Source of the DNA: Parabacteroides faecis
GTDB taxonomy: Bacteria > Bacteroidota > Bacteroidia > Bacteroidales > Tannerellaceae
Reading direction: 5' to 3'
NCBI RefSeq assembly: GCF_014647375.1
Contig: NZ_BMPB01000008.1
Span: 334,733-398,732, forward strand
Length of the DNA stretch: 64,000 nt
Below are positions 1-64,000 of the stretch, one piece after another. Numbering within the stretch: position 1 is the stretch's first letter; every line of letters starts with the position of its first letter. A model generated the notes under the pieces. It saw only the letters and a program-made list of their open reading frames with translations. It had not been told where the DNA came from and made no database searches. Both the position numbers and the translations under genes were made by a program.

Positions 1-83
1 AAAAATAAATCAATAAATAGGACGATCCAACGGTTAAAAAATTTAACGCGTGATAATACTAGTGCAAAACCATTGATATTCAT
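1..83 (-). CDS. Polysaccharide biosynthesis protein, N-terminus only (CapD/FlaA1-like)
   Basis: A leftward reading frame opens with ATG at 83 and runs off the window edge, giving 27 residues. After a short polar stretch it reads NRWIVLFIDLF, which resembles the arginine-tryptophan start of the first membrane helix in Bacteroidales nucleotide-sugar epimerase/dehydratases of the CapD/FlaA1 type, or of related membrane-bound polysaccharide enzymes. This is recognition from very few residues, so the family is tentative, but the frame is open and the hydrophobic segment clear. It is the only gene that a promoter firing leftward from the 182-389 segment could serve. Confidence 0.55.
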   Translation of the reverse strand, partial: MNINGFALVLSRVKFFNRWIVLFIDLF

Positions 84-181
84 AAGTCACAAATTAGGGG
101 TGTTATGTAAAAAAGTTCGTCAGTCCCAAGCGGCCAACCTACATAAACAACTGAAAATCTTATACTTGAAGGTTATTGGAG

Positions 182-213
182 TGACTAAAAAAAACGATCG
201 TTTTTTCTAGTCA
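182..213. repeat. 32-bp palindrome, left copy
   Basis: The arms start TGACTA and end TAGTCA around the core AAAACGATCGTTTT. One position (A for G at the seventh base area) breaks perfect symmetry and is the only difference from the copy at 358-389. Being palindromic, the two copies are both direct and inverted repeats of each other. Similarity does not extend into the flanks. Confidence 0.9.
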
Positions 214-313
214 GCTTTATTTGACTAATATATGTTAACCTATGATTGAAGCGGCATTTTGAAAAAACAAGATCAAAACATTGAAAAACAAATAGATAAA
301 ATTCCCAAAACCT

Positions 314-344
314 TTTGTATTTCAATAAATATCTCCTACATTTG
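314..344 (+). promoter_or_regulatory. Bacteroidales promoter, TTG-N19-TAcaTTTG
   Basis: A -33 TTTG ends at 317 and the -7 element TACATTTG lies at 337-344, 19 bp apart, matching the Bacteroidetes consensus. The expected transcript start is about 351, just before the right palindrome. No rightward gene follows, so in this orientation the promoter appears unproductive. Confidence 0.75.
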
Positions 345-357
345 CAGCACAAAAAAA

Positions 358-389
358 TGACTAGAAAAAACGATCGTTTTTTCTAGTCA
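358..389. repeat. 32-bp palindrome, right copy
   Basis: A perfect 32-bp palindrome with the core AAAACGATCGTTTT and TGACTAG/CTAGTCA ends. In RNA it would form a long A/U-rich hairpin. A nine-codon frame runs through it but is explained by the palindrome. Confidence 0.9.
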
Positions 390-472
390 TTTTAATTTCA
401 AGACCTTTCAAAATTTTATAAGATTCACAAGAACTAACATATTAATTCATCTGCAACATCATTTTTAACCAT

Positions 473-516
473 AAAAAAAGCCCTGAAAAGTATTATAAAC
501 TTCTCTGGGCTTTCTT
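473..516 (-). terminator. Terminator of the GH92 gene
   Basis: AAAGCCC (477-483) pairs with GGGCTTT (507-513), with further partial pairing inside the loop. On the minus strand the stem is followed by a run of seven T. It lies 20 bp past the GH92 stop. Confidence 0.8.
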
Positions 517-534
517 TATAAGAATTGATTCCTT

Positions 535-2778
535 CTATTTATGCGTATCTTCTAAAATAAATTTCAATGTTCCGGCATTCACCAGTTCTTCCTGAGAAAT
601 AGTATAGCCTTTCAACTTCTTTCCTCCGGCTGTTACCTCTTTAATGTAGATATCTTCCGGAGTTTGATGCATCGACTCGATCACCAGTTCACCTTTCGGA
701 TAGAATTTCTTGTCCAGATCGATTGTTACCTTATTAAAGGTCGGTGATGTTAATACATAATCCATATCACCCGGACAGGCCGGATAAAATCCCATCATAG
801 AGAATACAGCCCAGGTAGACATTGTACCGGTATCATCGTTACCAGGGAGACCGTTCGGTGCATTATGATAGTATTTACTTAACAATTCACGAACGAGTTT
901 CTGTGTACGCCAGGCATCGCCTTTGAAATAGCTGAACAGGTAAGGATAAGCGATATCCGGTTCGTTAGCCATATCATAGTGGCCTTCGTCGAATACCATC
1001 TGCAGCTTATCTACAAATTTCTTCTGACCACCCATCAGCTTAACAAGACCGGGGATATCGTGAGGTACATAGAATGTATAGTTCCAGGCACTTCCTTCGT
1101 GGAAGCCAGGATTCGGTTCGAAGTTTTCTCCTTGTTTCGGGTTGAACGGAGAATAGAACGTTCCGTCAGGCAGAAGCGGACGAAGGGTTCCGAACTCTTT
1201 GCTATAATAGTTCTTATATCCCATAGAACGATCGTGGAATAACTTGGCATCTTCTTTCTTTCCTAATGCTTTGGCAAACTGAGAAAGGTTCCAGTCGGCA
1301 ATATAATATTCCAGGGCGTGAGATACAGAGTTATCGTACTGTTCACGAAGAGGAACATAGCCTTTACTCATATAATCGTTATTGTCCGGACGAAGCAGGT
1401 TGAACTCTCCCGGAGTTGTGGCTCCCTTACGCATCGCTTCATAAGCTGTTTCGACATCGAAATCGCGAAGACCGCGCATCCAGGCATCTACTATATAAGG
1501 TATAGAAGGATCGCCTTCCATCGTCAGAGTTTCACGTCCGTAAAGTTCCCATTTAGGCAACCATCCGCTTTCTTTATACATATCGATCATCGTACGGATA
1601 ATGTCGAGCTGGCGTTCAGGGAAAAGAAGAGTCATCAGGGTACTTACATTACGATAAGTATCCCACAATGAGAATACAGTGTAACGGTTGCCTGTGGTAT
1701 GGCCCACTTTCAGGCTTTCCATCATCGGATATTCGCCGTTCACATCCTGGATAATGTTCGGATGGATCAACAGGTGGTATAAGGCGGTATAGAAGATCGT
1801 TTTATCGTCTTTGGAACCTCCTTCAACCTTTACACGGGACAGATCGCTGTTCCACATATTGCTGGCGGTAGCTTTTACTTTATCGAAGTTAAAGTCCGGC
1901 TGTTCCGTATTCATGTTCAGGCGGGCATTTTCGATACTGACGAAAGAGACGCCCATCTTCACTTCGATTGCTTCGTTTTCTTCCGTATCGTAGGTAAACC
2001 ATACACCGATATCGTCACCGCTCATGTCACGATTGTATTTGGTATACAACTTATATTTACCTGAATAGATATCCCATTCGGCTTCCACACCCTTCATTTC
2101 ACGCTGTTTTTTCCAATATCCCATCGATTTAGGAGCCTTGCTGACCTTCATCACAAAATAGATAGGGAAAACAGCCTGTGGGTTATAGCAGAAAGTTCCC
2201 AGCAGTTTACTACCTTCGATCTCGGTCTCATTAACGATACGAACGGTGGCTCCGGTCTCGTTGGTCAGTCCTTCACCCAGATTTAAAAGGATATTGCCTT
2301 GCCCTTTCGGGAAGGTGAAACGGCTGAGACCTGTACGCATACTGGCTGTTGCTTCTGTCTTGATATTATATTTTGTCAGGACATTGCTGTAATAACCGGG
2401 ATGGGCGACTTCATCTTTATATTTACTGCCGTATTCACGGTAATCGACTTTCAGTTCACCGGCTGTAGGCATCAACAAAAGACTTCCTAGTTCAGGACAA
2501 CCGACGCCGCTCAGATTGACATGAGCAAACCCTGTCATGAAATCATTGTCGGAAGAGTATGGAGTGGACCACCATTGGCTGTCTTTATCGAAGCGGTTAC
2601 TCTCCGACCCCATCACATTGAATGGAGTGACACTCATCATACCTTGGGGACAAATAGCTCCGGGATTGGTTGTCCCGTAGTTACTGGTCCCGATAAAGGG
2701 GTTTACATAATCTACCGGCTGTTGCGCTGCCGCCATCAGGCTGCCACACAGCAGAAGGCTCATTACTTGCTTCTTCAT
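535..2778 (-). CDS. GH92 alpha-1,2-mannosidase, secreted
   Basis: A 747-residue protein of glycoside hydrolase family 92, calcium-dependent exo-alpha-mannosidases that act on host or fungal mannose glycans. A signal peptide precedes a cut near AAA-QQ at about residue 18. The mature start DYVNPFIGT and the NPGAICPQG segment are typical of the family. HEGSAWNYTF near residue 560 carries the likely general-acid Glu, and GNDDTGTMSTW near 645 carries the Asp residues linked to the general base. The length is normal. It lies 82 bp after the GH20 gene on the same strand, so the two probably form one transcript for trimming glycoprotein glycans. Confidence 0.93.
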   Translation of the reverse strand: MKKQVMSLLLCGSLMAAAQQPVDYVNPFIGTSNYGTTNPGAICPQGMMSVTPFNVMGSESNRFDKDSQWWSTPYSSDNDFMTGFAHVNLSGVGCPELGSLLLMPTAGELKVDYREYGSKYKDEVAHPGYYSNVLTKYNIKTEATASMRTGLSRFTFPKGQGNILLNLGEGLTNETGATVRIVNETEIEGSKLLGTFCYNPQAVFPIYFVMKVSKAPKSMGYWKKQREMKGVEAEWDIYSGKYKLYTKYNRDMSGDDIGVWFTYDTEENEAIEVKMGVSFVSIENARLNMNTEQPDFNFDKVKATASNMWNSDLSRVKVEGGSKDDKTIFYTALYHLLIHPNIIQDVNGEYPMMESLKVGHTTGNRYTVFSLWDTYRNVSTLMTLLFPERQLDIIRTMIDMYKESGWLPKWELYGRETLTMEGDPSIPYIVDAWMRGLRDFDVETAYEAMRKGATTPGEFNLLRPDNNDYMSKGYVPLREQYDNSVSHALEYYIADWNLSQFAKALGKKEDAKLFHDRSMGYKNYYSKEFGTLRPLLPDGTFYSPFNPKQGENFEPNPGFHEGSAWNYTFYVPHDIPGLVKLMGGQKKFVDKLQMVFDEGHYDMANEPDIAYPYLFSYFKGDAWRTQKLVRELLSKYYHNAPNGLPGNDDTGTMSTWAVFSMMGFYPACPGDMDYVLTSPTFNKVTIDLDKKFYPKGELVIESMHQTPEDIYIKEVTAGGKKLKGYTISQEELVNAGTLKFILEDTHK

Positions 2779-2859
2779 TCTTGATTTATTTAGTTACTAA
2801 TTAATATATTGTATTCTGTTATCATTAATAATTTACTAATGGAAATAGCAAAGTGAATC

Positions 2860-5037
2860 CTACCAAACAACAATCTCATCGACAAAAATAAACCCTTTGT
2901 TGGCTTCGTCAGCCTTCAAGCGAACGTAACGGGCTTTCCAGTCTCCCTGGAAGAGATATTCCTGGAAAGAGAGGTCTGCATCTTTATTGGAGATAGTTGT
3001 CGGGATAATTCCCTGAGAGGTGAAGTTTGTACCGTCTTCCGAGGTCAGCAGCTCGACACTGGCCGGTTGGTAAACACCCGGACCGATCAACTGCATAAAG
3101 CGAGCCGATACTTTGTGTATGTCGGTCACTTCTTCCATATCGATCACACAATCGAGATCGTTCAGATATCCCTGCCAGCGGCCATCCAGATAAGTCAGTC
3201 CACCACGGTATCCGTCGATCAGGGCATTCATACCTCCCGCCATATAGCCGGGATACAACTTACTATTATAATGTATAGACTTATTGATCGCACGATGATA
3301 ATCGACTTTCTTTTCCGTCGGTGCTCCCTGCAACTGACCGTTTCTGAAAATAGCAGCTTTGACATAAGCAGAATCTTTTACCACAATCACGCCATCATAA
3401 AGGGCGGAAGAAGCAGTCGGAACAGTCCCGTCTGTCGTATAACGGATCTCTGCCGGATATTTCTCTGCATCCAGGAATACTTCTATCTGTTTCTTTACTG
3501 TATCGACAGACATGGTAACTTCCAGTTCGTCGGAAAGGGTAAAGGTGTTTATACCCATCTGCTGCAATTTTGAAATATGAGCGTTCATACGAGGTTTGAA
3601 GTCATTCCACTCACGCTTTTCCTGAGGAGTCCAGCCAATCTCGGCAACAGCAAGCGCACGCGGGAACATCATATATTCCAGATGTTTCTCATTCGTGATA
3701 TATTCTGTCCAGGTATTCGCCTGTACACCTATAATATGTTTACTTTCTTCTGCAGTCAATGAATCGACCGGAACCGGGTTATAGCTATATACTTTCTTGA
3801 TCGGGGTATATCCGCCGATAGCATAAGGCTGTGTCTTCGGATCAGCCTGATAGAAATCCAAATACATATAATTGCCCGGTGTCATAACCACATCGTGTCC
3901 CATACGGGCAGATTTAATTCCACCGCTTTCACCACGCCAGGACATAACGGTAGCTTCCGGAGCAAGACCTCCTTCGAGGATCTCATCCCAACCGATCAAC
4001 TTACGGCCTTTAGAGATCAGATGTTCTTCCGCTTTATGGATCATATAACTCTGCAGTTCATCCACACTCTTCATGCCATTCTTTTTCATCAAAGCCTGAC
4101 ATTTAGAACAGGTCTTCCAAGCTCCTTTACCGGCTTCATCTCCTCCCGCATGAATATATTCGGAAGGGAAAAGTTCGATCACTTCATCCAGCACATCTTC
4201 CATAAAGGTAAACGACTTCGGGTTGCCTATGCAGAAATCACCATTCTTATAAAGCTGACCGGAACAACTTAACTCCGGATAGGCAAACAATACTTCTTCC
4301 GAGTGACCAGGAAATTCGATCTCCGGTATTACATTTATATGTTTAGAGGCTGCATAAGCAACGATCTCACGTATATCATCTTTCGTATAATAACCGCCAT
4401 AAGCACCCGGAGTGCCTTCGGGAAGATATTTACGATCCTTTCCATCCCACCATTTCCGCCAGTCGGATTCTGTCCGGAAAGCCGTCTCTGTTGTCAGTTT
4501 AGGATATTTATCCATCTGTATACGCCAGCCACCGGCATCCGTAAGATGGAAATGCAGATTATTCAGTTTGTAGAAAGACATCACATCCAGCAGTTTGAAC
4601 ACTTCTTCTTTCGGAAAGAAGTGGCGGGACACATCCAAATGCAATCCACGGTACTTGAGACGAGGTTCGTCCTGTATGGATACATAAGGGAAGCCCTGTG
4701 GAGTAAATAATTGTCGGAGAGTCTGCTCACCATAGAAGAGGCCCGTTTCTGTAGCCGCTTTCAAGTCGATACCTTTGTCATTAACTGTAAGCTGATATCC
4801 TTCCGGATTTCCTCCCAATGACTTATCGACAACAAAATGAACATTTGCAGGTTTTTCCGTAGAGAAGACCGCAGCACTGTCTGCCTTGAAAAAACCATCG
4901 GCCACAGTGAATTGTGCCGGTAACGGGATTAGATTCAACTGCACTGTTTCCTTCGGAGAACAGGCTACAAGGAACAACGAACATGCTACGGTAATCCCAG
5001 CCATCGTCATGCGCGATTGTTTTGGCAATAACATCAT
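2860..5037 (-). CDS. GH20 beta-N-acetylhexosaminidase lipoprotein
   Basis: A 725-residue exo-beta-N-acetylhexosaminidase that removes terminal GlcNAc or GalNAc from glycans. The N-terminus has basic residues, a hydrophobic stretch and a lipobox ending LVAC, so it should be a lipoprotein at the periplasm or surface. A GH20b-like domain is followed by the TIM barrel. The catalytic Asp-Glu pair is in HAGGDEAGKGAW near residue 299, and GWDEILEGG follows. The last 150 residues look like a carbohydrate-binding beta-sandwich with a chitobiase-like tail. Two ATGs at 5037 and 5034 are equivalent starts. It probably shares a transcript with the GH92 gene. Confidence 0.93.
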   Translation of the reverse strand: MMLLPKQSRMTMAGITVACSLFLVACSPKETVQLNLIPLPAQFTVADGFFKADSAAVFSTEKPANVHFVVDKSLGGNPEGYQLTVNDKGIDLKAATETGLFYGEQTLRQLFTPQGFPYVSIQDEPRLKYRGLHLDVSRHFFPKEEVFKLLDVMSFYKLNNLHFHLTDAGGWRIQMDKYPKLTTETAFRTESDWRKWWDGKDRKYLPEGTPGAYGGYYTKDDIREIVAYAASKHINVIPEIEFPGHSEEVLFAYPELSCSGQLYKNGDFCIGNPKSFTFMEDVLDEVIELFPSEYIHAGGDEAGKGAWKTCSKCQALMKKNGMKSVDELQSYMIHKAEEHLISKGRKLIGWDEILEGGLAPEATVMSWRGESGGIKSARMGHDVVMTPGNYMYLDFYQADPKTQPYAIGGYTPIKKVYSYNPVPVDSLTAEESKHIIGVQANTWTEYITNEKHLEYMMFPRALAVAEIGWTPQEKREWNDFKPRMNAHISKLQQMGINTFTLSDELEVTMSVDTVKKQIEVFLDAEKYPAEIRYTTDGTVPTASSALYDGVIVVKDSAYVKAAIFRNGQLQGAPTEKKVDYHRAINKSIHYNSKLYPGYMAGGMNALIDGYRGGLTYLDGRWQGYLNDLDCVIDMEEVTDIHKVSARFMQLIGPGVYQPASVELLTSEDGTNFTSQGIIPTTISNKDADLSFQEYLFQGDWKARYVRLKADEANKGFIFVDEIVVW

Positions 5038-5081
5038 AATTTATTTTTTGTGTATTTATTCTTGGTGCGGTAAATATACAA

Positions 5082-5118
5082 AGAAAAAGGGAAAATCCCG
5101 TAAGAGATTTTCCCTTTA
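5082..5118 (-). terminator. Terminator of the 6S-like RNA
   Basis: AAAGGGAAAATC (5086-5097) pairs with GATTTTCCCTTT (5106-5117). On the minus strand the stem is followed by a T-rich stretch. Confidence 0.85.
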
Positions 5119-5312
5119 TATGAGAAGAAAGCCGCACCCTAGATATGAACAAACTCCGTATGACAGGATTTGAGTGCTTTGCCACCTTTGTAATCCGCTG
5201 TGCGATGCATCCCCGAAGGGTGCGGCCCGCCATTAGCGACAAGAGCTGTGTCTCGGAATTAAAATAAACTGATGAGTTTCCCAATCGAACAAGTGCGGCT
5301 AACTCATTTTTC
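5083..5312 (-). ncRNA. Bacteroidales-1 / 6S-like RNA
   Basis: A roughly 230-nt transcript unit with no credible protein. A strong promoter (5319-5350) stands at its start and an intrinsic terminator (5082-5118) at its end. Near the 5' end, TGAG-N2-AGCCGCAC pairs with GTGCGGCT-N5-CTCA about 150 nt later, closing a long rod. Inside are a CCC-UUCG-GGG hairpin and a GGAUU/AAUCC hairpin. Position just downstream of rplT and the Bacteroidetes promoter match the Bacteroidales-1 RNA motif, which has been assigned to the 6S RNA family that binds RNA polymerase. A covariance search was not possible here. Confidence 0.75.
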
Positions 5313-5318
5313 TTATTA

Positions 5319-5350
5319 CAAAGATATGTAAAGCCTTTGAATCTTCCAAA
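5319..5350 (-). promoter_or_regulatory. Promoter of the 6S-like RNA
   Basis: The minus strand carries -7 TATCTTTG (5319-5326) and a TTTG at 5347-5350, 20 bp apart. Transcription should start near 5312, a few bases before the closing stem. Confidence 0.8.
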
Positions 5351-5433
5351 CAAAATGTCAACAATTTCCCCTTAAATAATGAATAAAAAAGTGAAGTCGC
5401 AGTGTTTCAGAAGGTATGAATTGTAAAAAGCTA

Positions 5434-5468
5434 ACAAAAAAAGGGTCCCGTTATCGGAACCCTTCCCC
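5434..5468 (-). terminator. Terminator of the thrS-infC-rpmI-rplT operon
   Basis: On the minus strand GGGTTCCG-ATAA-CGGGACCC forms an 8-bp stem followed by seven T, 20 bp past the rplT stop. It separates the ribosomal operon from the 6S-like RNA. Confidence 0.85.
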
Positions 5469-5489
5469 TATTGACATTTATATATCAAT

Positions 5490-5834
5490 TTACTTTACTT
5501 TCGCTACGATTGCTTTGAAAGCTTCCGGATGGTTCATTGCCAAGTCGGCCAACACTTTACGGTTGATCTCGATACCTGCAGCATGCAAAGCTCCCATCAA
5601 ACGAGAGTAAGACATACCTTCCAGACGAGCGGCAGCATTGATACGCTGGATCCACAATGCGCGGAAGTTACGTTTCTTGTTACGACGGTCACGGAATGCA
5701 TAAGTCAAACCTTTTTCCCAGGTATTTTTTGCTACGGTCCACACATTCTTACGTGCACCATAATAACCTCTGGTAAGTTTTAAAATCCGTTTTCTTTTTG
5801 CTCTTGAAGCAACATGATTTACTGATCTAGGCAT
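5490..5834 (-). CDS. rplT: 50S ribosomal protein L20
   Basis: A 114-residue L20, which binds 23S rRNA early in large-subunit assembly. It is basic and starts [11 protein letters not shown]. The conserved RGYYGARKN and [11 protein letters not shown] segments are present and the length is normal. It is last in thrS-infC-rpmI-rplT. In other bacteria L20 represses this operon through its mRNA; no such site was identified here. Confidence 0.98.
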
Positions 5835-5940
5835 AATTCTAATCTGTTTTGAATGTTAGCGTCATCCTTTATGATGATCTTACTTGCTAAATACATTCGG
5901 TTAATAAAAATCTTTGTAAAACTCGCTTAATTTAAGAAGA

Positions 5941-6138
5941 TTACTTCATGCCAAGCATTAGCTTAACACTTCTTACATCAACAGTAGCAACAAGGCCGGT
6001 ATGAGTAAGATTTCTCTTAGCTTTTTTAGTCTTCTTCGTCAAAATATGACTTTTAAAAGCGTGTTTTCTTTTGATCTTTCCTGTTCCGGTAAGGGCGAAC
6101 CTCTTTTTGGCACCGGAATTAGTCTTCATCTTAGGCAT
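5941..6138 (-). CDS. rpmI: 50S ribosomal protein L35
   Basis: The 65-residue L35, starting [14 protein letters not shown] at 6138. The frame stays open 11 codons further upstream, but MPKMKT is the standard family start. The Lys-rich middle ending in [12 protein letters not shown] is typical. It lies between infC and rplT, as is usual in bacteria. Confidence 0.97.
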
Positions 6139-6189
6139 TTTCCAATTTGTTTTAATTATTAAACTTGACACCCTCTAACGGGCGGTTTT

Positions 6190-6837
6190 TTATTCTTTGT
6201 TTCCCTCTGCGTCAGACTCTGTCCTCGGCTTCAAGGTTATAACTTTCTTAGCCACAGGCTTTGCAGGTCCGGCAGATGCAGCAGGTTTCGGAGTAGCAGT
6301 AGCAGCAGGTGCGCCTGCCTTTTTCGGTGTCAACATGATGATCATGCGTTTACCTTCCAATACCGGCAACTGTTCGACTTTACCGTAGTCTTCCAGGTCA
6401 TTAGCAAAACGAAGTAACAAAACTTCTCCCTGCTCTTTGAAAAGAATGGAACGTCCTTTAAAGAACACATATGCTTTAACCTTAGCTCCTTCTTCCAGAA
6501 ATCCTTTGGCATGTTTCAATTTAAAGTTATAATCATGATCATCAGTCTGAGGTCCGAAACGAATCTCCTTCACTACAACTTTAACTGACTTCGCTTTCTG
6601 CTCTTTCTGTCGTTTTTTCTGCTGATAGAGGAATTTCTGGTAATCGGTTACTCTACAAACGGGGGGCGCAGCATTGGGTGAAATCTCAACCAGGTCCAAT
6701 CCCATATCTTCAGCCATTTTTAAAGCTTGCGATGTCGGGTATACGCCCTGTTCTACATTGTCACCTACTAGACGAACTTCACGAACACGAATACGTTCGT
6801 TAATTCTATACTGTTCTTTCAGATTGTCATTCTTCAT
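6190..6837 (-). CDS. infC: Translation initiation factor IF-3
   Basis: A 215-residue IF-3, which binds the 30S subunit and controls start-codon and initiator-tRNA choice. The N-terminal domain holds [16 protein letters not shown] and the linker is Lys-rich (about residues 70-85). The C-terminal domain holds [18 protein letters not shown] tail of about 40 residues rich in Ala, Pro and Lys goes beyond the usual IF-3 end and is common in Bacteroidetes. The start here is ATG, unlike the rare AUU start of E. coli. The thrS stop lies 33 bp upstream. Confidence 0.97.
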
Positions 6838-6870
6838 TCAAAAAGATTTATTCTCCTCGTTATTAGTTAT

Positions 6871-8826
6871 TTATTTATTACTTTTTTGCCAACGATTCAT
6901 CATGTCCTCTACTTCATCGTTCAAAAGCGCTGCAAAGGTAGCAATTTTCATCGAACCTTTATCACCTTCGCCCTGTTTTCTTACAGAAACTTCATTATTT
7001 TCTGCTTCTTTTTCTCCAACGATGAGCATGTAAGGAATACGTTTCAATTCATTGTCACGAATTTTACGGCCAATTTTCTCGTTTCTGTCGTCTACCAGTA
7101 CACGAATATCCTGTTCTTCCAGTTGACGAGCGATATTCCATGCATATTCATTGAATTTTTCACTGATAGGCATGATACATACCTGATCCGGAGTCAACCA
7201 CAACGGGAACTTACCGCCTGTATGTTCGATCAGCACAGCAACGAAACGCTCCATTGAGCCGAACGGTGCACGGTGGATCATTACGGGACGATGCTTTTTA
7301 TTGTCTTCGCCTGTATATTCCAGTTCAAAACGTTCCGGCAGGTTATAGTCTACCTGGATTGTTCCGAGCTGCCAGCGACGGCCGATAGCATCTTTCACCA
7401 TAAAGTCAAGTTTCGGACCATAGAAAGCGGCTTCACCGTATTCGATCTTTGCTTTCAGGCCTTTTTCCTGACAGGCTTCGATGATGGCGGTTTCTGCTTT
7501 TTCCCAGTTATCTTCCGAACCGATATATTTATCTCTGTTTACTTTATCACGTAAAGAAATCTGAGCTTCGAAGTTTTCAAAGTCAAGTGCCTTAAAGATG
7601 ATAAAGATAATATCCATTACTTTCAGGAATTCGTCTTTCAGCTGATCCGGACGACAGAATAAGTGAGCGTCATCCTGAGTAAAGCCACGAACCCTTGTCA
7701 AACCGTGCAACTCACCGCTCTGTTCATAACGATATACAGTACCGAACTCTGCGAAACGTAAAGGCAGGTCTTTATATGAACGCGGGAATGACTTGAAGAT
7801 CTCACAGTGGTGAGGGCAGTTCATCGGTTTCAACAGAAATTCTTCACCTTCCTGCGGAGTATGGATCGGTTGGAATGAATCCTTGCCGTATTTTGCATAG
7901 TGACCTGATGTCACATACAACTGCTTTGCACCGATATGCGGAGTCATCACCTGTTGGTAACCGTATTTCTTCTGAATACGTTTCAGGAAGTCTTCCAGTT
8001 TCAAACGTAACTGAGTACCGCGGGGTAACCATAAAGGCAAGCCTGCTCCTACTGCAGTAGAGAATGTAAATAATTCCAGTTCCTTACCGATCTTACGGTG
8101 GTCACGTTTTTTGGCTTCTTCCAATAACGCCAGGTATTCATCCAGCATTTTCTTTTTCGGGAAAGTAATACCATACAAACGAACCAACTGTTTACGTTTT
8201 TCATCACCACGCCAGTATGCACCAGCCACGCTCAGAATTTTAACAGCTTTCAGGTAAGATGTGTTAGGCAAGTGCGGTCCACGGCACAGGTCAGTAAAAG
8301 AGCCCTGTGTATAGGTGGTTATTTTACCGTCTTCCAGTTCGCTGATCAACTCAGTCTTATATTCTTCACCTCTGTCACCAAACATTTTCATAGCGTCTGC
8401 TTTGGAAATGTCCTGACGTTTGATTTCTTCTTTCTTTGCTACCAGTTCAAGCATTTTTGCTTCAATAGCTGCAAAATCACCTTCTTTGATTGTAGCTTCA
8501 CCCGGATCTACATCATAGTAGAATCCATTTTCAATAGCCGGACCGATACCGAACTTGATACCAGGATAAAGTTCCTGCAGGGCTTCTGCCATCAGGTGGG
8601 CACTCGAGTGCCAGAATGCATGTTTACCTTCTTCGTCGTCCCACTTCAGCAGATTCACTGTCGAATCCTGCATAATAGGGCGAGACAGGTCCCATGTTTC
8701 TCCGTTCACACTTGCGGCCAAAACTTCCTGAGCCAAACGGGAACTGATACTTTCTGCGATCTGCATTGCAGTAGTTCCTTCAGCGTATTCTCTTACGGAA
8801 TTATCCGGAAATGTAATCTTTATCAT
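6871..8826 (-). CDS. thrS: Threonyl-tRNA synthetase
   Basis: A 651-residue class II synthetase that charges tRNA-Thr. In order: a TGS domain (about 1-60), an editing domain with HSSAH near residue 73, the catalytic core with the zinc-binding MNCPHH segment, and the anticodon-binding domain (about 540-640, ending WQKSNK). The length is normal. It is the first gene of the translation operon. A minus-strand TAAATTTG at 8859-8866 is a good -7 element about 33 bp before the start. Confidence 0.98.
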
Positions 8827-8858
8827 AATCTGTTCTCTATAATTCTTTAATTAGCATG

Positions 8859-8866
8859 CAAATTTA
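8859..8866 (-). promoter_or_regulatory. -7 element of the thrS operon
   Basis: TAAATTTG on the minus strand matches TAnnTTTG and lies about 33 bp before the thrS ATG. The -33 side is weak. Confidence 0.55.
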
Positions 8867-8921
8867 GCATTCTTTTTCGTAAAATGATATTTTTAGTCTA
8901 AAAGATATATGCTTTAAACCC

Positions 8922-8958
8922 AAAACAGACATGTTTTGTTGGAAAACATGTCTGTTTT
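8922..8958 (-). terminator. Terminator of the TPR gene, with repeat-like flanks
   Basis: AAAACAGACATGTTTT (8922-8937) and AAAACATGTCTGTTTT (8943-8958) form a perfect 16-bp stem with a 5-nt loop, 23 bp past the TPR stop. The T-run after the stem is short. The words TGTTTTG at 8932 and 8953 are 21 bp apart, like the phased repeat islands elsewhere in the window. Confidence 0.65.
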
Positions 8959-8980
8959 GATTCAAAAAAACTGATTCATA

Positions 8981-11107
8981 TCAATTGCTTGTCATACGTT
9001 TGATGATACTGTAAGCATTAATAATACCCAGCTCACCGGCTTTACTTAGGTCGGCAATTCCCTGATTGGCATCACCCAAAGACAAGCGTGCCAGCCCACG
9101 ATTAAAATAGGCTTCTGCAAAATCGGGATCACGCTTGACTGCTTCGTCATAATCCTGTATGGCAGCCCGGAAATCACGCTGTACGCAACGCAGGTTTCCA
9201 CGGTTGAAGTAAGCATATACGAAACCGGGATTCAGACGGATTACCATGTCATAATCGCGTGTGATCATTTCGTGTTCGTAAGCTCTCTTTTTATCCTTTA
9301 CCTCTGCCGATGCCACATCGGATGAAGTTTTAGGTGCCGGGGCCTGTCCCATCTTGAAGTTCATACTATTCATAGACATAGACAAATCATCGGTACTGGA
9401 TACCTGTGACATATTATAAACCAACTGTTTGTAACGCACCACCGCACGGTTGAAATAAGCCATGGTATAGGTTGGATCGAGTTCCACTACTTTATTGAAG
9501 TCTTTAATCGCTTCGGTAAAATCCTGTACCAACATATAGTCGACAGCACGTCCAAACCATGCATCAGCGTTATTCGGCTGAGTTTCTATTTTAGCTGAAT
9601 AGTCATTTATGGATGCAAAGTGCACCGCAATCTGATCTTCCGTAAGAGCTGCTTCTTCGTTAGTGATACGCAACTTACGGGACAAAACCATGCGGGCATT
9701 ATATTCCTCGATCATCTTATCATAATAGACGATCTTCTTGACCGGATCGATCTTTTCATAATAAGTCAGGACGAACTGAGGTTCCAGGTCTACACGCACA
9801 TTACGATCCTGCACACGTCCACGCACATCGCTTTGATATTTATTTCTGCGCTCTTCATCCTTATCATATACCACCAAACGGTTAAATTTGCTGATGTTTT
9901 TATCTGACTTTTCACGCGTATTCTCCTCTTTACTGTCCGGAGAGGTGGCATCATTCCCCTGCCCCGTCGTATTATTGGAAGCCATAGCGTTGCCGGTCTG
10001 ACCGGAAGCATTCCCTTTCTTACTATTATTTTCCATTTCGATAGCGGTCCAGTAATCGCGGTCGGCACCGACCTGATCATTCATCTTACGCTTCGCTTCC
10101 GAACGGCTGTAATAGCCCGGGGTAAAGTTCGGATATTGTCCCAGGACAACATCGAAGTCGCGGACAGCACCCCGATAATCACCGGTTTCAAAACGTAAAA
10201 GAGCACGGTTATAGTAAGCCATATAGTTATCCGGTTCTTGTTGGATAACCACATCGAAATCTTCGATAGCACGGTTGTTGTCACCAACCTGGTAACGAAG
10301 CAATCCACGGTTAAAACGGGCGATGAGATTATTTTTATCCATGCTGATTACCTGGTCGTAATCGTCCATTGCACCGCGAAGGTCGTTCTTCTGATAACGA
10401 ACCAAACCACGATTTATATAATAACCGCTTTCACGCGTATTCAAACGGATGGCTTCATTCAGGTCTGCCAGAGCTCCGTCGAGGTCGTTGGTCTGGTAGA
10501 GCAATATAGCACGGTTACCATAAGAAGGTGCATAATATGGATCCATTTCAATCGCCTTATTATAATCGGCAAGCGCTTTCACCGTATCTCCCTTTTCACT
10601 GTACATCGCACCACGGGTCAGATAATTCATAGAATATTTAGGATGCGCTCTCATCAGCACATCGAATGTCTTCTCCGCATCATTATAGTCTTTTCGCTGA
10701 ATATTGGCAACAGCCTTATTGACAAGCATCTGACGATCGTCAGGCTTGAATTCAAGTCCTTTATCATAATCGGCAATCGCTTCCACATATTTTTCCTGGC
10801 TCTGGCGGGCAATACCGCGGGCATAATAAGCTTGCACCAAAAAGGGATTCCGCTCAAGACATAACGTACAATCTTCTTCGGCCCCTTTGTAATCATCCAG
10901 ATTGATTTTCGCGACAGCACGATAAAAATAGGGTTCCGCAATCCAGGGCTTCGCTTTGATTACCTGGTTAAAATACTGTATGGACAGCACGTAATCTTCA
11001 AAATATAAAGCATTACGCCCAATTGCCAGCACACGATCCGTATTGATCTGGGCCGACATCGCCAACGAAAATGCGATAAACATCAGAAAAAGGAATATTT
11101 TTTTCAT
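8981..11107 (-). CDS. Exported TPR-repeat protein
   Basis: A 708-residue protein with a signal peptide (MKKIFLFLMFIAFSLAMSA) and many tetratricopeptide repeats. About nine to ten 34-residue repeats fill residues 25-355. A low-complexity Asn/Ser/Gly linker covers roughly 360-400. A charged segment follows, and a second block of about four repeats covers 510-690. Repeats carry the usual Y-x-NRG and AI-x-D-x-DK-AI words. TPR arrays are protein-binding scaffolds, and partners here are unknown. It stands alone between two terminators. Likely periplasmic or outer-membrane associated. Confidence 0.85.
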   Translation of the reverse strand: MKKIFLFLMFIAFSLAMSAQINTDRVLAIGRNALYFEDYVLSIQYFNQVIKAKPWIAEPYFYRAVAKINLDDYKGAEEDCTLCLERNPFLVQAYYARGIARQSQEKYVEAIADYDKGLEFKPDDRQMLVNKAVANIQRKDYNDAEKTFDVLMRAHPKYSMNYLTRGAMYSEKGDTVKALADYNKAIEMDPYYAPSYGNRAILLYQTNDLDGALADLNEAIRLNTRESGYYINRGLVRYQKNDLRGAMDDYDQVISMDKNNLIARFNRGLLRYQVGDNNRAIEDFDVVIQQEPDNYMAYYNRALLRFETGDYRGAVRDFDVVLGQYPNFTPGYYSRSEAKRKMNDQVGADRDYWTAIEMENNSKKGNASGQTGNAMASNNTTGQGNDATSPDSKEENTREKSDKNISKFNRLVVYDKDEERRNKYQSDVRGRVQDRNVRVDLEPQFVLTYYEKIDPVKKIVYYDKMIEEYNARMVLSRKLRITNEEAALTEDQIAVHFASINDYSAKIETQPNNADAWFGRAVDYMLVQDFTEAIKDFNKVVELDPTYTMAYFNRAVVRYKQLVYNMSQVSSTDDLSMSMNSMNFKMGQAPAPKTSSDVASAEVKDKKRAYEHEMITRDYDMVIRLNPGFVYAYFNRGNLRCVQRDFRAAIQDYDEAVKRDPDFAEAYFNRGLARLSLGDANQGIADLSKAGELGIINAYSIIKRMTSN

Positions 11108-11129
11108 CAGATTGCCTTAAGTGTTAAAA

Positions 11130-11193
11130 AGAGGTGTGTCGAAAGGTTTCAACGGACTTTTCGACACCCCTCCTTGTTCAGCGAACAAAAATA
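11130..11193 (-). promoter_or_regulatory. Promoter and 5'-leader hairpin of the TPR gene
   Basis: A minus-strand -7 element TATTTTTG (11186-11193) is followed almost at once by a 14-bp stem (GAGG-GTGTCGAAA with GACACACCTC, one mismatch). A run of five T comes next, about 20 bp before the ATG. So the leader starts with a terminator-like hairpin, either an attenuator or a 5' stability element. Confidence 0.5.
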
Positions 11194-11278
11194 AGCAATT
11201 CGGATGAATGTTAAAACGGTTCTTGGTAAAATTATCCTCAACAAATCGTAATCTAGTCAAAAAACATAAACCGGACAT

Positions 11279-11327
11279 AAAAAAGGTTGCGTTACAAAGT
11301 GCAGAACACCTCTAACGCAACCTTTCT
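11279..11327 (-). terminator. Terminator of the carboxylase operon
   Basis: AAAGGTTGCGTTA pairs with TAACGCAACCTTT around an 18-nt loop. On the minus strand six T follow. It lies just past the biotin carrier stop. Confidence 0.85.
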
Positions 11328-11349
11328 CTACATTTATATATAGCCGGTT

Positions 11350-11676
11350 TTACTTCGGCTGTATTTTTGCCATCAAATGATCTTTTGTGATCTTGTCACC
11401 TTCCTTTACGCCCAACTCGGTAATCACCCCGGATACCGGAGCAACGATCCGGTTGTACATCTTCATCGCCTGATGGATGAGAAGCAACTGGCCGGCTTCA
11501 ACTTCCTGACCCTGCTCCACATAAATCTTCACGATGGTTCCCGGGAGGTTGGAAATCACATCACCAACGAAGGGCTTATGCCACATCTTACGGTTCTTAT
11601 ATTTCTCTGTCAGCAGCGTTTTGTACTTACGGGCGGTAACTACAAAATCTACATATTCATTTTCTTTATTTTCCAT
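11350..11676 (-). CDS. Biotin carboxyl carrier subunit of an acyl-CoA carboxylase/decarboxylase
   Basis: A 108-residue biotinyl domain protein. The biotin-attachment lysine is in HQAMKMYNRI near residue 70, and the surrounding glycines fit the lipoyl/biotinyl fold (VKIYVEQGQEVEAGQ, GVKEGDKI). The first 35 residues are charged and not conserved. It lies 28 bp after the carboxyltransferase gene and should carry CO2 for it. In propionate-forming Bacteroidales this pair serves methylmalonyl-CoA decarboxylation or propionyl-CoA carboxylation; which of the two is not decidable here. Confidence 0.9.
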   Translation of the reverse strand: MENKENEYVDFVVTARKYKTLLTEKYKNRKMWHKPFVGDVISNLPGTIVKIYVEQGQEVEAGQLLLIHQAMKMYNRIVAPVSGVITELGVKEGDKITKDHLMAKIQPK

Positions 11677-11704
11677 ATTTCAAAAAGTATATGTACGGAT
11701 TTAA

Positions 11705-13252
11705 TTAGAACGGAGGGATTCCGTGCTTTTTGGCCGGTCTGCATTCCTCTTTCAAAACAGAAAGTTTCAGAGCGTGAAGCAACAGCGCACGTGTTTCTTT
11801 CGGCTCGATAACAGAATCAATAAATCCTTTTGAAGCTGCCACATAAGGATTAGCGAACTTCTCGATATACTCTTTTACTTTTTCCTGACGCATTGCATTC
11901 TGGTCTTCAGCTTCCATAATTTCCTTACGGAAAATAATGTTTGCTGCACCTTCCGGTCCCATCACGGCAATCTCCGCACTCGGCCATGCAAACATAAAGT
12001 CAGCACCCAGGTGACGTGAGTTCATCGCGATATAACCACCACCGTAAGCCTTACGCAGGATCACAGTAATCTTAGGTACAGTTGCTTCAGAATAAGCATA
12101 CAGAACTTTTGCTCCGTGACGGATCACACCGGCATGTTCCTGGTCTACGCCCGGCAGATAACCCGGCATATCTTCCAATGTAATAATAGGAATATTGAAT
12201 GAATCGCAGAAACGGATGAAACGTGCGGCTTTATCAGCACTATCGCAATCCAGTACGCCTGCCAGTACCATCGGTTGGTTAGCTACGAAACCTACTGTTT
12301 CACCAGCCATACGACCGAAACCGACCACGATATTGGCGGCCCACAGTTCCTGAACTTCCAGGAAATCGGAGTCGTCGACGATGCATTTAACGACATCACG
12401 TACATCATACGGCTGTTTAGGATCAGCTGGAACAACTTCTTCGATGTTCAACATAGCTGTCGGCTCTTTCGGTTCAGTAGTCTTGGCACGCTGCTGATTG
12501 TTCCAGGGGATAAAGCTTACCAGACGTTTAACCTGTTCGAAACATTCCTGTTCGCTCAATGCATAGAAGTGAGCGTTACCTGTTGTTTCTGCATGAACAC
12601 GGGCACCACCCAGATCCTCCATAGAGATATCTTCACCCAAAACAGTTTTGATCACATTCGGACCGGTGATAAACATCTTGGAGATGTTTTCTACCACGAA
12701 TACGAAGTCGGTCAAAGCCGGAGAATAAACTGCACCACCGGCACACGGTCCCAGGATCAATGAGATCTGAGGGATAACACCTGATGCAATCGTATTTCTA
12801 TAGAATATTTCTCCATATCCGGCCAAAGCGCCAACACCTTCCTGAATACGTGCACCACCAGAGTCATTGATACCGATTATCGGGCATTTCATCTTCAGTG
12901 CATGATCCATGATCTTTGTGATCTTACGGGCATGTTGCAAACCTAATGAACCACCGGCAACAGTAAAGTCCTGTGCATAGATACATACCGGAGCACCGAA
13001 AATAGTACCCGTACCTGTAACCACACCATCACCCGGAAAGTCTTTCTTATCCATTCCGAAATCACGGCCATCATGCTTTACAAACAAATCGTACTCATGA
13101 AAAGAGTTTTTGTCCAGCAAGGAAAGAATACGATCACGGGCAGTCAGTTTACCCATTGCGATCTGCTTTTCGATAGCAGCCTCGCCTCCCCCCATCTCTA
13201 CGACGGCTTTCTTCTCCCTGAGGGCCTGAATGTTTTTACTTAAATCTGTCAT
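11705..13252 (-). CDS. mmdA: Carboxyltransferase subunit (methylmalonyl-CoA/propionyl-CoA)
   Basis: A 515-residue crotonase-fold carboxyltransferase of the MmdA/PccB family, which moves a carboxyl group between biotin and an acyl-CoA. Two domains are visible, with acyl-CoA binding glycines (INDSGGARIQEG, GPCAGGAVYSPA) and biotin-side GGGYIAMNSRHLGAD. The C-terminus KKHGIPPF is typical of the family. It sits between def and the biotin carrier gene in one leftward operon. No biotin carboxylase gene is next to it, which favours a decarboxylase (MmdA) role in propionate formation, but that gene could be elsewhere. Confidence 0.93.
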   Translation of the reverse strand: MTDLSKNIQALREKKAVVEMGGGEAAIEKQIAMGKLTARDRILSLLDKNSFHEYDLFVKHDGRDFGMDKKDFPGDGVVTGTGTIFGAPVCIYAQDFTVAGGSLGLQHARKITKIMDHALKMKCPIIGINDSGGARIQEGVGALAGYGEIFYRNTIASGVIPQISLILGPCAGGAVYSPALTDFVFVVENISKMFITGPNVIKTVLGEDISMEDLGGARVHAETTGNAHFYALSEQECFEQVKRLVSFIPWNNQQRAKTTEPKEPTAMLNIEEVVPADPKQPYDVRDVVKCIVDDSDFLEVQELWAANIVVGFGRMAGETVGFVANQPMVLAGVLDCDSADKAARFIRFCDSFNIPIITLEDMPGYLPGVDQEHAGVIRHGAKVLYAYSEATVPKITVILRKAYGGGYIAMNSRHLGADFMFAWPSAEIAVMGPEGAANIIFRKEIMEAEDQNAMRQEKVKEYIEKFANPYVAASKGFIDSVIEPKETRALLLHALKLSVLKEECRPAKKHGIPPF

Positions 13253-13271
13253 ATTATTTAATAGATTTTTA

Positions 13272-13829
13272 TTATTTACCGACAGCTTTTGCTCTGTATG
13301 AACAACGAGCGGTCCCTTTAATAATACTATTTAGTTTTCCTTTATTCAATTGACGACGGATAGCCGACACATTATCAATGAACACATGACCTTCCAGATG
13401 CTCACATTCATGCTGTACAACACGTGCAGCAAAACCATCCACGACTTCATCATGTTCCACCCAATTTTCATCCATATATTTCACACGGATCTTACTGGCA
13501 CGGGATACCTTTTCATGTACGCCCGGAAGGCTCAGACAGCCTTCTTCCATAGCTATTTCTTCTTCACTGCGTTCAACAATGTCCGGATTGATCATTGCAC
13601 GCTTGAAACCTTTACATTCAGGAAAATCATCTCCCATCACATCTGCATCGATTACGAGCAAACGGATCGACAGACCAACCTGGGGAGCGGCCAAGCCTAC
13701 TCCATCGGCATTGTACATCGTGTCGAACATATTTGTTACTAACTGCTTTAATTCCGGATAATCTTTTGGTACTTCTTCAGCCTCTTTTCTTAATACGGGC
13801 TGTCCATATAAATATACTGGTAAAATCAT
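13272..13829 (-). CDS. def: Peptide deformylase
   Basis: A 185-residue metalloenzyme that removes the formyl group from nascent proteins. All three motifs are present: [10 protein letters not shown] (about 43-52), EGCLSLPG (about 97) and QHECEHLEG (about 142). In the last, the usual HExDH is HECEH, an Asp-to-Glu change next to the second metal His; the catalytic Glu and both His remain. The stop of ruvX lies 3 bp upstream, so the two are co-transcribed. Confidence 0.97.
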
Positions 13830-13832
13830 AAA

Positions 13833-14255
13833 CTATAACTGATATTTTTTATTTTCCAAATATGATTGTAGGATAATAACTGCACTGATTTCATCAACAA
13901 GACCTTTATCCTGTCTTTTTTTCTTCTTCAGACCTCCATCCAGCATTGCCTTATGTGCCAGGACAGATGTAAAACGTTCGTCGTAATACTCAACCGGAAC
14001 GCCCGGTATTGTCCGTTTCAGATGTGTAACGAAAGCTTCTACATACTTCATATTCTCCGAAGGTTCATTATTCATCTGTTTCGGCAAGCCGACCACAAAC
14101 AAATCAACCGGTTCTTTTGAAACATAAACAGACAACCAGGGGACAAGCTCACCGCTCGGCACTGTCGTCAACCCATTTGCAATCATTTGCAAGGTGTCTG
14201 TAACCGCTAATCCGGTCCGTTTCCGACCATAATCAATTGCTAGTATCCTTCCCAT
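13833..14255 (-). CDS. ruvX: YqgF/RuvX-family nuclease (putative Holliday junction resolvase)
   Basis: A 140-residue RNase H-like protein. The opening MGRILAIDYGRKRTGLAV holds the first catalytic Asp, YDERFTS the Glu region and VDEISAVIIL the last Asp. The ATG at 14255 is preferred over one six codons upstream because the family starts right before the first beta strand. Members are linked to Holliday junction cleavage and 16S rRNA 5'-end processing. It is first in ruvX-def-mmdA-biotin carrier. Confidence 0.93.
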   Translation of the reverse strand: MGRILAIDYGRKRTGLAVTDTLQMIANGLTTVPSGELVPWLSVYVSKEPVDLFVVGLPKQMNNEPSENMKYVEAFVTHLKRTIPGVPVEYYDERFTSVLAHKAMLDGGLKKKKRQDKGLVDEISAVIILQSYLENKKYQL

Positions 14256-14324
14256 CGGCTGCAAAGATAACACAAATATGCATTTATATTACACAAATAC
14301 GCAAAAAGTGTGCAGCTTATAAGT

Positions 14325-15722
14325 TTAATAGGCATTCTTTTCACCTTTCGACATATTCAAAACCGTCACCACAATGATCTTCAGATCCAGGAAAAAGGAC
14401 CAATTCTCAATGTACCACACATCTCTTTTCACACGACCTTCCATTTGCTCCAGAGTCTTTGTTTCTCCCCGGTAACCGGTTACTTGCGCCCAGCCTGTAA
14501 CACCAGGCTTCACCAAATGACGCACCATATATTTATCGATAAGCGCCGAATATTGCTCGGTATGTTTCAGCATATGAGGACGGGGACCGACTACTGACAT
14601 GTCTCCTTTCAACACATTGATAAATTGAGGAAATTCATCCAGATTCGTGCGGCGCAGAAAATCTCCGATCCTCGTTTTACGGGGATCGTCTTTTACCGCC
14701 TGCAATTTATCTGCATCCGAATTAACCCTCATAGTACGGAATTTATAACATTCAAATTCTTGTCCATACAAACCGGTTCGTTTTTGTTTAAAAAGGACGG
14801 GGCCCGGAGACGTTATTTTTATCAATGTCCCGACAATTACATAAAGTATCGGGTAAATTGTCAAGAGAATTCCCAAGGAGAAGACAATATCAAAAGACCT
14901 CTTCAACGCCCGATTATAGGCTGCTTGCAACGGTTCACGGCGTACGGCTAATAATGGTATTGACTCCATTATTTCCATAACGAGACTCTTCTTGATATTT
15001 CGATAGAATTCGGGCACAATATAGAAACGGATCATATGCTTTTCAGCAAAATTCATTATCCGCAATATCTTCTCATCCTGTGTTCCCGGCAATGTACAAT
15101 ATATTTCATCGATATCGTTAGCTTCCACATACTCCTCCACTTCATGCGTCATACCCAAATAATTCGGCAACACACTCTGCAAAGACAAATTATCATCAAA
15201 AAATCCCATGATACTGAAACCATAGGAAAGATCATTTTTCATGACCCGATATAACTCCATCCCATTTTTACCGGCTCCTACAATAATAATTCTTTTGAAA
15301 TTATGGCCTTTTCTACGATACATCTTCAACGTGACACGAACAAAAACACGCCAAAGAGCAAAAATGACAACCGTTATTATATAATAAATCAACAGAAATG
15401 TAGCCAAAGCGTCACCTATATTCAGAAATATGAGGCAGGTTGCAAACAGAAATACTAATATAGAAACTAAAGCAAAAGCACGCTGAACAATTTTATCAAT
15501 AAAGACTACAGCCACATGCAATTGCATGGGGACAAAATATAAAGCAAAGAAGTAACAAAAATTTAATAAGAGAACAACCTCTCTTAAGCTATTAGATAGT
15601 GCCTTTGTATAAAAATCCCCTAATCCATAAAAAACAGCAAAGAACAACAGATTTAATACTAACAAATCTCCTATTCCTATCAGCCACTGGATAAGGTAAC
15701 CATGTTTCTTGTCGAATTCCAT
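14325..15722 (-). CDS. Undecaprenyl-phosphate sugar phosphotransferase (WcaJ/WbaP-like)
   Basis: A 465-residue polyprenol-phosphate hexose-1-phosphate transferase that starts an exopolysaccharide or O-antigen unit. The N-terminal 120 residues hold four or five membrane helices. A Rossmann-like CoA-binding type domain (GAGKNGMELYRV near 150) follows. The C-terminal catalytic domain has SPGPVLFKQKRTG, KFRTM, RRTNLDEFPQ and GDMSVVGPRP, with KPGVTGWAQVTGYRG near the end. Length and order fit the family. The nearby rmlA-fcl-gmd genes provide activated sugars for the same envelope pathway. Confidence 0.93.
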   Translation of the reverse strand: MEFDKKHGYLIQWLIGIGDLLVLNLLFFAVFYGLGDFYTKALSNSLREVVLLLNFCYFFALYFVPMQLHVAVVFIDKIVQRAFALVSILVFLFATCLIFLNIGDALATFLLIYYIITVVIFALWRVFVRVTLKMYRRKGHNFKRIIIVGAGKNGMELYRVMKNDLSYGFSIMGFFDDNLSLQSVLPNYLGMTHEVEEYVEANDIDEIYCTLPGTQDEKILRIMNFAEKHMIRFYIVPEFYRNIKKSLVMEIMESIPLLAVRREPLQAAYNRALKRSFDIVFSLGILLTIYPILYVIVGTLIKITSPGPVLFKQKRTGLYGQEFECYKFRTMRVNSDADKLQAVKDDPRKTRIGDFLRRTNLDEFPQFINVLKGDMSVVGPRPHMLKHTEQYSALIDKYMVRHLVKPGVTGWAQVTGYRGETKTLEQMEGRVKRDVWYIENWSFFLDLKIIVVTVLNMSKGEKNAY

Positions 15723-15765
15723 AACTGTGTTCTAAAATTCTACAAAAGTAATCAATATTCTGTGC

Positions 15766-15803
15766 AAAAAAAAGGCTGCACAACATAATGTGCAGCCTTT
15801 TTC
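15766..15803 (-). terminator. Terminator of the OmpA-family gene
   Basis: AAAAAGGCTGCACA (to 15782) pairs with TGTGCAGCCTTTTT (15789-15802) around a six-base loop, followed on the minus strand by eight T. It lies 20 bp past the stop. Confidence 0.9.
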
Positions 15804-15822
15804 AGGATATAATCGAAATAAA

Positions 15823-16965
15823 TTATTCGTTAGCAGACATAATAACAACACGGTTCCAGTTGTTTTCGCTATACGGTTGTTCATCAGAACCTCTCCATTC
15901 GATAGAAATCTGATTAGAGTTAACGCCGTATTTTTCGATCAATTCTTTAGCAACGGCTTTAGCACGTTTTTCAGAAAGACCCATATTATATTTAGATGTA
16001 CCTGTGTTCTTATCAGCAAAACCAATAACCTTGATAGGTGCATTGTTAGATTTCATGAATTCAGCAGTATTGTAAATATTGATCTGCTGGTTCTTGTCAA
16101 TCTTAGAACTGTTCAAACGGAAGTAAACTACATTGTCTACATAGTTATTTACAACATTAGTTACAACTTCTTCGCATTCAGGACAAGATTCTGGACGTTT
16201 GCTCAATTCATCGTTAGCTGCACGCAGAGAGTTGATCTGATTGTTCAGGTCATTCAACAAAGCGTAATCCATCGGTTCCAAAACTTCGAAATCAGTTTTA
16301 CCCAGTTTGAAAGTCAAACCTGCACTCAACTGTGCGATACCGTCTGTCAAGTGATACATGCTAACACGGTTGAACTGTTCATTCAACAAAGAACCCTGAA
16401 CTTCCACGTTCAAATCAACACGTTTGCTCAAACGGAAAGCAGTAAGAATACCGGCATTCAACGTCGGAGATTCTGTTCTTGCACGGCCTTGATTTTCGAA
16501 ACGCTGTGCATAACCGAAACCTACCCAAGGAATCAAACGGAATACTCTTTTTTCATTATAAACTCCCCAGAAATTGGTAACATCCCACAACAAATCTACA
16601 TGAGCTGCTGCATATTTATTATGCTGCATGAACTCCGCATTGTCGCCTTCAAATCCGTGTAAAATACCACCGTTCAACTGAGCACGGAAAGCCAGATACG
16701 GATTGAACCACTTACCAAATGAGAACTGCGGAGCAAAATTCAGACGGTTTCCAAAATCTGCTTTATTATTTTGGTCACCCAACAACATACTTGCACCACC
16801 GGCAACAGAAATAAACCAGTTGTCGCCAGCTTTGTTTTTCTTGAAATTTGTCTTATAACCTTTTTCAGTACTAAAACCAACTTGTGGTTTAAATTCCTGT
16901 GCTGACACAGAGAAAACAAAACCTGACAACAAAGCTAAAAGTAATACTTTAGTCTTCATATTCAT
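15823..16965 (-). CDS. OmpA-family outer-membrane protein
   Basis: A 380-residue protein with a signal peptide ending VSAQ near residue 23. A beta-barrel of about 200 residues follows, then a short coiled coil (DLNNQINSLRAANDEL) with two cysteines in CPECEE. The peptidoglycan-binding OmpA C-terminus runs from VVYFRLNSSKIDKNQ to the end, with NMGLSEKRAKAV. ATG 16965 is chosen because the codon before it is TTG. It is the abundant major porin type of Bacteroidales, linking outer membrane to cell wall. It has its own strong promoter and terminator. Confidence 0.93.
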   Translation of the reverse strand: MNMKTKVLLLALLSGFVFSVSAQEFKPQVGFSTEKGYKTNFKKNKAGDNWFISVAGGASMLLGDQNNKADFGNRLNFAPQFSFGKWFNPYLAFRAQLNGGILHGFEGDNAEFMQHNKYAAAHVDLLWDVTNFWGVYNEKRVFRLIPWVGFGYAQRFENQGRARTESPTLNAGILTAFRLSKRVDLNVEVQGSLLNEQFNRVSMYHLTDGIAQLSAGLTFKLGKTDFEVLEPMDYALLNDLNNQINSLRAANDELSKRPESCPECEEVVTNVVNNYVDNVVYFRLNSSKIDKNQQINIYNTAEFMKSNNAPIKVIGFADKNTGTSKYNMGLSEKRAKAVAKELIEKYGVNSNQISIEWRGSDEQPYSENNWNRVVIMSANE

Positions 16966-17016
16966 CAACTTTTTAATTAAACAATCAATTACCTTAAATA
17001 ACGCTCAAATTTAGAG

Positions 17017-17047
17017 CAAAATTAACTCTTTTTTTAACTAAAACAAA
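17017..17047 (-). promoter_or_regulatory. Promoter of the OmpA-family gene
   Basis: Minus-strand -7 TAATTTTG (17017-17024) and -33 TTTG (17044-17047) are separated by 19 bp, a near-consensus Bacteroidetes promoter about 55 bp before the start. Confidence 0.8.
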
Positions 17048-17071
17048 TTAAATCTATGTTTTGTTCTTAAT

Positions 17072-18223
17072 TTATTCAAAATAATTCAGAATTTTATATC
17101 CTCCTTCTCGCAGGTAGGACTCTTTTTTCATCAGTTTTATATCATTCTGCATCATATCCTGAATAAGAGCATCAAGGGTGTATTTGGGTTCCCATCCCAA
17201 ACGGGTACGGGCCTTTGTAGCATCCCCAATAAGCAAATCCACCTCGGTCGGACGGAAGTATTGAGGATCGATTCCCACAACTTCCTCACCTATCCGTTCT
17301 TTAAAACGTTCGAGATAAGCCTCACCTACTTTCTCTATAAACATTTTTTCGTCAATATAGTTTAATACTGCGACCTCATTAACATTTTCTCCTTTGAAAA
17401 TAATTTCTACACCTATTTCATTAAAGGCTTTACGGATAAAATCACGAATAGTCGTCGTTATTCCGGTAGCTATTACATAATCAGACGGTTCATCCTGCTG
17501 AAGAATGGCATACATCGCACGAACATAATCCTTAGCATGCCCCCAGTCTCGTTTGGAAGATAAATTTCCCATATAAACTTTTTCCTGCATACCCAAAGCG
17601 ATACGCGAAACAGCACGAGTCACTTTACGGGTAACAAAAGTTTCCCCGCGAAGCGGAGATTCATGGTTAAACAAAATCCCGTTGGACGCATGCATCTTAT
17701 AGGCTTCCCGGTAATTGACCGTAATCCAGTAACCATACAATTTAGCTACTGCATAAGGACTTCTGGGATAAAAAGGAGTTGTTTCTTTCTGAGGCACTTC
17801 CTGAACCAATCCGTACAATTCGGATGTTGAAGCCTGATAAATACGGGTTTTAGGGATCAGGTTCAAGAGCCGTACGGCTTCCAGGATACGCAAAACCCCG
17901 AGCCCATCGGCATTAGCAGTATATTCCGGTGTATCAAAACTAACTTTCACATGGCTCATAGCCGCCAGATTATATATTTCATCAGGTTGTACCTCACCTA
18001 TTATACGAGTCAGATTCAGGCTATCGGTCAGATCACCATAATGGAGAATCAGATTCCGGTTCTCTACATGAGGATCCTGATACAGATGGTCGATACGATC
18101 CGTATTAAACATAGAGGAACGACGTTTGATGCCATGTACTGTATATCCTTTTTTGACAAGATATTCCGCCAAATAAGCTCCATCCTGCCCCGTTATGCCT
18201 GTTATTAAAGCAACTTTACTCAT
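17072..18223 (-). CDS. gmd: GDP-mannose 4,6-dehydratase
   Basis: A 383-residue short-chain dehydrogenase-type enzyme that makes GDP-4-keto-6-deoxymannose. The NADP-binding [14 protein letters not shown] is at the start. The catalytic Thr/Ser-Glu segment STSELYG is near 133 and [15 protein letters not shown] holds the Tyr-x3-Lys pair. [10 protein letters not shown] is typical of Gmd. It lies 13 bp after fcl in rmlA-fcl-gmd and supplies the substrate of Fcl for GDP-L-fucose. Confidence 0.97.
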
Positions 18224-18236
18224 TATACTAAGTTTA

Positions 18237-19310
18237 TTATTGTTTGTTTAAATACCAATTATATAAAATTTCCACACCATCGGCTATCTCTATTTGATGA
18301 TGCCATCCCAAAGCATGCAGTTTACTTACATCTGTCAATTTTCGCAATGTTCCGTCGGGTTTGGATGCGTCAAAAGCGAGTTCACCCTGAAAACCGATCT
18401 TATCCTGAATCAGTTTTGCAACTTCCTTGATGGATAATTCTTTACCCGTACCTATATTTATATGGGTATTGCGCACTTCATTGCCTTCCGGACGCACATC
18501 AGAAAAATTAATATGTTCCATAATGTATACTGAAGCATCGGCCATTTCTTCGCTCCACAAGAATTCACGAAGCGGCTTCCCTGTTCCCCAAAGTTGTACT
18601 TTTCCTTGAAAAATACCATATTTCCCAAGAACAGCCAGAATATCCTTCTCCGGAGCATCACCCGAGATTCCTTCTACCGGACGCGCATTCAAATCCTTTC
18701 GCAAAGCATCCCAATTATTTGAATGAAGACATTTGGCTAGATGAATTTTGCGAATCATAGCCGGAAGTACATGAGAAGTTTCCAGATTGAAATTATCGTT
18801 CGGACCATACAGGTTGGTTGGCATCACGGCAATATAATTCGTGCCATATTGCAGATTATAACTTTCGCACATCTTTATACCTGCAATCTTTGCTATGGCA
18901 TAAGGTTCGTTGGTATATTCCAGCGGAGAGGTCAGCAAACAATCCTCAGGCATCGGCTGCGGAGCTTCGCGAGGATAAATACAAGTACTTCCCAGAAACA
19001 GCAATTTCTTTACATTATTAATATAAGAAGCATGGATCACATTATTCTGTATCATCAGATTGATATAAATAAAATCTGCACGATACAAGCTATTTGCCAT
19101 GATTCCTCCCACATGGGCGGCCGACAAGAATACATATTCCGGTTTCTCGGTTGCAAAGAACTCATTCACCGCACACTGGTCTGTCAAATCCAGTTCGGCA
19201 TGGGTACGCAAAATAAAGTTTGTATATCCTTTCTGCTTCAGGTTTTTCAGGATAGCCGATCCAACCAGCCCCCGATGTCCTGCTACAAATATTTTGCTGT
19301 CCTTATTCAT
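18237..19310 (-). CDS. fcl: GDP-L-fucose synthase
   Basis: A 357-residue epimerase/reductase (WcaG/Fcl) that converts the Gmd product to GDP-L-fucose. It starts with the NADPH-binding [10 protein letters not shown]; the catalytic Ser is in FLGSTCIYP and [10 protein letters not shown] holds the Tyr-x3-Lys. Its ATG overlaps the rmlA stop by 4 bp, implying translational coupling. Downstream use could be surface polysaccharide or protein O-glycans, both fucosylated in Bacteroidales. Confidence 0.97.
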
Positions 19311-20182
19311 TCCTTTACTAATTTCAATAAATACTGACCATATTGATTTTTAATCATTGGAGTGGCCACTTCTTTTAGTTTTCCGTCATCTATCCAACCT
19401 TTCCGGTAAGCAATTTCTTCCAGGCAGGCCACTTTCAAGCCCTGACGCTTCTCTATCACTTCCACAAAGGTCGAAGCTTCCGACAAAGAATCGTGTGTAC
19501 CGGTGTCGAGCCAGGCAAAACCACGTCCTAACAACTGGACTTTCAGTTCCCCGTCTTTAAGGAACTCCTGATTCACAGTCGTGATCTCCAATTCTCCGCG
19601 TGCCGAGGGCTTAATCTGCGTTGCCACCTCAACCACTTTATTCGGATAAAAATAGAGTCCGACAACAGCATAATTCGACTTAGGAGACTGAGGTTTTTCT
19701 TCAATACTCAGCACATTCCCTTCTTTATCGAATTCGGCTACACCATAGCGTTCCGGATCGTTGACGTAGTAACCGAACACAGTTGCTTTTTGTTCGTTCT
19801 CCACATTGTTAACGGCCTCTTTTAACATAGCCGTAAAACTTTGTCCATAAAAGATATTGTCGCCCAACACCAGGCAAACCGAATCATTTCCAATAAATTT
19901 ATTCCCTATAATAAAAGCTTGTGCCAGCCCGTCGGGTGAGGGTTGTTCGGCATACTCGAAATGCACACCATAATCCGAACCGTCCCCCAGCAGTCGACGG
20001 AATCCCGGCAGATCCTGCGGGGTCGAAATAATCAATATCTCCCGTATCCCGGCCAACATCAGGACAGAGATAGGGTAATAGATCATCGGTTTGTCATAAA
20101 TCGGCAATAATTGCTTAGATACACCTTTTGTAATCGGATACAAACGGGTTCCGGAACCTCCGGCCAATACAATTCCTTTCAT
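19307..20182 (-). CDS. rmlA: Glucose-1-phosphate thymidylyltransferase
   Basis: A 291-residue nucleotidyltransferase that makes dTDP-glucose. The signature [16 protein letters not shown] opens the protein and EKPQSPKSN and [12 protein letters not shown] follow. It is first in an operon with fcl and gmd, although its product is not part of the GDP-fucose route. No rmlB, rmlC or rmlD lies in the window. A minus-strand TACATTTG at 20217-20224 is the likely -7 element. Confidence 0.96.
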
Positions 20183-20216
20183 TAGGTTCAGACTTTTTAA
20201 TTATTAAAATAGAGTA

Positions 20217-20224
20217 CAAATGTA
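20217..20224 (-). promoter_or_regulatory. -7 element of rmlA-fcl-gmd
   Basis: TACATTTG on the minus strand, 35 bp before the rmlA ATG. No clear -33 at the usual spacing. Confidence 0.55.
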
Positions 20225-20393
20225 TACAAAATATTCGATTTGTCCTTATTCGACAAAGACCTCTTTCCGATGTGTTTAAAGGGAAGAAGACAATTTAAGA
20301 GAGAACTGACCATAATGTATATAAAAGAAGATTTTTACAACCTTTCATTCCTGCCTTTTGTTACAGTAGAAATAATTTTAATAACAAATTGAT

Positions 20394-20966
20394 ATGAACA
20401 CATTTGACGAAAGAATTAGTTCCGCCGTAAAAAACTGGTGGGTTTCACTTCTACTGGGATTATTATATATCCTGATTGCAATATGCCTGATGTTCACGCC
20501 GATGGCTAGTTACGTTGCATTAAGTATTTTATTCAGCGTTGCCATGTTTGTGAGCGGAACACTTGAAATCCTTTTTGCCGTATCCAACCGGAAACATATT
20601 TCCAGCTGGGGCTGGTATCTGGCCGGTGGTATCATCGACCTCATACTGGGTATTTACCTGATGGCAAGCCCTGGGCTGAGCATGACCGTCCTTCCGTTTA
20701 TCCTCGCATTCTGGTTAATGTTCAGAGGTTTCTCTTCTACAGGTTATGCAATGGATCTGAAACGGTTCGGAACCGGAAACTGGGGTTGGTATATGGCTTT
20801 CGGAATTCTGGCTATTATCTGTAGCATCGCCATTATCTGGCAGCCGGGATTAGGAGTCTTTACACTCGTTTATATGATCGCTTACGCGCTGCTTATCATC
20901 GGTATCTTCCGCGTAATGCTTTCTTTTGAACTGAGAAGCCTGCATAAGAAAAACGAAAAAGAATAA
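20394..20966 (+). CDS. HdeD/DUF308-family membrane protein
   Basis: A 190-residue integral membrane protein with about six helices in three similar hairpins. WWVSLLLGLLYILIA, WYLAGGIIDLILGIYL and WGWYMAFGILAII each begin a pair. This internal repetition is the hallmark of the HdeD (DUF308) family, linked in E. coli to acid resistance but biochemically undefined. It ends with a charged tail LHKKNEKE. It is transcribed alone; the intergenic repeat island at 20983-21095 follows. Confidence 0.85.
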   Translation: MNTFDERISSAVKNWWVSLLLGLLYILIAICLMFTPMASYVALSILFSVAMFVSGTLEILFAVSNRKHISSWGWYLAGGIIDLILGIYLMASPGLSMTVLPFILAFWLMFRGFSSTGYAMDLKRFGTGNWGWYMAFGILAIICSIAIIWQPGLGVFTLVYMIAYALLIIGIFRVMLSFELRSLHKKNEKE

Positions 20967-20982
20967 TTTCATCATTTCCCCA

Positions 20983-21095
20983 GGAGGACACTGTAGTTTC
21001 CTCCGGAAGAAATTCTGGTTCCCTGCGGAGGAAATTGCAATTCCCTCCGCAGGGAATTACAGTTTCCTTACCCGGGAATTACGAGGAAACTGTAA
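20983..21095. repeat. Nested hairpin repeat island, about 22-bp pitch
   Basis: Three hairpins stand in a row: GGAGGA/TCCTCC, then TTCCCTGCGGAGG (21019-21031) with CCTCCGCAGGGAA (21044-21056), then TTACAGTTTCCT (21057-21068) with AGGAAACTGTAA (21084-21095). The word TTCC recurs at 20998, 21019, 21041 and 21064, and GGAA at 21030, 21053 and 21075, that is every 21-23 bp. There is no T-run, so this is not a simple terminator. Confidence 0.7.
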
Positions 21096-21183
21096 TAAAT
21101 TCATAATCAACCGATAAAAGGAATACGCCACACACACTGCTTTCATATAAACCTCGAGCCCTCCATTCTTACCACCCTAATCA

Positions 21184-21213
21184 TTGTTCTATAAAAAAAA
21201 TAACGTAGTTTTG
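21184..21213 (+). promoter_or_regulatory. Promoter of the OPT transporter gene
   Basis: TTG at 21184-21186, a 19-bp spacer and TAGTTTTG at 21206-21213 match the Bacteroidetes promoter exactly. The start codon follows 62 bp later. Confidence 0.8.
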
Positions 21214-21274
21214 TAACGCTATAGATACAGAAAAACACATTTGAGATTAAATCTAACTAAAAATAATAGTCACC

Positions 21275-23272
21275 GTGAAGAAGGAAGATGAAGAAAAGGT
21301 AAGCGGGCTACCGGAAAATGCCTACAGAGAACTCAAAGAAGGAGAAGTATATAACCCTATCATGTCACCCAATAAACAGTACAAAGAAGTGACACCCTGG
21401 TCTGTGTTTTGGGGACTTGTGATGGCCGTGATATTCAGTGCGGCTGCAGCTTATCTGGGACTGAAAGTCGGACAGGTCTTTGAAGCAGCCATCCCGATCG
21501 CTATCATTGCCGTCGGACTGTCGAGCGGCTTTAAACGAAAAAATGCATTAGGGGAAAATGTTATTATCCAGTCTATCGGAGCTTGTAGTGGCGTGATCGT
21601 AGCCGGAGCGATCTTTACCCTTCCTGCTTTATATATCCTGCAGGATAAATATCCGGAAATCACCATCAACTTTTTTGAAGTATTTATGAGCTCGCTGTTG
21701 GGTGGTATCCTCGGCATTCTGTTGTTGATTCCTTTCCGGAAATATTTTGTTTCGGACATGCACGGTAAATACCCGTTCCCGGAAGCTACAGCAACGACAC
21801 AAGTGCTCGTTTCAGGTGAAAAAGGCGGAAGCCAGGCCAAGCCGCTTATCCTGGCCGGACTGATCGGAGGTTTATATGATTTTATCATCGCCACATTCGG
21901 ATGGTGGAGCGAAACGATAAGTACACGGATCGTCAGTGCCGGTGAAATGCTGGCGGACAAGGCTAAAGTCGTTCTGAAAGTAAATACAGGTGCAGCCGTA
22001 CTGGGGTTAGGTTATATTATCGGTTTAAAATATTCAATGATTATCTGTGCCGGTTCATTCCTGGTTTGGTTGGTGATCATTCCGTTGATGTCCGCCTTTT
22101 TCGGTGCAGATGTACTGACACTAGGCAACGACGCGATCACCGCAACAGTCGGAAGCATGAGTGCAGAACAGATATTTACCACTTATGCCCGCCATATCGG
22201 TATCGGGGGTATTGCTACAGCCGGAGTAATCGGTATTATCAATTCCTGGGGAATTATCCGCGGAGCCGTGGGATTGGCAGCCAAAGAACTGAAAGGGAAA
22301 AATACGGAAGCCGACACAGAAACGGTACGCACACAAAAAGATTTATCCATGAAGATCATCTCGATCGGTATCTTTGCGACACTGATCGTTACCTATTTGT
22401 TCTTCCATTTCGGTGTGCTGGATAACTGGTATTATGCCCTGATCGGTCTGTTGATCGTCGGGATCATCGCTTTTCTGTTCACAACCGTTGCCGCCAATGC
22501 GATTGCGATTGTCGGAACCAATCCGGTATCTGGTATGACATTGATGACACTGATCTTATCGTCGATCATTCTGGTTGCTGCCGGACTGAAAGGAACAGCC
22601 GGTATGGTCTCGGCTCTGATCATCGGAGGTGTTGTATGTACGGCACTTTCTATGGCGGGAGGCTTCATTACCGACCTGAAAATCGGTTACTGGCTCGGGA
22701 GTACACCGGCAAAACAACAAACCTGGAAATTCCTCGGTACACTGGTTTCTGCTGCAACCGTTGGCGGTGTTATCCTTATCCTGAACCAGACATACGGGTT
22801 TACCACCGGGCAACTGGCAGCTCCGCAGGCAAATGCAATGGCAGCTGTTATCGAACCTCTGATGAGTGGTTCGGGAGCCCCCTGGATACTGTACGGAATC
22901 GGAGCCGTATTGGCTATCATCCTGAATTTCTGCAAAATCCCGGCATTGGCTTTCGCATTAGGTATGTTCATTCCGATGGAATTGAATACCCCCTTGTTGA
23001 TCGGTGGTGCTATCAGCTGGTATGTTGGAAGCCGCAGCAAAGACAAGGCATTGAATACTGCCCGTCTTGAAAAGGGTACATTGCTTGCTTCCGGATTCAT
23101 TGCCGGTGGAGCTTTAATGGGTGTTGTCAGCGCAGCATTGCGTTTCGGTGGCATTAACCTGGTAAATGAAAAATGGCTGGAAGGAAACTTTGCCGAGCCT
23201 TTAGCTGTTCTTATGTATATTGCATTAATGGCTTATCTGGCGATAAGCTCGATGAAAGCGAAAAAAGAATAA
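21275..23272 (+). CDS. OPT-family oligopeptide transporter
   Basis: A 665-residue transporter of the OPT superfamily, which imports small peptides or metal-chelate compounds with protons. About 14-16 hydrophobic helices fill the protein after a charged 45-residue N-terminus. NPIMSPNKQYKEVTPWSV and the GEN-x-IQSIGACSG region are typical of the bacterial branch. The start is GTG at 21275; no ATG fits as well. The next gene starts 8 bp after the stop, so the two should be one operon, possibly linking peptide uptake with cell-wall peptide release. Confidence 0.92.
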   Translation: MKKEDEEKVSGLPENAYRELKEGEVYNPIMSPNKQYKEVTPWSVFWGLVMAVIFSAAAAYLGLKVGQVFEAAIPIAIIAVGLSSGFKRKNALGENVIIQSIGACSGVIVAGAIFTLPALYILQDKYPEITINFFEVFMSSLLGGILGILLLIPFRKYFVSDMHGKYPFPEATATTQVLVSGEKGGSQAKPLILAGLIGGLYDFIIATFGWWSETISTRIVSAGEMLADKAKVVLKVNTGAAVLGLGYIIGLKYSMIICAGSFLVWLVIIPLMSAFFGADVLTLGNDAITATVGSMSAEQIFTTYARHIGIGGIATAGVIGIINSWGIIRGAVGLAAKELKGKNTEADTETVRTQKDLSMKIISIGIFATLIVTYLFFHFGVLDNWYYALIGLLIVGIIAFLFTTVAANAIAIVGTNPVSGMTLMTLILSSIILVAAGLKGTAGMVSALIIGGVVCTALSMAGGFITDLKIGYWLGSTPAKQQTWKFLGTLVSAATVGGVILILNQTYGFTTGQLAAPQANAMAAVIEPLMSGSGAPWILYGIGAVLAIILNFCKIPALAFALGMFIPMELNTPLLIGGAISWYVGSRSKDKALNTARLEKGTLLASGFIAGGALMGVVSAALRFGGINLVNEKWLEGNFAEPLAVLMYIALMAYLAISSMKAKKE

Positions 23273-23280
23273 TATAAACA

Positions 23281-24594
23281 ATGGATGCACCGTTAGTTAA
23301 TGTTGGGATTATGACGGAAAAGGCACTCTCATTCGTATTCAACGGAGAATATATCCACACCGAGAGCAGTTCTTTTCTGACGGGAGAACAACGGGCGTTG
23401 TTCGTAAACGGGAATATAGTATACAACGGCAAGCTGTATAAGGAGCTTTTCTTTGAACCGGCTTCGCCTGATTCTTCATTCGACCTGAAAGCTGTTACGA
23501 TCGGAGTTGATTTTCACTGGCAAAGACAGGAAGACCAACGATTCAAAGGTGCATTGAACCTGGTAGCGGGGAATGAAGGTATTGTGGTGATCAACAGCAT
23601 CGATGTTGAAGAATATCTCACCAGTGTGATCTCGTCGGAAATGAGTGCCACAGCTTCAAAAGAGTTGCTGAAGGCACACGCCGTGATCTCTCGCAGTTGG
23701 TTGCTGGCGCAGATTGAAAAGACGTTCCGCCTGGGAAAAGCACCGGAGAAATACAAAAGTTGTGAACGCGACCGTGACCAATTGATCCGTTGGTATGACC
23801 GCGATGATCATGGTATGTTCGATGTCTGTGCCGATGATCATTGCCAACGTTACCAGGGTATCACCCGCGCCTCCACTCCGATAGTGGAAGAAGTGATCCA
23901 CGAAACACGCGGCGAAATACTGACCGATGGCGAATCGATTTGCGATACCCGCTTTTCCAAATGCTGCGGAGGCGTAACCGAGCAATTCGAACATTGCTGG
24001 GAGCCTGTGCCCCACTCCTATCTGACAGCCGTTCGCGACAGCAAGGAGAGCGCTTTTCCTGACCTGACCGATCCGGTCGAAGCAGAAATGTGGATACGCA
24101 ATTCGCCCGATGCTTTTTGCAATACGACAGATCAAAAGATATTGAGCCAGGTGCTGAACAATTATGATCAGGAAACAACTAATTTCTATCGTTGGAAAGT
24201 GACTTATACACAGGAGGAACTTGCCGAACTGATCCACCGCAAAAGTGGCATCGACTTCGGCGAGATACAAGATCTGATCCCATTGGAAAGAGGGAGTTCC
24301 GGACGTATCGAAAAGTTACAGATCGTAGGAACACGCCGTATTTATACGATCGGCAAGGAGTTGGAAATACGGCGGACCTTATCGGAAACCCATCTGTATA
24401 GTTCTGCTTTCGTTGTTGATAAGGAAAATATGCGCCTCAACATCCCGCAGCGTTTCGTACTGACGGGTGCCGGTTGGGGACATGGTGTAGGGCTTTGCCA
24501 GATCGGCGCAGCAGTTATGGGCGAACAGGGCTATTCTTATACGGAGATATTGTCACATTATTTCCGGGGAGCTAAAATTGAGAAAAGATATTAG
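23281..24594 (+). CDS. SpoIID/LytB-domain protein
   Basis: A 437-residue protein of the SpoIID/LytB superfamily, whose characterised member SpoIID is a peptidoglycan lytic transglycosylase. EEYLTSVISSEMSA near 117 holds the catalytic-type Glu. AHAVISRSWLL follows, and GAGWGHGVGLCQIGA near 400 is the conserved end motif. The central part carries a Cys-rich stretch (TRFSKCCGGVTEQFEHCW). No signal peptide is visible, which is odd for a wall enzyme. It lies 8 bp after the OPT gene and ends at a terminator. Confidence 0.9.
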   Translation: MDAPLVNVGIMTEKALSFVFNGEYIHTESSSFLTGEQRALFVNGNIVYNGKLYKELFFEPASPDSSFDLKAVTIGVDFHWQRQEDQRFKGALNLVAGNEGIVVINSIDVEEYLTSVISSEMSATASKELLKAHAVISRSWLLAQIEKTFRLGKAPEKYKSCERDRDQLIRWYDRDDHGMFDVCADDHCQRYQGITRASTPIVEEVIHETRGEILTDGESICDTRFSKCCGGVTEQFEHCWEPVPHSYLTAVRDSKESAFPDLTDPVEAEMWIRNSPDAFCNTTDQKILSQVLNNYDQETTNFYRWKVTYTQEELAELIHRKSGIDFGEIQDLIPLERGSSGRIEKLQIVGTRRIYTIGKELEIRRTLSETHLYSSAFVVDKENMRLNIPQRFVLTGAGWGHGVGLCQIGAAVMGEQGYSYTEILSHYFRGAKIEKRY

Positions 24595-24635
24595 TTCCTT
24601 TCCACAAGCATTCAGATACAAACATATTAAAATCT

Positions 24636-24673
24636 AAAAAGGTCGCTAATCTCACGATAGCGGCCTTTTTTTG
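24636..24673 (+). terminator. Terminator of the OPT-SpoIID operon
   Basis: AAAGGTCGCTA pairs with TAGCGGCCTTT, followed by a run of T at 24665-24672, 42 bp after the stop. Confidence 0.85.
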
Positions 24674-24790
24674 TGTTTACCTATCTTTCCGGCTCCTAGT
24701 GGTAGCCGGTTGTCTTTACTCTCACGAGCTCTAACTGATTACAAAGGAATAAATAACTCTACAAGTAACCAAGCAAAATAGATTAATAAG

Positions 24791-24822
24791 GGTATTTTCC
24801 CCACAAAATGGGGAAAAATACC
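24791..24822 (-). terminator. Terminator of the SusCD locus
   Basis: GGTATTTTCCCC (24791-24802) pairs with GGGGAAAAATACC (24810-24822), ten bases past the susD-like stop. The T-run after it is weak. Confidence 0.65.
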
Positions 24823-24832
24823 GATAAAATTA

Positions 24833-26398
24833 TTAATAACCTTTGTTCTGTATCAGATTCTTACTCTTTGATATCTCGTTTGTTGGTATAGGGAATACAT
24901 GATTGACCGATGCATTGAATGTACGGGACGGCCAGGCTTCTATTTCTGTTATCTCCAAATCGTCTTTCGACTGAGGAACCGGGATTTTAGCTTTAACACT
25001 ATATCCATGTAAAGGTTTCTCCACATAATTCTTCGCAACACCCCAACGGATCAGATCCAACATACGATTCGAAAACTCTCCGGCCAACTCACAACGGCGT
25101 TCATTCATCAAATCTTCCTTCGTTGCATTCTGCTTAGGAGACAAACCGGCACGTTTACGTACTTCATTCAAAGAGGCATCTCCGTTCTGACCTTGCCAAA
25201 TCAAAGCTTCGGCCTTCATTAGCAACACTTCGGCATAACGAATCAACGGTATATTCAGACTTGTTGTCGGATTATCGCCGTTCGGATTGACAGTCGTACC
25301 GATAGCATCTGCCGCCTTGAACGGATCCATATATTTATTGAACTGCATACCGGACAAACTTTCATTGGAGTAATATACCTTTTCCTGTCCCAGGAAAAAG
25401 AACTTGTCACCTGGTTGAAGAATAGTGGCAGGCAGACGTTTATCGCCTACTTCGAAAGCTTCGACCAACTCGATTGTCGGAGTAAAATACCCCCAACCGT
25501 TATATTGCCCCCAACCTTTATTCTCCAACAATGCGCCGGGAAGGAAAGAACCGGCCACTTCCGAAGACGGAGAAGAGAAAATATATTCATCACTGTAATT
25601 ATTCTCGATCTTGAATACATCGGCGAAATTATCCAACAGGCGGTTCTTTCCTGAGTTGATAACCTTATCACAATATTCAATAGTGGTTGCATAAGAAGAT
25701 GCATCATACTGAGCATCGAACAAAGCAACTTTAGCAATATATGCCCAACAAGCAGTTTTATGCGGACGGCCGTAATCAGCCTCTCCCCATTCTTTAAAGT
25801 CAGGCAATAATGCGGCTGCCTTTTCAAAATCTTCTATGCAATAAGTATAGTTATCGCGTACACTCTTGACACGGGGTACATCCAGTTCATCTACTGCCAG
25901 ACCCGGCTCTACAATAGGTATACCTCCGTTTTCTCCATTATCCCCGTAATAAGGAGCGATCCAAAAGTAAGCCCAGGCACGGAAAAAATAAGCTTGTCCC
26001 AAGACTTTATCCTTTGTATCTTCACTGATATTCATATCGGGAACATTTAAAATAATATCGTTACAACGTTTGATCAACTGGTACATTTTCGGCCAGTTAT
26101 CCACGACATCACGGCTATAATCCGCCGTAAAATTCTTCATGGCAGCACAACCGGCTTGTGTACGTCCTGTTACCACATCATCACTACAATTATAATAATG
26201 CATAAAGCCACGCCCGACAACACCGGCTTCCCCGGTCCAGAAATAAAGTCCGTCAGCTGCACGAAGCGCATCATTCTCCGTCATCCAGAAACGGTCGCTG
26301 GAAGGTTCTCCATATTTATTATAGGTAAGGAAATCCTCACAAGATGTTAATCCGGCCAATGCCAGACAAAGAATTCCTATTTTCAATACTGTTTTCAT
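24833..26398 (-). CDS. SusD/RagB-family nutrient-binding lipoprotein
   Basis: A 521-residue surface lipoprotein (lipobox LTSC at about residue 17-20) that caps a SusC transporter and binds its substrate. The opening EDFLTYNKYGEPSSDRFW, the TPR-like helices, and the C-terminal NEVRKRAGL, NERRCELAGE and FPIPTNEIS words are typical of the family. It is the last gene of a three-gene operon, 20 bp after susC. The substrate is not evident from sequence; the operon's phosphatase fusion suggests a phosphorylated ligand. Confidence 0.94.
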   Translation of the reverse strand: MKTVLKIGILCLALAGLTSCEDFLTYNKYGEPSSDRFWMTENDALRAADGLYFWTGEAGVVGRGFMHYYNCSDDVVTGRTQAGCAAMKNFTADYSRDVVDNWPKMYQLIKRCNDIILNVPDMNISEDTKDKVLGQAYFFRAWAYFWIAPYYGDNGENGGIPIVEPGLAVDELDVPRVKSVRDNYTYCIEDFEKAAALLPDFKEWGEADYGRPHKTACWAYIAKVALFDAQYDASSYATTIEYCDKVINSGKNRLLDNFADVFKIENNYSDEYIFSSPSSEVAGSFLPGALLENKGWGQYNGWGYFTPTIELVEAFEVGDKRLPATILQPGDKFFFLGQEKVYYSNESLSGMQFNKYMDPFKAADAIGTTVNPNGDNPTTSLNIPLIRYAEVLLMKAEALIWQGQNGDASLNEVRKRAGLSPKQNATKEDLMNERRCELAGEFSNRMLDLIRWGVAKNYVEKPLHGYSVKAKIPVPQSKDDLEITEIEAWPSRTFNASVNHVFPIPTNEISKSKNLIQNKGY

Positions 26399-26418
26399 AC
26401 TTTGATTCGTTTATATGC

Positions 26419-29400
26419 TTAAAATGTAAGATTCAATCCAAAAGAAACTACACGGGATACAGGATATGTACCGCCATCTACTCCGTAATTACCCACTTCC
26501 GGGTCCATTCCTGAATATTTAGTGAAAGTCAACAGGTTTTCACCACTTGCATACACACGCAGATTGGGTGCTCCGGGTGCATTTCCGAACAAACTTTTAG
26601 GTAAAGTATAACCAAGCGTAATATTTTTTACACGAAGGTAACTACCGTTTTCCAGGAAAAAGTCAGAAACCGTACTGTAATTCCCGTTCGTATCCGACAT
26701 ACTGATCAAAGGGATATCCGAATTATGATTATACCCCCATGAATCCAAAACGTCGGCAGACATATTCCAACCCTGGCCGGCAGCATAGGTCATTACCTTG
26801 ACTCCGTTGAATATTTTATTTCCGGCAACACCTTGCAGGGCTATGTTCAGATCGAAATTCTTATAACCGAAAGATGCATTCAAACCATATGTAAACTTCG
26901 GAGTGTAACTACCCATATATTCGCGGTCATTATCATTGATGATTCCATCTCCATTCAGGTCTACGAATTTTTGATCACCAGGTTTTGCATTTGGCTGTAT
27001 CTTCGTGATATTTCCATTCTGGTCCGTATGAGTATAGGCATCTATTTCCGCTTGTGATTGAAAAATACCATCTGTCTTTACTACATAATAAGAATACCAG
27101 GGTTGTCCGACTTTGGAACGTAACGGTTGCATAGCACGGATAGTCAATCCATGAGCAAAGAAATCACGATCTCCCAAATCCTTTACCTCCGAACGGAGAA
27201 AAGAAAAATTCGCATCCACATGATAAGAAAAACCTCCCTTTGATGTATCTCCATAACCTAATGTAAACTCAACTCCACTATTCTGCACTTTACCTACATT
27301 TCCCAGCGGAGCAACCGACACGCCACCGACAGATGCAAGCGGAACTTCCTCGATTAAGTCCTTTGTATTCTTAATAAAATAATCAGCCCCGAAAGCCAGT
27401 TTTCCTTCTAAAAATTCAATATCGAATCCTAAGTCTGTTTGTTCTGAAGTCTCCCATTTTAAATCAGGATTAGGAAATGTCGTCAATCCCAGTCCCAGAA
27501 TCGGGTTTTGGTGGCTATTTCCCAAATATGTATAATCACCGGTCTGTGACAAGTTAGACATATAAGAGTAGTTACGCACACCGGCTACATTACCTATCTG
27601 CCCCCAGCTAACACGTAGCTTCAACAATGAAATCACCGGATTATCCTTCAAAAACTTCTCGGAAGAGATCTTCCAGGCACCGGACACTGCGGGAAAAATA
27701 CCGGAATTATTCTTGTAATACAATTTTGATGAAGCATCACGGCGGATACTCGCAGTCAGGAAATAACGGTCATCATAAGAATAAGAGCCACGGGCATATA
27801 CAGATACCTGCGATTCCTGTGTACGGCTTTCACTTGGTTTTGTCTTTGTCCAATCCGTACCGTTTACCAGATTTTGTGAATACTCATCCTCGTCAGGGAA
27901 ATTATATACAGTTACATTCGCATCTCTGTAAGAGTTATAACTCATTGAATAACCACCCATCACATTCACCTGATGCTTACCAAACATCTGATCATACGTT
28001 GCGACCGTTTCCCACAACCAATTATTTGTACGTGAATACATCAGATTCCGTGAGTTCTCATCATTTGTTTTACCGATCTCAAGTACACGGACGCTAAAAT
28101 TTTCATAATAATTATTTTTTGTCCCGGCTGAAAACTCTGAACGAATCTTCAAATGCTCGATAGGATCTATCACCAGGCTTGTCGTTGAAAACAGTTGCTG
28201 ATTCGGGCGATTCTGGTTTAAACGCATCAGGGTTGCCACAGGATTCACTACTTCTCCGAAAGTTCCGGCTACTCCCAGGTCTTTTGCCCACAAAGGGACT
28301 GTCCCTCCAAATTTTCTTTTCCCATAATCATCCAAAACATAATTACCCTCCTGGTCCATTTCATAAACAGTAGCGGAAGGAGGCATAAACATAGCTGAAG
28401 CTGTGACCCCCGTATGACTGGAAGTATTTATATCGCCTCGTCCGTTTGTATATACATAGTTGACACGTTCGGAAAGAGATACCCATTTATTAATCTTGAA
28501 ATCGATATTTGCTTTTACCCCCAGGTTTTCCGCATAGGTATTAAGTAAAGTACCCTCTGTCTTGTTATATTCAGCGGAAAGATAAGATTTCAAAGATTCA
28601 CTACCTCCATTCAAGGAAAGAGCATATCGTTGTATCTTACCAGTACGAAATATTTCATCGATCCAGTTCGTATGAGTTTGCTGCCCATAAGGATAAATAT
28701 CGGGATCGATGCCGGCCGGTATCGAAACTCCGTCCACATTGGCTGCATCGGTACGAACTTTCACATATTCTTCGGCTGTCAGCACTTTCGGTTTTCGCCA
28801 AGCCGACTGAACGCCATAACTGGCACGAGCAGAAACAGTAATTTTACCCTCCTTCGCCTTTTTAGTCGTTACAAGGATCACACCACCCGAACCGACATTC
28901 GTTCCATAAATAGCAGCAGAAGCCGCATCCTTCAGGATCGTGATGGATTCCACATCTTCCATATTGAAAGGAGCGCCGGATACACCATCTACTACATATA
29001 AAGGTGCTTCTCCGTCACGCGAACCTTTTCCGCGAATCGTTACAGAAGGTGACGACATCGGATCGCCGCTATTATTAGCGATCGTCACACCGGCTATCTG
29101 CCCCTGTAAAGCTCCGATCACACTTGTCGAACGGCTTTTTACATCATCTCCGATATCTTTTTTGGATACGGCAACAGAAAGATTCGATTTACGGGATTCC
29201 TGTCCGTAACCGATAACAACCACCTCTTCCAGATTCACCAGGTCATCTTCCAGTGAAACATTGATTTGCGAACGACCGCTCACTTTAGTTGTAAAAGGTT
29301 TATATCCCAGATAACTGATTTGCAATTCTGCATCCGCAGGGACTTCCAACTGATATTCCCCATCGATATTCGTGAGTGCTCCATTGGCAGTTCCAGTCTG

Positions 29401-29532
29401 TACAACAGTTGCTCCAATGATAGGTTCCGATGTTTTTGCATCAAAAACCACTCCTCTCACGCTGATTTGTTGCGCAAACAACACGCTCACGCAACAAAAC
29501 GTGAGAAGAAAATAAGTAACCAACAATCTCAT
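26419..29532 (-). CDS. SusC/RagA-family TonB-dependent transporter
   Basis: A 1037-residue outer-membrane transporter. A signal peptide ends at FAQQ. A carboxypeptidase-D-like domain (VRGVVFDAKTSEPIIGATV) follows, then EEVVVIGYG as a TonB-box-like segment, then the plug with GAPLYVVDG-type and IYGTNVGSGGVILVTTK words, then the 22-strand barrel ending SFGLNLTF. ATG 29532 replaces a TTG two codons upstream. There is no N-terminal STN domain, so anti-sigma signalling is not expected. It lies 15 bp after the phosphatase fusion. Confidence 0.95.
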   Translation of the reverse strand: MRLLVTYFLLTFCCVSVLFAQQISVRGVVFDAKTSEPIIGATVVQTGTANGALTNIDGEYQLEVPADAELQISYLGYKPFTTKVSGRSQINVSLEDDLVNLEEVVVIGYGQESRKSNLSVAVSKKDIGDDVKSRSTSVIGALQGQIAGVTIANNSGDPMSSPSVTIRGKGSRDGEAPLYVVDGVSGAPFNMEDVESITILKDAASAAIYGTNVGSGGVILVTTKKAKEGKITVSARASYGVQSAWRKPKVLTAEEYVKVRTDAANVDGVSIPAGIDPDIYPYGQQTHTNWIDEIFRTGKIQRYALSLNGGSESLKSYLSAEYNKTEGTLLNTYAENLGVKANIDFKINKWVSLSERVNYVYTNGRGDINTSSHTGVTASAMFMPPSATVYEMDQEGNYVLDDYGKRKFGGTVPLWAKDLGVAGTFGEVVNPVATLMRLNQNRPNQQLFSTTSLVIDPIEHLKIRSEFSAGTKNNYYENFSVRVLEIGKTNDENSRNLMYSRTNNWLWETVATYDQMFGKHQVNVMGGYSMSYNSYRDANVTVYNFPDEDEYSQNLVNGTDWTKTKPSESRTQESQVSVYARGSYSYDDRYFLTASIRRDASSKLYYKNNSGIFPAVSGAWKISSEKFLKDNPVISLLKLRVSWGQIGNVAGVRNYSYMSNLSQTGDYTYLGNSHQNPILGLGLTTFPNPDLKWETSEQTDLGFDIEFLEGKLAFGADYFIKNTKDLIEEVPLASVGGVSVAPLGNVGKVQNSGVEFTLGYGDTSKGGFSYHVDANFSFLRSEVKDLGDRDFFAHGLTIRAMQPLRSKVGQPWYSYYVVKTDGIFQSQAEIDAYTHTDQNGNITKIQPNAKPGDQKFVDLNGDGIINDNDREYMGSYTPKFTYGLNASFGYKNFDLNIALQGVAGNKIFNGVKVMTYAAGQGWNMSADVLDSWGYNHNSDIPLISMSDTNGNYSTVSDFFLENGSYLRVKNITLGYTLPKSLFGNAPGAPNLRVYASGENLLTFTKYSGMDPEVGNYGVDGGTYPVSRVVSFGLNLTF

Positions 29533-29547
29533 GTTCAATGATTTTAA

Positions 29548-31521
29548 TTAATGTATTTGTTTTATGCTATTTAATATTTTATGAAAGATTTCAGTATTGG
29601 GATAAATTCCACAGAAATGTGAAGCTCCGGGACCATAGGCGAAAACAGGAACCATTATCGGTGTATGATCATCAGTCATATAACGAGCTGTAATATGTCC
29701 AGACTCACGATCTCCATCAACCAAAGTCAGCCCACCGGTCTCATGGTCGGCTGTCACAATAACCAACGTTTCTCCATTACTGTCGGCAAATTTCATTGCT
29801 TCAGCTACTGCTTTATCAAAACTAAGTGTCTCCATAACAGAGCCAGGTAAAGAATTGGCGTGCCCGGCATAATCAACTTTAGCACCTTCCACCATCAGAA
29901 AAAAACCTTTTTCATTCGTTTCTTTCAGTTTATCAATAGCAGCATGAGTTGCATCCGCAAGCAATGATAGCGACTCCTCGGTTGTAGCCTGCCCCATCCG
30001 TTCATCTATACAGATAACCTTTCCTTTGAGCTCGTTAATATCATCTATAGTAGTCGTTATATTATATTGAGGTCTCAACTCTTCAACCAAATTACGGCTA
30101 TCTTTCCTTTTGGTAAGTACATTCATTCCACTGCCGTTCAATAAAGTCAGAGTACCTTTCAGAAGCCAATCGGTTATTTCATCCGTATTGTCACGCTCCG
30201 TTGCATGACCGTAAAAAGCAGCAGGGGTTGCATCTGCAATATTGCCTAATGTAACGACTCCACAGGCAAATCCGTCAGAAGCCAATACCTCCGACAGAGA
30301 AGGATATACCTCACCATCTTCACTCATGCTGATATAACGGTTACAATTAGATTGTCCTGTAGCAATCGAACTTCCGGCACCCGCCGAATCTGTGGTGTAC
30401 TGGTCTTTCGCATTGGTCTGCTGTAACCCTACATATTTACATTGCAGAAAAGAAAGACCTTTATTTACCGTCTGGGCAGCACAAATCTGAGCCAGTCCCA
30501 TTCCATCACCAATCAAAAGGATCACATTTTTAATCGGTTTTTCAGTACCGTCATTCAGGTAAGTCGGCGTGTAAATTTCCACTGGCTTTGTCAGCATCCT
30601 GTTCTTTTTACCGAAGCCCCGGAAACCGGCAGTGGTTTTATCCAGCCTGTCGGTTCGGGTAACTTCTTCACTTAAATTGAGCGTATCAGAAATAATCGAG
30701 AAATTCTTACTTTCAAAATTGTGAAAGAAATCGGAGCAAGCTTCCGGTTTATCCGTATTAATGATATCCACTCCCATATTATGGAATGTATTCCACGCTG
30801 TGATACCATCCGGAGCTCCCCAAAAACGAATCGGTTTTCCCAAGGCATGAACCTTTTCTATCACGTTTGCAACCAGTTTCTTTTCCGGAGCAATCATGGC
30901 TCCTTTTCCATTCCATACAGAATAGCGACCGAAAGCATCGCTGATTATCCCGACTCGTTCCAATTGTTCCGGGGTATAGTCAACGCCGATTTGTCCATCG
31001 AAATAGATATAAGACGGATATTTGGAAAAATCAGACGGAGACGGACAGTTTCCGGTAATTACAATACGAACTGCTGCCGGATTAACAGCCGGATCAAAAA
31101 CTTCCGGATATTTATTCAACTTGGAAACTAGACAATCGAGAGTCGGTTTTTCCGGTGTTTTGAGTTCAATCAGTAATTGCAGTCTATTATCGGAGTTTTT
31201 CCAGGGACGTCCGTTATTTCGTTTATATAAAGAGAGTATAGGCTCTATATATAATTCATCCAGTGTAGATGCCGTACCCAATTCTTCCGGATCATGTGCA
31301 ACCAGAAGTTCTCCGGTTTCCTCTACTGCGTACACATCCGCTTCGATTGAGTACAACTGCTGCGAATAGGCCTGATAAAAAGGAACCCGCTGACGGTAAT
31401 CATTATGAGAATGAATCAGGACAGCCTGTTGTGCTGATAAATTTCCGAGTGGAAAAACAGTCAAAAAGCCAGCGATTAAAAGCGAGTTAAAAACAGAAAA
31501 GCGTCTTTTATTTATTTCCAT
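29548..31521 (-). CDS. Secreted fusion: PLC/GDPD-like domain plus alkaline phosphatase
   Basis: A 657-residue exported protein with two enzyme parts. Residues about 25-270 resemble the glycerophosphodiester phosphodiesterase/PI-PLC barrel: IHSHNDY at the start, IEADVY, LLVAHDPEEL, LLIELKTPEK. Residues about 330-657 are an alkaline phosphatase: IGDGMGLAQ, the nucleophile Ser in TTDSAGAGSSIATG near 378, VEGAKVDYAGHAN and TADHETGG metal ligands. ATG 31521 is chosen because it directly precedes a clean signal peptide. It is first in an operon with SusC and SusD. The likely task is cutting a phosphodiester and then removing phosphate. Confidence 0.9.
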   Translation of the reverse strand: MEINKRRFSVFNSLLIAGFLTVFPLGNLSAQQAVLIHSHNDYRQRVPFYQAYSQQLYSIEADVYAVEETGELLVAHDPEELGTASTLDELYIEPILSLYKRNNGRPWKNSDNRLQLLIELKTPEKPTLDCLVSKLNKYPEVFDPAVNPAAVRIVITGNCPSPSDFSKYPSYIYFDGQIGVDYTPEQLERVGIISDAFGRYSVWNGKGAMIAPEKKLVANVIEKVHALGKPIRFWGAPDGITAWNTFHNMGVDIINTDKPEACSDFFHNFESKNFSIISDTLNLSEEVTRTDRLDKTTAGFRGFGKKNRMLTKPVEIYTPTYLNDGTEKPIKNVILLIGDGMGLAQICAAQTVNKGLSFLQCKYVGLQQTNAKDQYTTDSAGAGSSIATGQSNCNRYISMSEDGEVYPSLSEVLASDGFACGVVTLGNIADATPAAFYGHATERDNTDEITDWLLKGTLTLLNGSGMNVLTKRKDSRNLVEELRPQYNITTTIDDINELKGKVICIDERMGQATTEESLSLLADATHAAIDKLKETNEKGFFLMVEGAKVDYAGHANSLPGSVMETLSFDKAVAEAMKFADSNGETLVIVTADHETGGLTLVDGDRESGHITARYMTDDHTPIMVPVFAYGPGASHFCGIYPNTEIFHKILNSIKQIH

Positions 31522-31618
31522 TTTCTTTTTGTTTTTCTTTGTTTTTTTACGACCGCAAAGGAACAATGCGTATATTAAGAAGAAGTTTACATGATATTAC
31601 ATTTTTGTAAAATGTTGT

Positions 31619-31626
31619 TATCTTTG
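31619..31626 (+). promoter_or_regulatory. -7 element of the symporter gene
   Basis: TATCTTTG matches TAnnTTTG 59 bp before the start. A small hairpin (CAGGGA/TCCCTG) lies in the leader at 31642-31660. The -33 side is unclear. Confidence 0.5.
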
Positions 31627-31684
31627 TCCCCGAACGTTCGACAGGGATTAAACTTCCCTGCTCTACTTAATTAAATACCGATTA

Positions 31685-33133
31685 ATGAATAGCTATATCA
31701 TCCTCTCCATAATTGCCGTTTATTTTGGCATATTGTTGCTGATTGCCTGGATCACAGGTAGGAAAAGCACAAGCAATGACGCGTTCTTCCTGGGCAACCG
31801 TAAATCACCGTGGTATATCGTTTCCATCGGGATGATCGGGACATCGCTTTCAGGCGTGACTTTCGTCTCGGTCCCGGGAATGGTACGGAGCATAGATATG
31901 ACTTATATGCAAACGGTTTTCGGCTTTTTCTTCGGATATATATTAATAGCTAAAGTATTGTTGCCTCTCTATTATAAGCTACAACTGACATCGATCTACT
32001 CCTACCTCGGAGACCGTATCGGACGAAGAAGTTACAAAACAGGGGCTTCCTTCTTTCTGCTTTCAAAGATCGTCGGGGCAGCAGCACGACTTTATCTGGT
32101 TGTCCTGATCTTGCAGCATTACGTATTCAGCACCTGGAATATTCCTTTTTGGGTAACCGTCATTATCAGTATTTTCCTGGTATGGCTATACACGTACCGA
32201 AGCGGCATAAAGACGATCATCTGGACAGATACACTCCAGGCTCTTTGCCTGGTCGCTATGCTGGTCGTTATTATATGGAAAGTAAAAGATGCCATGGAGC
32301 TAGATATGGGAGGCATGGTGCGGACATTGACAGAGAATCCCCATTTCCGTATTTTTGAATTCGATGATTGGCACAGTACGCAACATTTCGTGAAACAGTT
32401 TTTCAGCGGAATCTTTATCACTATCGTCATGACCGGACTCGATCAGGATATGATGCAAAAGAACTTGTCCTGCAAAAGTCTGAAAGATGCACAAAAAAAT
32501 ATGTACACTTATGGTTTTGCCTTTACGCCGGTGAACTTCCTGTTCCTTGCCCTCGGTGTATTGTTACTAAGCCTTGCCTCACAAAAGAATATCGAATTGC
32601 CGGTATTAAATGACGATATCCTGCCGATGTTTTGTACTTCCGGCATATTGGGACATTCCATTCTGATCTTCTTTACGATCGGTATCATAGCGGCGGCTTT
32701 CAGCAGTGCCGATTCAGCATTGACGGCATTGACTACCTCTTTCTGTGTCGACATCCTCGGAGTGGAAAAGGAAGAAGCAACCAAGGCTAAGCGCACCCGC
32801 CTGATGAGCCATTTGCTCATCTCTGTCTTATTTGCCATAATTATCCTTATCTTTAAGGCCGTAAACAGCCGTAGTGTGATCGATGCCATCTATATGATTG
32901 CTTCCTATACTTACGGTCCTTTACTGGGATTATTTGTCTTTGGATTATTCACAAAAAAACATCCGCGTGACAAATATGTTCCTTATATATGTATCTTTTC
33001 ACCGCTGATCTGCTTTGCAACGGATTATCTGGTGAAACAACATACAGGCTATGCCTTCGGTTATGAAATGCTGATGCTGAACGGAGCGATCACATTCTTC
33101 GGATTATGGGCGGCCTCAGTCAAACACAAATAA
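31685..33133 (+). CDS. Sodium:solute symporter (SSS family)
   Basis: A 482-residue transporter with 12-13 membrane helices. GRKSTSNDAFFLGNRKSPWY, SLSGVTFVSVPGMV and the sodium-site region AAAFSSADSALTALTTSFCVD are typical of the sodium/solute symporter family that carries sugars, inositol, sialic acid or similar. It is divergent from the phosphatase-SusCD operon, separated by 163 bp, and may import the dephosphorylated product; the substrate is not readable from sequence. Confidence 0.92.
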   Translation: MNSYIILSIIAVYFGILLLIAWITGRKSTSNDAFFLGNRKSPWYIVSIGMIGTSLSGVTFVSVPGMVRSIDMTYMQTVFGFFFGYILIAKVLLPLYYKLQLTSIYSYLGDRIGRRSYKTGASFFLLSKIVGAAARLYLVVLILQHYVFSTWNIPFWVTVIISIFLVWLYTYRSGIKTIIWTDTLQALCLVAMLVVIIWKVKDAMELDMGGMVRTLTENPHFRIFEFDDWHSTQHFVKQFFSGIFITIVMTGLDQDMMQKNLSCKSLKDAQKNMYTYGFAFTPVNFLFLALGVLLLSLASQKNIELPVLNDDILPMFCTSGILGHSILIFFTIGIIAAAFSSADSALTALTTSFCVDILGVEKEEATKAKRTRLMSHLLISVLFAIIILIFKAVNSRSVIDAIYMIASYTYGPLLGLFVFGLFTKKHPRDKYVPYICIFSPLICFATDYLVKQHTGYAFGYEMLMLNGAITFFGLWAASVKHK

Positions 33134-33268
33134 GAAAAACGAAATGGCTTATATCGCATAATCGCAAATAAATTCATTTAATATTAATTAACAATCGTAA
33201 AAAACAATAAGCTATCTTGTTCACACGTTTTATATAACAAAAGATTTAAACTTTTAAATATTTAGATT

Positions 33269-34022
33269 ATGACACAAATAAAAATCTAGCAACTTTAAAG
33301 AATTCACCTATCACAACAGACTAGTCTATGTAAAAGGATACAACAATTCAGGTGATGGTAGTGACGGTTATTTTATATGGAGGAGAAAAGGGTATAAATT
33401 ATCTTTTACCTAATCAATTTAATATTTTTGAAAACATAAGTGTTTCAAAAAATAGTGATTATACATATGATCTATAATATGACTGGACAAAATGCACTTT
33501 GGTTCATTAAATGCGCCTAACAATATAAAAGCAGGCAATGTATTTCTCTATTGACAAATCATTTGTAAGTATTTATAATAATACTATAAATGTATCTGAT
33601 CCAAATTGATAATACTTCAATAACAATTTTTTTATATATGGGAACAATAATGTTATGAGCGAAATAAATGTAGGATATAATGTCTTTAATTATGCCAAAC
33701 CGGGGAAAATATATGGCATAATGACAACTGTCAATATCACAAATAATATAATTGATTACTCTAACAATAAAATAGTTTTTGTTAATGACTCAAATTCTCC
33801 AATCACAAAAATAAAATCTTCAATAAACGTAGATGAATTAATCAATATTAGAACGGATGCAACATCAGTAACATAAAAAACATTTATATATGACAAATAA
33901 CGCAAATCGATCATTCACTCCAGAAAACGGGAGCAATGCGACTTTTATTAAAATTAATTATCACCTAAGCAGTGATATTTATGAGACTTATCAATTAATA
34001 TCAGTCATAAAAAAATTATCAT
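33269..34022 (+). pseudogene. Decayed pectate-lyase-like (beta-helix) protein gene
   Basis: Six bases of clear protein sense break off at stops and frameshifts. From ATG 33269 the reading MTQIKI shifts to LATLKNSPITTD, shifts again to LVYVKGYNNSGDGSDGYFIW, then meets stops. The GY-x3-GDG-x-GYF-W pattern is the usual start of Bacteroides pectate-lyase-superfamily (Pectate_lyase_3) beta-helix proteins. An open stretch at 33655-33876 and coding-like text up to about 34020 look like later parts. The region is much richer in A and T than its flanks. The function is lost. Confidence 0.6.
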
Positions 34023-34076
34023 AATACAACACAAACAGTTTATAATTACTCTTCCTATATTGAAATATTATATCAT

Positions 34077-35819
34077 ATGAAATATTTATACAACAGTTTT
34101 ATAATAATTAATCTACTCATAATCCTAACTTCATGTTTAAAAGAAGATAGTATAGATAAGCCTGAACCTCCTGAACCTACAAGTAAAATGGACTGGTGGG
34201 ATGAAGCGAAGTTCGGTATGTTTATTCATTTCGGGGTATATTCCGTTCCTGCCGGTGAATTTGCAGGAACAGATCTTGATGGAGTAGTCTATCCTACCGA
34301 TTCACCTAAATTGTCAGGAGGTGTAGGTGCAGAGTGGATTATGTACACTGCTAAAATTCCAAGAGAAACTTATAAATTATATGCAAAAGATTTCACTTGC
34401 CATAATTTTAATGCAAACCAAATAGCCGATTTAGCAAAATCTTGTGGAATGAATTATCTGGTTATTACGTTAAAACATCATGATGGATTCGTCATGTATC
34501 CTACAAAATTAACAGACTGGAACATATCAAATAGTGGAGCAAAAGGATTGGATGTTATTAAAGAGATGCAGGAAGCATGCCTCAACAGAGGTTTAAAATT
34601 CGGTGTATATTTTTCACAAAATATTGATTGGATGACCAACGAATCGTATGGTTATGTTCCGGAAATAAAAGGCAGGTATAAAGAACACAAACAGTATGAT
34701 GACTATACTGAAAATTTAATACGTGAATTTGTTACCAGATATCCATCCGTCGATTTAATATGGTGGGATGGATATCTTGAAAATACAAATACCAATTCAG
34801 CCAACCGTTTTTTACAAGCAGCTGAAAGTATAAGGCCAGACATTATATTTAATGATAGGTTATATTCAAAACATGAAGGAGATTATATTACTCCTGAGAT
34901 GTCTTTAAATTTATCTATTCAAAAATTCAAGCGATTTGAATTATGTACATCAATAAACGAAAAAAGCTGGGGATACAGTAAGTCTAAAAATCAAAACTCT
35001 TATATGACCAAAGAAGAAATCATCATCGACCTATTAAGATGTATCCAATACGGAGGCAATTTTCTTCTTAACATAGGTCCCAAAAACGATGGAAGTATAC
35101 CTGTACAACAATCTGAACCTTTAGAAAAAGCGGGATACATAATTCAAAAGATAGGAGGAATACAAGGTGCAAAAAGTCTAAACCAAATATATGGACAACA
35201 TAATTGTTTCTGTAGATATACTGTAAAAAGCAGTAATACAAAGTTGTATATAACAAAGATGCCTAATGTAAACAATTCAGAAATAAAAGTAACAGGGATC
35301 AAAAATTCCATTATCTCAATGGAAACCAATCATACAGCAAAAAAAGAAGGAGATGACGTTATTATAAGCGGTTTCAACGGAGAATTCGATACGGCATGCC
35401 TTCTGCTATCCGGAGAAATTGATTCTTACGACGCAGGAATAAATATCCCATGCAACGAAATAATATCATCTTTATCGGCCTTTGCCAACGGAGAATTCGG
35501 CATAGAGACAGGGGATAACAATCAGTTTATGCTTACAAATTGGAAAGGAGAACTTTCCAATTCCATAGAATATTGTGTTAATTCAAAAGAAAACAGATCA
35601 TATAATATATCCATTTATACAGCTGAAATGAGTGATTATGAAATATCAGTGGATATTGATGGAGAAAAATACGACAGAACAATAAAAAGAGGATATCAAC
35701 GCCATAAATCAAAAATAATGGAGAATTACAATTTAAATCAGGGAACTCATTGTATAAAATTGACAATAAAACCAAGCGAGGGGAAATGGGCTAATTTTTA
35801 TGGGATAGAATTCGAATAA
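34077..35819 (+). CDS. GH29 alpha-L-fucosidase lipoprotein
   Basis: A 580-residue fucosidase that releases terminal L-fucose, most likely from host glycans. A lipobox (LTSC near residue 20) marks it as a lipoprotein. The barrel starts at WWDEAKFGMFIHFGVYSVPAGE; the nucleophile Asp is in VDLIWWDGY near 235; GGNFLLNIGPKNDGS ends the catalytic part near 330. About 200 further residues form beta-sandwich regions. Base composition is strikingly AT-rich compared with neighbours, as is the decayed gene upstream, which suggests acquisition by transfer. Confidence 0.92.
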   Translation: MKYLYNSFIIINLLIILTSCLKEDSIDKPEPPEPTSKMDWWDEAKFGMFIHFGVYSVPAGEFAGTDLDGVVYPTDSPKLSGGVGAEWIMYTAKIPRETYKLYAKDFTCHNFNANQIADLAKSCGMNYLVITLKHHDGFVMYPTKLTDWNISNSGAKGLDVIKEMQEACLNRGLKFGVYFSQNIDWMTNESYGYVPEIKGRYKEHKQYDDYTENLIREFVTRYPSVDLIWWDGYLENTNTNSANRFLQAAESIRPDIIFNDRLYSKHEGDYITPEMSLNLSIQKFKRFELCTSINEKSWGYSKSKNQNSYMTKEEIIIDLLRCIQYGGNFLLNIGPKNDGSIPVQQSEPLEKAGYIIQKIGGIQGAKSLNQIYGQHNCFCRYTVKSSNTKLYITKMPNVNNSEIKVTGIKNSIISMETNHTAKKEGDDVIISGFNGEFDTACLLLSGEIDSYDAGINIPCNEIISSLSAFANGEFGIETGDNNQFMLTNWKGELSNSIEYCVNSKENRSYNISIYTAEMSDYEISVDIDGEKYDRTIKRGYQRHKSKIMENYNLNQGTHCIKLTIKPSEGKWANFYGIEFE

Positions 35820-35861
35820 TCATATGATGGCAAAAACAGATATCCTCAAAATCCACCAAAG

Positions 35862-35890
35862 TTTGAATTCTAAATATTTTTATACCTTTG
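35862..35890 (+). promoter_or_regulatory. Promoter of engB
   Basis: TTTG at 35862-35865 and TACCTTTG at 35883-35890, spaced 17 bp, 50 bp before the start codon. Confidence 0.6.
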
Positions 35891-35940
35891 TACATCATAA
35901 ATTGTTTGTATTAAACACAAAACAATAAAAGCGTAAGAAT

Positions 35941-36543
35941 ATGGAAATCAAAAGTGCAGAATTTGTTATCAGTAACACAGACGTAAAGAAATGCCCCGCA
36001 GGTAACTTTCCGGAGTATGCCTTTATCGGGCGAAGCAATGTTGGCAAATCCTCCCTTATCAATATGTTGACAGGCAAGAAAGGATTGGCTATGACTTCAC
36101 AGAAGCCGGGAAAAACTTTGCTTATCAATCATTTTATAATCAACAACAACTGGTTTCTGGTCGACCTGCCAGGTTATGGTTTTGCCCAGCGCGGAAAAGA
36201 AGGCAGGGAGAATATCCAGCGGATCATCGAAGATTATATCCTGGAACGTGAACAACTCACAAACCTGTTTGTCTTGATCGACTGCCGCCATGAAGCACAA
36301 AAGATCGACCTGGAATTTATGGAATGGCTGGGTGAAAACGGCATCCCTTTCTCTATCATCTTCACAAAGATCGACAAGATCAGCAAAGGACGCTTACAGG
36401 AAAATCTGAAAGCTTATCAGGAAAAGTTACTTGAAACATGGGAAGAACTCCCTCCGATGCTTTTCTCTTCTTCCGAGAAAAAAGAAGGACGGGACGAAAT
36501 ACTTAACTACATAGATACAATAAATAAAAGTTTGAAAGGTTAG
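35941..36543 (+). CDS. engB: Ribosome-biogenesis GTPase EngB/YsxC
   Basis: A 200-residue GTPase needed for 50S subunit assembly. G1 is [10 protein letters not shown]3 is [12 protein letters not shown]4 is TKID and G5 is SSEKKEG. Residues 1-20 form the short N-terminal strand ([13 protein letters not shown]) of the family. Length and order are normal. It is transcribed alone. A hairpin GGAGCGG/CCGCTCC lies about 55 bp past the stop. Confidence 0.97.
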
Positions 36544-36688
36544 ATCATCCGGGAGCGACATGGCTCTGGTTACATGGATATCGCCACAGTTATACCGGAG
36601 CGGAATGCTCTCCGCTCCGTAAGGTCACGCTTCACCAAGTATAATTGCCGTGTGACCGCAGCCTCCTGAAAGAAAAAAGTTTATTTCA

Positions 36689-36718
36689 TTGTCTTTATTA
36701 AAAAAATAAATACATTTG
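36689..36718 (+). promoter_or_regulatory. Promoter of the toxin-antitoxin pair
   Basis: TTG (36689-36691), 19 bp, TACATTTG (36711-36718): a consensus promoter 31 bp before the antitoxin start. Confidence 0.75.
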
Positions 36719-36748
36719 TACTTTATCAAAACCGGAAGGAGTAAATAT

Positions 36749-37051
36749 ATGAAAGCAATGGAATTACAGGGTGAACGCCTGGAACTGTTCAACGAAATTA
36801 TCAACCTTGACACAGAAAGTATCGAGAGAGTAAAAAAGTATGTCAAGCGGATTGCATCCAACAAATCTAAAATATCCCGTAGGGTAACTGTTGACGATAT
36901 CGACTTCGTTACCGATGAAGAAATAGAAAGTGCCATGCACCCGTTATCCCATGAAGAAAAGATGGAAAGTCTTAGGTTGGCAGAGGAAGATTCGGTCTAT
37001 TACACACAAGATGAAATGCGAAAAGCTGTCACTTCATGGAGGAATCTTTAG
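36749..37051 (+). CDS. Antitoxin of a ParE/RelE-type pair
   Basis: A 100-residue protein starting MKAMELQGERLELFNEI at 36749, which is the first ATG after the promoter; an open frame further upstream would start inside the -7 element. The first 40 residues are helical and resemble the N-terminus of antitoxins in Bacteroidetes, with a charged C-terminal half (EEEIES, EEKMESLRLAEED) able to wrap a toxin. It overlaps the toxin gene by 16 bp. Confidence 0.75.
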   Translation: MKAMELQGERLELFNEIINLDTESIERVKKYVKRIASNKSKISRRVTVDDIDFVTDEEIESAMHPLSHEEKMESLRLAEEDSVYYTQDEMRKAVTSWRNL

Positions 37052-37359
37052 TTATTGCATGGAAACGCACAGCAAGAAAACAAGCTCGAACAATTTATGC
37101 CTGGTACAAAAAAGAAATGGGACTTAGAGCTGCAGATAAATTCATTAATGGGATTTTAGAAACCGTAGACTTGCTGGCATTAAATCCCAATATGGGATCT
37201 TATGAACCGGAAACCGAAACATGTAAAAGAAATTATCGTTCCTTTGTCGAACATAGAAACCATAAAATCCTTTACTATGTAGAAAAAAAGACAATCTACA
37301 TTGTTAGCATTTGGCCTAACAGCCAGAATCCAGAAAGCTTTATCAAACAACTAAAATAA
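37036..37359 (+). CDS. RelE/ParE-family toxin
   Basis: A 107-residue protein with the RelE/ParE fold signs: a helical start (VIAWKRTARKQARTIYAWYKKEMG), MGSYEPE in the middle, and the strand run YRSFVEHRNHKILYYVEKKTIYIVSIWPN before a short tail. Such toxins act on ribosome-bound mRNA (RelE) or on gyrase (ParE); this one cannot be assigned to either from sequence. The overlap with the antitoxin and shared promoter support a functional module. Confidence 0.8.
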   Translation: MEESLVIAWKRTARKQARTIYAWYKKEMGLRAADKFINGILETVDLLALNPNMGSYEPETETCKRNYRSFVEHRNHKILYYVEKKTIYIVSIWPNSQNPESFIKQLK

Positions 37360-37364
37360 ACAAC

Positions 37365-37397
37365 AAAGGAAAGCCCGGCAGCTTTCCTTTTGTTTTT
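37365..37397 (+). terminator. Terminator of the toxin-antitoxin pair
   Basis: AAAGGAAAGC (37365-37374) pairs with GCTTTCCTTT (37381-37390), followed by TGTTTTTATTTTT. It may also serve the convergent HIT gene. Confidence 0.85.
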
Positions 37398-37401
37398 ATT
37401 T

Positions 37402-37833
37402 TTATCCCAACGCTTCCTTTAACTTCGCAATCATACCTTCATACTCCTTATCCGACAAATAAACCTTCTGCGGATTCATAGTGAACGTACCTCCGAAGTC
37501 AGGGCCGTCCTCATATTTGGGAGCCAGATGGAAATGAAGATGTGAAAGTTTATCGGAATAAGCACCGTAATTTATTTTTTGCGGATTGAATACCTTCTGC
37601 ATGGCACGTGTTACCTTTACCACATCTGCCATAAACGCATTTCTTTCCTCATCGCTCAACATATTCAGATCATGCACATGGTCCTTATAAGAAACCAGGC
37701 AACGCCCATAATATGTTTGTTCCTTGAAAAGAAACAGTCTGGATACGGATAAAGGAGCTATTTCGATCATCAGATCGTGTAATGTCTGATTGTTCGTGCA
37801 ATACAAACAATCCTTAGGATCACTTAAATTCAT
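37402..37833 (-). CDS. HIT-family nucleotide-binding protein
   Basis: A 143-residue histidine-triad protein; the triad is in HLHFHLAPKY near residue 100. Members hydrolyse or transfer nucleoside monophosphates (Hint, Fhit, GalT-like). Two cysteines in CLYCTNN near residue 10 resemble the zinc-site half found in some HIT proteins. It stands alone, convergent with the toxin gene. Confidence 0.88.
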   Translation of the reverse strand: MNLSDPKDCLYCTNNQTLHDLMIEIAPLSVSRLFLFKEQTYYGRCLVSYKDHVHDLNMLSDEERNAFMADVVKVTRAMQKVFNPQKINYGAYSDKLSHLHFHLAPKYEDGPDFGGTFTMNPQKVYLSDKEYEGMIAKLKEALG

Positions 37834-37870
37834 GTTATATAGATTTATTAAATTGACGCTAAAGTAAACA

Positions 37871-37909
37871 TAAAGCCCGGTAAAAGCAAGGAACTTCTAC
37901 CGGGCTTTC
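37871..37909 (-). terminator. Terminator of the TonB-dependent receptor gene
   Basis: AAAGCCCGGTA (37872-37882) pairs with TACCGGGCTTT (37898-37908), between the receptor stop and the HIT gene. The T-run is interrupted. Confidence 0.7.
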
Positions 37910-37932
37910 CCGAATATTTTTATATCAGCCTA

Positions 37933-40233
37933 TCAATAACTGATCTTACATCCGATAAAATAACTGCGCGGAATACCCGGACCATAGATATATCCGGCAT
38001 CACGTTTCTCGTATTTATCAAAATCATCCTGATAGGAATTAAAGATATTCTGAACACCTGCATTTACCTGCAAAGTAACAGACTGGTAAAGAGGGAAATC
38101 GTATGCTACCTTCACATTCAGGTCAAAGAAATCTTTTGTCTTCTCTTCCCGGTCTTCCGGAATATAACCAGCCAGATGCTGAACCAGCATGCTCCCGGTA
38201 TAAGTACCGGTCAACGAAGCCGTAAATCTTTTCACCGGAGTAAATGAGGAAGTGAAGTAGCCATACACATCCGGCGAACGGAACATCTTTTTCTGAGGTT
38301 CCAGATTCTTATTCTCGCTCCAACTTTCCGGCTCTTTATAACGGCTGCGCTGGATAGTTGCACCTGCCTGTATCTGCATCCACGAATATACCGCCTTTGC
38401 TTCCAGGTTAATCCCCATTACACGAGCCCCTTTCCCGTTACGGCGTTCCATCAGCAGGTTGTTATCATTGTCACGTCCTATCTCTTCCAGGATGAATACA
38501 TTTCGTAAATCCGTATAGAAACCTTCTACCAGGAAATTAGTCTGGACCGGACCGAAACGACGATAAAAATCAGCAGAAAGACTCACACTCTGCGAGTTTT
38601 CCTCTTTCAGGTCGGGAGATATCTGAATAATAGCCACATCACCACCTACAGCCGTGATATGCAAATCTTCATCGAACGCCTGCGGAGCACGGAAACCGCT
38701 TGAATAGGACATACGCAGATTCACATCGCTGATCGGATTAAAACGCACATTGGCACGCGGACTGAATATAGCATGATCGATCAGGTTATGCTTATCCATA
38801 CGCGCCCCGACAAGAAAACTCCATTTCTCATTCTTCCATTCGTTCTGCAGGAAAACACTTCCGATATGCACTGTCTGCTCGATCGTACGGTGATAACCCA
38901 GCATCTTATCCTGCAAATCATCGTAGTTATATTCAGCACCACCGGTAAATTCGGCAGGCATAAACAGGCATTTATCCCATTCATACGAATATTGGGCACC
39001 ACCTACAAAAGTCATATCCGTCGTGCTGCCATAAGCATTCGGATTTTTATCGGCACCGTAATAACTGCTTCTTTGCGTATGTTGGGCAGAAGTATATACA
39101 TTCAAACGATGCTTATAATCTTTCGAGAAGAGATCGAACTTCAACCCGCCCCCATTGATATTATGCTCCGTTTGCTCGGCTATATCCGCTTCATGAGGAG
39201 GCAGATCCAATAAGTTACCGCCACGACGGTATTCATTGATATTATGATATTCGAAAGTCAACTTCGAATAAGTGCTCGTCTTCAGATAAGAACGGAAACC
39301 AAGCGTACGGGCATTCAGTTTTCCCAGTTCGGTAAAGCCGTCGCCATCATGGTCGTAAGCCCCGCGATAGCGGTTCTGTCCGAACATATAGATGCCCGCC
39401 TTATGATCATCTGTCACCAGCGACGCATTGATTGTCGTATTATTATCCGGACGGTCGCCGCCAATCATCGTTAATGAATGGGCGATCTGTGCGGAATTCC
39501 TCAAAGGCTCTTTTGTAATGATGTTGATCGTACCTGCAATAGCGGAAGAACCGAATAAAGCTGAACCTCCCCCACGCATGATCTCCACACGCTCGATCAT
39601 ATTTGCCGGGATCTGCTCCAAACCATATACACCGGTCAGTGCACTGAATATCGGACGGCTATCCACCAGTATCTGCGTATAAGGACCTTCAAGTCCATTG
39701 ATACGGACCTGCTGGAATCCGCAATTCTGACAGTTGTTTTCCACACGTACACCCGGCTGGAAGTTCAGACCATCCGCCAAAGAGGTAGCATGCGTCGTCT
39801 CAAAAGTTTTCGAATCGAGCACATTCACAAGCGAAGGAGCCAGACGGCGGGTTGTCTCGTTACGGTTTGCCGATACGACCACTCCGTCCAATGCAACCAA
39901 ATCCTCTTCCGCATCAAAATTGACTTCCAGAGTTTTTCCTTTTTTCAAAGTTACCGGCTTCTCTATAGTCTTAAAGCCTAATGTTTTCATCACCAGTGTA
40001 TACTTACCTTCCGGCAGGTTCTTCAGGTAATAATGACCGGTTGCATCAGTCGACGTACCGATCGTCGTTCCCTTCAGGAAAACATTGATAAAAGAAAGAT
40101 GCTCGCCCGTTTTCTTATCCAATATATGTCCTACGATATTGGCATCCGACGGATTCAGGGTCGGAGCATCATCCGCCCATGCCGTCGTAAAGACACAGCA
40201 CAGGCACAGTATAAGAGTTATAATCTTATTCAT
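37933..40233 (-). CDS. TonB-dependent outer-membrane receptor
   Basis: A 766-residue receptor starting MNKIITLILCLCCVF at 40233; the frame is open 32 codons further but without a signal peptide. A carboxypeptidase-like domain (VGHILDKKTGEHLSFINVFLKG) precedes the plug (MRGGGSALFGSSAIAGTINIITKE), then a barrel ending GIPRSYFIGCKISY. Length and plug are of the siderophore/haem/cobalamin receptor class, not SusC. NCQNCGF near residue 170 is an unusual two-cysteine plug motif. The small His-rich membrane protein gene lies upstream on the same strand, hinting at metal uptake. Confidence 0.9.
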   Translation of the reverse strand: MNKIITLILCLCCVFTTAWADDAPTLNPSDANIVGHILDKKTGEHLSFINVFLKGTTIGTSTDATGHYYLKNLPEGKYTLVMKTLGFKTIEKPVTLKKGKTLEVNFDAEEDLVALDGVVVSANRNETTRRLAPSLVNVLDSKTFETTHATSLADGLNFQPGVRVENNCQNCGFQQVRINGLEGPYTQILVDSRPIFSALTGVYGLEQIPANMIERVEIMRGGGSALFGSSAIAGTINIITKEPLRNSAQIAHSLTMIGGDRPDNNTTINASLVTDDHKAGIYMFGQNRYRGAYDHDGDGFTELGKLNARTLGFRSYLKTSTYSKLTFEYHNINEYRRGGNLLDLPPHEADIAEQTEHNINGGGLKFDLFSKDYKHRLNVYTSAQHTQRSSYYGADKNPNAYGSTTDMTFVGGAQYSYEWDKCLFMPAEFTGGAEYNYDDLQDKMLGYHRTIEQTVHIGSVFLQNEWKNEKWSFLVGARMDKHNLIDHAIFSPRANVRFNPISDVNLRMSYSSGFRAPQAFDEDLHITAVGGDVAIIQISPDLKEENSQSVSLSADFYRRFGPVQTNFLVEGFYTDLRNVFILEEIGRDNDNNLLMERRNGKGARVMGINLEAKAVYSWMQIQAGATIQRSRYKEPESWSENKNLEPQKKMFRSPDVYGYFTSSFTPVKRFTASLTGTYTGSMLVQHLAGYIPEDREEKTKDFFDLNVKVAYDFPLYQSVTLQVNAGVQNIFNSYQDDFDKYEKRDAGYIYGPGIPRSYFIGCKISY

Positions 40234-40311
40234 TGCGATTTGTTCTGATAAATAGGTAATGTTATAATGCAAAACACGGTACTTCCTAATCCGAAATACC
40301 CGATGTTTTAT

Positions 40312-40400
40312 ATTTTTGACCCAGGTCAAAAACGTTTACCACCCAGGTCAAAAACGTTTATCACCTTGGTCAAAAAGGTTTTCGACCTGGGTCGAAAAAT
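40312..40400. repeat. Four-copy repeat with exact 22-bp pitch
   Basis: The words ACCCAGGTC (40319), ACCCAGGTC (40341), ACCTTGGTC (40363) and ACCTGGGTC (40385) start exactly 22 bp apart, separated by CAAAAACGTTTA-type spacers. Each unit is itself near-palindromic (GACC-GGTC flanked by T and A runs). It lies between the TonB receptor and the His-rich protein gene, inside what would be their shared transcript. Confidence 0.85.
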
Positions 40401-40465
40401 TAGAAGGATGGGATGTTTTTATTAGAAACACCTATCCTTATCAATTGAAGTATTACTATTTGTTA

Positions 40466-40807
40466 TCAGAAAACAGGAGGCGCACGAAGGGAAAGCTGCC
40501 CTTTGTCAGGGTGCGCATAGTCCGGATAAACCGGATATTCAACTATTTCAGCAATTTGTTGTGCACTAAAATTCAGATAAAGAGCATGTACTGCTCCGTC
40601 TTCCACACTAAGCGTTGTCAGTATGTGGAATAATTGTATTTCGGATAAGGAAGCATGATGGTGGCAGGCACCGCCGTTCAATTTCCCGAAAGGATGCGAA
40701 TGGACAATCGTCGTACCATGTTCTATATGGACATGAATAAATAACGTAATGCTGCCATAGTAGGCGATAAAGATCACCGGTAACAGCCATTTCAGATATT
40801 TATTCAT
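40466..40807 (-). CDS. Small His-rich membrane protein
   Basis: A 113-residue protein I do not recognise. MNKYLKWLLPVIFIAYYGSITLFIHVHIEHG gives one membrane segment or signal anchor, followed by clustered histidines (HVHIEHG, VHSHPFG, CHHHASL) and a Pro-rich end. ATG 40807 is chosen over 40825 and 40867 because the minus-strand -7 element TAATTTTG at 40841-40848 would start the mRNA about 27 bp before it. It lies upstream of a TonB-dependent receptor on the same strand. A role in metal handling is a guess from the histidines. Confidence 0.65.
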   Translation of the reverse strand: MNKYLKWLLPVIFIAYYGSITLFIHVHIEHGTTIVHSHPFGKLNGGACHHHASLSEIQLFHILTTLSVEDGAVHALYLNFSAQQIAEIVEYPVYPDYAHPDKGQLSLRAPPVF

Positions 40808-40840
40808 TGTTTGCCTCACACCCATATTATTTAGAAGGTG

Positions 40841-40848
40841 CAAAATTA
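40841..40848 (-). promoter_or_regulatory. -7 element of the His-rich protein and receptor genes
   Basis: TAATTTTG on the minus strand matches TAnnTTTG. A plus-strand TACATTTG at 40863-40870 lies beside it and probably serves the divergent DUF4132 gene, so the two promoters overlap back to back. Confidence 0.5.
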
Positions 40849-40965
40849 CAAAATATTTTTTATACATTTGCTTTTATATGTAATACTATTTCCTGCAACT
40901 AACCACTTCTGTATTTGTTTTAGGAATAAGGAAATAAACAGTAATAAAAGGAAAACAATATATAT

Positions 40966-42891
40966 ATGAAGAAAAAGCAACAAACGGATGCTGCAGTACT
41001 ATTCGATGCCTGGTGTGAAGTATATAGTGCTTCCGACCTGCCACTTCCGGATACTCTCAGGGAAATACAAATCGATGAACTTATCCGTAAGAATAAGCAA
41101 GCAGCCTACCATTATCTATATAGTGACATTCCACTAAAGAAAAGACTGGTCTGGCTGAATAAACTATTTTCAGACTGCGGCTTGACAGACTATGAACAGT
41201 TGCTGGGATTATTGAAAGAAAACTCTAAATTAATCCGCAGGAATATCGAAAGACTCCTGCTCGACAAAGAAAAGAAAACCCGCAAATTGCTTGAACAACT
41301 CTATCCGGAACTGGATGAAGAGTCGCAAAACTGGGCCAGGCAATTATTCAAATACTGGGACAATACACATGCTTCCGCTGCCAAAATCAAATTCAGGAAT
41401 AAACAGGCAGTCATCGACTATTGCAGTAAGCATATCGAACTATATTGTACGCAACAGATAGCCTGGTTACCGCAAAAACCTTATACAAGACTCCATTGGG
41501 CAAACGAAACAGATGTGGATGAGTTTGTACCCCGCCATGTAATCCGGTACGTATTAAGTGAATATATGTCTCTTAATCAAGTTGTCCGGCTACATGCCTG
41601 CGATGCGATCGTACCTTTCATCGAGGAAGAAGAATGGCAGGCGATGATGGAAGAACTGTTCCGCTACTGGCAATCGGATAGTGCTGAGGCAAACAGAAGG
41701 ATGCTTCTGCTCCCTTATTGTTTTTACGGCTCCGAGCAGCAGATCGCACGGCTGTCTCCTTTGATCAAATCGTGGTCGAGAGCCTCCCGCAAACAACTTT
41801 CCAGATTTGTCCTCAAGCTACTGGGAATAAAATCGAGTCCCAATGCCCTCCGTATCCTGAATGAATGGATGGAAATCTCTCCCAACGGAACGTACAGGAC
41901 CACGTCATGGAACGCATTCCGTCAGGCAGCCATCCGCAAAGGCATGACTGTAGAGGAACTGGCAGACCAGATCATTCCAACTTTCGGTTTCAATAGCCCG
42001 GCAGAGAAAGAGGTAAGCTATGGCACACGGACTTTCCGTGTAACTCTGAATCCGGACTTTACCCTTTCTGTATTCGATCTTGAAAAACAGAAAGTAAGCA
42101 AATCGCTCCCCGCCCCGACTAAACACGATGACCGTAAAAAAGCAGAAAAGGCCCGGGAGGAGTTATCAACTTTAAACAAAGTAGTCAAAACCCAGACTAA
42201 AATTCAGCGGAAACGCCTGGAACAGTCTTTAAAGAACGGACGAACCTGGCCCCGGAAGATATGGCAAACTATCTTTATAGAAAACCCGGTTATGCGGTAT
42301 ATTACGACCGGACTTGTCTGGGGTGTCTATAAGGAAGGGCAACTAAGGAAGTCTTTCCGGTATATGGAGAACGGAAAATGTATAACTGTCGATGAAAAAG
42401 AATTTATCCTTTCTGACGATGCAATCATTTCTCTGGTACATCCGGTCGATCTGACTTCCGAAATATTATCCGGATGGAAGAAGCAACTGGATGATCTGGG
42501 AATAACTCCTCTCCTTCCGCAGTTAACTGCTCCGGTATATTATCTGAGTGAAGAGGAAAAACAGGTAAATACGATTACCCGTTATTCCGGGAAACAAGTT
42601 TATATCAGTAACATTTACAACTTTGAAACGGCGGATATAACAACCCGGATTGAAAATGACATTCTCTATATTATAGATAGGTCGCTAAATATTGTGATAC
42701 AACTACCGTTTGTTACTGAAGGAAATGAAGTTCTTTTGAAAGAGATATATTTCTCTTCATTGGAAGAAGATGAAGATATGGAAACTATCCGATTGCCTAA
42801 AAATGAAAAACTGCCGTTATCAGCCATACCGGAACGAATTATCTGCAGCATATTAAATATGCTGATCAATGCTTTTTCACTGGAGAAATAA
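40966..42891 (+). CDS. DUF4132-domain protein
   Basis: A 641-residue cytoplasmic protein. The first 300 residues are helical and HEAT-like. From about 345 the text matches the DUF4132 pattern: YGTRTFRVTLNPDFTLSV, then SLPAPTKHDDRKKAEKAREE, then RRLEQ-type KRLEQSLKNGRTWP, LVWGVYKEG, and LVHPVDLTSEIL ending with PQL. DUF4132 occurs in E. coli MolR and in proteins with WGR domains; its biochemical role is not known. There is no WGR domain here. It is transcribed alone, divergent from the receptor pair. Confidence 0.75.
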   Translation: MKKKQQTDAAVLFDAWCEVYSASDLPLPDTLREIQIDELIRKNKQAAYHYLYSDIPLKKRLVWLNKLFSDCGLTDYEQLLGLLKENSKLIRRNIERLLLDKEKKTRKLLEQLYPELDEESQNWARQLFKYWDNTHASAAKIKFRNKQAVIDYCSKHIELYCTQQIAWLPQKPYTRLHWANETDVDEFVPRHVIRYVLSEYMSLNQVVRLHACDAIVPFIEEEEWQAMMEELFRYWQSDSAEANRRMLLLPYCFYGSEQQIARLSPLIKSWSRASRKQLSRFVLKLLGIKSSPNALRILNEWMEISPNGTYRTTSWNAFRQAAIRKGMTVEELADQIIPTFGFNSPAEKEVSYGTRTFRVTLNPDFTLSVFDLEKQKVSKSLPAPTKHDDRKKAEKAREELSTLNKVVKTQTKIQRKRLEQSLKNGRTWPRKIWQTIFIENPVMRYITTGLVWGVYKEGQLRKSFRYMENGKCITVDEKEFILSDDAIISLVHPVDLTSEILSGWKKQLDDLGITPLLPQLTAPVYYLSEEEKQVNTITRYSGKQVYISNIYNFETADITTRIENDILYIIDRSLNIVIQLPFVTEGNEVLLKEIYFSSLEEDEDMETIRLPKNEKLPLSAIPERIICSILNMLINAFSLEK

Positions 42892-42919
42892 ACAGTTGCC
42901 AGTTCAGATAATAAAACGA

Positions 42920-42948
42920 TCCTGTCCCCACTCCAAGCACGGGGACAG
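42920..42948. terminator. Hairpin between convergent genes
   Basis: CCTGTCCCC pairs with GGGGACAGG around an 11-nt loop, between the DUF4132 stop and the esterase stop. There is no T-run, so termination is plausible rather than clear. Confidence 0.5.
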
Positions 42949-42962
42949 GCAGTCTACTATAT

Positions 42963-43778
42963 TCACTTAGTATTTCGTTTATCGAAGAATTTCTTGAAAA
43001 ACAATATCTGGTAATCGATGGAATTACTCCAGTATTCGCCATTATGTGCACCCGGACGGACAATAAAGTCGTGGTCGATCTTATATTTCAGCAGTTTTTT
43101 ATGGAAATCGTTATTTACTTCAAAGAAGAAATCGCTGTAACCGCAATCGAAGATCAATGCCAGATCGCCATTCTGCAGGCGGTCTACCTGATTGATAACC
43201 GTATGATTATCCCATACCTCCTGATTCTCGCTTTCCTTCCCCAGCCGATCGCTCATATTCCAGTTATTCGGGAAAGGACGGATATCGACACCGCCGCTTG
43301 TACTCCCCGCTGCACCAAAAATATCCTTGTGACGGAAAGAAATCCACATCGCACCATGCCCTCCCATGCTAAGACCGGTAATAGCACGTCCTTTACGATC
43401 TTTTAGGGTCGGATAATTGGCATCTATATAATTGACAAGCTCTTTGGAAACAAATGTTTCATACCGATAGGAAGGATCGACCGGACTATCCCAATACCAA
43501 CTGTTCTTACCATCCGGACAGACAAACATGATCCCATATTGATCTGCTATCTCCGGTAAATTAGGCTTTAGGCCGATCCAGGTTTTAGCATTTCCGCCAT
43601 AGCCATGCAGTAAATAGATGACCGGAGCTGCCTTCTTCCCATTTCCCGGCGTTATTATAACAGTCTGAATATCCTTGTTCATCGCATCACTGCGAACATG
43701 GATAGTATCGACTACTGCTGCATGTGCAGACAGGATAAAAAATGCTACAAGCGATAATAAAAATATCTTTGCTTTCAT
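42963..43778 (-). CDS. Secreted esterase of the esterase-D/feruloyl-esterase type
   Basis: A 271-residue alpha/beta hydrolase with a signal peptide ending HAAV near residue 20. IYLLHGYGGNAKTWIG gives the oxyanion region, the nucleophile Ser is in GLSMGGHGA near 143, the Asp is likely in DCGYSDFFFEVN and the His in RPGAHNGEYW near 245. The family includes feruloyl and acetyl esterases, S-formylglutathione hydrolases and mycolyltransferases. The signal peptide favours polysaccharide de-esterification. It lies 48 bp after the pyruvate oxidase gene. Confidence 0.88.
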   Translation of the reverse strand: MKAKIFLLSLVAFFILSAHAAVVDTIHVRSDAMNKDIQTVIITPGNGKKAAPVIYLLHGYGGNAKTWIGLKPNLPEIADQYGIMFVCPDGKNSWYWDSPVDPSYRYETFVSKELVNYIDANYPTLKDRKGRAITGLSMGGHGAMWISFRHKDIFGAAGSTSGGVDIRPFPNNWNMSDRLGKESENQEVWDNHTVINQVDRLQNGDLALIFDCGYSDFFFEVNNDFHKKLLKYKIDHDFIVRPGAHNGEYWSNSIDYQILFFKKFFDKRNTK

Positions 43779-43826
43779 GATCTGTATAGAATTTATTAGT
43801 AGAAAGCAAAGATATTCATTTTTTGG

Positions 43827-45566
43827 TTAGAAGACTTCTTTCCAATGCTTCAGATTTGTATCGATCGTATCCATTACCTCTTTTGAACGTCCTTCCATCA
43901 ATAACTTGTACATAGTCTGTGCAAATCCCAACATTTGTGTAAACTCGATCTTCGGTGGCATTGCCAGCGCGTTCGGATCGGTCATGATATTGACCAGGAC
44001 AGGGCCATCGGAAACAAAAGCTTTTGTAAGCGTCGGCAATACATCCTCCGGCTTGCTGACATTATAACCAGCCATTCCCATTGAAAGGGCGACACGTGCA
44101 AAGTCCGGATTCAACATCGTTGTCTGCCAGTCAGGCAATCCGGCAACTTCCATTTCCAGCTTAACCATTCCCAGGGAACGGTTATTGAAAACGATCAGTT
44201 TAACAGGCAGTTTATATTGTACGATCGTCGCCAGATCACCCAACATCATCGAAAGTCCGCCATCGCCACACAGAGCCACCGCCTGACGTCCCGGATAGGC
44301 TAAAGCAGCTCCGATAGCCTGTGGCATGGCATTCGCCATCGAGCCATGATTGAAAGAACCCAACATTTTCCGCTTCCCGGTAGCCTGTAAGTAACGAGCA
44401 CCCCAGACACAGGTCATACCAGTATCGACAGTAAAGACAGCATCGTTCGATGCGAGTTCGTCGATAACGGAAATAACATATTCGGGCTGGATCTTTTCTT
44501 CTTTTCCTTTTACTTCGGCAGCCGATCTCAGGTTTTTCTTTACTTTATCATAATGCGCCAACTGTTCTCGCAGGAAACTATCATTCGTTTTTTGACGGAT
44601 CAGAGGGAGCAACTCCTGCAATGTATCTTTTACATCGCCACAAAGTCCCATCTTTATCTTAGCACGGCGCCCCAAACGGTTCGCTTTAATATCTACCTGA
44701 ACGATCGTATTATTCTGCGGCATAAAAGCTTCATAGGGAAAATCTGTTCCCAGCAAGACCAATACTTCTGCTTCATGCATACTGTAATAACCGGAAGGCA
44801 TACCCAACAAACCGGTCATTCCTACTTCATTCGGGTTATCGTACTGGATTTCCATTTTACTTTTAAATGAATAGGCCACCGGAGCATTCAGGCGTTGGGA
44901 TAATTCGACCAGTTCCTTATGGGCATCTTTCGCTCCTATTCCACAAAAGAGGGTCACTTTTTCAGCTTTATTCAACAGGTCTGCCAACTCGTTGATCTCT
45001 TCGGCAGAAGGGCAAACACGCTGTTTGGTAGGAAATGATTGTTGAGAGGATTCTCCCGAAGTTGCCGTTTGCGATGTCAGGTCGCCGGGTAGCCCGATCA
45101 CTCCTACGCCCCGGAAGGAAAGGGCCGCTTGTATAGCTCCCTGCAACATACGGGGAAACTGTTCCGGGGTAGTTGCTACCTGGTTATAATAACTGCAATC
45201 TTCAAATAATTTGATCGTATTGGTTTCCTGGAAATATTCTGTTCCGAACTCATGGGTCGGCAGCGTGGAAGCAATAGCCAATACCGGAGCTCCTGAACGT
45301 TGTGCGTCATACAAACCATTGATCAGGTGAACATGCCCCGGGCCGCTGCTTCCTGCACAGCAAGCCAGCTCACCGTTCAACTGCGCTTCGGCAGCAGCGG
45401 CATAAGCACCTGTTTCTTCATGACGAACGTGTATCCATTTGATCTTTCCGTTTTTCCGTACAGCTTCATTCACCTCGTTCAGACTATCCCCCGTGACAGC
45501 ATAAATACGCTTCACTCCTGCTTTTTCAAGCGTGTCGACTAATTGTTCTGCAACATTCTTTGCCAT
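43827..45566 (-). CDS. poxB: Pyruvate oxidase / pyruvate:quinone dehydrogenase (PoxB-like)
   Basis: A 579-residue thiamine-diphosphate flavoenzyme that oxidises pyruvate to acetate and CO2, passing electrons to quinone (PoxB) or oxygen. The PYR domain has AGVKRIYAVTGDSLNEV and RHEETGAYAAAAEAQL with the catalytic Glu near 50. The central FAD domain has GIGAKDAH and GLLGMPSGYYSM. The PP domain has GDGGLSMMLGDLATIVQY, the ThDP-magnesium motif. Length matches E. coli PoxB. It is a surprising neighbour for an anaerobe and lies 89 bp after a peroxidase gene on the same strand. Confidence 0.88.
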   Translation of the reverse strand: MAKNVAEQLVDTLEKAGVKRIYAVTGDSLNEVNEAVRKNGKIKWIHVRHEETGAYAAAAEAQLNGELACCAGSSGPGHVHLINGLYDAQRSGAPVLAIASTLPTHEFGTEYFQETNTIKLFEDCSYYNQVATTPEQFPRMLQGAIQAALSFRGVGVIGLPGDLTSQTATSGESSQQSFPTKQRVCPSAEEINELADLLNKAEKVTLFCGIGAKDAHKELVELSQRLNAPVAYSFKSKMEIQYDNPNEVGMTGLLGMPSGYYSMHEAEVLVLLGTDFPYEAFMPQNNTIVQVDIKANRLGRRAKIKMGLCGDVKDTLQELLPLIRQKTNDSFLREQLAHYDKVKKNLRSAAEVKGKEEKIQPEYVISVIDELASNDAVFTVDTGMTCVWGARYLQATGKRKMLGSFNHGSMANAMPQAIGAALAYPGRQAVALCGDGGLSMMLGDLATIVQYKLPVKLIVFNNRSLGMVKLEMEVAGLPDWQTTMLNPDFARVALSMGMAGYNVSKPEDVLPTLTKAFVSDGPVLVNIMTDPNALAMPPKIEFTQMLGFAQTMYKLLMEGRSKEVMDTIDTNLKHWKEVF

Positions 45567-45655
45567 AATATATTTACTTTTTCTTTTATGTTTTGTTTTA
45601 TAAAAGAACTATGGTAGAATGCAAAATGTTTTGAAAACAGGAAAAAGATTATATT

Positions 45656-46756
45656 CTAGTCCGCCTGATATCCATCCGTTAACGTCGATAGAAAAGCGAT
45701 AATAGCAGCCTCTTCGTCCTGTGTCAGACCGAGGTTGCCGAGTTCTTCTTTGTTGACAGTTGCTGCAAATTCAGGTTGAGGGTATTCTTCTACATCGCGA
45801 ACATTATAGAAATGGATTATTTCTTCCAATGTATCAAAATAACCATTATGCCCGTAAGGAGCAGTCAGAGCTATGTTACGAAGGGTCGGAACACGAAACT
45901 TGCCCGCTTCGGTACTATTTCTCAGAGTACTTCCCAAACCCAGATCAACCGTGTCGCGGCCACAAGAATTGTAAGGGAACGGCGTTGCAAAGAAAGGGTT
46001 ATCCGGATTGGAAGGGATTCCTAAATTATCATAGGTATGATCGGTAAACAAGACCTTTCCTGCCCGTTCATCCGGTTCCAATATATGGCATTCGGCACAA
46101 AGTCCCTTTTCTTTAAATAGTTCCAAGCCTTGTTGCTCCTGTGTTGTCAGTTCACATTTACCCGCTTGCCAGGCATCGTATTTAGAAGAGAAAGGGTTCA
46201 TCTCTGCCGAACGTTCATAGGCAGCAATGGCATTTGTTATGCATGAAAAGAGAGAGTCATCGGATGCCGGCTCTCCATATATCCTCACCAAATCCCGGTA
46301 GTAACCGGCACGGCGCACTTTTCCTGCAACCATAACATTGTCATGATTACCCATCTCCAACGGGTTTGTAAATGGTTGAGCGGCCTGTTCTTCCAGTGTG
46401 TTGACACGTCCGTCCCAGAAAAGTCCCCCGACATACGTCTCATCCTCTTCGTTATAATGTAACGGCGGGATATAGCAGGTATAGGCGGAAGTCATTGAGT
46501 TACGGTTACTGAAGCGCCCTTTGACAGCACCTTCAGAAGTGATACGGGAATATATATCTGCAAAACCCTTTTCTGCAGTGTGACAGGTTGCACAGGATTC
46601 ACCCACAGGTTCCGAAAGATTTTCATCAAAGAAAATCTTTTTACCCAGTAGTTCTTTTTCACTTAATCCGGTATGCTTGTCTAGCTGACATGCAAACAAT
46701 AAAGCAACACAGACCATCATTCCGGTTATCTGTTTCGTCTTTCTAAAACTATGCAT
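45656..46756 (-). CDS. Dihaem cytochrome c peroxidase lipoprotein
   Basis: A 366-residue periplasmic dihaem peroxidase (CCP/MauG family) that reduces hydrogen peroxide. A lipobox (LFAC near residue 23) precedes haem sites CATCH near 57 and CAECH near 220. GLFWDGRVNTLEEQA and FRVPTLRNIALTAPYGHNGYF are family motifs; the second holds the distal Met/His region. It reads toward poxB and may share its transcript, pairing oxygen or peroxide handling with pyruvate oxidation. Confidence 0.92.
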   Translation of the reverse strand: MHSFRKTKQITGMMVCVALLFACQLDKHTGLSEKELLGKKIFFDENLSEPVGESCATCHTAEKGFADIYSRITSEGAVKGRFSNRNSMTSAYTCYIPPLHYNEEDETYVGGLFWDGRVNTLEEQAAQPFTNPLEMGNHDNVMVAGKVRRAGYYRDLVRIYGEPASDDSLFSCITNAIAAYERSAEMNPFSSKYDAWQAGKCELTTQEQQGLELFKEKGLCAECHILEPDERAGKVLFTDHTYDNLGIPSNPDNPFFATPFPYNSCGRDTVDLGLGSTLRNSTEAGKFRVPTLRNIALTAPYGHNGYFDTLEEIIHFYNVRDVEEYPQPEFAATVNKEELGNLGLTQDEEAAIIAFLSTLTDGYQAD

Positions 46757-46855
46757 ATAAGATGAATTTCTTTATCCGTACAAATATATGATTTATTGAG
46801 TTGCATAGCAATAGATTTTATAAGTGTATATTTATCCTTTCTGTCACAAAATAGT

Positions 46856-46863
46856 TACCTTTG
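46856..46863 (+). promoter_or_regulatory. -7 element of the MATE gene
   Basis: TACCTTTG lies 25 bp before ATG 46888. It covers an upstream TTG that would otherwise be a possible start, which rules that start out. Confidence 0.55.
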
Positions 46864-46887
46864 CAGCGATTGTTTAGGGAAATAGTT

Positions 46888-48222
46888 ATGGGAACTTCAA
46901 AAGAAATGACATCCGGGGCAGCGCTACCGTTGATCTTCAACTTTGCCATGCCGGTATTGCTGGCTAATCTGCTTCAACAAACCTATTCTTTGATCGATGC
47001 GGCTATTGTTGGTAAATTTCTGGGAATCGATGCTTTTTCCGCTGTCGGGGCGAGTACGTCTGTTATATTTCTTATCATAGGATTTTGTAATGGATGCTGT
47101 GCCGGTTTCGGTATTCCGGTGGCACAGAAATTCGGTGCAAGAGATTACAGCACGATGCGGAAGTATGTTTCCATCAGTTTGCAGCTGGCAGCAGTTATGT
47201 CGGTTATCATTGCAGTCGTTACAAGTATATATTGTAAGGATATTCTAAGGATGATGCAAACTCCGGAGAATATTTTTAAAGATGCTTATTTCTATTTATT
47301 GGTTACTTTCATCGGCGTACCCTGTACTTTCTTTTATAATTTGTTGTCCAGTATTATCCGCGCTTTGGGCGATAGCAAGACCCCATTCTGGTTCCTGCTT
47401 TTTTCTACCATTCTGAATGTGATCCTCGATCTGGTTTGTATCCTGGTATTTAAATGGGGAGTTGCCGGTGCTGCCATAGCCACGCTTCTCTCCCAGGGAA
47501 TATCGGCTGTTCTTTGTTTCGTTTACATGTATCGCCGTTTTGAGATATTGAGAAGTACACGGGAAGAGAGGAAATTTCAATCGAAACTGGCAGGAAACCT
47601 GATGTGGATAGGCGTACCGATGGGGCTTCAGTTCTCTATCACTGCTATCGGCAGTATCATGTTACAAAGTGCCAATAATGCACTAGGGTCGGCCTGCATT
47701 GCAGCCTTTGCATCGGCTGTGCGTATCAAGTCATTCTTTATCTGCCCTTTCGAAAGTTTGGGAATTGCCATGGCTACCTATACCGGACAAAATTACGGGG
47801 CAGGCAAACCGGAACGTATCTGGCAGGGTATCAAAGCCAGCGGGTTGATGATGATCGTTTATGCCGCTTTTTCATTCCTTATACTGATGTTGGCTTCACG
47901 CGAACTGATATTTATATTCGTCGATCCTGCAGAAACGGAAATTATTAAAGATGCCATTCAGTTCCTGCATATATCTTGTTCCTTCTTTCCTATTCTGGGT
48001 ATTCTCTGTATTCTTCGTTACACGATCCAGGGAGCCGGATTTACCAATCTGGCAATGCTTTCCGGCGTATCTGAAATGATCGCCCGAACACTCGTCAGTA
48101 TTTATGCAGTACCGGCTTTCGGGTTTCTCGCTGTTTGCTTCGGTGATGCCACGGCATGGATGGCAGCAGATCTGTTTCTGATTCCTGCTTTTATATATGT
48201 ATATAGAAAGATCAAGAAATAA
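46888..48222 (+). CDS. MATE-family efflux transporter
   Basis: A 444-residue exporter with 12 membrane helices in two similar halves. The start MGTSKEMTSGAALPLIFNFAMPVLLANLLQQTYSLIDA is typical of the DinF/NorM-like branch, as is CNGCCAGFGIPVAQKFGA. ATG 46888 is used because the earlier TTG lies in the promoter. MATE proteins export cationic drugs or metabolites using sodium or proton gradients; the substrate is unknown. Confidence 0.93.
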   Translation: MGTSKEMTSGAALPLIFNFAMPVLLANLLQQTYSLIDAAIVGKFLGIDAFSAVGASTSVIFLIIGFCNGCCAGFGIPVAQKFGARDYSTMRKYVSISLQLAAVMSVIIAVVTSIYCKDILRMMQTPENIFKDAYFYLLVTFIGVPCTFFYNLLSSIIRALGDSKTPFWFLLFSTILNVILDLVCILVFKWGVAGAAIATLLSQGISAVLCFVYMYRRFEILRSTREERKFQSKLAGNLMWIGVPMGLQFSITAIGSIMLQSANNALGSACIAAFASAVRIKSFFICPFESLGIAMATYTGQNYGAGKPERIWQGIKASGLMMIVYAAFSFLILMLASRELIFIFVDPAETEIIKDAIQFLHISCSFFPILGILCILRYTIQGAGFTNLAMLSGVSEMIARTLVSIYAVPAFGFLAVCFGDATAWMAADLFLIPAFIYVYRKIKK

Positions 48223-48767
48223 GGCAACCAGGGCATGCTATTAGGGAATGCAGATAGCGCAGAATACGCAAAGTAATCGAATCTCAGCAAGAAAGACTAT
48301 CTATCCTTTCAGCCTTCAGCCACCCTTACGCATTGAAAAACAATTATTTCAGCTGAAGGGTGAATAAAATGGTACAATACAAATAAAAAATCCACTTTCA
48401 AAGCATATATGTTTTGAAAACAAAACACCTATGTTTCGCATTCAAAAGTCCTGACTTTACATTTCAAAACATAGGACCTTTTTCCGGTACCTACCGAATC
48501 ACAGATGAGTGCTTACCCATTTATTTTGAGTAACTACCTGTTTATTTTGAGTAACGTCCCACGTTTCAGCCTGTCGCCTTTGAGAAACAGGTCGCACAGC
48601 TAAACTGAAGGCTGAAAGGTGATTAATAAAATGCTACTGAGAGGGACAAAAAATACTTATGTTTTTATACAGAAATACTTATGTTTTCCGAATCAAATAC
48701 TTATGTATTTTGTTGATATCCGATAAGTCTGTCTACTGGAATTTTTAAGGGTAAGAAGTTTTTTCCG
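48223..48767. repeat. 545-bp intergenic repeat island
   Basis: No gene is visible. Several different words recur. Near 48395-48475 three 22-bp units begin TATGTTTT, TATGTTTC and TGACTTTA. TTTATTTTGAGTAAC occurs at 48520 and 48541. AAATACTTATGTTTT-type words start at 48651, 48673 and 48695, exactly 22 bp apart. A 15-bp inverted repeat, CCTTTCAGCCTTCAG at 48305-48319 and its complement at 48605-48619, frames the middle, and CTGAAGGGTGAATAAAATG near 48352 resembles text next to the second arm. Confidence 0.75.
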
Positions 48768-48855
48768 CGGAGAGAGCGGGATTCGAACCCGCGAAACCCT
48801 TTAGGGGTTTACACGCTTTCCAGGCGTGCCTCTTCAACCACTCGAGCATCTCTCC
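48768..48855 (-). tRNA. tRNA-Ser (anticodon GGA)
   Basis: An 88-nt class II tRNA on the minus strand. The acceptor arms are GGAGAGA and TCTCTCC with discriminator G. The anticodon stem-loop CACGC-CTGGAAA-GCGTG gives GGA. A long variable arm (ACCCCTAAAGGGT) and the T arm GGGTTCGAATCCC follow. No CCA is encoded. It is the second of two tRNA-Ser genes read leftward. Confidence 0.95.
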
Positions 48856-48895
48856 TTTAAGGAAGAATTTTGAGAACGTAAGCTCTCCATAAAAC

Positions 48896-48921
48896 AAAAA
48901 GCAGCCTTTTTTGCTGCTTTT
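48896..48921 (-). terminator. Hairpin between the two tRNA-Ser genes
   Basis: GCAGC and GCTGC form a short stem flanked by A and T runs; on the minus strand a run of five T follows. It may end the upstream tRNA transcript or allow partial read-through. Confidence 0.6.
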
Positions 48922-48922
48922 G

Positions 48923-49007
48923 CGGAGAGATAGGGATTCGAACCCCAGGAACCTTTCAGTTCAACGGTTTTCAAGACCGCCGCAATCGACCACTCTGCCA
49001 TCTCTCC
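48923..49007 (-). tRNA. tRNA-Ser (anticodon TGA)
   Basis: An 85-nt class II tRNA on the minus strand with acceptor GGAGAGA/TCTCTCC, anticodon loop CTTGAAA giving TGA, a long variable arm and T arm GGGTTCGAATCCC. No CCA is encoded. The acceptor and T stems match the neighbouring tRNA-Ser. Confidence 0.95.
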
Positions 49008-49079
49008 AATAAATCAAAACTGCCAGAACGTATTTAAACGTTGCTTTTCAAAGCATCTGGCCTCTCTTGTTTACGGGTG

Positions 49080-49087
49080 CAAAAGTA
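49080..49087 (-). promoter_or_regulatory. -7 element of the tRNA-Ser genes
   Basis: TACTTTTG on the minus strand, 73 bp before the first tRNA. The leader between contains an inverted repeat (GCCAGA/TCTGGC with AACGT/ACGTT inside). Confidence 0.5.
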
Positions 49088-49209
49088 GGTAAAAGATTAA
49101 TACGCTCCAAATATTCAGGAATTATTTTTATACTATTCATTTCAAAAAAATACTACAAAATAGTCCTTTTATTGTTTAAGTTTCTGATACTCTTCACAAA
49201 CAGCAACCA

Positions 49210-50175
49210 TCATAAAGATTGAATTAATTCACGCTGTGCCTTAAAAAAAGCAACTCTTTGCCTCTCTCCACTAACAGAAATCATAATGGAAGAACGGATA
49301 AGAGCCCGTAGCCACTTCCGTAGTTTTTCATAAGTCCCTTCATCCAGTGAGGCAACAGAACTCAGAATAAACGTTTTGATCATGCTTATATGGTAGTTTT
49401 TAATCTGTACGCACCAGTAGCTCGTATCAAAATTCACACTCGATATATAAATGAAAACTTTATTCCCTGTCTCTTCAAAATAACCGCGTGTTGCCAGAAT
49501 TTCCATCTCATCCAGAAACTTCATCAACTCCTCTTTCAGAAGCTCCACATCTTCCTTCCCAATCAGATGGATACTCATGAAATAATTAATGTCGTTCACC
49601 AGATATTGGAATATCAACGGATCAAGTATATAATAAGAATTACGGACATATCGCGATTCTTCTACACTTGCCAACTGTATTCCAACAAAACGGTCGGTAA
49701 CCTCGATTTCATCAAAACGCTTTGCTTTCCCCGGAACCCCACATTGATACAACCATTTAAAAAGATAAAAACGCGAGATATACTTATAATTCATATAAAG
49801 CTGTTGCGGCAATATATTCGTACAATCGATCAGTTCCGATTTTTCATCCTCGCGGGACAAACCCAATACATCGACATATTGCTCCAACATATCATAGTCT
49901 ATCTCTTTCGGATTCACAAAATCAACCAACTTCAGTTGAAACGGCCTGCTTTTAGCTGTAACCGTACCGACTAAATTATCCAATGATATACCAAAAGCAT
50001 TTGCTATAGTAACAATTTCAGCAAATGTAAATGCAACTTCCCCCCGCAAACGTCGATACACAGCTTCTTTCTCAATACACAACAAATCGACTAACGCGCT
50101 TACTAAGTTTGTTTTCTGAGGGAACTCTTCTTTGATCGTATTCAGAAGGTTATCATACAAAAGTTCTTTTTCCAT
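49210..50175 (-). CDS. Helix-turn-helix protein, paralogue A
   Basis: A 321-residue protein I cannot name. The first 70 residues hold a helix-turn-helix of the XRE/BetR-like kind: EKEAVYRRLRGEVAFTFAEIVTIANAFGISLDNLVG. The remaining 250 residues are helical with no recognised domain and no membrane segment. It aligns along its whole length with the gene at 50377-51342. The two share RRLRGEVAF, DPLIF-YL-NDI-YF-SIHL and MISVSG-RQR. It is probably a DNA-binding regulator with a ligand or partner domain. It has its own promoter (-7 TACCTTTG at 50219-50226). Confidence 0.7.
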   Translation of the reverse strand: MEKELLYDNLLNTIKEEFPQKTNLVSALVDLLCIEKEAVYRRLRGEVAFTFAEIVTIANAFGISLDNLVGTVTAKSRPFQLKLVDFVNPKEIDYDMLEQYVDVLGLSREDEKSELIDCTNILPQQLYMNYKYISRFYLFKWLYQCGVPGKAKRFDEIEVTDRFVGIQLASVEESRYVRNSYYILDPLIFQYLVNDINYFMSIHLIGKEDVELLKEELMKFLDEMEILATRGYFEETGNKVFIYISSVNFDTSYWCVQIKNYHISMIKTFILSSVASLDEGTYEKLRKWLRALIRSSIMISVSGERQRVAFFKAQRELIQSL

Positions 50176-50376
50176 GTCATAGAATTATAAGTTTTGATAT
50201 CAACACACTGTTTTCATGCAAAGGTAAACAAGGAACCCATAAAAAAGTTACCGGATAAACCGGCATAGCTCTTTTAAATATCCAAAAAAAACTAAGAAAA
50301 CGAACAGACATTGAATCTCGGTCACCGATAAAAGCAGAAAGTTCCGTTAATAATATATAACCTCATTTTTAAACAT

Positions 50377-51342
50377 TTACAAGGCATTGATAACTTCACG
50401 CTGTTTCTCAAAAAATTGAATACGTTGCCTGCCCCCACTGACGGAAATCATAGTCGACGACCTGACAATGGCCTCAAGCCAGGACGAAATACGTTCATAA
50501 ATCTGGTGATCCAACGAAACGACAGCATTCAGGGTAAATGTTCGTATCAAGCTGACGCGCAAGTGTTTTACTTCTACACAACGGTAACTTGTATCGATAT
50601 GTGTTCCTGATATATAAAAATAGACATTATTTCCCGTATCATCAAACTGTCCCTTGAAAGCCAGAACTTCCATATCATCTAAAAACTGCAGCAAATCTAT
50701 TTTTAATAGCAGCAAATCTTCTTCGCTCAATAAATGAATACTGATAAAATAACGGATATCATTCGCCAGATAATAAAAAATCAAGGGATCCCAAACATAG
50801 ATGGTTTGATTAATCCGTTTCGCCGCAGCCACACTTTTCTCTTGTATCTTTTCAAGACGTTCCGTTGGATAAACATCCTGAAACCGGAGTTTTTTATTAA
50901 ATTCTTTATTCTGATAAATCCATTTGAAAAGAAAAAAACGAGAGATATTTTTATAACTTAAATAAAGGGATTGGGGCAAAATGCCGGAACAGTCCATTAC
51001 TCGCGATCTTTTATCGTATTTACCTAAATTATGGATATAGATATAATGCTCCAACATTTTGTAATCGATATTGTCCAAATCACCATAGTCAACCAGTCTC
51101 AATTGGAAAGGCCTGCTATTTGTAAACCGCCCTCCGACCATATTATCCAACGAAATACCCAAAGTACTGGAAACAATGGCTAGCTCAGAAAATGAAAACG
51201 CAACCTCTCCACGCAGCCGACGGTACACCGCTTCCTTCTCCAGATCCAATAAATCCACAAGTGTACTTGTCAGTATTCCCTTGTTCGATATTTTATCTCT
51301 GATAGCTTCCAGTATATTTTCATATAACAAATCCCTTTTCAT
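50377..51342 (-). CDS. Helix-turn-helix protein, paralogue B
   Basis: Also 321 residues, with the same architecture as the gene at 49210-50175: a HTH in EKEAVYRRLRGEVAFSFSELAIVSSTLGISLDNMVG and a helical C-terminal part ending FFEKQREVINAL. The same length and end-to-end similarity show an old tandem duplication. A 201-bp gap with a separate promoter lies between the copies, so the two can be expressed independently. It is the last chromosomal gene before the transposon end. Function unknown; regulator by inference. Confidence 0.7.
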   Translation of the reverse strand: MKRDLLYENILEAIRDKISNKGILTSTLVDLLDLEKEAVYRRLRGEVAFSFSELAIVSSTLGISLDNMVGGRFTNSRPFQLRLVDYGDLDNIDYKMLEHYIYIHNLGKYDKRSRVMDCSGILPQSLYLSYKNISRFFLFKWIYQNKEFNKKLRFQDVYPTERLEKIQEKSVAAAKRINQTIYVWDPLIFYYLANDIRYFISIHLLSEEDLLLLKIDLLQFLDDMEVLAFKGQFDDTGNNVYFYISGTHIDTSYRCVEVKHLRVSLIRTFTLNAVVSLDHQIYERISSWLEAIVRSSTMISVSGGRQRIQFFEKQREVINAL

Positions 51343-51396
51343 AGTCTAATCTTTTCATGCCAGCTTACATCTTAGTAGCTTTCATGCTTATAATCA

Positions 51397-51427
51397 CAAA
51401 TATAACAATCGATTAAACGGGAGTCAA
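51397..51427 (-). promoter_or_regulatory. Promoter of HTH paralogue B
   Basis: Minus-strand TATATTTG (51397-51404) and TTG (51425-51427), 20 bp apart, 55 bp before the start codon. Confidence 0.65.
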
Positions 51428-51829
51428 TAGTATAAAAAAAACAAAGCCACCCAGTTTTCTGCTATTTTCAAGAATAACCTATTTATCCGATTCCCACATA
51501 ATCAGATAACACAAGAAACAGGAATCGACTTACGATAATCACCACGTCAGTAATGTATAAACCGGTAAAAAAAGAGAAAAGAGAAAACCAATATTACATA
51601 AACAGTTATATTCTACCCTACTCGCCTCAATAACTCTTATTTATAGCTCAAAAAAGAAGATCCGTTATCTATTTCATCAAAAAAACAACAGTAATACTTA
51701 TTATCAGAGAAATGCACTCAAATAAAAAAACATATATTTACTTATACAAATATAGTCAAAGACTTTGGAAGAATGGCAAAACGCGGACGAATAAAGTAAG
51801 TGTTTAGTAATTAGGATTATTCGGCCTTT

Positions 51830-51872
51830 TGGCGCTATATAATTCACTTTACCTATAATGAACAATATAGCG
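51830..51872. repeat. Inverted pair of putative integrase-binding sites
   Basis: CGCTATATAATTCA (51833-51846) and TGAACAATATAGCG (51859-51872) are inverted copies matching at 12 of 14 positions, 12 bp apart. Confidence 0.65.
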
Positions 51873-52067
51873 AGGTTGAGCGAAAGTTTTGCTACTAATC
51901 CATTGCCTTTTTCTTTCGGCAAGCATGAAATACTAAACACCCCAAACTAAGCCGAAACAATCAAAGAACGCTTGTTTTTCTTCAATTCCTGCTCAAAAAT
52001 ACTCCTTTTTTTCCAGCCAACGGAAAAAAGATGGTTTTTTGAATGAAATTAGGGATTTGTTACACGC

Positions 52068-52085
52068 TGGCGCTATATAATACAC
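52068..52085 (+). repeat. Direct repeat of the putative integrase-binding site
   Basis: TGGCGCTATATAATACAC matches 51830-51847 at 17 of 18 positions, 238 bp away, and ends 50 bp before the integrase start. Confidence 0.75.
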
Positions 52086-52135
52086 GCCTTCAAATAACTC
52101 TGTATCAGGTAAATTTGTAATCTGAAAAAAGAGTT

Positions 52136-53356
52136 ATGAAACAAGTAGTTAAGGTGTCGTTCTACCTGAAAAAGAACCAAGCGAAATCGGACAATCAATG
52201 TCCCGTCATGGCACGGCTTTCTATCGGACAATCTTCCGAAACCGTGTTTAGTACAAAAATGTGTGTTCCGGTGTCTATTTGGTCATCGGGACGTGCCACC
52301 GGAAAGAGCAGTATGGCGATGGAACTCAATCGGCGGCTGGACGAGATAAGGGCTTCCGCCCTTTCACACTACCGCGAACTGTCAGCCGTAAAGGAAAACG
52401 TAACCGCCGAACAGGTTAAAAACCATTTGCTCGGTATGGCATCCGGGCAGGAAACCCTCTTAGCCTACTTTCGCAAGCATAATGAGAATTTCGATAAGCG
52501 TGTGGGCGTGAACCGTAAAGAGGGATCAGCGAAATCCTATTGGAACGCTCTCAACCACGTTACAGCATTTGTAAAATCGAAGTATAAACTCTCCGACATT
52601 CCGTTTACTGCGCTGGACAGGTCGTTTATAGATAAATTCGACCTCTATCTGCGTGTGGATTGCTCGCTGGCGCTGGGAACCATCGTGGTAGTCACAACAC
52701 GAATCAATACTATCATCAAAAAAGCCATCGCCGACGGAATAATCACATCCAACCCCTTCATGGGATATGCCCCCGAACGCCCCGAACGGGTGCAAAAATA
52801 TCTTACCCAAAAAGAGTTGAAGGCATTAATGACAACGCCATTAGAAAAACCGCATCACTATCTGATACGTGATTTGTTCCTGTTTTCGTGCTACACAGGC
52901 ATCCCGTACTCCGATATGTGCAAGCTCACAGAGGAAGAACTGGAACTTGCGCCCGACGGCGAACTATGGATAAAGACCTCACGCGTCAAGACGGGCATGG
53001 ATTACGACCTGCCCTTATTGGATATTCCCCTGCAAATCCTCGAACGTTACCGGGGAATAGCTGACGGCGGACGATTGCTGCCAATGTACAGCAATTCCGA
53101 ACTGAACCGGGAACTGAAAACTGTTGCCCGAACCTGCGGCATCAACCGACGAATTACCTTCCATCAAGGCCGCCATACCTATGCTTCGGAAATTACACTC
53201 TCGCAGGGTGTTCCGATTGAAACAGTCAGCCGGATGCTCGGACACGGGCAGATTAAGACCACCCAGATTTACGCGAAAATCACCAACGATAAAATCGCCG
53301 AGGACATGAAAACCCTCGACGACCGTATCTGCGGGAAATTCAAATTTGCTATTTAA
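52136..53356 (+). CDS. Tyrosine recombinase (integrase) 1
   Basis: A 406-residue integrase with arm-binding, core-binding (about 100-200) and catalytic domains, of the kind found on Bacteroides conjugative transposons. HQGRHTYAS near 343 gives the His-x2-Arg and GHGQIKTTQIYAKI near 370 gives the second His and nucleophile Tyr. The place of the first catalytic Arg (normally TGLR) reads TGIPYSDM near 252, so that Arg is missing. The CTnDOT integrase also lacks it. The next recombinase begins 20 bp downstream. Confidence 0.93.
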   Translation: MKQVVKVSFYLKKNQAKSDNQCPVMARLSIGQSSETVFSTKMCVPVSIWSSGRATGKSSMAMELNRRLDEIRASALSHYRELSAVKENVTAEQVKNHLLGMASGQETLLAYFRKHNENFDKRVGVNRKEGSAKSYWNALNHVTAFVKSKYKLSDIPFTALDRSFIDKFDLYLRVDCSLALGTIVVVTTRINTIIKKAIADGIITSNPFMGYAPERPERVQKYLTQKELKALMTTPLEKPHHYLIRDLFLFSCYTGIPYSDMCKLTEEELELAPDGELWIKTSRVKTGMDYDLPLLDIPLQILERYRGIADGGRLLPMYSNSELNRELKTVARTCGINRRITFHQGRHTYASEITLSQGVPIETVSRMLGHGQIKTTQIYAKITNDKIAEDMKTLDDRICGKFKFAI

Positions 53357-53376
53357 TTACCCTAAAAATTTCGATT

Positions 53377-54699
53377 ATGGAAACGAATAAAAAAGATAAT
53401 GCCAACGACAGACGGAACAAACGCCGCAGTACATTTGCCGTCCTGTTTTATATCAACCGTACAAAAGTTCGTAAGAACGGTATGTGTCAGCTTTTGTGCA
53501 AAATCAGCATTGATGCCGATTGGGAACAGGTCGGTACAAAGGTTTCGGTCAATCCGAAGATTTGGAACCCCGAAACCGGACGGGCAGACGGTCGCAGCCA
53601 AAACTCTCTGGAAGTGAACCGTGCCATAGACAAACTCACGGAGCGGATAACGAACCACTATACCGATATACAGACAAAGCTGGGGTTTGTTACCGCCGAA
53701 CTGGTTAAAAACGCCCTGAAAGGTATCGCGCAAAAGCCACTCACGCTGATAAAACTTTTTGAGGAACACAATGCGGAGTTTGAAAGCCGTGTCGGTGTGG
53801 ATCGGGATAAACCGGCGCTTGACGTTTATAAAGTAACCTGTAAGCACCTGTCGGCGTTTATACATAAAAAATATGATGTGGATGACGTATCGCTTCGTTC
53901 CCTCAATCTGGATTTCTTTGACGCTTTCGACCTCTTTTTGCATACAGACAAGGGGTTGCAGCAGAAAACCATTCACCAGCACTTGTATAACCTGAAAAAG
54001 ATAACCAAACGGGCAGTCAGTCAGGGAACGCTGCGCCGCGACCCGTTTATGAATATTTTTCCCGAACTGCCAGCCCTCAAAAGTCGTCATCTGAAAGAAG
54101 ACGACCTGAAACGGCTAATGGAGTGCCGCCCGGAACATGAGAACTTACAGCGGGTGCGTGATTGGTTCGTATTTTCGACCTTTACGGGATTGGCTCTCGC
54201 TGATTTAAGAAAGCTCTCGACCGAGCATCTTAAACAGGCTGAAGATGGTAGCTGGTGGATAGATATGAAACGGCAAAAGACTGGCACAGATTTCACCGTG
54301 CGGCTGTTGGAAATACCTTTGCAGATTATCGAAAAGTATCGCCATGAGCGTACAGGCGACCGGATTTTCAATGTATATTGCAGACAATACGTCTATCAAC
54401 TCATTAAAAAGGTCGGAAAACTTTGCGACATCGACACGATTACATACCACAAAGCCCGCCATAATTTCGGAACGCATATTACGCTCTCGCAGGGTGTCCC
54501 TATCGAAACGGTCAGCCGAATGATGGGACATAAGCACATTACCACGACGCAGATATACGCCAAAGTTACCGATAAGAAAGTCGCTGAGGATATGAAACGG
54601 CTGAAAAAACGGACTGCGGGCAAAAAGGTATCTTTATACGAAGATGAAACGGCGCGGGCAAAAATGCGTTACCCCAAATCAGTAAAACGTGTAGATTAA
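53377..54699 (+). CDS. Tyrosine recombinase (integrase) 2
   Basis: A 440-residue second integrase with the same domain order. Its arm domain starts with a basic stretch (RRNKRRSTFAVLFYINRTK). HKARHNFGTH near 358 and GHKHITTTQIYAKV near 385 carry the catalytic His, Arg, His and Tyr. The first Arg position reads TGLALADL, again without Arg. The two integrases are clearly related but far from identical. Tandem recombinase pairs of this sort occur in some Bacteroidales elements and may both be needed. Confidence 0.93.
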   Translation: METNKKDNANDRRNKRRSTFAVLFYINRTKVRKNGMCQLLCKISIDADWEQVGTKVSVNPKIWNPETGRADGRSQNSLEVNRAIDKLTERITNHYTDIQTKLGFVTAELVKNALKGIAQKPLTLIKLFEEHNAEFESRVGVDRDKPALDVYKVTCKHLSAFIHKKYDVDDVSLRSLNLDFFDAFDLFLHTDKGLQQKTIHQHLYNLKKITKRAVSQGTLRRDPFMNIFPELPALKSRHLKEDDLKRLMECRPEHENLQRVRDWFVFSTFTGLALADLRKLSTEHLKQAEDGSWWIDMKRQKTGTDFTVRLLEIPLQIIEKYRHERTGDRIFNVYCRQYVYQLIKKVGKLCDIDTITYHKARHNFGTHITLSQGVPIETVSRMMGHKHITTTQIYAKVTDKKVAEDMKRLKKRTAGKKVSLYEDETARAKMRYPKSVKRVD

Positions 54700-54719
54700 C
54701 AATTAAAAACAACAATACA

Positions 54720-55073
54720 ATGAATACAGAATCAATCATCATAGAAAATGGACAGGTAACAATCCGTCCCGGAGCAGAAAACGTATGGCTCACACAGCAC
54801 CAGATAGCAGACCTTTTCGGCGTATTTGTTTCCGCCATCGGTAGTAATATCCGCTCGATCCTTAAAGGCGAAGTATTGCGGGAGAATGAAATATCCCGTC
54901 AGAGGAATAATGGCAACGGCTTTATTACGGTTTATAATATGGAAATGATAACGGCGATGGCTTTCCGGCTCAAATCAAACCAGGCGCAGCAATACCGCCG
55001 CTGGATGCTCAGACAGGTTTTCAATCCTGTTATACTCTGGAAAATTCCGGGAATGGACACTATGCTAAACTAA
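54720..55073 (+). CDS. RhuM-like fragment
   Basis: A 117-residue protein resembling only the N-terminal DNA-binding part of RhuM/KilA-type proteins: VWLTQHQIADLFGV-x-VSAIGSNIRSILKGEVL, then FRLKSNQAQQYRRWMLRQV. RhuM proteins are usually about 300 residues, so this is a truncated or minimal version. It lies 20 bp after integrase 2 and may be co-transcribed. Function on the element is unknown. Confidence 0.65.
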   Translation: MNTESIIIENGQVTIRPGAENVWLTQHQIADLFGVFVSAIGSNIRSILKGEVLRENEISRQRNNGNGFITVYNMEMITAMAFRLKSNQAQQYRRWMLRQVFNPVILWKIPGMDTMLN

Positions 55074-55089
55074 TCTCCGGCACTAAACA

Positions 55090-55127
55090 GAAACGACCCT
55101 CAATTTTTGGGGTCGTTTCTGTTTAGA
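55090..55127. terminator. Bidirectional terminator
   Basis: AAACAGAAACGACCC pairs with GGGGTCGTTTCTGTTT around a short T-rich loop. It separates the rightward integrase genes from the leftward HTH genes. Confidence 0.9.
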
Positions 55128-55434
55128 TCAATACCTGCTCATCGAGGCTCTGTTTGCGGCAGTCCTCCAACAGTTGTACTAACTCTGATTCCTTATAGAC
55201 GATTTTGCCGCAAATCAGATAATAGGGAAATACCCCGGCAGTGCGGTATTCCTGCAATGTTCGGCGGCTTATCCTCAAAAGGGCGGACAGCTCACTATCG
55301 GTTATAAATCGTTCCCCATGTAAAGGGCGTCGATCAGGTACTTTCAGTTTGTCGAGCGTTTTAATCACCTTTTCCAACCGTCGAAAAAGGTCGGCCACGC
55401 GCGGGTCTTGCCTGCTTAACAATTGGTTGTTCAT
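55123..55434 (-). CDS. Excisionase-like HTH protein 1
   Basis: A 103-residue protein with a MerR/excisionase-type winged helix: FITDSELSALLRISRRTLQEYRTAGVFPYYLICGKIVYKESEL. Such small proteins on Bacteroidales conjugative transposons direct excision or control its genes. It overlaps the preceding gene by 4 bp (ATGA), so translation is coupled. The first 40 residues form a likely coiled helix. Confidence 0.85.
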   Translation of the reverse strand: MNNQLLSRQDPRVADLFRRLEKVIKTLDKLKVPDRRPLHGERFITDSELSALLRISRRTLQEYRTAGVFPYYLICGKIVYKESELVQLLEDCRKQSLDEQVLI

Positions 55435-55724
55435 GGCTTGTGCGTATTAAGGTGATGCGACGACTGCAACATAGCTTCCACATCTTCCAGTCTGTAAAAA
55501 ACCTTGTGCCGGAAGATAGCATACGGGATCAGCTTTTTCTCCCGGTACTTTTGAAGGGTACGTTTGGTAATACCCAACATCTCACATACGTCCTGATTAT
55601 CCAACCAGCGTTTCAGTCCTAAATCGTCCTGCTTTCGGTACAATATTTCGGCAGTACGTTCCATGTTTTCAACCCGTTCGGATAGTGCGTTGAAAACCCG
55701 TATATCCATACTTATTAACTCCAT
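55431..55724 (-). CDS. Excisionase-like HTH protein 2
   Basis: A 97-residue protein with WLDNQDVCEMLGITKRTLQKYREKKLIPYAIFRHKVFYRLEDVEAML, the same helix-turn-helix type as the next gene. The start may be ATG 55724 or five codons later. Pairs like this resemble the Xis2c/Xis2d arrangement of the CTnDOT family, here inferred from size, order and motif only. The promoter -7 TACATTTG lies at 55753-55760. Confidence 0.85.
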   Translation of the reverse strand: MELISMDIRVFNALSERVENMERTAEILYRKQDDLGLKRWLDNQDVCEMLGITKRTLQKYREKKLIPYAIFRHKVFYRLEDVEAMLQSSHHLNTHKP

Positions 55725-56204
55725 CTTATTACGTTATTGTATTCCCGGAAACCAAATGTATGGAAATACATTTAGCTATCAGACGCTCCGTTTTTCTATG
55801 GCACGGAGTGGCTTCAAAGTGGCAGTAAATGGCGCTCAGGTAATAGTCAATCACGCATCCGCTATGCACGATTGCCGTGATTTCTGACTAATGCCGAAAT
55901 CACGGAAGCATCGTTTTTTTCTACTGTTCTCCGGATATAACTGTCTTCCTCATTTTTCTATGCCCATTTAAGAGCCGGTAAAAGGGAAGATGAATTCTGT
56001 TATCAGCAGCGAAAATACTTCCGTGTTCACGCTCCCGCAAGTTACGCCGCCGGGCGGCTTTTTGCAAAAAATCTTCCGACATCATTCTGACGTGGCGTAT
56101 TTCCCGCAAAAAACTGGACGTGAACTAACCCCGGATTTTCCATGCTCCTGAAACAGAACTCATCATACCGGCTCCGTTACGGCATAAAAAAAAAGTCAGA
56201 CGTT
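55725..56204. promoter_or_regulatory. 480-bp control region between divergent transposon genes
   Basis: An inverted repeat AAATGTAT-GGAA-ATACATTT (55754-55773) covers the minus-strand -7 element TACATTTG (55753-55760) of the HTH pair and is a candidate operator. A hairpin CCGTGATTTC (55875-55884) with GAAATCACGG (55896-55905) is followed by seven T, a plus-strand terminator form with no gene before it. A leftward 62-codon frame at 55921-56109 has no visible support. Confidence 0.55.
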
Positions 56205-56444
56205 ATGAGAACAATAGAAAAAAATAAAAAGAAACAAGAATCTATCAACCTTCCATTCAGCATAAAATGGGTGGTAAAGATTTTGGCTGTCGCAGTCGGG
56301 TTTTACGTGTGGGGTGTGGACTTTATTTGGGTCGTTTTGGGCGTGGTTTTCTGTTGGAACATACTGAAAGGCATTGCATCTTGCCTACTCTCTCTTATCG
56401 CTCTGATAGGTTTTTTCTATTTCCTATTCACTCACATATTCTAA
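56205..56444 (+). CDS. Small two-helix membrane protein
   Basis: A 79-residue protein starting at ATG 56205. A basic N-terminus (KNKKKQ) is followed by two hydrophobic helices (WVVKILAVAVGFYVWGV and IASCLLSLIALIGFFYFLF). The upstream open part lacks protein character. It leads a rightward set with the PcfK/PcfJ-like genes. Function unknown. Confidence 0.65.
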   Translation: MRTIEKNKKKQESINLPFSIKWVVKILAVAVGFYVWGVDFIWVVLGVVFCWNILKGIASCLLSLIALIGFFYFLFTHIF

Positions 56445-56456
56445 AATTATACAGCT

Positions 56457-56876
56457 ATGGTACAACCAAGTGATTATTTCAAAATGACGATTCAGAACTA
56501 TTTGGAGCAACGAGCCAAAGAGGATGAACTATTTGCACCTGTATTCGCCAACCCGAAGAAGAATATTGACGATTGCGTCACCTACATACTCAATACCGTG
56601 CAGAAAAGCGGCATAAACGGTTTTACGGACGATGAAATCTACTCAATGGCGCTCCATTACTACGATGAAGAAGACATCAATGTGGGCAATCCTGTTAGCT
56701 GTCAGGTGGTAGTAAACCATACCATTGTGCTGACCGAAGAAGAAAAGGCAGAAGCAAGGCGCAAAGCCGTTCAGAAAGTACAGGACGAAGCCTATGCTAA
56801 GATGAAGCAGGGTAATACCAAGCCGAAAGCCAAGCAACCGCAAGTTAATAATGAACCAAGTCTATTTAATTTCTGA
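56457..56876 (+). CDS. PcfK-like protein
   Basis: A 139-residue protein similar to PcfK-family proteins of conjugative elements: DYFKMTIQNYLEQRAKEDELFA, FTDDEIYSMALHYYDEEDI, then a Lys-rich tail (EEKAEARRKAVQKVQDEAYAKM) and the end PSLFNF. The first member of the pair is named after a gene of plasmid pCF10; the function is unknown. It lies 4 bp before a PcfJ-like gene, the usual order. Confidence 0.8.
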   Translation: MVQPSDYFKMTIQNYLEQRAKEDELFAPVFANPKKNIDDCVTYILNTVQKSGINGFTDDEIYSMALHYYDEEDINVGNPVSCQVVVNHTIVLTEEEKAEARRKAVQKVQDEAYAKMKQGNTKPKAKQPQVNNEPSLFNF

Positions 56877-56880
56877 CACT

Positions 56881-58170
56881 ATGAAACCGCAAAATAAATT
56901 CCAACAGCAAGTAGTCGAAGCAAGCCGGACACTTCCGGCTCTGACCGACAAACAGATACAATGGGGTTACGATAACGCTATCGACCATATCGGACAAAGA
57001 ACCGAAAAAGGCGTGATAACGTGTGCCAAATGCGGTCATTCATGGCAAGGCGGTGGGCATCTGCTCAACTCCCTATTAGGCAATGAGTGTCCGCACTGCA
57101 AAGCCAAACTGAAAGTCGAAACCACCAAGAAACGCATATTCAACACACGTTGGTATATGACCGCTATAACCGCCCACGAGGGTTTTCAGGTAGTCAGAAC
57201 CGTGATGCTATTGTGTAGTGCCAAAGTAGGCGAACCCGCTAAATACGACTATTCAGAGGTTATGCAACGTTGGATTGCGCCCAACGGGAAATACTGCACA
57301 TTCGCCAAACTCCGCCAAACAATGGGTACGTGCTATTATGATTCGTGGATATTCCACTCCGATTTGGAACTGCGGAAAGAGCCGAACAGCAAATACTCCA
57401 CCAACGTATATAACCAAATCTATGCGGGCGCAGTCTATCCCCGCATGAAATTCATCCCCGAAATCAAACGTACAGGCGTAAAAAAGGCTTTTTACGGGCA
57501 GAAACCGTTGGAACTGTTCCGTACCCTGCTGACCGACCCTCGTGCCGAAACGCTGATGAAAACAGGTTATCAAAAGCTACTGAAACGCCTTATGGACAGC
57601 GATTGGAAGAAGATAGACAACTATTGGTCAGCTATCCGTATCTGCATCCGCAACGGCTACAAAATCAACGATGCAACGCTTTGGTGCGACTATATAGATT
57701 TCTTGCGCTTTTTCGGGAAAGACCTGCACAACGCCAAATATGTATGCCCTGCCGACCTCAAAGCCGCCCACGACCGCTATATGGCGGAGAAAGCCAAAGC
57801 GGACGAGGAAAAGAAAATAGAAGAACTGAAAGAGAAAGAAACCGAGTTTACCGCATCCAAAGGGCGATTCTTCGGACTTATGTTCTCTGACGGGATTATT
57901 ACCGTTCGGGTGCTTGAGAGCGTAAGGGATATTAAAACAGAGGGTAAAGCGATGCACCATTGCGTAGGCAGTTACTACTCCAAAGAGGATTCTCTTATCC
58001 TGTCGGCGACTCTCAACGGCAAGCGCATCGAAACCGTAGAGGTTTCCATATCCAAACTCTCCGTAATCCAATGCAGGGGTGCTTGCAACAAGATAACCAA
58101 GTATCACAGCCAAATCGTGGAACTCGTAGGACAGAATATGCCTCTTATTCAGAAACGCATAGCAGCATAG
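56881..58170 (+). CDS. PcfJ-like protein
   Basis: A 429-residue protein starting MKPQNKFQQQVVEASR 4 bp after the pcfK-like stop; an alternative ATG at 56851 would overlap that gene. CAKCGHSWQ and CPHCKAK near residues 50-80 form a zinc ribbon. The C-terminal MHHCVGSYYSKEDSLILSA is the PcfJ-family signature, with a possible nuclease-like His/Cys pair. Partner of PcfK; function on the element unknown. Confidence 0.85.
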   Translation: MKPQNKFQQQVVEASRTLPALTDKQIQWGYDNAIDHIGQRTEKGVITCAKCGHSWQGGGHLLNSLLGNECPHCKAKLKVETTKKRIFNTRWYMTAITAHEGFQVVRTVMLLCSAKVGEPAKYDYSEVMQRWIAPNGKYCTFAKLRQTMGTCYYDSWIFHSDLELRKEPNSKYSTNVYNQIYAGAVYPRMKFIPEIKRTGVKKAFYGQKPLELFRTLLTDPRAETLMKTGYQKLLKRLMDSDWKKIDNYWSAIRICIRNGYKINDATLWCDYIDFLRFFGKDLHNAKYVCPADLKAAHDRYMAEKAKADEEKKIEELKEKETEFTASKGRFFGLMFSDGIITVRVLESVRDIKTEGKAMHHCVGSYYSKEDSLILSATLNGKRIETVEVSISKLSVIQCRGACNKITKYHSQIVELVGQNMPLIQKRIAA

Positions 58171-58208
58171 AATCGGGCGGGAAATCCCGCCCACAACATC
58201 ATTAAACA

Positions 58209-58526
58209 ATGAAAATCATATATAAAGGATATTCGAGTCGCACTATTTCGCCCAGAGAAGAATGGGACAGCGAAGTGCGGGATGCGGTTAATAAGGTATT
58301 GGAACTTGTCGAAAGTAAGCAGGGGTTCAGAACCCCTTTCGAGATATGGCGCAGATGCGAACTTATCATCACGATAGGACATAATATCTATACCACCTCG
58401 ATAGAGATACGACCGCCACAAATGGCGATAATCCGCAGACGTGCCAACTGGCACAACGGCTACGCCTACTACTGCAACGGCGTATTTTGGGCGAATATCA
58501 GCAAGACAAAAGTAGAATTAATATAA
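58209..58526 (+). CDS. Hypothetical transposon protein, 105 residues
   Basis: A small soluble protein (MKIIYKGYSSRTISPREEW) I do not recognise. It has mixed helix and strand character and no signal peptide. It follows the PcfJ-like gene by 38 bp on the same strand, with codon use like its neighbours. Confidence 0.65.
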   Translation: MKIIYKGYSSRTISPREEWDSEVRDAVNKVLELVESKQGFRTPFEIWRRCELIITIGHNIYTTSIEIRPPQMAIIRRRANWHNGYAYYCNGVFWANISKTKVELI

Positions 58527-58539
58527 AATACAGTAAGTT

Positions 58540-59028
58540 ATGAAAGCAAGTGAAGTAAATAGCGAAATGATTGGGAAGCGGTGTAAATGTATCTTTACCG
58601 GACTGATGGTTGCAGGAACTATCGAGGAAATCAAAACAGAAGAATATACGGTGGAGGTTAAGGTAAGGTACGACGAACCACACCAATGGGGAAATCAAAT
58701 GTATGAAAACGGTTGGTCATTTGCCCGGATACATGATGATTTTGGCTCTCTCCGGCATCTTGAAATCATCGACGACGGATACCAAACTATCCGTGTCGTT
58801 TTCTCGGACAGCATTCGGGAGATAGACGGGAGATTTGCACAGGCTTACAAGAATTGGGGCGTGGTCAATCTGAAAGAGTGGATAGATAATTACGAAAGTT
58901 CCCGCTTTACGCAGATTGACGAGCATACTGCAATCATCACATCCGAATACAACATGGGACACATACAGGAATTGTTACAGAAAAATACGTCTGTAATCGT
59001 GTACGAAACCCTTTATTATCATGTATAA
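58540..59028 (+). CDS. Hypothetical transposon protein, 162 residues
   Basis: A soluble protein beginning MKASEVNSEMIGKRCKCIFTG. The first 60 residues look like a small beta-barrel (GKRCKCIFTGLMVAGTIEEI, YTVEVKVRYDEPHQWGN), resembling a Tudor/KOW-like fold only in outline. No family is recognised. It overlaps the next small gene by 8 bp. Confidence 0.65.
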   Translation: MKASEVNSEMIGKRCKCIFTGLMVAGTIEEIKTEEYTVEVKVRYDEPHQWGNQMYENGWSFARIHDDFGSLRHLEIIDDGYQTIRVVFSDSIREIDGRFAQAYKNWGVVNLKEWIDNYESSRFTQIDEHTAIITSEYNMGHIQELLQKNTSVIVYETLYYHV

Positions 59029-59173
59029 GCTATTCATCGGTTTTCGGAAACTCGGCGAGTTTCCCAGCATACGGAAAGCCAAACAGTACGCACAAGAGAG
59101 CAAACTATCTGACTTGTTCTCCCTCATCGGGGAGAATTACAGCGATAGTTGGTATGTTTCTTCTATCGGATAA
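59021..59173 (+). CDS. Small hypothetical protein, 50 residues
   Basis: ATG 59021 overlaps the preceding stop by 8 bp. It reads MYKLFIGFRKLGEFPSIRKA and ends WYVSSIG. It has coding-like composition and a coupled start, and is short enough to be missed by length cut-offs. Function unknown. Confidence 0.55.
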   Translation: MYKLFIGFRKLGEFPSIRKAKQYAQESKLSDLFSLIGENYSDSWYVSSIG

Positions 59174-59194
59174 GGACGGGCGGATTTTCCACCC

Positions 59195-59241
59195 GTTACT
59201 TTTTCCATGACTACCATAAACTTTTCGGGAGAAAAAGTAAC
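59195..59241. repeat. Inverted repeat at the left boundary of the cargo
   Basis: GTTACTTTTTC (59195-59205) and GAAAAAGTAAC (59231-59241) are perfect 11-bp inverted copies between the rightward small genes and the leftward DUF1848 gene. They may form a terminator for either side or mark an insertion edge. Confidence 0.55.
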
Positions 59242-59267
59242 AAAAAGCCTATTGGCCAAAAGGTTAT

Positions 59268-60194
59268 TTAAAATAAACTCTTTTTTCTTAGAGAAGCCAC
59301 TCTTCTTTCTTTTATCGTGTCTTTATCAGTAACATCTCCTATTAATAAAGGAGAAAGGGGATTGTGTCTTTTTGTCTTTTGCATTACCTGATCCTTATTG
59401 AAATTAGCATAACAATATAAACAGTTGTGACAGCAGGTATTGTATTCACCTATATCAATACTTTCGATACAGCCACATTCAGAACGCTGATTTTTGTCTT
59501 TTTTAGTTTCTAATTGATACCCAACAATGCCTTCAATAACGATATTGTCTATACATCTCCCATGTTTTATACCTATTGCTTTCAAATCAATCTTCTCAGC
59601 ACAAGTTTGAATTTCAATGTCGTAGGAAGATGCTATTTTTACTAAATCCTTTGACAAAAGGATTATTTCACTATCAGATAATTCTTTTGAACCTGTCCCA
59701 TCCAAATTTCGCTCTGTTTTTTTGTAGTTGTCAATGAAACTTATCGTGCATTTGTTTGTAAATGAAGAAAGCCTTTTTGCGATTTCTTCAAAGTACTGTA
59801 TGTGATAGTTAATATCTATTTTATGTGATAAGAGAATGGGATCATATCTCCATATTACCTTATTGCTGCCAATTTTGTCTGATAATTCTTTAAATGTATC
59901 AATGACATTGCTTTTCTTTGGAACATTTAACTCTAATGCTTTATCATAGGAGTTTATTGTGAATTGAAAATAATAGTTGTAATCACTTAATTCATTGAGC
60001 CTACTCAGCATTTTTTTTGGATTTTTCGTCCAAAAAACTATGCAATCTACAACATCTGGATTAATTTCAATTTTACTTATTTGGTGAATATTCATTGGAT
60101 TTCGCACATATATGTACCCTTCTTTTATTCTGTTATAGAACCAATCAGAATAAAATGCAGGAATGTCTGTACGACGACTAACGCTAAGTATCAT
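59268..60194 (-). CDS. DUF1848 protein with C-terminal cysteine cluster
   Basis: A 308-residue protein of the DUF1848 family, which is related to radical-SAM/SplB-like barrels. It opens ILSVSRRTDIPAFYSDWF and has IVFWTKNPKKM near 65 and VIWRYDPILLS near 112. The cysteines CGC-x14-CC-x2-C-x2-C near 245-265 end in CYANF and can bind an iron-sulfur cluster or zinc. The start overlaps the methyltransferase stop by 4 bp. The gene is AT-rich against the flanking transfer genes. The reaction is unknown. Confidence 0.8.
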   Translation of the reverse strand: MILSVSRRTDIPAFYSDWFYNRIKEGYIYVRNPMNIHQISKIEINPDVVDCIVFWTKNPKKMLSRLNELSDYNYYFQFTINSYDKALELNVPKKSNVIDTFKELSDKIGSNKVIWRYDPILLSHKIDINYHIQYFEEIAKRLSSFTNKCTISFIDNYKKTERNLDGTGSKELSDSEIILLSKDLVKIASSYDIEIQTCAEKIDLKAIGIKHGRCIDNIVIEGIVGYQLETKKDKNQRSECGCIESIDIGEYNTCCHNCLYCYANFNKDQVMQKTKRHNPLSPLLIGDVTDKDTIKERRVASLRKKSLF

Positions 60195-61096
60195 TGTTTA
60201 TCTGATTTCTTTATGACAACCAACTGAGCACTTGTACAAGATGTTTTTGTAGCATACATTGAAACAAGAAATCTTATCACAGCTTCTTTGAAAGGAGAAA
60301 AAATACCATTGTAAGAATACTCATACGCACGCATATCTTTTTTGTTTTTCTCATAATTAATGATAAAGCCTAAAGTTGCCTGGGAAATAATATTATTAGA
60401 ATTTGATTTACTTATTATCTCTTTGTAATAATTTCGCACATCATAATGGTTTATATCATTGATGATGATCATTGATCTTGGTGGCATTTTGTCTATAATA
60501 TGCTCTGTCATTTCTGATATGAAGGATGAAAGATCACCTCGCTTCAATATGTCAGATAGTAAATAATTTATAATTAATATATTAGGATATGTGTAATGAG
60601 GTGTTGATTTTAAATAATCAAAGCAATCCTGATTTATGATGTTAACATTATAAGGGAGAATATTTTTGACTTTATTTTGGACATCAGTCCAAATATCATT
60701 TGTGTCAAATCCATCATATGTAACATTCCCTGTGTAACCGATCTCTTTCAAGATTGAATCTACAGCAAATAATTCGGAACAGGGGCCGCAGCCTATGGAC
60801 ATTACATTCAAATCATTTATTCTTATTCCAGACTCATCTTTAAACCATCTTTTTAATACTCTAAAAAGATGTAATACCTCGCTTGAATACTGAAAAATAT
60901 ACCGACATACATAGCTATATGTACTACATACACAGTTAAATGTTCGGCTTCCATTTCCAAAAAACATATTCTGAAAACAAGAACTACAATTTGTAGAAGT
61001 ACATGAACCCTGTTCTTTATTTGGGCAATCTGAACATTGCCCTTGCTTTTTAGAATAGAGCGAATGAGAATATTGTACCAATTCGTTTATCGACAT
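60191..61096 (-). CDS. Cys-rich SAM-methyltransferase-like protein
   Basis: A 301-residue protein starting at ATG 61096, chosen because the promoter at 61122-61129 would start the mRNA between it and an earlier open part. Residues about 20-70 hold eight cysteines (CSDC, C-x5-C-x2-C, CVC, C), like a zinc or iron-sulfur module. A Rossmann-type methyltransferase domain follows, with MSIGCGPCSELFAVD (SAM loop) near 103, YDGFDTND and NQDCFDYL. It is coupled to the DUF1848 gene by a 4-bp overlap. AT-rich; own promoter. I do not recognise the pair. Confidence 0.7.
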   Translation of the reverse strand: MSINELVQYSHSLYSKKQGQCSDCPNKEQGSCTSTNCSSCFQNMFFGNGSRTFNCVCSTYSYVCRYIFQYSSEVLHLFRVLKRWFKDESGIRINDLNVMSIGCGPCSELFAVDSILKEIGYTGNVTYDGFDTNDIWTDVQNKVKNILPYNVNIINQDCFDYLKSTPHYTYPNILIINYLLSDILKRGDLSSFISEMTEHIIDKMPPRSMIIINDINHYDVRNYYKEIISKSNSNNIISQATLGFIINYEKNKKDMRAYEYSYNGIFSPFKEAVIRFLVSMYATKTSCTSAQLVVIKKSDKQ

Positions 61097-61121
61097 ATCA
61101 ATCAATGCTAATTGTTCTCTG

Positions 61122-61129
61122 CAAAAATA
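61122..61129 (-). promoter_or_regulatory. -7 element of the methyltransferase-DUF1848 pair
   Basis: TATTTTTG on the minus strand, 26 bp before ATG 61096 and just after the terminator of the preceding gene. Confidence 0.55.
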
Positions 61130-61133
61130 CCCA

Positions 61134-61170
61134 TAAAAAAACACCTGACAAAGTGAATGTCAGATGTTTT
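61134..61170 (-). terminator. Terminator insulating the cargo pair
   Basis: ACACCTGACA (61141-61150) pairs with TGTCAGATGT (61158-61167); on the minus strand six or more T follow. It ends the transfer transcript just before the cargo promoter. Confidence 0.8.
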
Positions 61171-61194
61171 TCAATGAGTTACACATATTCGGAT

Positions 61195-61638
61195 TTATCC
61201 TATCTGCATATTTGTCGCTCTCTTAAAATCGAACGGTTTACACACGAAATAATAGCAGTTGGTCGCCCCGCCTGTCGTTACGACAAGTGTGCCGTAGCCT
61301 AAAAGCCGTCCGGTGACGCTTTCGGTTGCCTGTATGCCCTCGCATTTTGGCAAGACCAATTCGGCTACCCGTCGCCGGATGATGCCCGTTTTCAGCACCA
61401 CCCGGCGATTAGTTACGACAAACAGCGAACCGACCTTTACGAATATCCTTTGCACCAGCGATACCAAACCAAGAAACAGCACCGTAATTCCGAGCCATTT
61501 CATTATCGGTGCGCTTACGTCCCAGAGAATGCCCCCCACCACCAACAGGCACAGCGGTTCGGCAAAAAGAAACCAATGTATCCGTGCCCGGTAGATAATT
61601 TCCTCTCCGGGTTGGAATTGAGATTTTAGAAAATTCAT
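61195..61638 (-). CDS. Bacterial PH-domain membrane protein (YdbT-like)
   Basis: A 147-residue protein with two membrane helices (WFLFAEPLCLLVVGGILW and LGITVLFLGLVSLV), then a bacterial PH-like domain: LFVVTNRRVVLKTGIIRRRVAELVLPKCEGI, GRLLGYGTLVV. The first residues EIIYRARIHW are typical. The M23 peptidase frame runs into the first 230 bases of this gene in another frame. It ends the leftward transfer transcript before a terminator. Confidence 0.85.
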   Translation of the reverse strand: MNFLKSQFQPGEEIIYRARIHWFLFAEPLCLLVVGGILWDVSAPIMKWLGITVLFLGLVSLVQRIFVKVGSLFVVTNRRVVLKTGIIRRRVAELVLPKCEGIQATESVTGRLLGYGTLVVTTGGATNCYYFVCKPFDFKRATNMQIG

Positions 61639-62245
61639 ATTGATTCTGTTTATTATTGTTATTCAATATTTCAGACAGGTAACTGCACCAACCGACTGGG
61701 TTCAGGAACCGTTTACCTTTCCGGATTTCATAATGCAGATGGTTACCTGTTGTTACCCCCGTATTACCAACACAAGCTATTTGCTGGGTAATGCTTACCG
61801 TATCCCCCCGGTTTACTACCGTTCTGCTTAAATGTGCATAGAACGACCGGAAACCGCCTGCATGCTCAATCTCGATAAAGTTTCCATACCCCGAACAATA
61901 CCCTTTACGGGTTACTACTCCGTTTCCGGTAGCAAATACAGGTGTACCTTTAGATTCGGAAATATCAATTCCCGTATGGAATTTTCGTCTTTTATAAACA
62001 GGATGATAACGCATACCGAAACCCGACGAAACGCGGCACGGCTTCCTTATCGGGAAGATGACAGGATAGTCGCATAGTTCATCAATAGTGAGGTGTATTG
62101 AATCTGCTATTTGCCGAAGCTCTTTTACCGTGTAAACAGTTTCCAAGCATTGTTCGATTACCTGTTTTCTATTCGGAAAAATACCCGGTTGCTCCCATAC
62201 GGGCAGGTGCATCAAAGCGATGATGAACATTATGATGTATTTCAT
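61409..62245 (-). CDS. M23-family peptidoglycan endopeptidase, extended C-terminus
   Basis: A 278-residue protein starting MKYIIMFIIALMHLPVW, a signal peptide. LytM zinc motifs are HTGIDI (His-x3-Asp) near 105 and GNHLHYEI (His-x-His) near 187. The family fold ends near NPVGWCSYL, about residue 200. The frame then stays open for some 75 residues through the start of the PH-domain gene in a different frame. The tail is Arg/Gly-rich nonsense in appearance. It probably cuts the wall for the conjugation machine. Confidence 0.85.
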   Translation of the reverse strand: MKYIIMFIIALMHLPVWEQPGIFPNRKQVIEQCLETVYTVKELRQIADSIHLTIDELCDYPVIFPIRKPCRVSSGFGMRYHPVYKRRKFHTGIDISESKGTPVFATGNGVVTRKGYCSGYGNFIEIEHAGGFRSFYAHLSRTVVNRGDTVSITQQIACVGNTGVTTGNHLHYEIRKGKRFLNPVGWCSYLSEILNNNNKQNQYEFSKISIPTRRGNYLPGTDTLVSFCRTAVPVGGGGHSLGRKRTDNEMARNYGAVSWFGIAGAKDIRKGRFAVCRN

Positions 62246-62304
62246 AATCAGGTTCCAAAATAAGGCAGGCATCCGAAAGAAACCGGACGCCTGCATTGTT
62301 TGTT

Positions 62305-62757
62305 TTATTCCTCACCTTCATCATCGCTCCCGCTGTCATTCTGCCAACTGAACGTTTTTTGAACTGTTTGCCCGAATGAATCTTCGATATACACGTCAAT
62401 AACCTGCTGATCCGTACTGCATGATGTGTAATAAAGGCGAAATACTGTTTTATCCAATGGATACAGGTCGTTCGGCAGGAATACCGTACCGTCGTCCAAT
62501 CTTAACTCGCCTTTTCCGTCGGGTTGGAAGTAACGAATGCTGAACGCCGTTTCGCTGTAATTGCCTTCCCTGACTATCCGACACCTGATTTCAACAGTTT
62601 CCCCCTCGGTAATTCGTTTTTGAACGGGCATCGTTTCCAAATCGAAGCTATACACCTGCTTTACGTCCAATTCGTTATCGCAGGCGACAAACATCAATAC
62701 GATGGCTGCCAGCCATGCCGAGAGCGCAAGCGCCCTTTTGAATGTTATCTTTTTCAT
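62305..62757 (-). CDS. traQ: Conjugative transposon protein TraQ
   Basis: A 150-residue lipoprotein-like protein (lipobox LMFVAC near residue 26) matching the TraQ/DUF3872 family of Bacteroidales transposons: DNELDVKQVYSFDLETMPVQKRI, VEIRCRIVREGNY, then YIEDSFGQTVQKTFSW. The acidic tail (SDDEGEE) is usual. It lies 11 bp after traO. No traP gene stands between traO and traQ. Confidence 0.88.
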   Translation of the reverse strand: MKKITFKRALALSAWLAAIVLMFVACDNELDVKQVYSFDLETMPVQKRITEGETVEIRCRIVREGNYSETAFSIRYFQPDGKGELRLDDGTVFLPNDLYPLDKTVFRLYYTSCSTDQQVIDVYIEDSFGQTVQKTFSWQNDSGSDDEGEE

Positions 62758-62768
62758 CTTGTTTATTT

Positions 62769-63353
62769 TTAATTAATCATGAATTTCAGTCCTATACCGA
62801 ACTGCGTATGAAAGTGTCCGCTCGACGTTCCCCAGAGAATACGTTCACGCCCCGTCAGAAGAAGGATAACCCTATCCGTCAGATAGGCTTCAACTTCCAA
62901 AGTAATCGCACCACCGTACAGAAAAGCGTCCTTATTTCGTATGGTCGAACCATCATACAGCAGTTTGTCGCCCCAATTCACCGTTTCATATCCGGCCAAT
63001 GCCGAAGCACCCAAAGAGAAGAAAAATGTTTTTGAACCGTCGGAGAGAAACTTATAATAATAGCCGCCCTCTCCTGTAAACTGCGCCACAGGGATACGTC
63101 CGTCTTTATAAGGATAATAGCGATTCAGATACTCCGCCCCGAATACCCACTTATTGGCATTTTTAGCGTATGTCGTCATGGCAATACCGAAGTAATATCC
63201 CAATTCGTTACGGTTATCCGACGAGTGAAAACCGTCCACCATGCCGCCCCGCAGTTCCAAGCCGCGCATCCCTTTCAGGGCGCGTTGGGCATGTGCCTGA
63301 CCACCCGTGATCAGACACAACGCCGCTACAATAAAAAACACAGCCCTTTTCAT
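62769..63353 (-). CDS. traO: Conjugative transposon protein TraO
   Basis: A 194-residue exported protein with a signal peptide ending AHAQ near 23. It is beta-rich and ends in a C-terminal Asn after an alternating barrel strand (QFGIGLKFMIN), so it probably sits in the outer membrane. RGLELRGGMVDGF and GYYYKFLSDGSKTFFFSLG fit TraO. It follows traN by a single base. Confidence 0.92.
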   Translation of the reverse strand: MKRAVFFIVAALCLITGGQAHAQRALKGMRGLELRGGMVDGFHSSDNRNELGYYFGIAMTTYAKNANKWVFGAEYLNRYYPYKDGRIPVAQFTGEGGYYYKFLSDGSKTFFFSLGASALAGYETVNWGDKLLYDGSTIRNKDAFLYGGAITLEVEAYLTDRVILLLTGRERILWGTSSGHFHTQFGIGLKFMIN

Positions 63354-63354
63354 G

Positions 63355-64000
63355 TTACTTCGTTTTCAATTCGTTTATAACTTTCGCCCGTACCAGATCG
63401 GCATTTTCTACCATAAAGGTCTGATGCCGTCCGCCTTCTTTCTCATGCAGTTCAATAACCAGGTGTTTATCGTCCGGGATAGTAAATTTAGGCAGGGCAA
63501 ACACTGTGCGTTCATTCTTTTTTCCTCCGATAAGCGTTACATTATTATGCGCCCTGAGCGGCCAGATAACCTGCTCCTGAATGGCGGTACGTTTGGCGAC
63601 CTTTTTATCGACAATTTTGAAGGTAATGTAGTCCACGTCAAAAGGTACATTGGACGAATTTTTCAGTTGCAGATGAAAATACAATAACCCGTTGTGCGAG
63701 TAAATTCCTTTCAACAGGTGTTGGATACCGAACCGCTTACTGCCTATATGCTTTATTTCCCTGTCGTTGTTCTTATAGATGGACTTCATAATCAATTTGA
63801 CCAACAGGGGTGATTCCTGACCGAGTTCGTACATATAGATGTCCATTGCGTTGTTGGGTCTGTTAGTTGCCTCTCCGTCGTGGATAAAATCGGTCATCTC
63901 AATAGAGAGCTTTACCGGTTCGTCGGCATATTTCACATGTAGGCTAAGCACCCAGCGCCTTGCTGTATTTCTACAGTAGGTTTCCAAATACTCGCCTCCA
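63355..64000 (-). CDS. traN: Conjugative transposon protein TraN, C-terminal part
   Basis: The frame is open to the right edge, so only the last 215 residues or so are seen. The text YADEPVKLSIEMTDF, GIQHLLKGIYSHNGLLYFHLQLKNSSNVPFDVDYI and AHNNVTLIGGKKNERTVFALPKFTIPDDKHLVIELHEKEGGR is TraN (DUF4138), the VirB9-like outer-membrane core component of the mating channel. The true start lies outside the window. Confidence 0.9.
   Translation of the reverse strand, partial: GGEYLETYCRNTARRWVLSLHVKYADEPVKLSIEMTDFIHDGEATNRPNNAMDIYMYELGQESPLLVKLIMKSIYKNNDREIKHIGSKRFGIQHLLKGIYSHNGLLYFHLQLKNSSNVPFDVDYITFKIVDKKVAKRTAIQEQVIWPLRAHNNVTLIGGKKNERTVFALPKFTIPDDKHLVIELHEKEGGRHQTFMVENADLVRAKVINELKTK

What the first reader, a model, noticed from the sequence alone, without database searches (positions are those of the whole stretch)
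59195..61170. Two-gene cargo in the conjugative transposon: Cys-rich methyltransferase plus DUF1848
Seen: the pair is AT-rich, set apart by a terminator (61134-61170), has its own -7 element, and overlaps by 4 bp. One protein carries about eight N-terminal cysteines and a SAM-binding loop; the other is a DUF1848 protein with a C-terminal cysteine cluster ending CLYCYAN. Known: DUF1848 is related to radical-SAM-like barrels, and mobile elements carry defence and modification systems as self-contained cargo. Inferred: the pair may be a modification or phage-defence module not yet described.
Basis: partly seen in the sequence, partly recalled or inferred. Interest (0 to 1): 0.72.

Follow-up and report, generated by a model that had tools for sequence, protein, structure and literature searches.

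The report
Mobile methyltransferase and radical-SAM gene pair
A gut bacterium's conjugative element carries two tightly linked genes, a methyltransferase-like protein and a radical-SAM-like protein of unknown function, in a slot where some related elements carry known anti-phage systems; the pair may write and process chemical marks on DNA or RNA.

Summary
In detail: two AT-rich genes overlapping by 4 bp, behind a terminator hairpin, encode a Cys-rich class I methyltransferase-fold protein (MT) and a DUF1848 protein. The pair is real: MT-baited searches gave 15 further distinct loci, and in all 15 DUF1848 is the next gene. It is cargo: of 11 related loci with both flanks readable, one each holds Thoeris, CBASS and an AbiC-like gene in the same slot; eight hold no recognised defence gene. 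DUF1848 models as a radical-SAM-like barrel with its CX3CX2C motif at the C-terminus, which fits a circular permutation. Two context clues bear on function. Distant MT relatives lie beside AlkB in 9 of 9 loci opened, about five lineages. DUF1848 follows ada-alkA-ogt in one locus and overlaps ada in another. My reading: a two-enzyme nucleic-acid modification module in which DUF1848 does, without oxygen, a job like AlkB's, carried as phage-defence-type cargo. Pairing and slot are shown; substrate, chemistry and defence are inferred. DUF1848 alone is common (110 of 250 genomes of one clostridial family), so it is the pair that is special.

The parts
60191..61096 (-). MT: Cys-rich class I methyltransferase-fold protein, 301 aa (PADLOC C3a159 'methyl transferase')
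59268..60194 (-). DUF1848 protein, 308 aa, radical-SAM-like barrel with C-terminal CX3CX2C
60191..60194 (-). 4-bp ATGA overlap, suggesting translational coupling
   Evidence: homologous pairs with an unbroken MT frame have gaps of -4 to +16 nt (L016/L017 and L022 read from their ORF coordinates)
61122..61152 (-). Bacteroides-type promoter match TTTG-N19-TATTTTTG
   Evidence: 5 in window, 1.3 expected
61134..61172 (-). intrinsic-terminator-like hairpin between the tra genes and the pair
   Evidence: z -7.0; one search lists it on the + strand
59195..59241 (.). inverted repeat GTTACTTTTTC/GAAAAAGTAAC between the pair and the converging DUF7258 operon, possible shared terminator
   Evidence: sequence; fold not better than shuffles, (z -0.95)
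59191..61194 (.). variable cargo slot of the conjugative element

Best explanation
A self-contained, mobile, two-enzyme nucleic-acid modification module carried as phage-defence-type cargo. The MT binds SAM and acts on a nucleic acid, most likely by methylating a base. DUF1848, a radical-SAM-like protein with its cluster motif at the C-terminus, processes the alkylated base without oxygen, as AlkB does with oxygen, so the two form a writer and an eraser (or elaborator). Shown here: the linked pair, its mobility, the variable slot shared with known defence systems, the fold class of both proteins (by model), the MT-AlkB linkage, and DUF1848 beside ada. Inferred: SAM use, nucleic-acid substrate, chemistry, and use against phage.
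Confidence: 0.4

Rival explanations
1. Writer plus elaborator: the MT and DUF1848 build one hypermodification on host tRNA or rRNA that shields it from phage- or rival-encoded RNA-damaging enzymes; no erasing is involved.
For: METTL17/Rsm22-like fold of the MT; RnlA-like fusion and TPR-cold-shock neighbour in L012; DUF1848 directly beside a Methyltransf_30 (MnmC2-like, recalled) gene in L038.
Against: Does not explain AlkB in the partner position or DUF1848 beside ada; Rsm22 kinship unsupported by sequence.
Confidence: 0.22
2. Plain alkylation-repair or stress-repair module: DUF1848 repairs damaged bases and the MT helps (for example as damage sensor); phage defence is not its role and the slot is a general cargo slot.
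For: DUF1848 beside ada; protein-ADP-ribose hydrolase and Sir2 genes beside DUF1848 in L100; 8 of 11 slots without recognised defence genes.
Against: Patchy, mobile distribution of the MT: besides the window's own genome, one clear match (G296) among the 296, 124 and 345 genomes searched; Thoeris and CBASS in the same slot; a type IIG restriction enzyme near the pair in L024 and an RmrA homologue beside it in L021.
Confidence: 0.2
3. Viperin-like: DUF1848 makes a modified nucleotide that poisons phage polymerases and the MT tunes or protects it.
For: Radical-SAM-like protein in a defence-type slot; weak match of the L012 DUF1848 to PADLOC pVip (E 0.065).
Against: The pVip match covers only residues 249-270, the cluster motif; viperin acts without an obligate methyltransferase (recalled); AlkB in the partner place is unexplained.
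Confidence: 0.08
4. Peptide (RiPP) maturation pair.
For: Radical SAM plus methyltransferase is a common RiPP toolkit (recalled).
Against: No third gene or small ORF (30 aa or more, within 4 kb) recurs across the loci as part of the pair; no precursor-like ORF in the operon.
Confidence: 0.03

Closest known systems
PADLOC RTasDUF1848 (DUF1848 listed with defence reverse transcriptases, DRT)
   Same: Same protein family, E 4.8e-50
   Different: No reverse transcriptase seen beside the window pair; the partner is an MT
PADLOC C3a159 'methyl transferase'
   Same: Window MT matches at 1.7e-10, L012 at 7.3e-17, L003 at 1.5e-17
   Different: Label only; no paper found under this name; that C3a means type III CRISPR-associated is recalled
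AlkB-methyltransferase gene pairs on cyanobacterial plasmids (for example pSYSA)
   Same: Homologous MT directly beside a base-processing enzyme
   Different: Partner is an AlkB dioxygenase, not a radical-SAM-like protein; those MTs lack the N-terminal Cys cluster (sequences)
METTL17 / Rsm22 mitoribosome assembly factors
   Different: The four cluster Cys are C-terminal there; here the Cys are N-terminal; no sequence support
Spore photoproduct lyase and other radical-SAM enzymes
   Same: Barrel and CX3CX2C motif
   Different: Cluster motif is at the C-terminus in DUF1848, consistent with a circular permutation
TcmP / DUF5131 three-Cys-motif pair (recalled)
   Same: Methyltransferase-like protein beside a Cys-motif partner
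   Different: Different families by recall; not compared here beyond a literature listing

Membership tests
DUF1848 (PF08902) | Profile match over the whole domain | tested here: met
   364.2 bits, cut-off 30.5, positions 1-262 of 262
Radical SAM superfamily | CX3CX2C cluster motif | tested here: met
   C254, C258, C261 invariant in 14 aligned sequences
Radical SAM superfamily | Radical-SAM-type barrel | tested here: met
Radical SAM superfamily | Cluster motif N-terminal to the barrel | tested here: not met
   motif at 254-261; residues 1-199 align with spore photoproduct lyase 134-341 and 1-197 with PFL activase 71-245, which lie after those enzymes' cluster Cys (recalled)
Radical SAM superfamily | SAM cleavage by a [4Fe-4S] cluster | not testable with these tools
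   needs purified protein
Class I SAM-dependent methyltransferases | Rossmann-like fold and glycine-rich SAM loop | tested here: met
   GCG invariant at 102-104 in 13 sequences; 244 PDB chains at Foldseek E 0.001 or better
Class I SAM-dependent methyltransferases | Methyl transfer activity | not testable with these tools
   no assay
METTL17/Rsm22 (PF09243) | Profile match | tested here: inconclusive
METTL17/Rsm22 (PF09243) | Four cluster Cys in the C-terminal part | tested here: not met
   window MT has one Cys (C287) beyond residue 158; METTL17 uses C333, C339, C347, C404
DRT (reverse-transcriptase defence) with DUF1848 | RT gene beside DUF1848 | tested here: not met
   no reverse transcriptase among the eight neighbouring window proteins scanned with the pair; other ORFs of 55-64 kb only read by eye
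AlkB (PF13532) | 2OG/Fe(II) dioxygenase domain | tested here: not met
   DUF1848 matches only PF08902 in Pfam at E 1, and the window genome has no PF13532 match; the likeness to AlkB proposed here is of role, not kinship
Anti-phage defence system | Protection from phage | not testable with these tools
   indirect: slot shared with Thoeris, CBASS and AbiC-like cargo in 3 of 11 loci

The most novel reading that the evidence does not exclude
DUF1848 is an oxygen-independent counterpart of AlkB: a radical-SAM enzyme with a permuted barrel that removes N-alkyl groups from nucleic-acid bases. The MT-DUF1848 pair is then a mobile toxin-and-antidote-like or mark-and-erase phage-defence system of anaerobes, with MT-AlkB as its aerobic form.
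Probability: 0.22. Interest if true: 0.93.

Novelty: new variant of a known kind. Interest (0 to 1): 0.7.

Why it matters
How strict anaerobes reverse N-alkyl base lesions without oxygen-dependent AlkB is, as far as I recall, open. A radical-SAM-like family found beside ada, and in the place that AlkB takes beside related methyltransferases, makes that question directly testable. If the pair defends against phage it would be an additional, undescribed system, with a ready comparison in cyanobacterial MT-AlkB pairs. It would also give a function to DUF1848, for which the held library has no paper.

Tried and rejected
RiPP pair: no recurring small ORF or third gene belonging to the pair (the recurring neighbours found there were response regulators, kinases, ABC transporters and, by eye, relaxases). 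DRT: no RT beside the pair. PDB sequence search with the MT profile: pentatricopeptide chains with no stretch passing on its own, taken as artefacts, and a DOT1L entry at E 0.14; the DUF1848 profile found nothing better than E 0.012. MT in plasmids: none; in the phage collection: one record, L003. MT scan of viral contigs with one protein: nothing; with an alignment: L012. First genome-contig scan: no relative. Planktothrix MT in viral contigs: none confirmed.

Rows dropped before counting: weak or stop-ridden MT hits in G174, G299 and G308; L010 counted once with L014 (same contig), L016 once with L017 (near-identical). L003 and L023 were both counted although their DUF1848 proteins are near-identical. 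L014, L026 and L027 have broken or partial MT genes. L063 and L070 were left out of the slot count because only one flank was found. Weaker Ada-like or Ogt-like hits in L119 and L150 were not counted as linkage. Of 11 plasmid records matched were opened; H20, H21 and H23 (further Synechocystis plasmids) were not. For one search, loci were returned for only 30 of the matches (the best by score, in 110 genomes). Of the plasmid hits of DUF1848 (6 records) four were opened; its phage-collection hits (8 records) were not opened except L003. No literature search was left to ask whether MT-AlkB pairs are in print. Papers: PMC11046306, PMC9892005 and PMC7159879 seen as passages; all others as search listings; the 2016 RNA-repair review was not held.

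Full report
What is there. On the minus strand, 61096-60191 encodes a 301-residue protein (MT) and 60194-59268 a 308-residue DUF1848 protein; they share ATGA. GC falls to 29-33% from 41-49% outside. A hairpin with a T run on the minus strand (61134-61172, -17.8 kcal/mol, z -7.0) separates the pair from the TraO, TraQ, M23 and bPH genes, and a Bacteroides-type promoter match lies at 61152-61122 (5 in the window, 1.3 expected, so weak alone). The MT has eight Cys before residue 65, a GCG SAM loop, and only a weak Pfam match (Methyltransf_34, E 0.0087, below its cut-off); PADLOC names it C3a159 'methyl transferase' (1.7e-10). DUF1848 is certain (364 bits).

The pair is a unit. The MT is rare. Besides the window's own genome, one clear match (G296) came from draws of 296 (phylum), 124 (family) and 345 (phylum again) genomes; G174, G299 and G308 gave weak or stop-ridden hits that I dropped. 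Searches baited with the MT gave L003, G296, L012 and 14 loci of genome contigs. Counting same or near-identical contigs once, these are 15 distinct loci besides the window: Bacteroidota, Clostridia, a Desulfobacter, and two phage or viral-collection records without host. In 15 of 15 the next gene on the same strand is DUF1848. Where the MT frame is unbroken the gap is -4 to +16 nt. MT genes are broken in L014 and L026 and partial in L027; L003 and L023 have near-identical DUF1848 proteins. Identity matrices of the two proteins correlate (13 loci, r 0.74, permutation p 0.0002), and the 15 paired DUF1848s in the tree group with one solo copy, apart from four DUF1848s of other contexts (100/100). 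No third gene belongs to the pair.

DUF1848 is not bound to this partner. It occurs in 110 of 250 genomes of G644's family (Lachnospiraceae by L020's label) and in 4 of 198 of the window's class. Of the 30 loci returned for the former, four have an MT of this kind upstream: L114 (the known L020 pair), L135, L138 and L121. Of 25 viral-contig loci, 9 have an MT-profile hit on the upstream side; these are fewer independent cases, since L076-L078 look like one locus, L082 and L083 share one pair, L081 is L012, and in L075 the hit is a fragment with an ORF between; L079 begins at its contig's edge. A Cys-poor MT branch (L076, L085, L121, L135, L138) also pairs with DUF1848, so the Cys cluster is a subfamily trait.

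The slot. The flank at 58540-59190 matched in 11 of 123 genomes of the family, the window's own included. All 13 other places were read; 11, in nine genomes, had both flanks. The stretch between them varies: two ThsB and a ThsA (Thoeris) in L064; a CBASS cyclase with a TIR-STING effector in L068; an AbiC-like gene in L074; a metallo-beta-lactamase-fold gene in L062; a DUF4116 protein in L065; and small, unknown or no clear cargo in L066, L067, L069, L071, L072 and L073 (L069 and L073 carry the same small gene). Three of 11 recognised as anti-phage has no control slot beside it. Elsewhere a pair lies near a type IIG restriction enzyme (L024), beside an RmrA homologue (L021) and behind a TPR-cold-shock gene (L012); relaxases and recombinases near several pairs were recognised by eye.

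The clue to function. The MT relative beside DUF1848 on a Planktothrix plasmid is itself next to AlkB. Its homologues on plasmids of Synechocystis and Picosynechococcus, and the G012 protein, are next to AlkB too: 9 of 9 loci opened (L011, L101, L151-L157; in L157 AlkB is unannotated and lies in two frames). By similarity these are about five lineages. The four AlkBs inspected keep HxD and RxxxxxR and fall in two types, 28% identical over 143 residues. A profile of five AlkB-adjacent MTs finds the window MT at E 1.8e-10 and all 13 Cys-rich MTs at 0.006 or better, while 12 control methyltransferases score 28 or worse or go unreported; but it misses four of five Cys-poor MTs (E 2.3 to 160). The Cys-rich profile ranks five of six AlkB-adjacent MTs above its best control and one (L011, E 0.12) below it; L011 is tied in by PADLOC C3a159 (1.2e-11). 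Separately, DUF1848 follows ada, alkA and ogt in L084 and overlaps ada by 4 bp in L139; best solved relatives are Ada (3.7e-20 and 5.5e-23), 3-methyladenine glycosylase II (4.7e-42) and O6-alkylguanine methyltransferase (1.6e-31). E. coli has alkB behind ada (recalled). Two of 60 DUF1848 loci examined showed this. AlkB is absent from 150 of 150 genomes drawn from G644's family, from the window genome and from 12 of 13 paired genomes; the exception is a Flavobacteriales MAG. As AlkB needs oxygen, this is expected in anaerobes and is only consistent with replacement.

Best reading. A mobile two-enzyme nucleic-acid modification module: the MT writes or recognises, DUF1848 processes an alkylated base without oxygen, and the pair travels as defence-type cargo. 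Linkage, mobility, slot and model folds are shown; substrate, chemistry and anti-phage effect are inferred. RNA is hinted at by the RnlA-like fusion in L012 (29.9 bits against cut-off 27 for the domain alone, 26 for the whole protein) and the METTL17-like fold, while ada points to DNA; I leave this open.

Novelty. No paper in the held library contains DUF1848 or C3a159. The families are known as labels; the system and its function are not described in what I could search. Whether MT-AlkB pairs are in print was not searched.

Noticed in passing
L035 (G000:C5:346320-347258 and downstream): The window's own genome has a second DUF1848 followed by a 1725-aa protein with a methyltransferase-like N-terminus and a DpdF-like helicase (PADLOC 1.5e-72); also a third, solo DUF1848 (L034).
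   Followed up: partly
L036:6476-12453: Five-gene same-strand run: MT-like protein (borderline, E 0.01), SF1 helicase, 695-aa and 273-aa unknowns, DUF1848; possibly a larger system of the same kind.
   Followed up: partly
L084:3905-6942: ada-alkA-ogt-DUF1848 on one strand; L139 has ada and DUF1848 overlapping by 4 bp.
   Followed up: partly
L100:3322-5942: Roseburia plasmid: protein-ADP-ribose hydrolase, Sir2-family deacetylase and DUF1848 on one strand.
   Followed up: no
L064:6743-8741 and L068:4696-6668: Thoeris and CBASS cassettes in the equivalent slot of related conjugative elements; the slot could be mined for unknown systems.
   Followed up: partly
L076:5084-6936 (also L077, L078): Cys-poor MT plus DUF1848 on a viral contig beside what look by eye like phage tail genes: the pair may also be phage-borne.
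   Followed up: no
L011:5655-9873: 2CompART/2CompARG protein, methyltransferase and AlkB in one run, near genes that by eye resemble an SMC-type system.
   Followed up: no
L012:5380-6810: MT fused to an N-terminal RnlA-like region, behind a TPR-cold-shock gene.
   Followed up: partly
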